A stretch of DNA of 35,614 bases from a virus. A program made the translations under genes and the position numbers. This document shows, one piece after another, positions 1 through 35,614 of this stretch (within the stretch, counting starts at the first letter, position 1; each line of letters begins with the position of its first letter). Below the pieces are notes generated by a model. It was not told the DNA's origin. It worked only from the letters and a program-made list of their open reading frames with translations, and ran no database searches. The DNA is taken from positions 1-35,614 of the IMG/VR virus record IMGVR_UViG_3300009504_000016; one strand, given 5' to 3'.

Positions 1-1185
1 CCTAAAAAATATAGTGTTGCAGAAGACATAATTAAAATACTACGGGAAATCCACGAATATAAACGACTGTTTGATGGCAAACGAGCAAACAAAGACACCC
101 CTGGTGAAGTATCAAAATACCAATCAAGATCGGGGACGTTTGCCCCATGTCCGGTTTGTGGTGGTTTACCCTATATACCTGGTGTATGGGAAATACAACA
201 ATGGAATTATGTAAGCCCACCAGTTACTCAAGAGATGCTTGATTTGGGTGGCTTTACAAAAATTATAGGCCAGGTTGGTTATTATTTGGGATCTCCTTGC
301 GCTGTTTGCAATCCACAAAATAAGGGTTCTATTGGTGTTGGTACATCACCAAACAATAGGGGGTTTAGTCCATCAACACAAGATGGGGTGTGGCTTCCAG
401 ATCCGTTAAAGCTTCCTGGTAGTGTTATGTCACTAAAAATAATATCTAACAGCCCTGAACTAATGCGATTACAAAAAGAGCTAGGAGAAGGTGATGAGAT
501 TACAACAATAGCAAAAAACAAGGTTGAAAATATTGGTCTTGTAATGAATGATTTAAAGTCTTTTAGGGTTGACCCAATAGGAAAATTAAGAATTGATGGT
601 GTTAATGTTGCTCTTGAGGGTGTATATCCTACACTTAAAACATCCCCACACGTAGAATATGTTGATGTTGATGATGCTCCTGGTGGAGATTATAACCTTA
701 CTTGTGGAAATAAATATAAACTTCTAGTTGGTGCCAAGGGAATAAACATAAAAACATTTGGTCCTATGGATATGTATGGAACAATAGTAAACCTTGTAGG
801 CGAACAAGTAAACATTTCTTCACAAAATGAAGTATTAATTGATGGTGGTGAACGGTTCAACATTCGTGCAAGAAAAATTTCTTTGATACCTGTGGAGCAC
901 CAACCCGTAGTTATAGATGGTCAGTTACATGTAACTAGAAATGCCGTTATAGGCGGTGGTATGTTTGTAGAGGGAGAACTTGGTTCTCTTCATATGACAA
1001 CACCATATGAGTTTTATGAAACAGAATTATTAACTGGTTGGGGAACTACAGGACCAGCAGCGGCAGTTGATGGGCATACGCACCAGGTTCTTCCACATAC
1101 ACATGTATATAAACATAGTGCCGTTACCTTTTTACCCGCTAAAGAAGCAGTTAGAGACAGTATGAGAACAACAGGAGGGGAATAA
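1..1185 (+). CDS. Spike/baseplate-like virion protein, 5'-truncated
   Basis: The frame is open from base 1, so the gene enters from the left edge; 394 residues are visible. Near residues 49-52 and 99-102 there are two CxxC pairs (CPVC and CAVC) that could bind one zinc. The second half is rich in short repeated beta strands with Val, Ile and Gly, as in beta-helical spikes. Close to the C-terminus it carries DGHTHQVLPHTH, a His-x-His arrangement like the metal-binding tips of phage baseplate spikes (P2 gpV type). From this I infer a tail spike or baseplate-tip role; the exact T4 equivalent is not identifiable. It ends one base into the next gene's ATG, so the two are translationally coupled. 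Confidence 0.6.
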   Translation, partial: PKKYSVAEDIIKILREIHEYKRLFDGKRANKDTPGEVSKYQSRSGTFAPCPVCGGLPYIPGVWEIQQWNYVSPPVTQEMLDLGGFTKIIGQVGYYLGSPCAVCNPQNKGSIGVGTSPNNRGFSPSTQDGVWLPDPLKLPGSVMSLKIISNSPELMRLQKELGEGDEITTIAKNKVENIGLVMNDLKSFRVDPIGKLRIDGVNVALEGVYPTLKTSPHVEYVDVDDAPGGDYNLTCGNKYKLLVGAKGINIKTFGPMDMYGTIVNLVGEQVNISSQNEVLIDGGERFNIRARKISLIPVEHQPVVIDGQLHVTRNAVIGGGMFVEGELGSLHMTTPYEFYETELLTGWGTTGPAAAVDGHTHQVLPHTHVYKHSAVTFLPAKEAVRDSMRTTGGE

Positions 1186-2417
1186 TGTCAAACCCAACCT
1201 TTATTAATAGAAAAACAGAAGATGATAAAGACTATATAGCTATAGCCAATGATGAAATAAAAAGAAACGGATCAATAGATCCTAGTAGTCCAACCTATAA
1301 AAGTGCTCTTATACAATACAATGAAGGACTAATAAAGGGATCTGTGGAAAGATTAGATGTTCCAAAGGGGTTTTGTGGCTATATAGACCCTAAAAGCGGT
1401 GAGTTTAGGGTAGAACCAGAACCAGATCCAAGTATTTTACGAAGTAGTACTCCATATCCAGACAACATAATAAACCCGGAAGATGTTCCAGAGTCTATTG
1501 TTTCGCCATATCCAATAGATGAATGTTTAGCTATAGGTCTTCCTGGATCACCAGAATACACACGAGGTAATTGTGGAGAAGAAGACGGAGATAACGAATG
1601 TAGTACTATAGATTGGTTCACTGGTGCAGCTAGTGGTGGTAGTTCTGGCAGCAGCAGTGGTGGTTCTGGGTCACAAGGAAGCCCTAACCTTGGTCTAACA
1701 CAAAATGTCACCATATCGTTTGGATCTTCCAATTCTAGCAGCGTTAGCTGGTCTGGTACAACACCACCAGCAACTTGGCCGGAAATATTTGTTGGACATG
1801 CAAATGTTGTTGGGACAGTTCATCTATTTAGAAACATTAATGGAAATTGGGTTGGTGGTAAATTTGAATGGTTTAGAAGAACCCAGCAGTCTGTAGGAAG
1901 TAAAAATATTTTAGAAGGGTATGGTGGCCATAGTGTTCCAAATGCAGGAGAAACAATAGCCATAATGCTTGTTAGTTCTGATAATAAATATAGAAGCAAT
2001 CTAGTAACAGGAGTATGGTCCTCTAATAGTTCTGCCGGTGGTGACATTGTTGCGACGGCTAGTGCAGAAGGGTTTGCTACTCCAGTTGTTTGTGGAAATG
2101 GCCCTGGTATAAACTCTAATACTGGTCTTGCATCTTCCGGTGCTGTTGCTGGATTATCCAGTTATGTTCCCCCAGAAGTTAGACAAGTTTGTGATACATT
2201 GGCGTTAAGCCTATATAGTTGTGCTGGGTTTGTTAGAGGAAAATCCACCCCAGGAGATAAACCACTACTGGTATATAAGTTATATTATAATGTTAACGAT
2301 CCGTGCACTAGTCCTGGATATTCAAACTTTAAACCAGAAGGTCTTATAATATCAGTAGATTATAATACAGAAACAAAGAAACCAATAGAACCAGCAACAT
2401 TTAGTAAGAACTGGTAA
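1185..2417 (+). CDS. Putative virion structural protein with Gly/Ser linker
   Basis: 410 residues, starting at the ATG that overlaps the previous stop by one base, with a strong AGGAGG site just upstream. I do not recognise the family. The N-terminal ~145 residues are polar and Pro/Asp-rich. Residues ~147-165 form a Gly/Ser-rich flexible linker. The remainder is rich in Ser, Gly, Val and aromatic residues and looks beta-structured, as in phage adhesins or baseplate appendages. The spike-like neighbour upstream supports a virion role, but this is inference. It is the last gene of the left plus-strand operon and ends at the hairpin shared with the convergent block. Confidence 0.5.
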   Translation: MSNPTFINRKTEDDKDYIAIANDEIKRNGSIDPSSPTYKSALIQYNEGLIKGSVERLDVPKGFCGYIDPKSGEFRVEPEPDPSILRSSTPYPDNIINPEDVPESIVSPYPIDECLAIGLPGSPEYTRGNCGEEDGDNECSTIDWFTGAASGGSSGSSSGGSGSQGSPNLGLTQNVTISFGSSNSSSVSWSGTTPPATWPEIFVGHANVVGTVHLFRNINGNWVGGKFEWFRRTQQSVGSKNILEGYGGHSVPNAGETIAIMLVSSDNKYRSNLVTGVWSSNSSAGGDIVATASAEGFATPVVCGNGPGINSNTGLASSGAVAGLSSYVPPEVRQVCDTLALSLYSCAGFVRGKSTPGDKPLLVYKLYYNVNDPCTSPGYSNFKPEGLIISVDYNTETKKPIEPATFSKNW

Positions 2418-2441
2418 ACATACAAAATACGTTTGTATGTT
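2417..2441. terminator. Bidirectional hairpin between convergent operons
   Basis: A perfect 10-bp inverted repeat (AACATACAAA / TTTGTATGTT) with a 5-base loop lies between the plus-strand structural gene and the minus-strand gene ending at 2440. The arms have AAA/TTT at the loop side rather than a long U tract after the stem, so termination efficiency is uncertain. Its position exactly between converging stops supports a shared terminator. Confidence 0.6.
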
Positions 2442-2847
2442 ATGAACCTTGTTGCATAACACGCATAAAGGTGTATCGTATAAGTTCAAATAGAGAATCA
2501 TCATCTTGGTCAGAATTTGCAGACCTAAGTATAGTGCGTCTACCGTCAATACCATATCCTATCAGAATATATGCGTTAAAATATTCTGATAAAATATTTT
2601 TTATTGCATCTACAGACTGTTGCGTATCTATTCTACGCATTGCTTCTTTAGTAACTTCTTCTTTAACAGCCTTATTATTCATTAATTTCTTCATAATTTC
2701 TTTTAGGTCTATTTCAACTAATTCACTTGAATCCGGTGGTGTGTTGTTAGAAGATGTTTTATCAGATGTCTTATCGTTAGGCTTATTGATTGGTGATCTC
2801 ATATAATTATTTATCTTATCGGTTATATAATCAAGTGTGATTATCAT
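2440..2847 (-). CDS. Hypothetical protein, acidic/helical
   Basis: About 135 residues if it starts at the Met at 2847; a Met at 2802 (MRSPINKP) is an equally possible start, and an upstream Met at 2892 would overlap the previous gene heavily. None of these has a strong ribosome site. The N-terminal part is Asn/Asp/Lys/Ser-rich and probably disordered; residues from about VEIDLKEIMKKL onward look alpha-helical and then alpha/beta (NAYILIGYGIDGRRTIL). I do not recognise the family. It is the last gene of the leftward cluster, downstream of the sliding clamp, and its stop codon lies in the shared hairpin. Confidence 0.55.
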   Translation of the reverse strand: MIITLDYITDKINNYMRSPINKPNDKTSDKTSSNNTPPDSSELVEIDLKEIMKKLMNNKAVKEEVTKEAMRRIDTQQSVDAIKNILSEYFNAYILIGYGIDGRRTILRSANSDQDDDSLFELIRYTFMRVMQQGS

Positions 2848-3172
2848 GGTAATTGTTATTAGTATAACTTTTTGCTTTATTATTAATACCAAATTTTACC
2901 AAATAACCAATAAACGTTTCAATAGAACTAGTTTCTAATTTTAGTCGTCCTGGTATAAACTTCCCACCATCATACATTTCAAAATATGAACGACCTAATT
3001 CTGGATCATTTTGATAACAAGTAACTAAAATAGATGCACAACCAGGATCTATAACAACCGTCCATGTTCTAGAATCTATTAAGGCATAACCCGTAAACAC
3101 TCTATCAACAATATATCCGCTATCTCGAAGACGCTTCATAAAGTATCCCAATGTAGTTAATTTATTTGACAT
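2831..3172 (-). CDS. Hypothetical protein downstream of the sliding clamp
   Basis: 113 residues, with a good GGGAGA site 4 bases before the ATG. The N-terminal segment TLGYFMKRLRDSGY resembles a short helix of the kind seen in small phage regulators. The middle (DSRTWTVVIDPGCASILVTCYQ) looks beta-stranded. The C-terminus is very Asn/Lys-rich. I see no catalytic motif and do not recognise the family. It lies 9 bases after the clamp stop, so it is probably co-transcribed with replication genes. Confidence 0.6.
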   Translation of the reverse strand: MSNKLTTLGYFMKRLRDSGYIVDRVFTGYALIDSRTWTVVIDPGCASILVTCYQNDPELGRSYFEMYDGGKFIPGRLKLETSSIETFIGYLVKFGINNKAKSYTNNNYHDNHT

Positions 3173-3181
3173 ATGTTCTCC

Positions 3182-3916
3182 CTATTTTACTTGCGTAGAA
3201 ACAATATATTGTAGAGTGTAGTCAGTGTCTTCAAACTTAAATAATATAATACCATTTTTCGTATTTATTTTTGTTATGATATTTCCGCTTATACCATAAA
3301 ACATTTTAAATATTTCCAAGTTAATCAATAGTGGCTTCTTTATTTCCTCTCCACTAAATACATCAGTAATAAAATATGAAACACTATCAGTATTTGCTAT
3401 TTCTTTATCCGTTAATTCTGCATACACCTTCTTATCTTTCATATAAAAATACAGTTTGCTTGAGTCTGTGGCAAAGGTTGTTCCCTTCATTATATCAGAA
3501 CTGCGGCCACGCTCTATTATAAAATCAGAATCATATTTAATTGCAGCTATTTTGTCTGGATTAACCGGAGTCTTTTCTATTACACCATCTTCAAGAAGAT
3601 GATATTTAAAATTCATGTTTAAACTCTTGTACTCTATATTGTTGGAATTTACCGTTAATTCTATTTCTTCGGATGGTATACAGTTTAACATTCTTGTTAG
3701 CTTATTAACATTAGGAAGATTTAATGTTATTTCTTTTTCTGATCCTATATCAGATTCGGTATTTATTTTAGCATATAATATTGGATTAGAATCCTGTGTT
3801 GTAACTAGACTTTGTATGTTATTTGGGTATATGGATATAACACACTTCTCCGCTACCTTTGTTATTGGGGTGAGAAACTTATTTAATAGTATATCTTTTT
3901 TTAATTTTATAATCAT
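3182..3916 (-). CDS. 45: gp45-like DNA sliding clamp
   Basis: 244 residues (T4 gp45 is 228). The sequence has the pattern of T4-type clamps: an N-terminal strand-helix ending KFLTPITKVAEKCVISIYP, then repeated beta strands with a second half of similar rhythm (FIIERGRSSDIMKGTTFATDSSKLYFYM). No catalytic motif is expected. In the T4 family a trimeric clamp tethers gp43 to DNA and also activates late promoters through gp55 and gp33, which fits the gp55 gene at 30925 in this window. The start has an AGG site 7 bases upstream and overlaps the previous stop. The gp44/62 clamp-loader genes, normally next to gene 45, are absent here. Confidence 0.8.
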   Translation of the reverse strand: MIIKLKKDILLNKFLTPITKVAEKCVISIYPNNIQSLVTTQDSNPILYAKINTESDIGSEKEITLNLPNVNKLTRMLNCIPSEEIELTVNSNNIEYKSLNMNFKYHLLEDGVIEKTPVNPDKIAAIKYDSDFIIERGRSSDIMKGTTFATDSSKLYFYMKDKKVYAELTDKEIANTDSVSYFITDVFSGEEIKKPLLINLEIFKMFYGISGNIITKINTKNGIILFKFEDTDYTLQYIVSTQVK

Positions 3917-4236
3917 TTATTACCTGCCATTCGATTAATATTTGCCATACTTCTTATAGCATTTGTTACAGTCCGTATACTGTTCTCCATGTTTTTTATA
4001 TCTTTTTTTAACTTTGTTATTTCATTAGATGCAGACCCAAGCTCTTTTAATACGCTCTCTATTTGTGTTTCTAATTTTTTTATTTTGTCTTCTGTTTTTC
4101 TTTCTGCTGGCTCACTAAAAACAGTCTTTTGTTTTAATGCTTTAGTGTTTTTTCCACCAGGCTTAACGCTAAACAAAGTAGAAAGTTCCTTTTTATTAAA
4201 ACGCTCTTCCCATATTTCTTTATCTGTTTTTTTCAT
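3913..4236 (-). CDS. Small coiled-coil protein
   Basis: 107 residues. Residues ~48-95 form a long predicted coiled coil (KIKKLETQIESVLKEL..., then EITKLKKDIKNMENSI) with hydrophobic residues at heptad spacing. The N-terminus is basic and mixed. I do not recognise the family. It overlaps the clamp start by 4 bases and the preceding gene by 17 bases, so it is embedded in the gp32-gp45 operon. The ribosome site is weak (AAGAAAG), suggesting coupling to the upstream gene. Confidence 0.6.
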   Translation of the reverse strand: MKKTDKEIWEERFNKKELSTLFSVKPGGKNTKALKQKTVFSEPAERKTEDKIKKLETQIESVLKELGSASNEITKLKKDIKNMENSIRTVTNAIRSMANINRMAGNK

Positions 4237-4774
4237 GTTTTACTTTCTTATATCTTGACGTTATTTTAGCACGTTTTAATAGAATATCAAGCTTTCCATT
4301 TATTTCTTCAAGAATTGACATCATATAATCAGGGATAACATTGTGACTATTTGCTGGTGTTGCATGACCAAGAATCAACTCTTGTTTAACTGGTTGATTA
4401 GTAGGTGTTGCTTGTAATTTAGGGGGTACTGTTGCCGACTCATTAGAATATTGCCTAATTGCTTCTCGCATTCTATTATCAGCACCTTCTATTGGAATCA
4501 ATAAACTTTTTACATCTACGGCCTCAACCCCCGCAATTTCGCTACCTATAGATCTTGATTTTGGTGGATCAATAATCATTTGAGACGGTATTCCTGCATT
4601 ATTTGTAGTTTGTCTTGATTGACTGTTTACTACATTAGTTAAAAATTGTGACGGGTGTATAATATTATTATCACTGGTTGATGATCTTGCTACCATAGAT
4701 CCATTAATGGTATTAAGATGCCCACCAACAATGCTTGCTAATTCGGCTGCGGCTATATCATCACTTTTAGACAT
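4220..4774 (-). CDS. Hypothetical protein between gp32 and gp45
   Basis: 184 residues. The start is set by an AGGAG site directly after the terminator U tract. The middle is polar, Asn/Ser/Pro-rich and probably disordered; the C-terminal ~40 residues (PDYMMSILEEINGKLDILLKRAK) form an amphipathic helix that ends in a basic tail. I do not recognise it. The position between gp32 and gp45 suggests a replication or virion-assembly accessory role, but no motif supports a specific one. Confidence 0.6.
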   Translation of the reverse strand: MSKSDDIAAAELASIVGGHLNTINGSMVARSSTSDNNIIHPSQFLTNVVNSQSRQTTNNAGIPSQMIIDPPKSRSIGSEIAGVEAVDVKSLLIPIEGADNRMREAIRQYSNESATVPPKLQATPTNQPVKQELILGHATPANSHNVIPDYMMSILEEINGKLDILLKRAKITSRYKKVKHEKNR

Positions 4775-4785
4775 ACATATCTCCT

Positions 4786-4823
4786 AAAAAATATGGTGGC
4801 TAGGTGTGACCCTAGCCACCATA
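4786..4823 (-). terminator. Rho-independent terminator after gene 32
   Basis: On the minus strand a perfect 13-bp stem (TATGGTGGCTAGG / CCTAGCCACCATA, loop of 6 at 4805-4810) is followed directly by six T residues (4791-4786). This is the best intrinsic terminator in the window and sits 7 bases after the gp32 stop codon. The U tract is immediately followed by the AGGAG ribosome site of the next gene, so read-through rather than a new promoter may feed the downstream genes. T4 gene 32 is also followed by a terminator. Confidence 0.9.
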
Positions 4824-4830
4824 ACAGTTA

Positions 4831-5724
4831 TTATAGATCTTTCATAAGATCATCAAGCTTACTTTGAATATTTGCATCTGGTTCCTGTGATTCGTTGGAA
4901 TCAGATGGATCTTCGACTTCGGGTTCTGTTACCTTAACCGGTGCAGATTTTGCCACCTTGACACCAGAACTAGTTACTTCTACACCCTCACCTACTGAGG
5001 TATCAGAATTATTGCTAACCTGACAAAAGTAATGTGTATCAAGAAGTTCTTTAACTTCCTGTGCAGACTTCTGCTCAAAAACTGTATCCAACTTGAAAAG
5101 CTTCTCATATACTTCGTCTATCTTCTTATCATTCATTCCTTGAATTGCGCTTTCACGTAAAAACTTGGATGAAATATAAGTAGGATATCCGCCATCATTT
5201 TTCTCTACTGCAATACGAAGGTTACAACCATCTTGAGTTAGATCAAAGATCTTAGAACCTAATTCATCTTTGTCTATTCCTTCTGTTGCATCACGGATAA
5301 CCTTATCAATCTGTTTTCCATAACGAAAGATCTTAATTTCTCCGTTGTTTTTTGAATCGGTAGGATCGTCTACTACATAGATGTTTACGACCCACTGTTC
5401 TTTACGACCAAGTAGCTTTGCATTTTCCTTATCCTCTGCATCGCCACGATATAGTCGAACCCTCTCTTCACATATTGGGCAGCGTTCTCCCACGGTTGTT
5501 GGGCATAGACAACTTACAAACTGTCCAGTTGCCAAGCTCTTCCACCCATGATTAAAATAATGATATATTGTTTTTGATATATCATTTACATTTGGTATCA
5601 ACCGTACAAGGTAGTTATTACCTACAGTGGTCTTTAGAATATCTTTAAAGTTACCACCGGTGCGCTGTTCTGCCATTGAATCTTTAAGTGCGTCAAACAT
5701 TGAAACTGAAAACTTCTTACTCAT
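4831..5724 (-). CDS. 32: gp32-like single-stranded DNA-binding protein
   Basis: 297 residues (T4 gp32 is 301). It has the gp32 architecture: a basic N-terminal cooperativity segment (MSKKFSVSMFDALKD), a core with a zinc site formed by His59 (FNHGW) and Cys residues at 72/74, 82 and 85 (CLCP...CPIC), and a long acidic C-terminal tail ending DDLMKDL that binds partner proteins. The T4 protein uses one His and three Cys, so His59 with Cys74, 82 and 85 is the likely set. The start has a strong GGAGATACA site. It coats ssDNA at the fork and during recombination, with gp59 and UvsY as partners, all encoded here. A strong terminator follows. Confidence 0.95.
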   Translation of the reverse strand: MSKKFSVSMFDALKDSMAEQRTGGNFKDILKTTVGNNYLVRLIPNVNDISKTIYHYFNHGWKSLATGQFVSCLCPTTVGERCPICEERVRLYRGDAEDKENAKLLGRKEQWVVNIYVVDDPTDSKNNGEIKIFRYGKQIDKVIRDATEGIDKDELGSKIFDLTQDGCNLRIAVEKNDGGYPTYISSKFLRESAIQGMNDKKIDEVYEKLFKLDTVFEQKSAQEVKELLDTHYFCQVSNNSDTSVGEGVEVTSSGVKVAKSAPVKVTEPEVEDPSDSNESQEPDANIQSKLDDLMKDL

Positions 5725-5772
5725 TGTATCTCCTTTATTTTGTTTATTACTGTCTTATCGTTTAACTATACT

Positions 5773-5801
5773 AGTTTACCATAACCGATTATTGATTTCA
5801 A
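5773..5801 (-). promoter_or_regulatory. Possible sigma70-type promoter for gene 32
   Basis: In the 88-base gap before gp32 the minus strand shows TTGAAA (5801-5796), a 17-base spacer and TAAACT (5778-5773). The -35 box is close to consensus, the -10 box less so. A second TATAGT-like box follows nearby but lacks a partner at the right distance. Separate transcription of gene 32 is expected, as gp32 is needed in large amounts. Confidence 0.35.
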
Positions 5802-5812
5802 CTGCTTATTTA

Positions 5813-6481
5813 CTATACTGCCTCCTTTCTTATAGATTTGTTAATTATAGGTACTATCCTATTAAATCCTTCTTTAACTATTCTTCGTGCTTCCTTTGAC
5901 ATATCATACTTATTCTTATATCCTGCAAGCCCCACTGCTATACTACCTAATAATAGATCTAATTCGTCATTTGGTGTACCACGAATTACATTAAATATAT
6001 CAGAAAAATTAAACATAACATATATGCTTACGTTATGTTCTTTTACGTGTTTCATCCATGTATACGTTGTGGCTTCTGAATATGTAGAATATGCCTCTAA
6101 TGGTATATTTTTCTTTATACAAAACATACCTATGAATCTAAGAGAATCCTTTATGAATTCTATATGGTGCTTAGAATCCGGTGATTCTTCCTGTAGCTGG
6201 CGCAGATATGTTGAATATGCACTTATAGCCTTTTGTGTACAAAAGAATTGTAGGTCTATAAAATCTGCGTCTTCATATAGCATGTATGGTGCTTTAAAAT
6301 AAAGTTGTGGTTTAATTTGTGGGAACTGTAATAAAAAATTGTATATTTTTTTAATATACAAGTACTCTTTACTACTTTCAAACCCATCCCAATTTTTTCT
6401 AATAGAAAACGGCTTGTTTCTAGTTGATCTAGAAACGGCTAAATACGTGTTATAAAGGTCTTTTTCTTTTTCGTTTATCAT
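5813..6481 (-). CDS. 59: gp59-like helicase loader
   Basis: 222 residues (T4 gp59 is 217), immediately upstream of gp32 as in T4. It is all-helical in appearance with the loader-family pattern: YNTYLAV..., an IRKNW segment at ~27-31, PQLYFKAPYMLY, then DFIDLQFF and a regular helical C-terminal half. In the T4 family this protein loads gp41 helicase onto gp32-coated forks. The assignment rests on this pattern plus synteny (33-position gene, 59, 32); the identity to T4 is low by eye. It overlaps the upstream gene by 32 bases. Confidence 0.7.
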   Translation of the reverse strand: MINEKEKDLYNTYLAVSRSTRNKPFSIRKNWDGFESSKEYLYIKKIYNFLLQFPQIKPQLYFKAPYMLYEDADFIDLQFFCTQKAISAYSTYLRQLQEESPDSKHHIEFIKDSLRFIGMFCIKKNIPLEAYSTYSEATTYTWMKHVKEHNVSIYVMFNFSDIFNVIRGTPNDELDLLLGSIAVGLAGYKNKYDMSKEARRIVKEGFNRIVPIINKSIRKEAV

Positions 6482-6788
6482 TTATAGTTTTTATCTTTGT
6501 TTTTATAATTTTTGACTTACATAATAATGGAAATCTAACTATTAAATTATGAAATAATATTCGTGCCTCTTCAATTCCACTTAGTATCTTAAAGCATTCC
6601 CTGTGTTTTTCGCTTTCTAAAAGTTCTACCATAAACATTGTTTGGTTTATTCGTTTGTTTTTTAACATAGACATCAACGAACCAAACTTTAATAATACAG
6701 CATCAAACTCTAATTCCTTTATATTATACAACGGATTATTGTTATTTATACTCTGTAGGATCGAATTATTAGAATATTTATCATTCAT
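6450..6788 (-). CDS. Hypothetical protein in the gene-33 position
   Basis: 112 residues from the Met at 6788 (MNDKYSNN); a non-ATG extension to 6821 is less likely. It is mostly helical (FDAVLLKFGSLMSMLKNKRINQTMFMVELLE) with a strongly basic C-terminus (KTKIKTINDKRKRKRPL). In T4 the gene just before 59 is gene 33, the late-transcription co-activator that joins gp45 to RNA polymerase. Position suggests the same role, but the basic tail does not resemble the hydrophobic C-terminus of T4 gp33, so I leave it unnamed. Confidence 0.55.
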   Translation of the reverse strand: MNDKYSNNSILQSINNNNPLYNIKELEFDAVLLKFGSLMSMLKNKRINQTMFMVELLESEKHRECFKILSGIEEARILFHNLIVRFPLLCKSKIIKTKIKTINDKRKRKRPL

Positions 6789-6817
6789 AGAACTATTTAT
6801 AACAGCAGCATAAAAAG

Positions 6818-7702
6818 TCAAATTTTTATGAGTTGTTTAGTAAATTCTACAAAATTATCTGTTACACCGCTCCCACTTGAATATACATGACCATAACCAT
6901 CAGCGATTTCTCTTGCTAATAATGCAAGGTCTACATCTCCATCTTTCTGTCTCCTATAGCTTACATGCATAGTGTTAGTATTAATAACCAAAGCCACGTC
7001 TGCCATATAATCTTTCAATAAAATATCAGCTACTTGGTTTATATATTCCTTTGCGAATGTAGAGCAGACTCTTCTAGTTTTACCCTGAATATCAACATCC
7101 CCAGCGTATACCACTATAGATTCTTTGTACTTTGCTAGTTTAAGATTTTGTAACTTTATTATATTTTCCTGTTGCATCGTAAATCCATTAAATCCATTTA
7201 TAAAGGATTTTGTAAAGGATTCAAGCTTATCATTCATACCCCAAAACACTACATCTAATTTAAATGAATCAGGAAGTTCCAATTTATAGGAATCAAAATC
7301 ATCCGCTAAAACAACAAGATGAAGTTGCTTTTTGGTTGGGTTTAAATTATATAACGATTTAAGTACTTTGTATGCTAGTTTGGCTGCCGACCCGTAATTA
7401 GGTTTTATTATAGATAGTGCATTTTTATATGTTGCAGCCTCGTGACCGGGATGGTGATCTATTATAAAAACATTTTTATAGTCTATTAAGTCTTTATCTT
7501 CAAATACAGCCAAATCTAATATAAAAACCTTGTCATAATCCTCTAAATTATGAGTAGATAACCATTTAGTAAAGTTTACTCTGAATTTTCCTACTGTAGT
7601 AGGCTGACATTCCACTATATCCTTTGGAAAGGTCCATTTCAATAATAAATATGAAACCATACCATCTAAGTCCATATGAGTAAAACACATTATTTTGTTC
7701 AT
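6818..7702 (-). CDS. DHH-family phosphoesterase
   Basis: 294 residues. The N-terminal DHH domain shows the metal ligands in order: THMDLDG (His9, Asp11, Asp13), LDLAVF (Asp63) and IDHHPGH (Asp82, His83, His84). A C-terminal DHHA1-like region has the Gly-rich YGHVYSSGSG motif near residue 270. Members of this superfamily include RecJ exonuclease, nano-RNase/pAp phosphatase NrnA and cyclic-dinucleotide phosphodiesterases. At this length it resembles NrnA-like enzymes rather than full-length RecJ. It overlaps the helicase gene stop by 4 bases, so its expression is coupled to gp41. The substrate cannot be told from sequence; scavenging of short oligonucleotides or degradation of a signalling nucleotide are both possible. 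Confidence 0.85.
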   Translation of the reverse strand: MNKIMCFTHMDLDGMVSYLLLKWTFPKDIVECQPTTVGKFRVNFTKWLSTHNLEDYDKVFILDLAVFEDKDLIDYKNVFIIDHHPGHEAATYKNALSIIKPNYGSAAKLAYKVLKSLYNLNPTKKQLHLVVLADDFDSYKLELPDSFKLDVVFWGMNDKLESFTKSFINGFNGFTMQQENIIKLQNLKLAKYKESIVVYAGDVDIQGKTRRVCSTFAKEYINQVADILLKDYMADVALVINTNTMHVSYRRQKDGDVDLALLAREIADGYGHVYSSGSGVTDNFVEFTKQLIKI

Positions 7703-9066
7703 TTTATACCGCCTAATAGCTTTTCTATAGAAGTTTCTGCCGCACCAACTGTTTGACTACTGGTAAAGTTTTCATTCATTGTTTCTATACGTAGTGTATC
7801 ATAATCAATCTTAAATGCCTCTTTACCAAAATTTTGTCCGAAGCGATTCTTTTGGCACCCCATATGTATTATACCAAGGTCTTTGTCGCTGTCATCACTC
7901 CATATGGCAAACTGTGCATCTGCTGTAAACGACAACCCCATAGATTCGCTTGTATTCTCCAAGCCTGGATTGTCCTTTTTAAATGCGTCACGATTAAGTT
8001 GTGTTGCAGTCACTATTGGACAGGAAAACAGATATGATAATGCACGTAATTGCTCTGTTATTGCTTTAATGTCTGTATATGAATTTCCTGTTACAACACT
8101 AGGGAGAAGCAAATTAACATAATCAATAATAATTACGTCCGGTTTTATGCTTTTCTTTTGCATAAGCTTTTCAATATATGCTCTTATATGACTTATTGTA
8201 ACAGATTTTGGTGCAAATTCTTTGATAAATAAATTACCTTTTGTTTTTTCTGTTTTATGTTTATTAACGAAATCTACTAACGCATCAGTTTCGTTTCGTA
8301 AACTTCTCATTGGAATTTTTGTCAATTGAGAACTAAGCCGATTAGAATACATATCCTCGGACATTTCCAGTGATATCAACACCACGGTTTTATCTTGTTG
8401 TACTATATTAACACCAATATTTCCAAGAACAATAGATTTTCCACTATTTGTTGTACCTGAAAATACATACAACGCTCTTCCATCAGATAATAGACCACCA
8501 CCCAACATTTTATCCAGCCATGAATATCCAGTTGGTATGTATTGATTTACCTTACTTAAACTAGTAATATGTTTATCTATATCATTAAAGTAATCATGTC
8601 CCAGATCATCAACTAAACTAATATTACATGCCTTTGTAAACAAATCTAATGTTTTTGCGGTGCTAGTTTCTTTGTTTACGTCAGAGTAATCTTTAATTGT
8701 CGTTTGTATAGCCTCATATACCGCACGTTCTCTAAAGAACTGTTCTGTATTAGATAGTAATTCATCCTTATTATATTTGCTATCCATCGTTTTAAATGAT
8801 GCTACAACACGTTTAAATGCTTCCTTTTCACTAGTCTTTGATAGATGTGCTTTAATTTCTGTGGCTGTTGGAGTAGTTCCATGGGCTGTATAAAATTCTG
8901 ATATGATTTTAAATATTATTCTAAGATCTTCGTTTTTAAAGAAAATAGAATTTGCAATATCTATTATTGACGTAAGATAGGATTCGTCTATCATTGCATT
9001 ATACGCAATGATAGACTCCATAAAATCCATATCAAGTTCATTTTTTTGCTTTGGTTTATTAGACAT
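7699..9066 (-). CDS. 41: gp41-like replicative DNA helicase
   Basis: 455 residues (T4 gp41 is 475). An N-terminal helical domain (~1-165) is followed by a RecA-like motor: Walker A GTTNSGKS at 204-211, the helicase segment VLISLEMSEDMYSNRLSSQL at ~229-248, and Walker B VIIIDYVNLL near Asp315. These are DnaB-family hallmarks. The enzyme unwinds the fork as a hexamer and is loaded by gp59, encoded downstream at 5813. The start has an AGGAAAT site and lies 17 bases after the uvsX stop. Note that gp41 genes in environmental phages are another known target of split inteins; this one is intact. Confidence 0.93.
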   Translation of the reverse strand: MSNKPKQKNELDMDFMESIIAYNAMIDESYLTSIIDIANSIFFKNEDLRIIFKIISEFYTAHGTTPTATEIKAHLSKTSEKEAFKRVVASFKTMDSKYNKDELLSNTEQFFRERAVYEAIQTTIKDYSDVNKETSTAKTLDLFTKACNISLVDDLGHDYFNDIDKHITSLSKVNQYIPTGYSWLDKMLGGGLLSDGRALYVFSGTTNSGKSIVLGNIGVNIVQQDKTVVLISLEMSEDMYSNRLSSQLTKIPMRSLRNETDALVDFVNKHKTEKTKGNLFIKEFAPKSVTISHIRAYIEKLMQKKSIKPDVIIIDYVNLLLPSVVTGNSYTDIKAITEQLRALSYLFSCPIVTATQLNRDAFKKDNPGLENTSESMGLSFTADAQFAIWSDDSDKDLGIIHMGCQKNRFGQNFGKEAFKIDYDTLRIETMNENFTSSQTVGAAETSIEKLLGGIK

Positions 9067-9082
9067 TAATTTCCTATTAGTG

Positions 9083-10198
9083 TTATTCGTCTAATTCTTT
9101 AATTTCGGCTTCCAATCTTTCTATATCTGTACTGAACACCAAATGTTTTTGTAGTGCGGCGTCCAGAGGTGGAATAATATGCGTTTCCCAAAGGTCTTTA
9201 TTATCACGAAATGCCTTTTTAAACCCAAGTTTTTCACCATTAGATAGGTAAGTATTACCCTCTTTAGTTACTACACCATACGCTTCTGCCATTTCAAGTA
9301 GTCCAGAATATTTATATAATCCTGTTTTAAAATTTAAATATAATGTGGTTTCTAAAAATGGTGGTACAAAGCGATTTTTTACAGTTAATGCACGCATATT
9401 AATACCCTTAACCCTATTAGCCATGGGTATAAATTCTTCTTTATCATCAGCTTCCATTTTTTCTTGTGTTACGGCCAATTGTATGAGCAAAGAAGCCAGA
9501 TATAGTGGTCCCTTTCCACCCGCCTGACTTTTTATAAGAGATGGATACATTGATCCTGGGTCATCATAAATATGATTAGTAAATATTAATGTTATGTTTG
9601 CCTTCGCACATTTATGTGTAAGGACCCGCATCATACTCTTCAACGCCTTAGCCCTCATTCCCATATCAACTGCATCTTTTCCCTTTTCTGCATCAGCCAT
9701 TTCCTTTGCAGACGCCAAATTTCCTAATGAATCTATACCAATTATAATCTTACCATGAAGCGATGGTTCCGCTATAATTTTATCTATAAAGGTTACTATT
9801 TGATTTCTACATTCTTCTACAGTACCAACTGGATTTACTCGTATTTTGTTTGGATTTGCACCTACATTAATAGCCATTTGAGGATCATATGCATTTTCTG
9901 TATCCCAAACAACACCCCATACGTCTGGGTCTGCCTTTTGTGCGTTGGCTATAATCTTATTAAGTATAAGTGTTTTACCCGATCCAGTTGGACCTACAAG
10001 ACCTGTAATGCGGCCCTTTGGTATTCCTTTATGTAGTGATCCTGATACAATAGCATTAAGTGCCATTGATCCAGTATCAATATATTCACTAACCACGCTC
10101 AAAGAACTTTCAGATAATAATGCACTATCTGAATTCATATTCTCTAATGCTTTAAACGCTGCTTTTAATCCTGATGGTACTTCGGTTTTATTAGACAT
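9083..10198 (-). CDS. uvsX: UvsX recombinase (RecA-like)
   Basis: 371 residues from the Met at 10198 (MSNKTEVPSG), which has a GGAAAT site; an upstream Met at 10246 would overlap the preceding gene. T4 UvsX is 391. Walker A GPTGSGKT at ~69-76, the WDTENAYDP segment, Walker B IIGIDSLGN and the DNA-binding loop region (SQAGGKGP) follow the RecA/UvsX order. It forms filaments on ssDNA, loaded by UvsY against gp32, and drives strand invasion for recombination-dependent replication. Its neighbours gp41 and gp43 are partners in that pathway. Confidence 0.93.
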   Translation of the reverse strand: MSNKTEVPSGLKAAFKALENMNSDSALLSESSLSVVSEYIDTGSMALNAIVSGSLHKGIPKGRITGLVGPTGSGKTLILNKIIANAQKADPDVWGVVWDTENAYDPQMAINVGANPNKIRVNPVGTVEECRNQIVTFIDKIIAEPSLHGKIIIGIDSLGNLASAKEMADAEKGKDAVDMGMRAKALKSMMRVLTHKCAKANITLIFTNHIYDDPGSMYPSLIKSQAGGKGPLYLASLLIQLAVTQEKMEADDKEEFIPMANRVKGINMRALTVKNRFVPPFLETTLYLNFKTGLYKYSGLLEMAEAYGVVTKEGNTYLSNGEKLGFKKAFRDNKDLWETHIIPPLDAALQKHLVFSTDIERLEAEIKELDE

Positions 10199-10235
10199 AT
10201 ATTTCCTTATTTCCTTATTTCCTTTATTTTTATGT

Positions 10236-10652
10236 TTAGTTGTCAAACAATTTAATTGCCTGATCAGACGCTGGTTGTGTGCGCTGTGGTTGTGGCTGTG
10301 AAGGAACTACCTCACCAACATTATTAAACAACTGTTCATATTGAATACCAACCTTAAAATCTAATGACATATCACCTTCAGACATTGTTATAGTAGATTT
10401 ATTATATTTAAACCTTACTGGTTCATGTTTAGCAGCCAAAAATTCCCTAAAAAACAATGGGAATAATTGTAGTGCCATCCTTTGTACTGGCTGTCCTGTG
10501 TTTGGATCAATAGCCTGCTGAGGAATAATATTCACAACCGCTGGGTTTTGAATAGTTAGTATTTCGTTTGTTTCATTAATTTTTTCTGCAATAATAGTTC
10601 TACCAATTGTATCCAAAAACACTATCAGTTGCTTTGTCTTTTGTTCACTCAT
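10236..10652 (-). CDS. Small conserved-looking protein between polymerase and UvsX
   Basis: 138 residues from the Met at 10652, which has an excellent GGAGAT site; an extension to 10688 has none. The N-terminal ~45 residues (QLIVFLDTIGRTIIAEKI...) are strand-rich with a Gly turn, which could be an Sm-like small barrel, but this is a weak guess. The C-terminal ~25 residues are Pro/Gln-rich and end in an acidic-hydrophobic tail (AIKLFDN). I do not recognise a function. It is transcribed with gp43 and uvsX. Confidence 0.65.
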   Translation of the reverse strand: MSEQKTKQLIVFLDTIGRTIIAEKINETNEILTIQNPAVVNIIPQQAIDPNTGQPVQRMALQLFPLFFREFLAAKHEPVRFKYNKSTITMSEGDMSLDFKVGIQYEQLFNNVGEVVPSQPQPQRTQPASDQAIKLFDN

Positions 10653-10694
10653 ATGTATCTCCTTTTTTGTATAGTAGCATAATGTCAACTAAAA

Positions 10695-11663
10695 TCAACC
10701 CAATAACTCTAATAAATCACAACTAGTTTCTTTAGTTGGGTTCTTTAATTTCCACCCAACAGATTCGTATAATCGTTCAACGGCTGGTGTGACATTCTTA
10801 TTAAACATAAACACCTTGTCTATGGTTATATTAAACTCTGTAGGGTATCTATCTTTAAATGCAATATTTTTAATATCATATTTATTCTTTTCAACATAAA
10901 GGGTTTTAATATCATCGCCAGATTCTATTTTTTCATACTTGTTAATTAGGCCGTGTATTGTTAATAGATAATTATAATTTATTGCTGCACCAACATGACC
11001 AGGGGTTTTTGTTCCTAGTGTAAATCCATTAGACATGCGTTCATACTTCTCATAATTATTTATTCCTATAGGCGTTGCTATGTCTTCTGCATTCATCGCA
11101 ATATATTTTTCATATGCCTCTTTATATGCGTTGTCGGTAAGTTTTTTATCTCGTGTTTTAAGCATAACCTTTGAAATTTCTTTTATTAATGGCTTTACCT
11201 TTTTTGGTATTTTTATGCTTACTACTTCTACCCCAGTATATTTTATTTCATCATCAGGATCTGGCTTTAATCCTTCTTTATCTAATACATGAAGTATGTA
11301 TCGCTTCTTTTCAAGAAACAACCCAGAGTTACATATAGTTTCACGTTTAAAAACAAACCTAGGATCTTTTATATTACAAGTTTTTCGTGCCCAGTCAGTT
11401 ATTTTTACATTTAATTCACGTTCTATACATTCTGCTATTTCAAGGGCATCCTTTGTAACATTTCCGTCATTATCTGCTAGTTTCTTGTTCAAAAATTTAA
11501 GGACGGGATTTACTGTTATATAAACGCTATTGTGTACGAGAATATCATTTGCAAAATATGTATGTTCCGTATTGTCTTCCATTTCAATATCGTATACATA
11601 TTCGTCATCAAAATTTCCTATACATTCTACAGATTCAATTTCATTTATATGGTAATCAATCAT
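10695..11663 (-). CDS. 43: DNA polymerase gp43, C-terminal half with split intein-C
   Basis: 322 residues. The first 45 are a C-terminal split intein ending FANDILVHN, and the C-extein starts at Ser46 (SVYITVNP). The following 277 residues are the palm/thumb end of a T4-type family B polymerase, including the segment after motif C, the KKRYILHV motif (KxY region) and a clamp-binding-type C-terminus (CDLLELLG). Joined to the N-terminal half encoded at 12664-14769, it gives 857 residues, near the 898 of T4 gp43. The gene has its own start with an AGGAT site 10 bases upstream, just after the endonuclease stop. Without trans-splicing this half lacks the catalytic aspartates. Confidence 0.92.
   Translation of the reverse strand: MIDYHINEIESVECIGNFDDEYVYDIEMEDNTEHTYFANDILVHNSVYITVNPVLKFLNKKLADNDGNVTKDALEIAECIERELNVKITDWARKTCNIKDPRFVFKRETICNSGLFLEKKRYILHVLDKEGLKPDPDDEIKYTGVEVVSIKIPKKVKPLIKEISKVMLKTRDKKLTDNAYKEAYEKYIAMNAEDIATPIGINNYEKYERMSNGFTLGTKTPGHVGAAINYNYLLTIHGLINKYEKIESGDDIKTLYVEKNKYDIKNIAFKDRYPTEFNITIDKVFMFNKNVTPAVERLYESVGWKLKNPTKETSCDLLELLG
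11529..11663 (-). other. Split intein, C-terminal fragment (45 residues)
   Basis: The segment contains the intein block F pattern (EYVYDIEMEDNTEHTYF) and block G (FANDILVHN) with the penultimate His and terminal Asn needed for Asn cyclisation, followed by Ser as the +1 nucleophile at 11528-11526. It supplies the last two beta strands of the HINT fold. With the 121-residue N fragment the whole intein is about 166 residues, a mini-intein without an endonuclease domain. Confidence 0.93.
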
Positions 11664-11672
11664 TATATAATC

Positions 11673-12638
11673 CTATTCATTTAGAAATTTCAAACATCTA
11701 TCAAGTGTTGCATCTTTATCAGCAATATATTCATTTTCCCAAATTACAAGGGTATTAATACCATGTTCCTCTTTAAGTGCTAATAATCGTTGGCGATCAC
11801 AACCCCAAACATCTTTTGCAGTTTTATTATAAACAATATGTTTATAATCTTCATTATATAACCGTGGATTACAGTGCCAATAATCCCCATAGAATTCGAT
11901 TGCTTTATTATTGTCTAAAACATAAAAATCTAAAAATGTATATTTGTTGAGTTTTCGCAAAAACACCCCATATTCTTTATTATAATCGTGATAATAACAT
12001 TTATCATATGAAATACAATCAAAAACATTATTAAATAGTTCTTGACTTATCTTACTAAAAAATTCGCAATGTCTGCTATTATAATATTCTAAATATTTGT
12101 CTTCTCCTAATATACCATACTTACGAATAAAATTATCTATTGTTAATGCCTTTTTATCACAAACGCTATTATATTTTTTTAGCCCGTCTACTTCCCCATA
12201 CTTGGATATAAACCATTCCACTGTACACCCAGCCGTTTTTTGTTTATTACAATAATTGCCCCAAACTGTTAATCCTTTGGCCTTTCCATGTCTTTGTATA
12301 CAATGTTCCTTTGTAATTGATCTGGATTTGTTATATTCATTAAATTGATTTTTATCCCAACCATATTTTTTATGCTTATAATCAAAAGTATTGCTTTCGG
12401 ATTGCTTTTGGCGGTATATATTCCAACGCTTAATACCCTCATCTTCCCCATATTTTTGTATCATGGATTTCTTTGTGATTGAATATTTTTCTCTTAAACT
12501 ATCACAACATATAATTGAAGGATCGTATCCAAATTTATCTTGATATTCTTTAATGTTTATATTATGAGTTTTTAAATGTGTTGGGGTTATCCTCTTATAT
12601 TTTTTAGTACATATTTTACATAAAATATAATTCTTCAT
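11673..12638 (-). CDS. Free-standing Vsr-like (EDxHD) homing endonuclease inside the split polymerase locus
   Basis: 321 residues with a strong AAGGAGACTAAT site. Domains in order: an N-terminal C2H2 zinc finger (Cys7, Cys10, His21, His25); four repeats of ~26 residues with core 'xxFIxKYGExxGLxxW' at about 53-80, 107-133, 138-164 and 165-188, probably DNA-binding; and a C-terminal Vsr-fold nuclease at ~220-305 with LDFY (Asp237), GDYWHCNP (His255) and WGCDRQR (Asp281), then INTLVIWENEY. This matches the EDxHD homing endonuclease family known from fractured split-intein genes and phage introns. It lies between the two polymerase halves, in the same direction. It probably cuts intein-free gp43 alleles to spread the element. 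Confidence 0.9.
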   Translation of the reverse strand: MKNYILCKICTKKYKRITPTHLKTHNINIKEYQDKFGYDPSIICCDSLREKYSITKKSMIQKYGEDEGIKRWNIYRQKQSESNTFDYKHKKYGWDKNQFNEYNKSRSITKEHCIQRHGKAKGLTVWGNYCNKQKTAGCTVEWFISKYGEVDGLKKYNSVCDKKALTIDNFIRKYGILGEDKYLEYYNSRHCEFFSKISQELFNNVFDCISYDKCYYHDYNKEYGVFLRKLNKYTFLDFYVLDNNKAIEFYGDYWHCNPRLYNEDYKHIVYNKTAKDVWGCDRQRLLALKEEHGINTLVIWENEYIADKDATLDRCLKFLNE

Positions 12639-12663
12639 ATTAGTCTCCTTATAGCAATAGCGA

Positions 12664-14769
12664 CTATGATCCTGTATTGCTATAAATACTTATCATTTTG
12701 TCTCCACTTTTGATCTGTTTTGGCGAGACTCGAATTAAATTACCACTACGAATAACCATACAGCCGTGATCTTCAGTCATTATTATCTCTTTTCCATTAA
12801 CACGTATTCGATACTTTTTCTTATTGGTTTTATGTCGAACTATCTTTTTTATCTTTCCTATTTTCACTATTTTATTATTGGAATCAAAGGTTAAACAGTT
12901 TAAATTGGATACTAGTTTAATTTCATGTCCATATTTATCAACTACAATATCAGAAGATGTTTTATCAAATATTTCTCCTATTTGTATTATTCCACAATCT
13001 GTTCGTATTTTAGTTGAATAAATTTCGGAATCCGTATCACCATAAATTGTACAATCTTCTTCTATTCCATATTTATCTTTAACGTAATTGTTTACTATTT
13101 GTGATGCCTCTTTAATACATGATTGACCAGTAAGTGTTACACTAGCCGCAGCATCAATATCATAAAATGGACTATGTTTATTTGCGAATGCACCATATAA
13201 CCTATTCATTAAAATCTTTAATGTATATTGCATTACATCAAGCTCTACAATCATTTTTTTATGCTCTTTATATTTATCAGATCCTGATTTACAGTGTTTT
13301 ATGTCTATTTTACGCTTTTTAAGTTCTTTCTGATTACCCAGACGTTCTGAATATATTCCATCCAATAATTCTGGACAAAACCCCTTTGTCTTTTGTGAAT
13401 ATAATATCTTAGCCTTTGTTATTGCAATATTTTCGCTCTCTATCCATTCCGCAAATTTATTATGTGGTAATTCAAAAATCTTTCCATTAATCATTCTAAT
13501 TTCTATGGTATCTGCTGTTTTATTTATGATCTTTCCTATTTTTGTTTCTGGTGAAATATTAGCACTAATAATTGTATTTGGATATAGACTATTGGCATCG
13601 AAACTTATTATTGCCTCTTTAAGACCACGTTGTGGCTCTCTAACATATCCACCCTCATAATTTGCTACATCACTAACTGGGAATGTTGGTATAATCATTC
13701 CCTTATCTAATGCCTTAAGTGCCATTGCTCCGGTTACAATTGCAATGGTTCCTAACGCCTGTTCAAAGCCTGTGTATCCCATATATGCAAGTTTACGAAC
13801 TATTTGAAGATAATGCAGCTTTTGTTCCAGTTCAACTAATATATTAACGTCTTGTATGTTATACTCACAAAACCCCTGCCAGTCACTATCAGAAAATTTT
13901 GATAAGTCAGACGCTGGTACAACCCGTTTGTTTTGTTTTAATTCTGTTTCTCCTATAAAATCTAGACTATAACGTTCTCTTTTCTCTCTTGCAAACGTTT
14001 TATATACATGAAGATAGTCTAAATGTGATATACCTTTAATATACCAATGATCTTCCGTTTTACCATATTTAGTTAGTACATTTTCTCTGCAATAAAGTTC
14101 TCCAACTGGAGATAATAGCTTTGCTTTGTCTTCGCCCAAAACAACATTTATTCTATTAATTAAATATGGTATATCAAAGCTTTCTGAGTTCCAACCCGTT
14201 ACAATATCTGGATAGTCCCTTTTCCAAAACTTTAAAAATTCTGACAATAATTCTGATTCAGAATTACAACTAACATATGTAACATTGTCCGGTGGTGTAT
14301 ACATACCACCAGACTTACCGCCAGTACCCCATGTATAAAACCGTTCTGTAATTGAATCATATATGGTTAATACATTTATAGCATCCGGTACAAGTTTAGG
14401 GTTTGGAAACTCTCCTGGAGAATATGTTTCTATGTCTAAATAACATATCTTTAATGGATATTCAGAAAATTTTGGATCTTGATTTTTGTTACCAAATATA
14501 TCAATTAAAAATTGCTGCTCCGCCTGTATATTATAAAAAATTCGTTTTAAGCCAGAATTTTTGACATATTTATCCCGATCCCACGAGGTTTTAAATTTCA
14601 TTTTAGCTAATTTTGTATTAAAAATAGACATAGCATCTGCATTAGATTCATTTTCAACGTATATATACGGCTCAAATGGAACGTCTAAAGAAATGCGCTT
14701 TCCTGTGTCATCCCAAGACCAAAGTTTAACATATTTCTTTGGTATATTATAATATATGTTTCTATACAT
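12664..14769 (-). CDS. 43: DNA polymerase gp43, N-terminal half with split intein-N
   Basis: 701 residues: N-extein 1-580 and intein-N 581-701. The polymerase part has Exo I LDIET (Asp112, Glu114; RB69 uses 114 and 116), Exo II TGWNSESFDIPYL at ~191-203, Exo III YNIQDV at ~303-308, motif A DANSLYPNTI from Asp391, motif B KILMNRLYGA from Lys518 and the start of motif C, YGDTD at 576-580. It therefore has proofreading and most of the palm, and stops exactly before the Ser of DTDS. It must be joined to the product of 10695-11663 to be active. It is a family B replicative polymerase that works with gp45, gp41 and gp32. The ribosome site is AAGAAA. Confidence 0.95.
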   Translation of the reverse strand: MYRNIYYNIPKKYVKLWSWDDTGKRISLDVPFEPYIYVENESNADAMSIFNTKLAKMKFKTSWDRDKYVKNSGLKRIFYNIQAEQQFLIDIFGNKNQDPKFSEYPLKICYLDIETYSPGEFPNPKLVPDAINVLTIYDSITERFYTWGTGGKSGGMYTPPDNVTYVSCNSESELLSEFLKFWKRDYPDIVTGWNSESFDIPYLINRINVVLGEDKAKLLSPVGELYCRENVLTKYGKTEDHWYIKGISHLDYLHVYKTFAREKRERYSLDFIGETELKQNKRVVPASDLSKFSDSDWQGFCEYNIQDVNILVELEQKLHYLQIVRKLAYMGYTGFEQALGTIAIVTGAMALKALDKGMIIPTFPVSDVANYEGGYVREPQRGLKEAIISFDANSLYPNTIISANISPETKIGKIINKTADTIEIRMINGKIFELPHNKFAEWIESENIAITKAKILYSQKTKGFCPELLDGIYSERLGNQKELKKRKIDIKHCKSGSDKYKEHKKMIVELDVMQYTLKILMNRLYGAFANKHSPFYDIDAAASVTLTGQSCIKEASQIVNNYVKDKYGIEEDCTIYGDTDSEIYSTKIRTDCGIIQIGEIFDKTSSDIVVDKYGHEIKLVSNLNCLTFDSNNKIVKIGKIKKIVRHKTNKKKYRIRVNGKEIIMTEDHGCMVIRSGNLIRVSPKQIKSGDKMISIYSNTGS
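12667..13029 (-). other. Split intein, N-terminal fragment (121 residues)
   Basis: The fragment begins with Ser (codon TCC at 13029-13027) directly after YGDTD, so the first nucleophile is Ser rather than the usual Cys. It has a block A-like start (SEIYSTKIRTDCG), a long central strand region and block B IIMTEDHGCMVI with the conserved Thr and His. It continues to the end of the reading frame, where the gene stops. The insertion site is the classic polymerase 'pol-c' site in motif C used by archaeal and phage family B polymerase inteins. Confidence 0.92.
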
Positions 14770-14780
14770 TTGATTATTTC

Positions 14781-15074
14781 TTAACTGGTTGTACTTGTAT
14801 ACTTCGTAATATATTGTGGATCTAACACGGTACCAGTTCCTTGTATAGTATCAAATAATTTAGCGAAATCAACTAATATATTATTTTTTTCTGGTTTATC
14901 ATCAAGTGCTTCCGAAAATCTCTCTACTTCTCCTGTTGCGGAAAGATTATTGCGTAACCACTCTCGAAGGGATTCATTATTTGTAAATACTAATTTCCTT
15001 ACTTGTGGCCCATTAGTTGTAACCATAAATCCATTTTCAGTTACATCTATAGATATATTTTTATAATCTGACAC
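14781..15074 (-). CDS. Small protein, paralogue of its upstream neighbour
   Basis: 97 residues. The N-terminal ~45 residues (DVTENGFMVTT..., LVFTNNESLREWLRNNL) align by eye with the neighbour at 15075-15350 (QVVDNGFIVV..., FVFSELDSLDNWIEEHF): two or three strands, then a helix. The C-terminus differs. I do not recognise a function. It lies 12 bases upstream of the polymerase start, so it is translated with it. Confidence 0.65.
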   Translation of the reverse strand: MSDYKNISIDVTENGFMVTTNGPQVRKLVFTNNESLREWLRNNLSATGEVERFSEALDDKPEKNNILVDFAKLFDTIQGTGTVLDPQYITKYTSTTS

Positions 15075-15350
15075 TTATATATGTCCTTTCAAAGTATTAC
15101 TTGTATCATAAGAAACTAATTCGTCGTTAGTAATGCTTTGGTATATAGGAGAATTTCCATAAATAAACTCTTGAGGTACATGCTTTGTCTTTCTAATAGT
15201 CTCATTAGAAATCTCTGGTGTTTTAAAATGTTCTTCTATCCAGTTATCCAACGAATCTAATTCTGAAAATACAAATGACTTTGTGCCGATAACAACAATA
15301 AACCCATTATCAACCACTTGTATATCAATATCGTGTTCAACTTTACTCAT
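15075..15350 (-). CDS. Small protein, first of two tandem paralogues
   Basis: 91 residues starting MSKVEHDIDI. The strand-strand-helix N-terminal half matches the next gene, as described there; the C-terminal half (IYQSITNDELVSYDT) differs. No motif of known function is visible. It has no clear ribosome site; the ATG sits beside a 13-base palindrome (15354-15366). A TATAAT box on the minus strand just upstream suggests a possible promoter, but no partner box is at the right distance. Confidence 0.6.
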   Translation of the reverse strand: MSKVEHDIDIQVVDNGFIVVIGTKSFVFSELDSLDNWIEEHFKTPEISNETIRKTKHVPQEFIYGNSPIYQSITNDELVSYDTSNTLKGHI

Positions 15351-15353
15351 ACC

Positions 15354-15382
15354 ATGATAATATCATTATACTACGCCGTAGT
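15354..15382. promoter_or_regulatory. Short intergenic region with two small inverted repeats
   Basis: Two adjacent inverted repeats lie in the 46-base gap: ATGATAATATCAT (15354-15366) and ACTAC-GCC-GTAGT (15370-15382). On the minus strand a TATAAT sequence lies between them. They may be a weak terminator for the glycosyltransferase gene, a translation-control hairpin for the next gene, or chance in AT-rich DNA. Confidence 0.25.
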
Positions 15383-15396
15383 CAACATATAATGTA

Positions 15397-16710
15397 TTAT
15401 ATATGTCTCTGTTCTGGATTCATTTGTAACAGGGCCTTTCTTGAAGCATCCCCATATTTTGTGAAATATAGTTCTATATATTGATCTAAATGATCATCCA
15501 GCCACATTGTTTCAGAATACGTTCTACTATCTTTAGATATCTTCATATAATATGATTGATCGTTAAGTAGCTTCTTAAGTTGATCAACCATATCTGTTCC
15601 GGTTTTAAATCGTAGTGGTGCATCTTTATATGTTACTAAATCCTGATACACACCTGGTAGTCCTTGATATGCAGCCTCTAAAAATTTAATATTGCTTTTT
15701 GCCCTGTTAAAGTGACAATCCATTAAAGGGGCAATTGTTGCACTCAAATTTAAATCGTGCATAGCCCTTGGATAATTTATAAACGATGCCCAAGGGGCGT
15801 GTTCAATTTCTCCACTATCAATAAACGGCTTTAATGGCAATGGGTAACACCCCATCATAACCCACTTGAAATCTTTTCTAGTAGCAATAATTTGATTTAC
15901 AATATGTGTGAAATCGTCTAATTGCCCTGTCCTATTTGTTACATCAACATGAGTTCCCGACCCGCAATATCCTACTCGTGGGCGTTTCTTGTTTTTATCA
16001 AAATTTTCCATAAGGCGTTTTTTATCATAAAACCCGTCTGCCCACATTTTAGGTGCCATGTTTGGTATTACTGTTATGTTTTTATTTCCTGTTTTTTCAC
16101 GATAATAATCTTTCATATACTCACACGTTACAGAAATTTCATCAGACAATTGCATGATAGATAATGCACTTTTAAGAATTTCTTCTTGTTCAAATGCTAC
16201 TTTACATCTATTAAAGTCTGGTATATCATCTTTAAAGATTATATCATCAATTTCATAAATTACTTTAAACCCAAGTTTTTCTGATCCTTGCTTTAAAAAG
16301 TTGACAAATTGTAGTTGTGCCGGTGTAGCTTGTCTCTGTAAACGCACAGCTTTTAGACCTTGATAGAATCTTCCATCTAATACCATTGTTGTTAGTCCGT
16401 TTATAATAGCCTTTTGGTTTCCGTTGAGTAGTAATTCTGGCCATAACATTCTCCAAAACCCACAGCCACCATAATCAGCATAATAGTTTACCGCACGATT
16501 AAGATTAGCCCCTGGCATAGCCAGAGGTGGTGGGGTGCCACCAACCCTTGTTTGCCCCACAACTGTTGTCTGTGGGACGCCTGGGGGCATTCCTAGGGGT
16601 GCATACGGTATACCCATTGTTTGTGGATTATATACAACGCCACGCTGTTGTTCTTGTGGTTGTGGTGCTGGTGCTGATTGTGGTTGCATTGGCATCTTAA
16701 ACTTCGGCAT
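15397..16710 (-). CDS. Glycosyltransferase (GT4/GT-B type) with Pro/Gln-rich N-terminus
   Basis: 437 residues. Residues 1-65 are Pro/Gln/Gly-rich and probably disordered. A GT-B fold follows: GCGFWRMLWP at ~82-91 (a Gly-rich donor/acceptor loop), YEIDDII at ~152-158, and the C-terminal nucleotide-sugar domain beginning RVGYCGSGTH at ~245-254, with the EX7E-like segment SNIKFLEAAYQGLPGV at ~339-354. It probably transfers a sugar to DNA, a virion protein or a host glycan. The start has a GGAGACA site and overlaps the gp46 stop. A T4-type late promoter lies 26 bases upstream of the ATG, suggesting late expression, unlike its replication-gene neighbours. Confidence 0.8.
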   Translation of the reverse strand: MPKFKMPMQPQSAPAPQPQEQQRGVVYNPQTMGIPYAPLGMPPGVPQTTVVGQTRVGGTPPPLAMPGANLNRAVNYYADYGGCGFWRMLWPELLLNGNQKAIINGLTTMVLDGRFYQGLKAVRLQRQATPAQLQFVNFLKQGSEKLGFKVIYEIDDIIFKDDIPDFNRCKVAFEQEEILKSALSIMQLSDEISVTCEYMKDYYREKTGNKNITVIPNMAPKMWADGFYDKKRLMENFDKNKKRPRVGYCGSGTHVDVTNRTGQLDDFTHIVNQIIATRKDFKWVMMGCYPLPLKPFIDSGEIEHAPWASFINYPRAMHDLNLSATIAPLMDCHFNRAKSNIKFLEAAYQGLPGVYQDLVTYKDAPLRFKTGTDMVDQLKKLLNDQSYYMKISKDSRTYSETMWLDDHLDQYIELYFTKYGDASRKALLQMNPEQRHI

Positions 16711-18533
16711 TATTGTCTCCTTATTAAATCATAGGTATTTATATCACCCAAAGTGGTAAACCCGTCTTTCTTTTCTAAAAATACAATATCATTTGTTGCA
16801 GTTTTTATTGCGCTATTTTTATGGCTTATAATATAACACGCTTCATCATATTTGTCAATACGTTCATTTAATATTTCTAGAAAATCTTCTATACCTTTAT
16901 CGTCTAAACTAGTGTCTAATATTTCATCATAAAATGATAAGTTGAGTGATATATTACCCTGAAGTCTTCTAATATCCATGAACGTAAACAATATTGCCAA
17001 ATCTATGCGTTTTCTTTCTCCACTTGAAAAGTTATTATATGAACACTCTTGTCCCTTATCATTTATTATCCGTTCATTAAAATACTCATCGAATTTAAAC
17101 CTACACGGAGCATCTAGTTTATTCAAGTAGTATGATAATTTACCATTTAAAATTTTTAATAGCTTTTTAATAATAAATGATTTTACACCCTCTTCAGAAA
17201 CTATATGTTTAACTGCATCTAGTGTTTTTAAGGTTTTGTTTAATTGATCAGTTATTGCCTTTAGTGCAGATAATCTAGCAGCAGTGTCCTTTATTAGGGT
17301 ATCAAATTCTCCAACTTCATTTTCTAATGCTTCTATATCTACCTTTATCTGTTTATTCCATGTATTTAGCTGATCTATGCGAGCTAAAACATTAATATTA
17401 TGTTGTATATTATTGTTTATGTCAGTTATATTATTCTTTTGCTTATCTATGGCCTTTGTACACTTTAGTTTAGTATCTTCCAACTCACGTTGACGTTCTA
17501 TGCTTCTAGTTATTTCTTCTTTTATGTCCTGTATTTCACTCTTAAGTGTAGATATTTTTTCGTTGCGTGATTTTTTATCATCTTCTGTAAAGGGCCGTTT
17601 ACATTTATCACACATATCACCAACAGTATTTAGTTGTTTAATATCCTGGGTTTTTGTATGAATCTTTTCTTCTAACGTGGCAACAAGTTTTATTTGCGTT
17701 TTTATATCTTCTTGTATTGTCTTATATTTTTGTTCTAATATTTTTATATTATTATTGAATTCTGGTATTTTTTTCTCGTCAACGACTATCAATGTACCGT
17801 TTAATACTGACAATTCTTTGGTATTGTCGGCATCTCTTTTTAATAGCGTATCAATACGTTCTCTTTTATACGTATCTGTTTTATCCTTTTGTGATGTATA
17901 AATTTTTAGAGTATTTTTAACTTCATTCAGTTTGGTTTCTTCAACAGAAAGCTCATTATTAGTATCATTATATTGTTGTCTACCTGCTAGTAGCATATCT
18001 TGGAAAACACCTAAATCAAAAAGACCCTCACAAAATTTTCTCTTTTCTACCTTCTTTTGTGACATAAACGGTATGGTTCCGTTGACAGTCATAATTACTG
18101 CATTTTTAAAAACTTCCTCACTTGCTCCAATTATATTACAAATTTCATCTGTTGTTTTAGGCATTGATGATTTTGTACCATCTTCGCCATTGATTTCCAA
18201 ATATACCTTTGTGGGTGATATTTTTCTCTCTAATGAATATGTTGTCAATACCTCGTTTTCTATAACATCAAACTCCAACTTAACCCTGCAATTCTTTTCA
18301 TTTACATTATTAACAATTTCTTCTTTTTTTAGTTCTCGTATGGTAGTTCCAAACAAACAGAAGAACACCGCATCTGCTATTGTGCTTTTACCAACACCGT
18401 TTTTGGAATCTTCCTTATCGTGGTTTATTCCTGTGATAATATTAAGACCACGCTTAAAATTTATTGCAACAGTTTCATTTCCTATACTTAGGAAATTTTC
18501 TATCTCTATTTTTTTAAAGTTTACTCTTTTCAT
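16710..18533 (-). CDS. 46: gp46-like recombination endonuclease subunit (SbcC/Rad50 type)
   Basis: 607 residues (T4 gp46 is 560). It has an N-terminal ATPase half with Walker A NGVGKST at ~45-51, long coiled coils around a zinc hook CDKC (Cys308, Cys311), the ABC signature FSSGERKR at ~502-509 and Walker B SFYDE at ~533-537. With gp47 it resects DNA ends for recombination and degrades host DNA. Its partner gene 47 is not adjacent as in T4 but about 11 kb upstream at 29859, across a sugar-modification island. The start overlaps the preceding small gene by 4 bases. Confidence 0.95.
   Translation of the reverse strand: MKRVNFKKIEIENFLSIGNETVAINFKRGLNIITGINHDKEDSKNGVGKSTIADAVFFCLFGTTIRELKKEEIVNNVNEKNCRVKLEFDVIENEVLTTYSLERKISPTKVYLEINGEDGTKSSMPKTTDEICNIIGASEEVFKNAVIMTVNGTIPFMSQKKVEKRKFCEGLFDLGVFQDMLLAGRQQYNDTNNELSVEETKLNEVKNTLKIYTSQKDKTDTYKRERIDTLLKRDADNTKELSVLNGTLIVVDEKKIPEFNNNIKILEQKYKTIQEDIKTQIKLVATLEEKIHTKTQDIKQLNTVGDMCDKCKRPFTEDDKKSRNEKISTLKSEIQDIKEEITRSIERQRELEDTKLKCTKAIDKQKNNITDINNNIQHNINVLARIDQLNTWNKQIKVDIEALENEVGEFDTLIKDTAARLSALKAITDQLNKTLKTLDAVKHIVSEEGVKSFIIKKLLKILNGKLSYYLNKLDAPCRFKFDEYFNERIINDKGQECSYNNFSSGERKRIDLAILFTFMDIRRLQGNISLNLSFYDEILDTSLDDKGIEDFLEILNERIDKYDEACYIISHKNSAIKTATNDIVFLEKKDGFTTLGDINTYDLIRRQ
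16736..16743 (-). promoter_or_regulatory. T4-type late promoter (TATAAATA)
   Basis: The minus strand reads TATAAATACC, then, after a further 12 bases, AAGGAGACA and the ATG of the glycosyltransferase at 16710. The exact consensus recognised by gp55, at a natural distance from the ribosome site, makes this the best late promoter in the window. It lies inside the 3' end of gene 46. Confidence 0.75.
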
Positions 18534-18703
18534 AAATTTACCAAAAACTTATCAGCTTCAAATATAAGTTCAACAGCACTTTGTGCTTCTTCTAATGTAT
18601 TACACTCTTCTAACGCTGTCATTATATCATATATGGCAGCGGTAAAATTATTTTCATCACGCTCTACGGTTACTATTGGACATATTTTTTTGTAATTCTG
18701 CAT
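18530..18703 (-). CDS. Small hypothetical protein before gene 46
   Basis: 57 residues from the ATG at 18703 (MQNYKKICPIV); a longer version would begin at a TTG at 18727. The C-terminal ~35 residues (ALEECNTLEEAQSAVELIFEADKF) look like two helices. It overlaps the upstream epimerase-like gene by about 47 bases and the gp46 start by 4 bases, the latter being the usual coupling in this genome. No clear ribosome site is visible and I do not recognise it. Confidence 0.5.
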   Translation of the reverse strand: MQNYKKICPIVTVERDENNFTAAIYDIMTALEECNTLEEAQSAVELIFEADKFLVNL

Positions 18704-19490
18704 ATGATACCCGTATTGCTGCTTCAATATCTAATGGTTTGTAAAACGGTATTAATTTACTAATACTCATAACATTGTTAACTAGATACACCCCTTCTCG
18801 TTTTCGTAGTTCTTCTGCTGTATTAACATATTTAATAGGTAGATCACACCAATTAGCGATTCTTGCTATTGTTGCTGAACCAAGTTGACTTACATTAAAT
18901 ATACCACACTGTTGGGCATTAATCAACTCTTTTACAGCACCAACTACCGTTGATGTTGATGTAAAGCTGTCTAATTTATCTCCTGTATAGCTTTGAAACT
19001 TACAAAGTTTACATAATAGGTTGTTTTTATCCATAACATCACTAAAGAGCAACCTTGGTCGTATAATCAAGTCGGTATTTGCATTGCATGTATATTCCCC
19101 TACCCATTTAGACACAGTATAATTACAATGTGCACTAATAGGAGAGTCCTCTGTATTACTAATTGTTGTATCATCATACAAACACCCTGTTGAAATATGA
19201 ACAAATTTTATATTGTTTTTATTACAAAATGAACTTAATACACGAGGTAATTTACCATTAACAAATAATGCCTCTTTAAAATTATCTCTATCTTCACACC
19301 ATCTTGTGTTTGATTTGCCAATACAATTTACTACTACATTATATCGCTTTAGTTCGTCTAATCCATATCCAGAAAATGTACATTCTGGGTAGTTAACCTT
19401 GAACTGATCTTTGTTCCAGGTTTCTATTCCATGCCGTTCAAATTCTTTTCCAAGGTATCCGCTACCAAGCACAAGAATTTTAGTTGTCAT
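18657..19490 (-). CDS. NAD(P)-dependent sugar reductase/epimerase (RmlD-like SDR)
   Basis: 277 residues from the ATG at 19490 (MTTKILVLGSG), with GGAGAA about 10 bases upstream; an upstream extension to 19523 lies in another small gene. The nucleotide-binding GSGYLGKEF motif is at ~8-16, VVNCIG at ~51-56, HISTGCLYDD follows at ~96-105, and the catalytic YxxxK is YTVSK. The pattern resembles dTDP-4-dehydrorhamnose reductases and related extended SDR enzymes. It probably makes a deoxy or epimerised nucleotide sugar for the nearby glycosyltransferases. The substrate is not determined. Confidence 0.8.
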   Translation of the reverse strand: MTTKILVLGSGYLGKEFERHGIETWNKDQFKVNYPECTFSGYGLDELKRYNVVVNCIGKSNTRWCEDRDNFKEALFVNGKLPRVLSSFCNKNNIKFVHISTGCLYDDTTISNTEDSPISAHCNYTVSKWVGEYTCNANTDLIIRPRLLFSDVMDKNNLLCKLCKFQSYTGDKLDSFTSTSTVVGAVKELINAQQCGIFNVSQLGSATIARIANWCDLPIKYVNTAEELRKREGVYLVNNVMSISKLIPFYKPLDIEAAIRVSYAELQKNMSNSNRRA

Positions 19491-19644
19491 CTGTCTTTTT
19501 CTCCAACCCCTTCTTGATATCATCCAGCTTTATAATTTTTCTCATTATATCAGTTGACGGCCTCTTGTCCTCTGGACAAAGACCGTTTTCTATATAATAA
19601 TTAATTGCTTCTACTATTAACTCTTGCGTTTCTTTTGTTGCCAT
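19480..19644 (-). CDS. Small 54-residue helical protein
   Basis: The frame begins MATKETQELIVEA at 19644 with a strong AAGGAGAAC site and ends at 19480, overlapping the next gene's start by 11 bases. It is helical and highly charged (NYYIENGLCPEDKRPS, then KIIKLDDIKKGLEKK). No motif of known function is visible. The ribosome site, the fit in the gap and the overlap support it as a real gene. Confidence 0.7.
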   Translation of the reverse strand: MATKETQELIVEAINYYIENGLCPEDKRPSTDIMRKIIKLDDIKKGLEKKTDDN

Positions 19645-19645
19645 G

Positions 19646-20311
19646 TTAGTTCTCCTTATTTTCTAGTTCTCCTGTTGATAAATTTATAAACAGAAGCTTT
19701 TTGTAATTTTTATCAACCATATAAAATTTTTCCGGTGGGCCACCACGCATTGTGCGTTTTGTATCCACCATCTGTTTGTCTAAATCATTAAAATTTATAA
19801 GCCAAGAACACATATTATTATTGTTTTTTATTTCTATTGAGTTATTCTTTTCCCAAAACAAACATAAAAAATGAAGTAGGTGTACATTATTAGTTTCTAT
19901 TGCGTTTTTTACAGAAGACTTTAGTTCTATAGGGTTTTTTGGGTCACGATATTTAACCCAACCAAAATCTACAGTTTTAAACATTGACGGCCAATATGTA
20001 TCAGAACCCTTTAAATATTGTTCTTTAATTTTTTTAGCCTCAATTTCTATAGCCAACCCTACGTTTTTGGAAGTTCCCCCTATTATCTTTTGAAAATGAA
20101 TTGGTAGTTTATCACGCTGCACGGTTAAAACCAAATCCCAACCATAATCTTCCTTTACAAAAATCTTACCATCAGATTGATCTGAATTGACTATTACCTT
20201 TTTAGGTGTGGCACCAAAGTTTTTTGTAAACATATTAGCAACAACCAATCCAAAATCATTGCTGATTCTATGCAGGTTGGAATCATATTTACCTCTACAT
20301 CTACCTATCAT
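19646..20311 (-). CDS. Hypothetical protein after the GMP reductase-like gene
   Basis: 221 residues, starting MIGRCRGKYD, overlapping the previous stop by 4 bases. I do not recognise the family. Features include a DYGWDLVLTVQRDKLP segment, AIEIEAKKIKEQY, DTYWPSMFKTVDFGWVKY and a C-terminal GGPPEKFYMV. The spread of acidic and Lys residues could fit a nuclease fold, but no clear PD-(D/E)xK motif is present. Co-transcription with the GMP reductase-like gene and the sugar genes does not point to one role. Confidence 0.6.
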   Translation of the reverse strand: MIGRCRGKYDSNLHRISNDFGLVVANMFTKNFGATPKKVIVNSDQSDGKIFVKEDYGWDLVLTVQRDKLPIHFQKIIGGTSKNVGLAIEIEAKKIKEQYLKGSDTYWPSMFKTVDFGWVKYRDPKNPIELKSSVKNAIETNNVHLLHFLCLFWEKNNSIEIKNNNNMCSWLINFNDLDKQMVDTKRTMRGGPPEKFYMVDKNYKKLLFINLSTGELENKEN

Positions 20312-21297
20312 ATTTTACTCTCTTCCCTTCCACCACTTCCTATATGTATAAACTTACATTTAAGTTTATATTCTGCTAGGTCTTTTGCACCAACATAAGA
20401 ACATGCAGACTGAATACCTTCCTGTATCTCTCTTAATAAAAACTTTACATGGTCGCCTAGGGGCACTTCTTGTGTAACCCCCTCAACGAACTCCGGTCTC
20501 TTATCTCCATTACTTTTATTATGTGCACTTGCAGATCCGCCATATACTTTATATCTGGTACCATCTTTTCTTTTATATACATTACCAGGTGTTTCCATAC
20601 ATCCAGCAAAAAACGACCCCAACATTATAATATCAGAAAACTTAAGTGCTTTTGATATATCACCAACGGTTTTTATTCCACCATCAGCAATTATAACAGG
20701 TCTATTAGTGGTGTCAAATGAATTATATATGTTATCTAAGGCCCAAAGTTGCGGGACACCAACACCTGTATTGGTTCTGGTTTGACACATAGATCCTGGA
20801 CCAATCCCTACCTTTATAGCACTAGCACCCCATTCATATAACGTCTTTGCACCTTCTGGGGTAGCAACATTTCCTGCTATTACATAAATATTAGATTCCT
20901 CGCTTTTAATAAATTCTATTGTTTCCTTCATCATAATAGAGTGTCCGTGGGCGATATCAATACAAAAGTATCGTGCCCCTGCATTGTATAACGCCCTAAA
21001 CCTCTCTTTTGAGTCTCCATTAACACCAATAGACACCCCAGGAATTTGAACTTTGGCTAGTTCATAATCAGAAACCGCCTCTTCAATAGTATTGAACCTA
21101 TGTAGTATTGCCCATGCACCACGCTCACCCATCTCTAGGGCCATCCTAGGTCCTGTTATGGTTTTCATGTTAGCTGATATTACTGGTATATCGTGTATAA
21201 GTGTATTGAGTTTAACAGATATGTTTATATCCTTTCGTGACCTGATATCCGAATATTGCGGCTCGATTAAAACGTCATTAAACGTATATGTCTGCAT
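20308..21297 (-). CDS. GMP reductase / IMP dehydrogenase family enzyme
   Basis: 329 residues from the ATG at 21297 with an AAGGAA site; a TTG two codons earlier is not needed. It is a single TIM barrel with no CBS domains. The catalytic loop is GIGPGSMCQTR with Cys171, and IIADGGI and GSFFAGC form the phosphate-binding region. The C-terminal segment IQSACSYVGAKDL matches GMP reductase (SACTYVGA in E. coli GuaC) better than IMP dehydrogenase (GYTGA). It would adjust the purine pool, GMP to IMP, and with it GDP-sugar supply for the neighbouring epimerases. T4-type late promoters lie upstream. Confidence 0.85.
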   Translation of the reverse strand: MQTYTFNDVLIEPQYSDIRSRKDINISVKLNTLIHDIPVISANMKTITGPRMALEMGERGAWAILHRFNTIEEAVSDYELAKVQIPGVSIGVNGDSKERFRALYNAGARYFCIDIAHGHSIMMKETIEFIKSEESNIYVIAGNVATPEGAKTLYEWGASAIKVGIGPGSMCQTRTNTGVGVPQLWALDNIYNSFDTTNRPVIIADGGIKTVGDISKALKFSDIIMLGSFFAGCMETPGNVYKRKDGTRYKVYGGSASAHNKSNGDKRPEFVEGVTQEVPLGDHVKFLLREIQEGIQSACSYVGAKDLAEYKLKCKFIHIGSGGREESKI

Positions 21298-21303
21298 CAA
21301 CAA

Positions 21304-21516
21304 ATTCCTTTGCTTAATAGTTGAACTTTTCGTAGTTCGTTAAGTAATTTAAAATAATTTTTGCGTTTACAACTAGATGTATTTATAAATAAGAGTTTTT
21401 CTTAAAATCATACGTACACCCGTATTTCAATGCAAGAGTCTTGTATATTGTGTTCATACATGTATTATATACTAATAAACAAAAAATACAACACATTCTT
21501 TCATAAGAATAGTATA
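21304..21516 (-). promoter_or_regulatory. 213-base leader region with late promoters
   Basis: This is the longest gap inside the minus-strand block. It holds exact TATAAATA sequences on the minus strand, described separately, a small ATTCTT/AAGAAT hairpin at 21497-21512 and a GAACT/AGTTC hairpin close to the GMP reductase ribosome site. It shows no open frame of note and no recognisable purine riboswitch core. Confidence 0.4.
21380..21387 (-). promoter_or_regulatory. T4-type late promoter (TATAAATA) before the GMP reductase-like gene
   Basis: Minus-strand TATAAATA lies 83 bases before the ATG at 21297 in non-coding sequence, giving a leader of roughly 75 bases. The motif overlaps a plus-strand TATAAATA (21384-21391), because the sequence TATTTATAAATA is palindromic; there is no plus-strand gene to drive. 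Confidence 0.6.
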
Positions 21517-22512
21517 TTATTTATAAATGTTAACCTGTTCATTTATCCAAGCGTATGTATGTGCCAACCCATCTTTAAGAGAATAATTAGGTTTCCAATT
21601 AAGCCTTTCTTGAATAAGTTTATTATCAGATGTTCTTCCTCTTACACCCAACGGACCATCAATATGCTTAATGGTTACTTTCTTACCTGCAATATCCGCA
21701 ACGTATTGTACAAGTTGATTAATAGTTACGATTTCTTCTGATCCTATATTAACGGGGCCATGCCACGATTGATCCATAAGTCTACGTATACCCTCAAGAC
21801 ATTCATCAATATAAAGGAATGAACGTGTTTGTTCCCCGTCACCCCAAACCTCAATTTCACCACCTTCATCAGGTAATATAGCAATTTTTCGACATATTGC
21901 TGCTGGTGCCTTTTCCTTACCATTATTCCATGAACCATGGGGTCCAAAAATATTATGAAAGCGAGCAATATGAACGTCTACATTATAATTTCTAGCATAA
22001 GAAAGATAAAGCCTTTCACTAAAAAGTTTTTCCCAACCATATTCACTATCGGGATTGGCTGGATACGCACTAGACTCTTCACAGTTTGGATTGTTAGGAT
22101 CTAACTGATTATGTTCTGGATACATACAGGCAGAAGATGAATAAAATATTTTCTTATAATGCTTATGAAGATCAGCAAAGTTAAGATTTATCTGTGCTGA
22201 ATTATGCATTATATCTGCATCATGGTCTCCACTAAATATATAACCAGCACCACCCATGTCTGCTGCCAATTGATATACATCATCAAACAGTTCATCATTA
22301 TATAAAGATAAGACCTTTTTACAATTTTCATAGGAGCGTAAATCTAATAGTTGAAAATTATCACAGATTTGTTTTTCTGTTCCAAAATCTTTGTCGAATT
22401 CTGGTTCTTTAATATCTACCCCTCTAACATAATCGTATCCCTCTGTTTTAAGTCTCTTTATAAGATGACTTCCAATAAAACCACCCGCTCCACATACTAA
22501 CGCCTTTTTCAT
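21517..22512 (-). CDS. GDP-mannose 3,5-epimerase-like SDR
   Basis: 331 residues with an AAAGGAC site. NAD-binding GAGGFIG is at ~8-14. The sequence follows plant GDP-mannose 3,5-epimerase closely: SSSACMYPE (Cys129), YGWEK (Tyr158, Lys162), RFHNIFGPHG, KEKAPAA (Lys201), WGDGEQTRSF, FLYIDECLEG and GPLGVRGRTSDN. Cys, Tyr and both Lys sit exactly 16 residues earlier than Cys145, Tyr174, Lys178 and Lys217 of the Arabidopsis enzyme, so the whole catalytic set is kept. It should convert GDP-mannose to GDP-L-galactose or GDP-L-gulose for the adjacent transferases. A general nucleotide-sugar epimerase is the alternative. Confidence 0.88.
   Translation of the reverse strand: MKKALVCGAGGFIGSHLIKRLKTEGYDYVRGVDIKEPEFDKDFGTEKQICDNFQLLDLRSYENCKKVLSLYNDELFDDVYQLAADMGGAGYIFSGDHDADIMHNSAQINLNFADLHKHYKKIFYSSSACMYPEHNQLDPNNPNCEESSAYPANPDSEYGWEKLFSERLYLSYARNYNVDVHIARFHNIFGPHGSWNNGKEKAPAAICRKIAILPDEGGEIEVWGDGEQTRSFLYIDECLEGIRRLMDQSWHGPVNIGSEEIVTINQLVQYVADIAGKKVTIKHIDGPLGVRGRTSDNKLIQERLNWKPNYSLKDGLAHTYAWINEQVNIYK
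21518..21525 (-). promoter_or_regulatory. Second possible late promoter (TATAAATA)
   Basis: A second exact minus-strand TATAAATA overlaps the stop codon of the GDP-mannose epimerase-like gene, about 220 bases before the GMP reductase ATG. AT-rich sequence makes chance matches more likely, so it is weaker evidence than the one at 21380. Confidence 0.35.
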
Positions 22513-22544
22513 TATGTCCTTTCTTTTGTAATATGATTATTGAT

Positions 22545-23363
22545 TTATACCATTAATAACTTTTTTATACCATCTTCAAGTGATGTTTCTGCTTTCCAAT
22601 ATTTTAATATATCTGTTGAAGGCTCATTACGATAACCCTGTTGAACAGTATCTTTTGTTAATGCTGGGAAAATTGGTACATTGTTAAAGGTTTTAGATAT
22701 TATCTTAGCGATATCTATTATTTTAGTCCATTCAAAATTGGTTATATGTAATTGTTCGGTTCTTGAAATATCATTATATTTTTCTGAAAGTATTTTTAAA
22801 CATTTACAACAATCTTCAGTATATAACATTTGGCGTTCTTCTTCACCGTCTGTTAACATATTTATTTTATGAACATGTTTAGCTTGTAAAATAAAATCTG
22901 TAATTACATGGGTTTTTTCGAGATCATGTTCAATTCCATATACATTCCAAAATTTAACAATAAGCCCATTTAAACTTTTTGTATATGTTTCACCAACTGC
23001 TTTTAAAATACCATATGGAGAAAAAGACATATTAGACATTTGGCTTGATGCAAATATAAATGGTGTTTTATATTTTTCTAGGTGTGTAAACGTTTCTGCC
23101 ATTAATTTTATATTATTATCTATAAAATCAAAAGTATGTTGATATTTTTTAAGATATGTTGATCCACCAACATCAAATGCTAAAAAATAAACAAAGTCAC
23201 TTTCATATAATAATTTTTGTAATAATATATTATTATGTATTCTTAAATCTTCATATTTTGAATTGTAAATATCAAATTCAAAAACGGTTTGATTTTGGTT
23301 TCTTAAATAATTTGTAAGTTCTTTACCTATTTGTCCTGATGATCCTAAAACTAAATTTTTCAT
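22545..23363 (-). CDS. NAD-dependent epimerase/dehydratase (SDR)
   Basis: 272 residues with an AAGGGG site. The Rossmann motif GSSGQIG is at ~7-13, followed by FDVGGSTYL, the ASSQMS strand and the catalytic YGILK. A C-terminal region (TDGEEERQMLYTEDC) resembles the substrate domain of extended SDR sugar enzymes. It probably acts after the GDP-mannose 3,5-epimerase-like enzyme. Substrate unknown. It overlaps nothing but lies 1 base from the methyltransferase stop, within the same operon. Confidence 0.8.
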   Translation of the reverse strand: MKNLVLGSSGQIGKELTNYLRNQNQTVFEFDIYNSKYEDLRIHNNILLQKLLYESDFVYFLAFDVGGSTYLKKYQHTFDFIDNNIKLMAETFTHLEKYKTPFIFASSQMSNMSFSPYGILKAVGETYTKSLNGLIVKFWNVYGIEHDLEKTHVITDFILQAKHVHKINMLTDGEEERQMLYTEDCCKCLKILSEKYNDISRTEQLHITNFEWTKIIDIAKIISKTFNNVPIFPALTKDTVQQGYRNEPSTDILKYWKAETSLEDGIKKLLMV

Positions 23364-23364
23364 A

Positions 23365-23943
23365 TTAATTACCCCTTCTTAAAATAGTAAGTCCGTGGTT
23401 TACCGGTATTGTAACAAATTCAAATTCAGGGTTCTCGTTTATAAATTTTATAACACCACCATATGGTCCTGTACCTTGAAATTCTCCATGGTTTATTACT
23501 GCTGTGTTATAATTTGGGTGTGCAAACGTATGCATTAAATCGTGCGTGGTTATTAAGGTATTTTTTGTTACTAAATTTTTAATAGCAGTTAATTCATTAT
23601 ATACATGTTCAGAAGTATGCCAATCATCAATATATATTAAATCTGGACAAATTGTTAAATTTTTAATATATTGTAATGCATCTTCTTTATGAAATGTCCA
23701 ATATTGTCTTAATTCTTCTGGCGGTACAAACATGGGGTTTGCTATATCTATTGATACTAGGTGTGCATTTAAAATTTGACATGCTCGTAATAAGGGATAT
23801 GTAGTACCACCCCTTCTAACACCGGTTTCAAGAATATTTTTTGCTCTAATAGAACAAGCTAATGCCAATAAAGTAATTCCATGTTGACTAGTTTCATTGT
23901 TACCTGTTAATGCGTCTTTTATTATGTCATCAATGTTAATCAT
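23365..23943 (-). CDS. Class I SAM-dependent methyltransferase
   Basis: 192 residues. The SAM-binding motif I is NILETGVRRGGTTYPLL at ~37-52, motif II LVSIDI at ~62-67, and DLIYIDDWHTSEHVYNEL follows, as in the Methyltransf_24 group often found in polysaccharide clusters. A final VNHGLTILRRG strand fits the fold. It likely O-methylates a sugar, since it lies between glycosyltransferase and epimerase genes. The start has GGAGT, and it overlaps the upstream gene by 4 bases. Confidence 0.75.
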   Translation of the reverse strand: MINIDDIIKDALTGNNETSQHGITLLALACSIRAKNILETGVRRGGTTYPLLRACQILNAHLVSIDIANPMFVPPEELRQYWTFHKEDALQYIKNLTICPDLIYIDDWHTSEHVYNELTAIKNLVTKNTLITTHDLMHTFAHPNYNTAVINHGEFQGTGPYGGVIKFINENPEFEFVTIPVNHGLTILRRGN

Positions 23944-24605
23944 GGTTGAATACTCCCGTCTTTATTTAACCTACAATGTGGTAATGATACAAATCTTACC
24001 GGTATGTTTTTGAGATCAATGTGTTGTTTTAATTTAGATTCAGAATTACCTAGTCCTGTAATATGTGTTATATTATTAAAATTATCATATTTAGAACAAT
24101 AATATTTCATGTGTTCGTACGGCCCAAATGCAAATCTATCGTACAGACCGCTATAACCCTCATGGTTTGGAATTGTAATACCATTAAACGGTGTATAATT
24201 AAATTTTTCTGTAACTATAATATCTGCTCTAATTCTAAATATTACATCATAATTAATATTTTGGATACTTCTATATTTGTCAAATAATTCAAATACTCTT
24301 TTTACACCATACCATTGTAAATAATAATGCTGCATTCTGCCCAATAAAGGATATCCGTTACGTTGTAGTTTACTGTTAGAATATGTTATATTATTATTAT
24401 AATTAGATATATCAGGGTGTATTTGATCCCTTTCAGCAAGTACTGATGTTGGCAACCAATTATCTGTTAATAATTTTAAATCAATATCTGGTATATAAAA
24501 AAATGTATCATACGATTCAAAGGAGGAAAATAAATTATTTTTTAACCCATTAATACATAATGGAAATCCCCTAAGTTGACCAGAAAATAAAAAGGCTGCG
24601 TTCAT
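23940..24605 (-). CDS. Putative glycosyltransferase-like protein
   Basis: 221 residues. The start MNAAFLFSGQLRGF and the central YDVIFRIRADIIV are the two signature segments of a family of small putative glycosyltransferases found in surface-polysaccharide clusters. The RxRxD-type motif probably holds the donor-metal site. The specific donor and acceptor are unknown. It overlaps the neighbours on both sides by 4 bases, so it is part of a coupled operon. Confidence 0.6.
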   Translation of the reverse strand: MNAAFLFSGQLRGFPLCINGLKNNLFSSFESYDTFFYIPDIDLKLLTDNWLPTSVLAERDQIHPDISNYNNNITYSNSKLQRNGYPLLGRMQHYYLQWYGVKRVFELFDKYRSIQNINYDVIFRIRADIIVTEKFNYTPFNGITIPNHEGYSGLYDRFAFGPYEHMKYYCSKYDNFNNITHITGLGNSESKLKQHIDLKNIPVRFVSLPHCRLNKDGSIQP

Positions 24606-25249
24606 ACGTCCTTTCGTTTAAACCCTGCCGCCCCATTTCTTACATGTGGTAGGTTAAATAACAATTCCCATTTATCGTCATTTTTTAATTCACAATATAT
24701 TTGATTACACTTGTATGAATGATGAACATCATCTAATAAAAACACATTCGTTTTGTCTTTAAGTAATGTATACTCACTATACCCAGTAAATTCTCCACCA
24801 TCTATTAGAACTACATCCCAACGTTCCGTCTTGTCTGTATCTAGAAACCCATGTTGTATTTCCTGCATTTGTTTAACATCACGTTCATACCAACCTTTTA
24901 CCAAACTATAATCATATTGGGTGTTTTTATTGTATGGAGAGTTCCACACATCGGTTTCAAAATCTTTAGCTAATAAACTCGTATATGATATTGATGGTAT
25001 ACAGCTACTATGTACATTTGGATAATTGCTGATTATATTTTGCAACTCTTCATGGTTTGGTTTATATGCTTCTAGACATACAAATCGTTCAATATGTACA
25101 TTGGCATTGGAAATTGCCTGTAAAAAGCAACTTGTTGATCCGCTCCCGTCGCCAGATCCTATTTCTAATATATATTTTGGTATATATTTTGTGACAACTT
25201 TGTATATTGTTTTACCAAATTCATCGTTCATTGTTATTTCTGGAATCAT
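24602..25249 (-). CDS. SAM-dependent methyltransferase
   Basis: 215 residues. Motif I is YILEIGSGDGSGSTS at ~26-40, followed by FVCLEAYKPNHEEL, WDVVLIDGGEFTGY and FLLDDVHHSYKCNQ, the order of class I methyltransferases. The LIDGGEF and DDVHHS segments resemble FkbM or Methyltransf_24 sugar/lipid methyltransferases. It is the second methyltransferase of the island and probably also modifies a sugar. The ribosome site is GAGGAT. Confidence 0.7.
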   Translation of the reverse strand: MIPEITMNDEFGKTIYKVVTKYIPKYILEIGSGDGSGSTSCFLQAISNANVHIERFVCLEAYKPNHEELQNIISNYPNVHSSCIPSISYTSLLAKDFETDVWNSPYNKNTQYDYSLVKGWYERDVKQMQEIQHGFLDTDKTERWDVVLIDGGEFTGYSEYTLLKDKTNVFLLDDVHHSYKCNQIYCELKNDDKWELLFNLPHVRNGAAGFKRKDV

Positions 25250-26034
25250 ATGACAATATCCTCTAATTTTATAACCATTGCATTATCCCTAACCCATGGA
25301 AAATAATTTCTTAAATAAACAGGAAACGTTGTTTCTGCTTGCAATCGTTTCCAACCATCAACCGCACCACTATACCCATAATATACTTCTTTAAGTTTTA
25401 ATTGTTCCTCGTATGCATATGCATAATGCCTGAATCCCCAACCAGCTTTTGTTGTTTCGTTTTTTCCATACACAACCATATTGTTAAGATTTAAAACTGG
25501 TGGTTCATGGCTTTTCCAGTTAGTTTGATCTTTAACTATCCATAATCTGTTCCATTCATATGGCATATCACCATAACAATTTTGACCAGATGTTATCAGA
25601 TTTTCACCAACAAAATAATTACATCTAAATTGCATCATTGCATTTCTATTTATTTTCTCGCACTCAATAAACATATTGTTAAGGGTATTGACCGACCAAA
25701 ATTCATCCATATCAATTTGCATTAAAATTGCATTGTTCACTTCGTGTATAAATGAATTACACATTTCTGTCTTCCCGTTCCAATATCCATTAGGGCTTCG
25801 TATAATAACAATTTTATCAGATTTAATTGTATTCAAATATTCGGTAGTTCCATCAATGGATAATCCGTGATTATGAAAATTATCTGGTAGTTTTTTACAC
25901 CAACTCGTATCAGCAACAGGATTTGCAACACCCTCGATAATATACCACTTATCAAATACTTGAGGAATAATTTCCATCTGCTTTTTAATAAACGGAAGAC
26001 CATTCAATACTAGTGTAAATGCAATTTTTTTCAT
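25246..26034 (-). CDS. Glycosyltransferase (GT-A type)
   Basis: 262 residues from the Met at 26034 (MKKIAFTLVLNGLPF), with GGAAGG 9 bases upstream; the longer frame to 26052 lacks a site. The metal-binding DxD is in LMQIDMDEFW at ~108-117, and the strand order (MKKIAFTLVLNG, IIEGVA, DKIVIIRSPNGYW) fits a nucleotide-diphospho-sugar transferase. The C-terminal WGFRHYAY segment is also typical. Donor and acceptor unknown. It overlaps the preceding gene by 4 bases. Confidence 0.65.
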   Translation of the reverse strand: MKKIAFTLVLNGLPFIKKQMEIIPQVFDKWYIIEGVANPVADTSWCKKLPDNFHNHGLSIDGTTEYLNTIKSDKIVIIRSPNGYWNGKTEMCNSFIHEVNNAILMQIDMDEFWSVNTLNNMFIECEKINRNAMMQFRCNYFVGENLITSGQNCYGDMPYEWNRLWIVKDQTNWKSHEPPVLNLNNMVVYGKNETTKAGWGFRHYAYAYEEQLKLKEVYYGYSGAVDGWKRLQAETTFPVYLRNYFPWVRDNAMVIKLEDIVI

Positions 26035-26747
26035 AGTCGTATATCCTTCCATGTTTCTCGTAAAATTGGATAATCAATATCTGTCGTGCATAATGGCTTT
26101 CGTATTCGAGTTTTAGTATTCTTAAACCCTAGCTGATCAATTAGATTAACATAGCAACTATCAATAAGCAGTAATTTATCAGCACGTTCAATTAAAAGCA
26201 ACCAATCCAAGAAATTATCCGTAATTGGTTTTATTTCTATTAGTTGGTATTCACGTCTTATATCATCTGGTATAGTTATATTCACTGTTTCTTCTGAACC
26301 CACAAATTGATATAACAGATATTTACCAGTTGGGTTGATTTTGTTATATAATTCGAGTTCACGATTATTATCCCGTTTAATAAAATCCTTTAACCCCCAT
26401 TTTAGTTCGAATGGTACTTGTGATAAATAGTATTTATATTCATCAAAATGCATCCCAGATTGTCTCCATTGTTGTGTTAAATTATCTGGTCGTTGAAATC
26501 CGAATTGTAAGTCAAGTATTTTAATATCGGGATAGCAAGCTAAAATTGATCTCGATGATTGTAAATGATAAACCGATTCTACTGGGATAAAATTTACAAA
26601 CTCAATGGCATTTGAAAATGCTCGTATTAATTGATGTGCAATAGGCCATATAATTTGGTATCCTTGATCAAAATAATATTTTGCAATAGGAAGGCATATA
26701 AGTATATCACCTATTTTTCCAGTTTGAATTATTCCTATTTTTTTCAT
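26031..26747 (-). CDS. GT9-like (heptosyltransferase-like) glycosyltransferase
   Basis: 238 residues from the Met at 26747, with a GGGGAAAAT site. The N-terminus KIGIIQTGKIGDILICLPIAKYY is the hallmark of the ADP-heptose:LPS heptosyltransferase family, with LDLQFG, LLYQFVG and ERADKLLLIDS forming the second Rossmann domain. It is shorter than typical heptosyltransferases (about 330-350). It may transfer a heptose or another sugar. It overlaps the upstream gene by about 40 bases. Confidence 0.7.
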   Translation of the reverse strand: MKKIGIIQTGKIGDILICLPIAKYYFDQGYQIIWPIAHQLIRAFSNAIEFVNFIPVESVYHLQSSRSILACYPDIKILDLQFGFQRPDNLTQQWRQSGMHFDEYKYYLSQVPFELKWGLKDFIKRDNNRELELYNKINPTGKYLLYQFVGSEETVNITIPDDIRREYQLIEIKPITDNFLDWLLLIERADKLLLIDSCYVNLIDQLGFKNTKTRIRKPLCTTDIDYPILRETWKDIRL

Positions 26748-27537
26748 ATTTTCCCCAAAACTCTTTTTCAATATTTATTTCCGTTTTATCAAATACAAGT
26801 AGATTTGATGCCGCTCTGCTACGGTTTGGTATTAATATTATGTTAATGTATCTATCTATTATATCCAACTCTTTGCTGTAAATTGTTTTCATTTGGTTTT
26901 TATTAAAATCAAAAAGTAACGATTTTTTGTGACTTACATTTTCGTGATACGGATGAAAGCAAAAATAATCCTTATTACCGAGTTCTGCGTTCCCGTACAA
27001 CCGCATTACAGTTGCATATATCGGATCAAAACATGGTGTTGCATATACAAAATCCCTAAACAAATAGCTATTATTTTTATACCACTCAGTTTTAAACGCA
27101 AAAACATCATATCCACATATTTCCATACGTATTGGTATTATATTATCGGATATTGTCGTTGGCGTATGACAATCTATTCTTGAAAATGGAATACTGTCAT
27201 AGTCGCTATGAATAACATATTCTATAAGACGTTTGGTTAATAAAATATCGCTATTTAAGAATATAAAATAGTCGGTTTTAAATTCAGATAGTATGTTGAA
27301 CATATCATTTATGTAGGGTTTCTTCGGTTCGACTGGGGATATATCCAAGGATGATCTCTTCAGTTCATTTATCCGTAAAAAATGGTTGGGGGTTGTGATT
27401 ATATCATCTGCATATTGTATACAATATAATTGGATAAACGGTGTATACATATTTTTTAGAATTTGCAACGATTCTATACACAGACGTTGCCGATCAGTAT
27501 CACCAAATAAATTTACTCCTATGGAAATTGTTTTCAT
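26707..27537 (-). CDS. Putative glycosyltransferase (GT-A-like)
   Basis: 276 residues. The sequence opens MKTISIGVNLFGD and has YFIFLNSDILL near residue 92, a strand with an Asn-Ser-Asp in the place of a DxD motif, as in related phage and capsule glycosyltransferases. FDPIYATVM and the C-terminal hydrophobic strands are less distinct. It overlaps the stop of the next upstream gene by 4 bases; no clear ribosome site is present, suggesting coupling. Specificity unknown. Confidence 0.55.
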   Translation of the reverse strand: MKTISIGVNLFGDTDRQRLCIESLQILKNMYTPFIQLYCIQYADDIITTPNHFLRINELKRSSLDISPVEPKKPYINDMFNILSEFKTDYFIFLNSDILLTKRLIEYVIHSDYDSIPFSRIDCHTPTTISDNIIPIRMEICGYDVFAFKTEWYKNNSYLFRDFVYATPCFDPIYATVMRLYGNAELGNKDYFCFHPYHENVSHKKSLLFDFNKNQMKTIYSKELDIIDRYINIILIPNRSRAASNLLVFDKTEINIEKEFWGKYEKNRNNSNWKNR

Positions 27538-29015
27538 ATTATAGTTTTTGGTATATAACTAAAATCAGGTTTGGCACCGTATACCTTTTGTGTATCATGA
27601 GAGTCAACAGCATAATGAGTAACGATATTTTGTATTACAGTGTACAAGTGTTTATTAAAAGACATAAACACCGTTATCGCCCGTTCAAGATGGTGTCCAG
27701 CATATTTGTTACCATTTAAATACGATAATAACTGATTAAAAAAGTTGGATTTAACATATTCTTCAAATATACCTGATTTCATACATATATTAGAAGTTAC
27801 CATCCAATTTGGATTGAATGTTATAGATTCCTTTATAAAATTTGTTAGTCCATTTTTGTATTTACTTTCGATAAACTCACATAATTTATCGGAAAAAATA
27901 TCTCTGGTAAGAAAACAATTCATTTTTGACATGCTAGAAAATCCAAAACAACATACTTCTGGATGTTGTAATATATTCTGGTTTATCTGCTGATACATAT
28001 CTGACTGTAATTTTACATCATATTCAAGAAGTGTAACATATTCAGTCTCGATCAAATTGTTATCAACCAGTGCTTTCCATGCTGTAAATTGTAGATATTC
28101 TTTATGCTGTTCGATGTTTCTAGGTAACTTACAACATACAATTATTTTATCAGTAGATTCTATATCGTGCTGACCGACTAATAAGTATCTGTATTTAGGA
28201 ATATTAACCATCAACTTATTATCTTCGTAATGATTGATAATATTCATATTATGAGCAATAATGAACACCTCATTCAAGGGTTTGAATGATCGGTTTAATA
28301 TTAACTTATTATCTGAAATATATTGTTGATATACCCGTTTACCATGGGTATAGTATCCAATCTGATTATGGGTTCCATTAGTATTTAAATCAATATCACC
28401 ATCAGGTTTATTAGGATCGTATTTACCAGAATGCCAACTCATTCCTTCATAATGAATATAGTATTTACCAACACCATTAAATGTTCCTATTTGAAGTTTC
28501 TTAGATCTAAAATCCTCAAAAAAGGAAGACCCAACATCGTATTTTCTCACATTGGCTGCATTATTTTCCATTCGTTTTCTGTCGAAAAACTTAATACCGT
28601 GTTTTTTGATTTCTTCCACATCAATAAAACACCACCAAGGAGCTATTCTATCATAGAGAAGTTTTCCACCACGGTTTCCTTGATGCTCTCCCATGAGATG
28701 GATATTCCCAGAAGTAATCTGTGTAAACAAATCATCATGCGGTGCATTGAATATTATATCAGTATCAACTAAGAGTGCATACTTTGTCTTGCAATTATCC
28801 AGCAGTAGATCGACAGATGGTGCATGTAACCCACCAGCATTTCTGATATACGGGATTTTGGCATCCTTTAATAATACTTCAGTGTCATCATTAGTAGAAT
28901 TATCACAAATCAGTATATCCTTATGTGTTGGATGTAACCATGTGAATGTCTTAAGCATTCCCATCGTCACTTCGGGTGTATTATATGAGCAGCTTATGAG
29001 TGTTAAATTATACAT
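27534..29015 (-). CDS. Two-domain glycosyltransferase
   Basis: 493 residues from the Met at 29015 (MYNLTLISCSYNTPEV), with an AGGAAA site; the longer frame to 29174 would lie in the preceding gene. The N-terminal domain is GT2-like: LISCSYNTPEVTMGML, ILICDNSTND, then the metal site LLVDTDIIF at ~84-92 and a WHSGKYD acceptor-side segment at ~197-203. The C-terminal half (~250-493) is a second domain with LLEYDVKL, an ECxF-like strand and a hydrophobic helical end that also resembles a glycosyltransferase-type fold, but its activity is unclear. It is the largest transferase of the island. Confidence 0.65.
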   Translation of the reverse strand: MYNLTLISCSYNTPEVTMGMLKTFTWLHPTHKDILICDNSTNDDTEVLLKDAKIPYIRNAGGLHAPSVDLLLDNCKTKYALLVDTDIIFNAPHDDLFTQITSGNIHLMGEHQGNRGGKLLYDRIAPWWCFIDVEEIKKHGIKFFDRKRMENNAANVRKYDVGSSFFEDFRSKKLQIGTFNGVGKYYIHYEGMSWHSGKYDPNKPDGDIDLNTNGTHNQIGYYTHGKRVYQQYISDNKLILNRSFKPLNEVFIIAHNMNIINHYEDNKLMVNIPKYRYLLVGQHDIESTDKIIVCCKLPRNIEQHKEYLQFTAWKALVDNNLIETEYVTLLEYDVKLQSDMYQQINQNILQHPEVCCFGFSSMSKMNCFLTRDIFSDKLCEFIESKYKNGLTNFIKESITFNPNWMVTSNICMKSGIFEEYVKSNFFNQLLSYLNGNKYAGHHLERAITVFMSFNKHLYTVIQNIVTHYAVDSHDTQKVYGAKPDFSYIPKTII

Positions 29016-29862
29016 TAAATAATTTCCTGGCATAATTCTTTTCAATTTGCTCCAGCATTTCCATAACCTTTTCTTGCTTAGTATCAGGAATTTGTTGTGG
29101 GTAAAATCCGTGCTTGTGTTTGAAGTATTCCATTCCCTCTCGAAGGTTAGTATTCCATTCAGCCTCTTTAGCAATTACACTCTTTTGCATACAGTCTGGA
29201 ATATTATCTAAATATTCCCAACTCTTATCAATATCAGCAAAGTACCACCAATTTGGGTGTAAACCAGCTTTGATAATACGATACGTGAGGTCACAATGTT
29301 CCCAGCAGTTTTTATTAAGTCGTTCATCGTGATATCCAACGGCTTTAATAACACCACGAATAAAATACGTAAATGCACCAACACAATTTGGATATAGTGC
29401 AACATTAATATCATTAGAATATTCAACAATCTGTCTTGGGTTTGGTTCACTAGTTTGTTCTAATTCATGTCTCTTATTTATTTGCATAGGCCCTTGTTTT
29501 GTCTGTTTTCTATTTGCAGGACCTTGTAGTGCATAATTCATATGCCAGATACCAGAAACCTCTGCGGTCTTAATGTATTGTTCAAAAACCTTCTCATCTT
29601 TAATGATAACATCATCTTCTATAATAAAGATATGATCACAATCTTTCTGAATTAAATGTCTCATTGCATCGTTTTTGCTAATTCCAACACCTTTATTTTT
29701 TGTGTGTTGGATAACTTGTTTACCACAGTAGATATCATTATTATATGGATCACCATCATTAACTATTATCAATTCATCAACATTTGGTATTAACTGTAAT
29801 GTTTGTTTTACTCTATCCTGTGCATTACAGGTTATATATCCGACCCCTATTTTATTTTTCAT
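29008..29862 (-). CDS. Family 2 glycosyltransferase
   Basis: 284 residues with GGGAGATAC. Key segments: GVGYITCNAQDRV, ELIIVNDGDP, the NKGVGISKNDAM donor-site loop, IFIIEDDVII at ~78-87 with the EDD metal site, and EHCDLTYRIIKAG at ~188-200, a typical GT2 acceptor/base motif (ED/EH with D). It is the first gene of the island after gp47 and overlaps it by 4 bases. It probably adds the first or a branching sugar. Confidence 0.8.
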   Translation of the reverse strand: MKNKIGVGYITCNAQDRVKQTLQLIPNVDELIIVNDGDPYNNDIYCGKQVIQHTKNKGVGISKNDAMRHLIQKDCDHIFIIEDDVIIKDEKVFEQYIKTAEVSGIWHMNYALQGPANRKQTKQGPMQINKRHELEQTSEPNPRQIVEYSNDINVALYPNCVGAFTYFIRGVIKAVGYHDERLNKNCWEHCDLTYRIIKAGLHPNWWYFADIDKSWEYLDNIPDCMQKSVIAKEAEWNTNLREGMEYFKHKHGFYPQQIPDTKQEKVMEMLEQIEKNYARKLFNV

Positions 29863-30923
29863 GTATCTCCCTTGTTACACTTTTCATACAATTCATATGT
29901 TTTTTCTAGAATAGCTTCCTTTTCTTCATAATCGGTGTTTTTAACGAATTCATTTATAGATGCCTTTATATCTACTGCATTATATTCATAGTTGGAATCT
30001 TCAACGGAAACTCGATCCTCTAATAAATAATCCACCTTTAGACTAGCGGCCCCCAACTTATCCAGACTAGATATAAATCCAGATAGTTTTTCCATATATT
30101 TATCCTTTATGCTGTGATCAACAATAAAATTTACAAAATTACCTGTAAACTCTTTATGTATGTCATCTGTTATCTTTCCAGCGGATGTAATTTCAGACAT
30201 TCTTATCCTTTTATGCCTTGGGGATACGGTATTTTCTTTAAATTCATATGCACCAGTAGGTATATCCAAATAATAAAATCCTCGTGGATCAGTACCACAA
30301 TCACCCCAGTCTAATTCATATGGGCTTCCAACATATAAGATTCTTCCGTTTTTATATTTTCTATCGTCTCTCAAATGAAAATGCCCTGAAATTATCATAG
30401 GTGCCTTTTGCAAAAATGGCTCTGATTCTTCACCTTTAATACAAACTTTCATCTTTGATAAATTAAACCCATTAATTTCAAAATGCCCAAAAAGATAATC
30501 ACATCTTGGTATTTGTTCTGTATTTGTTCCCCAAGGACAAAACGCAAGTAATTTTCCAAATATATTATACTCGGTAATCTTGTTTATAATGTTTATGTTT
30601 TCCCAACCAGAAAATAGGGCAAGTGAGTTTACATCTGACCTGGTTTTATAAAAACAATCGTGGTTTCCTACTATGATATTAATGTTAAAATCTTTCCACA
30701 TCGTAAACAATTCATTTACAACATTTATAGACTGAACAGATATTTCTTCACGATCATCATTAACATCTCCACAAATTATTATATCCTTTATATTATCTTT
30801 CTTTAGTGTTTCTCTAAAGTACTCACCAAATTCCAACGCTATCTTATGCCAATTGGAATTGTTTTGGTGTTTTCCTATATGTATATCAGATACTATAGCA
30901 ACCCGTTCGTCTTTAATATTCAT
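29859..30923 (-). CDS. 47: gp47-like recombination nuclease subunit (SbcD/Mre11 type)
   Basis: 354 residues from the Met at 30923; an alternative Met is at 30941. T4 gp47 is 339. Calcineurin-like phosphoesterase motifs in order: SDIHIG (Asp13, His15), CGDVNDD, GNHDCF, and GHFHLRDD. These are the Mn-binding residues of Mre11-type nucleases. With gp46 it forms the end-resection complex. Its partner gene 46 lies at 16710, separated by the sugar-modification island. It overlaps the gp55 stop by a few bases at either start. Confidence 0.93.
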   Translation of the reverse strand: MNIKDERVAIVSDIHIGKHQNNSNWHKIALEFGEYFRETLKKDNIKDIIICGDVNDDREEISVQSINVVNELFTMWKDFNINIIVGNHDCFYKTRSDVNSLALFSGWENINIINKITEYNIFGKLLAFCPWGTNTEQIPRCDYLFGHFEINGFNLSKMKVCIKGEESEPFLQKAPMIISGHFHLRDDRKYKNGRILYVGSPYELDWGDCGTDPRGFYYLDIPTGAYEFKENTVSPRHKRIRMSEITSAGKITDDIHKEFTGNFVNFIVDHSIKDKYMEKLSGFISSLDKLGAASLKVDYLLEDRVSVEDSNYEYNAVDIKASINEFVKNTDYEEKEAILEKTYELYEKCNKGDT

Positions 30924-30924
30924 A

Positions 30925-31479
30925 TTAAATATTCCCATCATGTTCTTCTACATTATCATCTGGTATATTACCAGTATGAATCAGTGTTTCGTATACCTGT
31001 GTCTGATATCCTATAATAGCCTCATGGTTTCTCTTTTCTTTTTTTATTCTATTACAAAACGCATTGAATGCTATTTTAGTATAATATGAGAACGCATTTC
31101 CCTTTTCTGGACTGAATTTTTTATTTAATAGTGCTTTCATCATTTTTTCTATTGCATCACCAATCATTTCTTCTTTATACGTATAATTAATAAAGTTGGG
31201 TGCAAAGCCAAGCCTAGTGGCGATATCCTTTACCGCCTTTCCTAATTCCTCTGTTAATTTATCATCACTATAAAATTTTACTATTTGATTTTTAAAGGTT
31301 TCAGGATCAACATAGTTTTCTTTAATTTTTATTTTTCTTCCTCTTTTTTTCTTATCTACTAAAAGTTCCGGCGGTAACTCTTCTTCAAATTCCTCAAAGT
31401 CTTCTTTTGAGGTCTTAGCAGAAGCAGATGCGCCATTAATCTCTTCTAAATCACGGTTCGTTAATTTCCTTGATGACAT
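30925..31479 (-). CDS. 55: gp55-like late-transcription sigma factor
   Basis: 184 residues (T4 gp55 is 185). An acidic N-terminus is followed by a basic KKKRGRKIKIK patch at ~43-53, then the sigma region 2-like core: YKEEMIGDAIEKM at ~101-113 and PEKGNAFSYYTKIAFNAFCNR at ~124-144. It directs host RNA polymerase to TATAAATA late promoters, together with gp45 and gp33. Such promoters are present in this window (16736, 21380). It overlaps the 3' end of uvsW by 29 bases. Confidence 0.93.
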   Translation of the reverse strand: MSSRKLTNRDLEEINGASASAKTSKEDFEEFEEELPPELLVDKKKRGRKIKIKENYVDPETFKNQIVKFYSDDKLTEELGKAVKDIATRLGFAPNFINYTYKEEMIGDAIEKMMKALLNKKFSPEKGNAFSYYTKIAFNAFCNRIKKEKRNHEAIIGYQTQVYETLIHTGNIPDDNVEEHDGNI

Positions 31480-32905
31480 ATTTTATTTTTTCCTTATTAT
31501 ACAACGATAATCTCTTGGATAGATGTTTAGTACTATACTCTAAAATATCACAGATGTCAAATATTATTAGCCTATCCTTATTATCGTGCAACCGCAACCC
31601 ACGACCAATAGATTGGATTATTTTTATTTTTGCCTTACCAGCAGACGCAAATAAAATATAGTGTAGGTTCTTAATGTTAATACCAGTACTGAAAATGGCA
31701 GTAATAGCAATGCATATAATGTTATCGCTAGTCTCCATAAGATTTCGTATCTTTTCTCTATCTTCTACATCAACACTACCTCTAATAAAATATACCGTTT
31801 TATTAGAATCAATTTCTGATATAGTTTTTGTAAGAATTTCACCCTGCTCTATTCTGTCAACAAGTATAAGTATATTTTTATCTGTATTATGTGCTAGTTT
31901 AGATATACACCTATTTCTATACTCATTCTTATAGATATAATCACATTCTTCATTATATTTTGCGCTTGGATCTACAACTGTTGCTCGTGTTTTATATACA
32001 AGTGGGATTTTATATTTTATTCTTATAACCTGTACTATTGCATCAGTAATAAAATCCTGCTTTTGTAAGTCGTTAGATGTCTTTCTTAGTAGTATAGGAC
32101 CAAACATTCCTATAATATTCCATTCATCTATTTTATTTTCCGGCATTGTACCACTAAACCCGTATGTGTGTGGTGTATTAACACTCTTTAATAATGAATT
32201 TGCCTTGTTTCCTATTCTAAATTTGTGGCATTCGTCGGCAATAAAAAGATCACATGTATTTAAAATAGAAAGGTCTGCTAATTTACTTTGTAATATGCTT
32301 AAACTTGTGATTATAATCTTTGACGTTTTATCACATGTGTTATCACCAGACCATTTTGATATTACGTTACGATTAACACCATATTGTATGAAGTCCTTAT
32401 ATGTCTGTTCTACTAACTGTATTCCTGGAACAACAATTATTGTTTTGTGATCTTTATGTGAGTTAGCCCGTATGGTTTCCACAAGACTTGCTATGATAAG
32501 TGTTTTTCCAGAAGCTGTAGCAGATACAATAACACCATTACCCTGCTTTAAAGCCTTGGTTACAGCTAATTCCTGATAGTCACGAAGATCATATTTAAGT
32601 TTAACTATATTAGATATATTATAATTACAAAAAAATGCTTCCTTTAATGGTTCTGTAATAATCATTTTATACGGTATGTTAAGATCCCTAACATAATTTG
32701 CTATATCTCCAAACATTCCAAGTTTAAATCGTCCCCCAGGTGTTATAGCATAAGTCCTAATAGGTATAAATCTTCCATAGCGTTGCTTTTTTAACCCCGC
32801 TAATGGATCTTTAACAGAAAAGTGTTCACGTAGATTATCAAGATAATCACTTTGAACAATACCCATTTTTCTTGACTTATCGTAATCAAATATGAATTTT
32901 ATCAA
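31451..32905 (-). CDS. uvsW: UvsW-like DNA/RNA helicase
   Basis: 484 residues (T4 UvsW is 503). The N-terminal ~100 residues form a small accessory domain. SF2 motifs follow: Q motif LRDYQELAV at ~107-115, Walker A ATASGKT at ~129-135, DECHKF (DExH), SGTMPE (motif III) and QSIGRGLR (motif VI). It unwinds recombination intermediates and R-loops and switches phage replication from origin-dependent to recombination-dependent. It lies next to the uvsY-like gene, as in T4. Confidence 0.92.
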   Translation of the reverse strand: MIKFIFDYDKSRKMGIVQSDYLDNLREHFSVKDPLAGLKKQRYGRFIPIRTYAITPGGRFKLGMFGDIANYVRDLNIPYKMIITEPLKEAFFCNYNISNIVKLKYDLRDYQELAVTKALKQGNGVIVSATASGKTLIIASLVETIRANSHKDHKTIIVVPGIQLVEQTYKDFIQYGVNRNVISKWSGDNTCDKTSKIIITSLSILQSKLADLSILNTCDLFIADECHKFRIGNKANSLLKSVNTPHTYGFSGTMPENKIDEWNIIGMFGPILLRKTSNDLQKQDFITDAIVQVIRIKYKIPLVYKTRATVVDPSAKYNEECDYIYKNEYRNRCISKLAHNTDKNILILVDRIEQGEILTKTISEIDSNKTVYFIRGSVDVEDREKIRNLMETSDNIICIAITAIFSTGINIKNLHYILFASAGKAKIKIIQSIGRGLRLHDNKDRLIIFDICDILEYSTKHLSKRLSLYNKEKIKYVIKEINEP

Positions 32906-32915
32906 GGGTTCCTTA

Positions 32916-33311
32916 TTATAGCTGTTCCAGCTTCATTATTTCGGTAACGTTTTTTATGTCAAACGTCATACTCTTTAGTATCTGTTCTACTTTATCTAAA
33001 TACATTACCACAAATTCCTGTTCGTTGACACTCTCTTTAAGGCGTATAACAACGTCATTGTTATCTGCGCTTTTTTCTAGTGATGGTCTACTAACCTTAA
33101 CCTTTGGATCTGACAATTGCTTATTTATTATAGCATCCTTTGCCTTTCCTATTAAGGATTTAGTTTTTTCTAACTCAATTTTGTGATTTATAAGCCTAGA
33201 TGCCCATTTATGTTTTATTGCTGGCAGTCGCATTTGACAATCACGCAAATTTAAAACATCAATTTTTGTATCCTGTTCAAGTTCTACTTTATATTTATCT
33301 ATAGTTTCCAT
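32916..33311 (-). CDS. uvsY: UvsY-like recombination mediator
   Basis: 131 residues (T4 UvsY is 137), directly upstream of uvsW as in T4. It is helical with the UvsY pattern: ELEQDTKIDVLNL near the start, KHKWASRLINHKIELEK, a basic middle and a C-terminal FVVMYLDKVEQILKSMTFDIKNV. Short proteins like this evolve fast, so synteny carries much of the assignment. It loads UvsX onto gp32-coated ssDNA. It is the first gene of the leftward cluster. Confidence 0.78.
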   Translation of the reverse strand: METIDKYKVELEQDTKIDVLNLRDCQMRLPAIKHKWASRLINHKIELEKTKSLIGKAKDAIINKQLSDPKVKVSRPSLEKSADNNDVVIRLKESVNEQEFVVMYLDKVEQILKSMTFDIKNVTEIMKLEQL

Positions 33312-33353
33312 TGCTTTTGTCCGGTTTTTAATAAGTATTTCTAGCTACAATAT

Positions 33354-33381
33354 ACTATAGCACAATCATAGGAGAAATCAA
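33354..33381 (-). promoter_or_regulatory. Sigma70-type promoter for the leftward uvsY-uvsW-55-47 cluster
   Basis: On the minus strand: TTGATT (33381-33376), a 16-base spacer and TATAGT (33359-33354) preceded by TGC, an extended -10. It lies in the 70-base divergent gap before uvsY. The -35 box overlaps the ribosome-site region of the divergent plus-strand gene. On the plus strand TATACT at 33351 may be a partner box, with a poor -35. Confidence 0.5.
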
Positions 33382-33837
33382 GTGAAATTTGATAGTTTTA
33401 TAAAAAATATTATGTCTGAGGATTCTCTTTCTGGTGGCTTGGCCGATAAATACACCCCCGAAAAAATTGCAAAACTACATAATGTCCCTTTAGATGATAT
33501 ATTATACCAAATTGCCAAGGGTATCAAGGTAGAATATGAACATACTGATGATAAAGAGGTTGCTAGAGAAATAGCACTAGATCATCTAGTAGAATTTCCT
33601 GATTATTATGACCGCTTGGCTGCTATGGAGAAAGAAGCAAAGAAAGATATAAAGGAAGAAATGGTTAATGCTGACGTTGTAGGTGGTAGTGGATATGAAA
33701 CCACGGGAATCGCCCCGCAAGATAACATACCATATGCAAAAGGTGACAATAGAGTTCCAAAACCATTATTTACAAACAACAAAAAGAGCAAGAAACGTAA
33801 GATACAAATACAGAGACGACCAAACATAGGTATGTAA
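33382..33837 (+). CDS. DUF5661-like phage protein
   Basis: 151 residues, starting at GTG with an AGGAGAAATC site. The first half carries GGLADKYTPEKIA, KGIKVEYEHTDD and REIALDHLVEFPDYYDRL, which I recognise as DUF5661-like, found in many phage structural gene regions. The second half is Asn/Lys-rich with a strongly basic tail (KKSKKRKIQIQRR). No catalytic role is known. It opens the right-hand plus-strand operon. Confidence 0.65.
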   Translation: MKFDSFIKNIMSEDSLSGGLADKYTPEKIAKLHNVPLDDILYQIAKGIKVEYEHTDDKEVAREIALDHLVEFPDYYDRLAAMEKEAKKDIKEEMVNADVVGGSGYETTGIAPQDNIPYAKGDNRVPKPLFTNNKKSKKRKIQIQRRPNIGM

Positions 33838-33854
33838 TATAAAGGAGAGTTATT

Positions 33855-33998
33855 ATGGAAAACCCAAGACATGGAGATAAATGGCTTTGTGAAAAGTGTC
33901 ACACTTGGTGTGTTGCACAAGTACCAAGATGCTCATGGTGTGGGACTAAACGCCCAGAGCCCACCCCACAACCACCTGCTCCACAACCAAAACCATGA
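33855..33998 (+). CDS. Small zinc-ribbon protein
   Basis: 47 residues with AAAGGAGAG upstream. Two Cys pairs, LCEKCHTW and CSWCGTK, form a four-Cys zinc ribbon, and the tail is Pro-rich (PEPTPQPPAPQPKP). It overlaps the next gene's ATG by 4 bases, so it is coupled with the HNH gene. A DNA- or protein-binding adaptor is possible; function not known. Confidence 0.8.
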   Translation: MENPRHGDKWLCEKCHTWCVAQVPRCSWCGTKRPEPTPQPPAPQPKP

Positions 33999-34474
33999 AG
34001 AATAAACGTAAAAAGGTAAAGGTAAAAAAACTAACTTCAGTTCCTATATTGATTAGACGGTTGTTTAGATTAGCATCCCAAATGTGTCGTGAACGAGCAC
34101 ACTTTTCTTGCGAGATTTGCGGCATGAAGCAGGGTGATAAACACGCCAATACGGGTAAACCACAACGTGTAGAGGCACATCATATAATTAGCAGAAAACA
34201 TAAGGATTGCCCCTTAAGATTTGATCTTAGAAATCTTGTTTGTTTGTGCTCAGAACATCATAAGTTTGGCTTATATTCTGCACATGGACATGGTGTTTGG
34301 TTTACAAAGGAACTTGAAAAAATTCGTCCAGATGATGTAAAGTGGATCTTAGAGCATACTAACGATAAGGTTGATTTATCAAATAGAGAAACACTAACAT
34401 ACATTGAAGAATGTCTTATTAAAGGAATCCCACTTAATTTTCCACAAAATACACCAAAGTCATCTCCTGATTGA
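33995..34474 (+). CDS. HNH endonuclease
   Basis: 159 residues. The HNH nuclease motif is EAHHIISRKHKDC (His62/63), NLVCLCSEHHK with Asn80 and His88/89, and a zinc pair Cys39/Cys42 (FSCEICG) with Cys83/Cys85. A basic N-terminal tail (KNKRKKVKVKK) probably contacts DNA. It could be a homing endonuclease or a DNA-processing enzyme such as a packaging or recombination nuclease. The ATG overlaps the zinc-ribbon stop by 4 bases. Confidence 0.8.
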   Translation: MKNKRKKVKVKKLTSVPILIRRLFRLASQMCRERAHFSCEICGMKQGDKHANTGKPQRVEAHHIISRKHKDCPLRFDLRNLVCLCSEHHKFGLYSAHGHGVWFTKELEKIRPDDVKWILEHTNDKVDLSNRETLTYIEECLIKGIPLNFPQNTPKSSPD

Positions 34475-34743
34475 AGAAAACTTCATATATCATACAAGAA
34501 TATTAATATTCGTTACAAAAATCTATATGCGATTAGATATAATAAACAAGAACAATCAAGAATCAGTTATGAATATTATTATATAGGATGTTACGTGTGT
34601 TTTTTGTCACTAACAGTATCTGAATACACGATATAGTATATATGTATCTATAATGAGTTTTTTTTTGTAACGGATGTAAACAGAAGAAACAATAATTAAA
34701 ATGTATTTTTGTTAAATAATTATAAGAGGTTATTATAATAACT
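34475..34743 (+). other. 269-base AT-rich intergenic region
   Basis: No convincing gene is seen. It contains a TGAAG/CTTCA hairpin at the HNH stop, a perfect palindrome GAATATTAATATTC (34498-34511), a TATAG/CTATA hairpin followed by nine T residues (a weak terminator candidate) and TATAAT-like boxes. A promoter for the following genes is likely here but no box pair is convincing. Confidence 0.4.
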
Positions 34744-34974
34744 ATGAAATACTATAAACCCGCTGATGTTTTAGGGCTGGTAATTAGTGATACGGTAGGA
34801 GAGAACGACGATGAACCCCCTCCTAATAGGAATATGTTTAATATCATTTGTAATAAGCTTTGTAGCGTGGTATATAGCGTTACGGAGGATATTAGGGCTA
34901 CAGCGTTTAGAAATAACCCTAACGTGTATTCTAGTATGGGTAGAAGAACTGCTGCCATTCATCGTTTTAGGTAG
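34744..34974 (+). CDS. Possible small protein overlapping a membrane protein gene
   Basis: 76 residues, MKYYKPADVLGLVIS and a Pro-rich PPPNRN, in a different frame from the membrane protein at 34811, with which it overlaps by 164 bases. The upstream AGAGG is far from the ATG, so it is weak. Only the first ~22 codons lie outside the overlap. It could be a true overlapping gene or a chance frame. Confidence 0.3.
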   Translation: MKYYKPADVLGLVISDTVGENDDEPPPNRNMFNIICNKLCSVVYSVTEDIRATAFRNNPNVYSSMGRRTAAIHRFR

Positions 34975-35095
34975 TATTTTAATTGTTGAAGGTGCATGGG
35001 CTAAATTTTTTGTTGCTATATCTTCTGCTACAGGTGCAACGGCTGGAGCGTTAGTTCTTATGCTTATAGAAAAACGCCGCAAAAGGATTAAATAA
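34811..35095 (+). CDS. Small membrane protein, holin-like
   Basis: 94 residues with AGGAGAG 9 bases before the ATG. Predicted membrane segments: LLIGICLISFVISFVAWYIA at ~4-23, a hydrophobic stretch around ~36-62 that may be one long or two short helices, and VAISSATGATAGALVLMLI at ~68-86. The basic C-terminus EKRRKRIK fits a cytoplasmic end. This is the topology of many phage holins, but no lysin gene is visible nearby, so holin is only a guess. Confidence 0.6.
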   Translation: MNPLLIGICLISFVISFVAWYIALRRILGLQRLEITLTCILVWVEELLPFIVLGSILIVEGAWAKFFVAISSATGATAGALVLMLIEKRRKRIK

Positions 35096-35114
35096 TTAAA
35101 GGAATTTAACTAAT

Positions 35115-35614
35115 ATGATTAAAAAGACAAAATGTGTATTTTGCGGGTCGTCGGCATTCGGTCCCGGTTGTCCATTTGCTCCACATAAGGTACATTTTCA
35201 TGCTGGTGATTCAAAAAGATGTTGTTTTTGCGGGAGTTTAGCCCACGGTCCCGGTTGCCCATTTAACCCCCATAGCAAGATTCATGTACATGGTGTAGAG
35301 TTTAACTCTATGGTTCGTGAAACAATAGATACTGGGATTACTATGGGATATCTAATGTCATCACTTTCCACCCCTATAACAGAAATGGCTGCGTATAAGC
35401 TTGGCATAATAAACGAGCAAGGTAAGAAAATAAAAGAACCAGTTACCGCAGAAGAATTAAATTCATATGGTGCATTAGAAAAGTATACCATTGGACTAAA
35501 ACAGAGTCTTGGTAATAATCTAGAAACCCTTCATAATGCAGTAGACGTTCACCTTGAATCGTTTATAACAACAGAAGACTACTCTAAAATTTGTGAATGT
35601 ACTATAAACCTAAA
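35115..35614 (+). CDS. Protein with two zinc-binding repeats, truncated by window edge
   Basis: 166 residues visible, running off the right edge; AAAGGAATT lies upstream. Residues 1-60 contain two copies of a ~30-residue repeat with core CxFCGSxAxGPGCPFxPH and trailing HxH: Cys7/Cys10/Cys19/His24-29 and Cys37/Cys39 (shifted)/Cys48/His53-59. The repeat probably binds one metal each. The rest (ETIDTGITMGYLM..., SYGALEKYTIGLKQSL) is helical. Similar repeats occur in uncharacterised proteins of T4-like phages. Confidence 0.7.
   Translation, partial: MIKKTKCVFCGSSAFGPGCPFAPHKVHFHAGDSKRCCFCGSLAHGPGCPFNPHSKIHVHGVEFNSMVRETIDTGITMGYLMSSLSTPITEMAAYKLGIINEQGKKIKEPVTAEELNSYGALEKYTIGLKQSLGNNLETLHNAVDVHLESFITTEDYSKICECTINL

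What the first reader, a model, noticed from the sequence alone, without database searches (positions are those of the whole stretch)
10695..14769. Fractured DNA polymerase gene joined by a split intein, with a homing endonuclease in the break
The polymerase is encoded by two genes. The first ends with intein-N beginning at Ser directly after YGDTD; the second begins with intein-C ending in HN followed by Ser. Joined, YGDTD+SVYITV restores motif C exactly, and neither half can polymerise alone. A Vsr-like endonuclease gene lies between them in the same direction. This is the fractured-gene arrangement known from environmental phage data for other genes; a case in gp43 of a phage with this gene set is rare and gives a tight three-part mobile element. 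Splicing in trans would also be a natural control point for replication.
Basis: partly seen in the sequence, partly recalled or inferred. Interest (0 to 1): 0.92.

Follow-up and report, generated by a model that had tools for sequence, protein, structure and literature searches.

The report
Split-intein phage polymerase with homing endonuclease
This phage's DNA polymerase is made as two pieces that a split intein should stitch together, with a DNA-cutting enzyme gene lodged in the break; it is a well-preserved new example of a known selfish element that turns out to be common in phages, and its relatives show it jumping between phages and, apparently, healing back into a single gene.

Summary
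On the minus strand, a family B (T4 gp43-like) polymerase is broken exactly at motif C: YGDTD | SEIYS... and ...LVHN | SVYITV. The break holds a 121-aa intein-N, a 321-aa endonuclease gene and a 45-aa intein-C. All splicing residues are present: Ser1, TxxH, the motif-NX His of Ser-type inteins, HN, Ser+1. The spliced product would be 857 aa.

It is not an artefact and not rare. The same arrangement occurs in isolated phages (Aeromonas Aes508, Tenacibaculum PTm1, Vibrio VPALA; with another endonuclease in Pseudomonas PA5oct/MIJ3) and in dozens of IMG/VR contigs. Its characterised cousin, Aes123 PolB1, trans-splices in seconds in vitro and has a crystal structure (9HTH). This is therefore a new member of a known kind, the 'fractured genes' of Dassa 2009.

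New here is population-level evidence. The IntN-endonuclease-IntC block moves as one unit: 4 mismatches in 1,489 nt between polymerases only ~80% identical, with sharp edges. Empty, fractured, endonuclease-deleted and fused continuous alleles coexist, so split and continuous inteins interconvert repeatedly; healing of split to continuous is favoured, not proven. Rarity is refuted, replication control untested, and splicing of this copy not tested.

The parts
13030..14769 (-). N-extein: gp43-like family B DNA polymerase residues 1-580 (exonuclease domain, motifs A and B, motif C up to YGDTD)
   Evidence: Pfam DNA_pol_B_exo1 and DNA_pol_B; phrog_262 positions 8-588
12667..13029 (-). Intein-N, 121 aa: Ser1 (S581), block B TxxH (T665, H668), motif-NX-type His (H646); stop codon at 12664-12666
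   Evidence: TIGR01445 above cut-off; these residues invariant in 14 relatives; Aes123 His68 equivalence
12639..12684 (-). Junction: perfect 10-bp inverted repeat TATAGCAATA/TATTGCTATA (12684-12675 / 12659-12650) around the intein-N stop codon, abutting a Shine-Dalgarno AAGGAG (12650-12645) for the endonuclease gene
   Evidence: sequence; folding z -1.47 and not conserved in relatives, so function not claimed
11673..12638 (-). Free-standing EDxHD/Vsr-like homing endonuclease gene, 321 aa: N-terminal Cys2His2-type zinc finger, four ~40-aa repeats, C-terminal Vsr-like nuclease domain
   Evidence: phrog_22677 2.3e-61; ROS_MUCR; invariant D237, E248, H255; AF2 pLDDT 91; best PDB fold match Vsr 1cw0
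11529..11663 (-). Intein-C, 45 aa, block F VYDIEM...EHTYFAND and block G LVHN
   Evidence: TIGR01443 above cut-off; 70-81% identical to intein-C of continuous relatives
10695..11528 (-). C-extein: polymerase C-terminal 277 aa beginning at Ser+1 (SVYITV), palm remainder and thumb, plus stop
   Evidence: phrog_262 positions 581-843, E 2.2e-40

Best explanation
A fractured gp43. The two polymerase genes are translated separately; intein-N and intein-C associate into one Hint fold, Ser1 and Ser+1 carry the acyl and trans-ester steps, Asn45 cyclises, and one 857-aa polymerase with an intact YGDTDS motif C is released. The free-standing Vsr-like endonuclease cuts gp43 alleles without the element at or near the motif C codons; repair from the fractured copy transfers intein-N, endonuclease and intein-C together. 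Because the insertion interrupts the catalytic motif of an essential gene, only precise loss is tolerated. Shown: gene structure, splice residues, homology to a biochemically proven split intein, movement of the block as a unit in relatives, purifying selection on the endonuclease. Inferred: that this copy splices and that this endonuclease cuts.
For: Intein models pass cut-offs on both sides of the break. All splice residues are conserved. The continuous homologue L011 folds as a Hint domain (pLDDT 96); best PDB match is 9HTH, the Aes123 PolB1 split intein (TM 0.86, E 2e-13; profile E 1.8e-26). That intein comes from PolB genes of T4-like Aeromonas phages and trans-splices very fast (t1/2 16 s for its monomeric CLm variant). 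Same three-gene order annotated in Aes508 and PTm1. Mobility: L116/L117 element 4 mismatches in 1,489 nt, none from -24 to +43 at the edges, exteins mostly 75-85%; L020/L024 97-100% versus ~80-84%. Presence on the extein tree needs at least 11 changes, 9 forced by well-supported branches; pairs L015/L055 and L019/L069 are 82-91% identical but fractured/empty. Endonuclease dN/dS 0.08-0.18 in unsaturated pairs and ~0.2 for window/L012, near saturation.
Against: No direct splicing or cleavage data for this copy. Intein-N here is divergent from its nearest relatives (46-56% identity although the exteins are 76%) and has lost the usual SVVG start (SEIYS), so its efficiency cannot be assumed. The native Aes123 intein reaches only ~30% splicing efficiency in vitro. 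The Vsr assignment rests on sub-threshold profile hits (E 0.4) and a weak fold match (E 0.1, probability 0.96) plus annotation of relatives.
Confidence: 0.93

Rival explanations
1. The split intein no longer splices; the two polymerase pieces work as a non-covalent complex, as the intein-free 43A/43B pieces of Aeromonas phage 25 do.
For: 43A/43B of phage 25 co-purify and are active (PMC2988022). The window's intein-N is divergent.
Against: Every catalytic splice residue is kept; intein-N would otherwise hang from the active-site hairpin between YGDTD and S; intein-C is 70-81% identical to that of continuous relatives.
Confidence: 0.05
2. Assembly join error or chimera.
For: The window is a 35.6-kb virus record, probably a fragment, and no near-identical copy was found.
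Against: Identical order in many independent contigs and cultured phages; all three frames intact; the endonuclease and split intein are orthologous to those at the same codon elsewhere.
Confidence: 0.01
3. The endonuclease is a passenger or dead, and the element is now inherited vertically (post-homing stage).
For: Window and L012 elements are no more alike than their exteins (HEG 61% versus exteins 76%), so no recent transfer is visible here; many relatives have deleted the endonuclease.
Against: The gene is full length, invariant residues are kept, dN/dS is ~0.2 against L012 though near saturation; recent transfers exist in the family.
Confidence: 0.15

Closest known systems
Aes123 / Aes508 PolB1 split intein with 'putative VSR endonuclease' (T4-like Aeromonas phages; PDB 9HTH)
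   Same: Same gene, same insertion codon (DTD^S), Ser1/Ser+1, canonical split site, 120 + 39 aa intein halves, endonuclease of the same family (37% identity) between them
   Different: In Aes508 gp43 is additionally split upstream with a GIY-YIG gene, and the intein-N fragment is annotated with a group I intron; the window polymerase is in two pieces and its intein has four non-catalytic cysteines
Fractured genes of Dassa et al. 2009 (gp41, NrdA/J, IMPDH, TerL types); paper not held here, known from citations and memory
   Same: Split intein, free-standing Vsr-related endonuclease in the break, phage replication gene; the same endonuclease family also sits in fractured DnaB-type helicase, ribonucleotide reductase and (intein-C side) terminase loci here
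   Different: Host gene is the replicative polymerase
MIJ3 / PA5oct split PolB intein (PMC6892783)
   Same: Same gene and insertion codon, split intein, endonuclease gene in the break
   Different: Endonuclease of another type (annotated Hef-like / HNH)
Tenacibaculum phage PTm1 'intein-containing split DNA polymerase precursor' + 'VSR endonuclease'
   Same: Same arrangement, annotated as such
   Different: Polymerase further fragmented upstream
Nanoarchaeum equitans split Pol intein (from memory; mentioned in PMC10189870)
   Same: Naturally split Ser-type intein in a family B polymerase
   Different: Archaeal, thermophilic, no endonuclease in the break

Membership tests
Fractured gene (Dassa 2009 type) | Conserved enzyme gene broken into two same-strand ORFs by a split intein | tested here: met
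Fractured gene (Dassa 2009 type) | Free-standing endonuclease gene between the halves | tested here: met
   ORF 12638-11673, phrog_22677, homologues annotated VSR endonuclease
Fractured gene (Dassa 2009 type) | Endonuclease of the EDxHD/Vsr-related family (found in about half of the original loci, from memory) | tested here: inconclusive
   Vsr is the best PDB profile hit (E 0.4) and best fold hit (prob 0.96, E 0.1); architecture matches the CapR-like repeats + EDxHD domain described in PMC12350094; below conventional thresholds
Class 1 split intein, Aes123 PolB1-like (Ser-type) | Ser1, block B TxxH, C-terminal HN, Ser+1, split at the usual endonuclease position | tested here: met
Class 1 split intein, Aes123 PolB1-like (Ser-type) | Motif NX histidine specific to Ser-type inteins (Aes123 His68) | tested here: met
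   H646 (intein residue 66), invariant in 14 relatives; motif described in PMC10189870 and PMC13014065
Class 1 split intein, Aes123 PolB1-like (Ser-type) | No cysteine at all ('cysteine-less' in the strict sense) | tested here: not met
   three Cys in intein-N and one in intein-C, none catalytic
Class 1 split intein, Aes123 PolB1-like (Ser-type) | Protein trans-splicing activity | not testable with these tools
   needs expression of both halves
Homing element | Sporadic presence among close relatives, with occupied and empty alleles | tested here: met
   11 changes on the 86-row extein tree; sister pairs L015/L055 and L019/L069
Homing element | Element more similar between phages than its flanks, sharp edges at the insertion site | tested here: met
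   L116/L117, L020/L024, L138/L141; met for the family, not visible for the window copy itself
Homing element | Endonuclease cuts the empty site | not testable with these tools
   biochemistry needed
T4 gp43-like family B DNA polymerase | Exo and polymerase domains over both halves, motif C restored | tested here: met

The most novel reading that the evidence does not exclude
In phage gp43 the split intein is often not an evolutionary endpoint: fractured loci lose the endonuclease and then fuse back into continuous mini-inteins, again and again, so many phage 'mini-inteins' are healed fractured genes rather than their ancestors. In a sample not chosen by the endonuclease, 33 split with endonuclease, 5 with remnants, 21 split without this endonuclease family (15 with a spacer of 185 bp or less) and 15 continuous inteins occur. 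On the intein tree continuous forms need 14 changes (10 forced) with no clustering. L215 matches L216 at 99-100% in the intein but has lost about 1.05 kb of endonuclease gene; continuous L225 joins the intein-N tail and the intein-C leader seen separately in split L221 and L224.
Probability: 0.55. Interest if true: 0.6.

Novelty: new member of a known kind. Interest (0 to 1): 0.42.

Why it matters
As a single locus it adds one well-preserved example of a known element. The relatives make it more useful. They place empty, split-with-endonuclease, endonuclease-deleted and continuous alleles of one intein at one codon of one gene, sometimes with nearly identical sequences, so the origin and loss of split inteins can be tested directly. 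The prevailing view (quoted in PMC12707363) is that split inteins come from continuous ones. Ser-type split inteins are also wanted as protein-ligation tools, of which only four usable on purified proteins are reported (PMC13014065); the loci here supply dozens of candidates.

Tried and rejected
Assembly artefact: rejected (many independent copies). RNA hairpin at the intein-N stop / endonuclease start as a conserved control element: the window folds only modestly better than shuffles (z -1.47), L012 and L013 show nothing, L022 has a strong hairpin (z -7.2); not conserved, not claimed. Recent transfer of the window's own element: not seen. Trees used a damaged window row (a gapped alignment row had been read in its place); repeated with the right sequence, and the counts did not change. 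Dassa 2009 could not be read. A literature search for split-to-continuous reversion found nothing on point, but the library is partial.

Full report
WHAT IS THERE. Minus strand, in order of transcription: ORF 14769-12664 (701 aa), ORF 12638-11673 (321 aa), ORF 11663-10695 (322 aa). ORF 1 is the N-terminal part of a family B polymerase (Pfam exo1 and pol domains; phrog_262 profile positions 8-588) followed by an intein N-terminal region (TIGR01445, 30.5 bits against a cut-off of 24.5). ORF 3 opens with an intein C-terminal region (TIGR01443, 18.8 against 15.6) and continues the polymerase profile at 581-843. The splice junctions are YGDTD | SEIYSTK... and ...ANDILVHN | SVYITV.

SPLICING RESIDUES. 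Ser1, the block A Thr, block B T665/H668, intein-C H44-N45 and Ser+1 are present and conserved in the aligned relatives. His646 (intein residue 66) is invariant and aligns with Aes123 His68, the motif-NX histidine reported as specific for inteins that splice through serine (PMC10189870, PMC13014065). The intein has four cysteines at other positions, so it is Ser-type but not cysteine-free.

HOW SURE IS THE FOLD. The closest relative of the polymerase, L011 (76% and 73% identity in the two exteins), has the same intein at the same codon as one uninterrupted 164-aa mini-intein. AlphaFold2 gives it pLDDT 96 and the best PDB match is 9HTH, the fused Aes123 PolB1 split intein (TM 0.86). The intein profile hits the same chain at E 1.8e-26. 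The Aes123 intein comes from PolB genes of T4-like Aeromonas phages, and the record of Aes508, whose intein-N matches 9HTH without a mismatch over the aligned stretch, is annotated as intein-containing split DNA polymerase with a VSR-like endonuclease between the halves. [quoted passage not shown] t1/2 is 16 s for the monomeric CLm variant (PMC11923092, PMC13014065). So the mechanism is established for a homologue and inferred for the window.

THE ENDONUCLEASE. It belongs to phrog_22677 (E 2.3e-61). It has an N-terminal zinc finger (Pfam ROS_MUCR), repeats of the form F-I-x-K-Y-G-x-x-x-G-x-x-K/R-W, and a C-terminal domain with invariant D237, E248 and H255. The best profile and fold matches are E. 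coli Vsr (E 0.4; probability 0.96, E 0.1), individually weak. The layout is that described for EDxHD/Vsr-type phage endonucleases with CapR-like repeats (PMC12350094). The gene is intact, with low dN/dS in related pairs (0.08-0.18 in unsaturated pairs, ~0.2 for window/L012 near saturation). The same family also occupies fractured DnaB-type helicase and ribonucleotide reductase genes, and the intein-C side of a terminase gene.

HOW COMMON. Of 182 loci fetched by then (some are duplicate contigs), 64 have the full split intein + endonuclease arrangement in the polymerase, 72 have an uninterrupted gene, 5 a continuous intein, 3 a split intein with an endonuclease remnant. Two insertion registers exist, DTD^S (29, the window's) and GD^TD (35), two codons apart. 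Cultured examples: Aes508, PTm1, VPALA, and with another endonuclease PA5oct/MIJ3.

MOBILITY. On a tree of 86 exteins, presence of the element needs 11 changes, 9 of them forced by well-supported branches. L015 (fractured) and L055 (empty) are 91% and 82% identical in the two exteins; L019 and L069 86% and 87%. L116 and L117 differ at 4 of 1,489 element positions, have no mismatch from -24 to +43 around the edges, and their exteins are mostly 75-85% identical outside. L020 and L024 are 97-100% identical inside and ~80-84% outside, L024 having lost two thirds of the endonuclease gene. This is the footprint of homing with short co-conversion tracts, and it covers intein-N, endonuclease and intein-C together. 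The window copy itself shows no recent transfer.

SPLIT AND CONTINUOUS FORMS. A scan keyed to intein-C and the polymerase C-terminus, not to the endonuclease, gave 33 split with endonuclease, 5 with a partial one, 21 split without this family (15 with spacers of 185 bp or less, some genes even overlapping) and 15 continuous. On the intein tree (72 rows) the continuous state needs 14 changes, 10 forced, with no clustering; many branches are weak. L215 and L216 are 99-100% identical in the intein, and L215 joins the end of intein-N to the last bases of the endonuclease gene. Continuous L225 is 99-100% identical to split L221 next to the junction and reads through EVSVD-KEIKATT, the intein-N tail plus the intein-C leader; farther upstream within intein-N the pair drops to ~60%, so it is a mosaic. 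L216 to L215 shows endonuclease loss; for split to continuous the direction is favoured by parsimony (for example L016 inside L015/L018/L019) but formally reversible without more outgroups.

VERDICT. Observation confirmed. It is a new member of a known kind, common rather than rare; replication control by splicing is not supported by anything here. The part worth pursuing is the allele series in the relatives.

Noticed in passing
L111, L112, L116, L117, L120, L121, L123, L124, L126-L131, L134, L138-L144, L146-L152, L154-L156, L160-L162: Same endonuclease family and split intein inserted two codons earlier, after YGD, with Thr+1 (HN^TDS) instead of Ser+1: a second insertion register in motif C.
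   Followed up: partly
L024:7824-8044 (+): A group I intron (Rfam RF00028, 103.8 bits) lies in the same gp43 that also carries the split intein with a truncated endonuclease.
   Followed up: partly
L003 (Desulfovibrio phage 7757), 362-4900: Fractured polymerase whose C-terminal ORF also matches part of intein-N, and no intein-C profile hit: odd or differently split intein.
   Followed up: no
L012:9085-10057: Polymerase C-half is in two overlapping frames: frameshift or sequencing error in this relative.
   Followed up: no
window 12650-12684 (-): Perfect 10-bp inverted repeat around the intein-N stop codon, touching the ribosome-binding site of the endonuclease gene; a much stronger hairpin at the same place in L022.
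   Followed up: partly
window 7699-9066, 20308-21303 (-): The phage's own DnaB-type helicase and IMP dehydrogenase, classic fractured-gene hosts, are uninterrupted here.
   Followed up: partly
window 33995-34474 (+): Free-standing HNH protein (PF13391), possible second homing endonuclease.
   Followed up: no
L138 / L139: Upstream extein and element 99-100% identical but downstream extein only 82%: recombination breakpoint right at the end of intein-C.
   Followed up: partly
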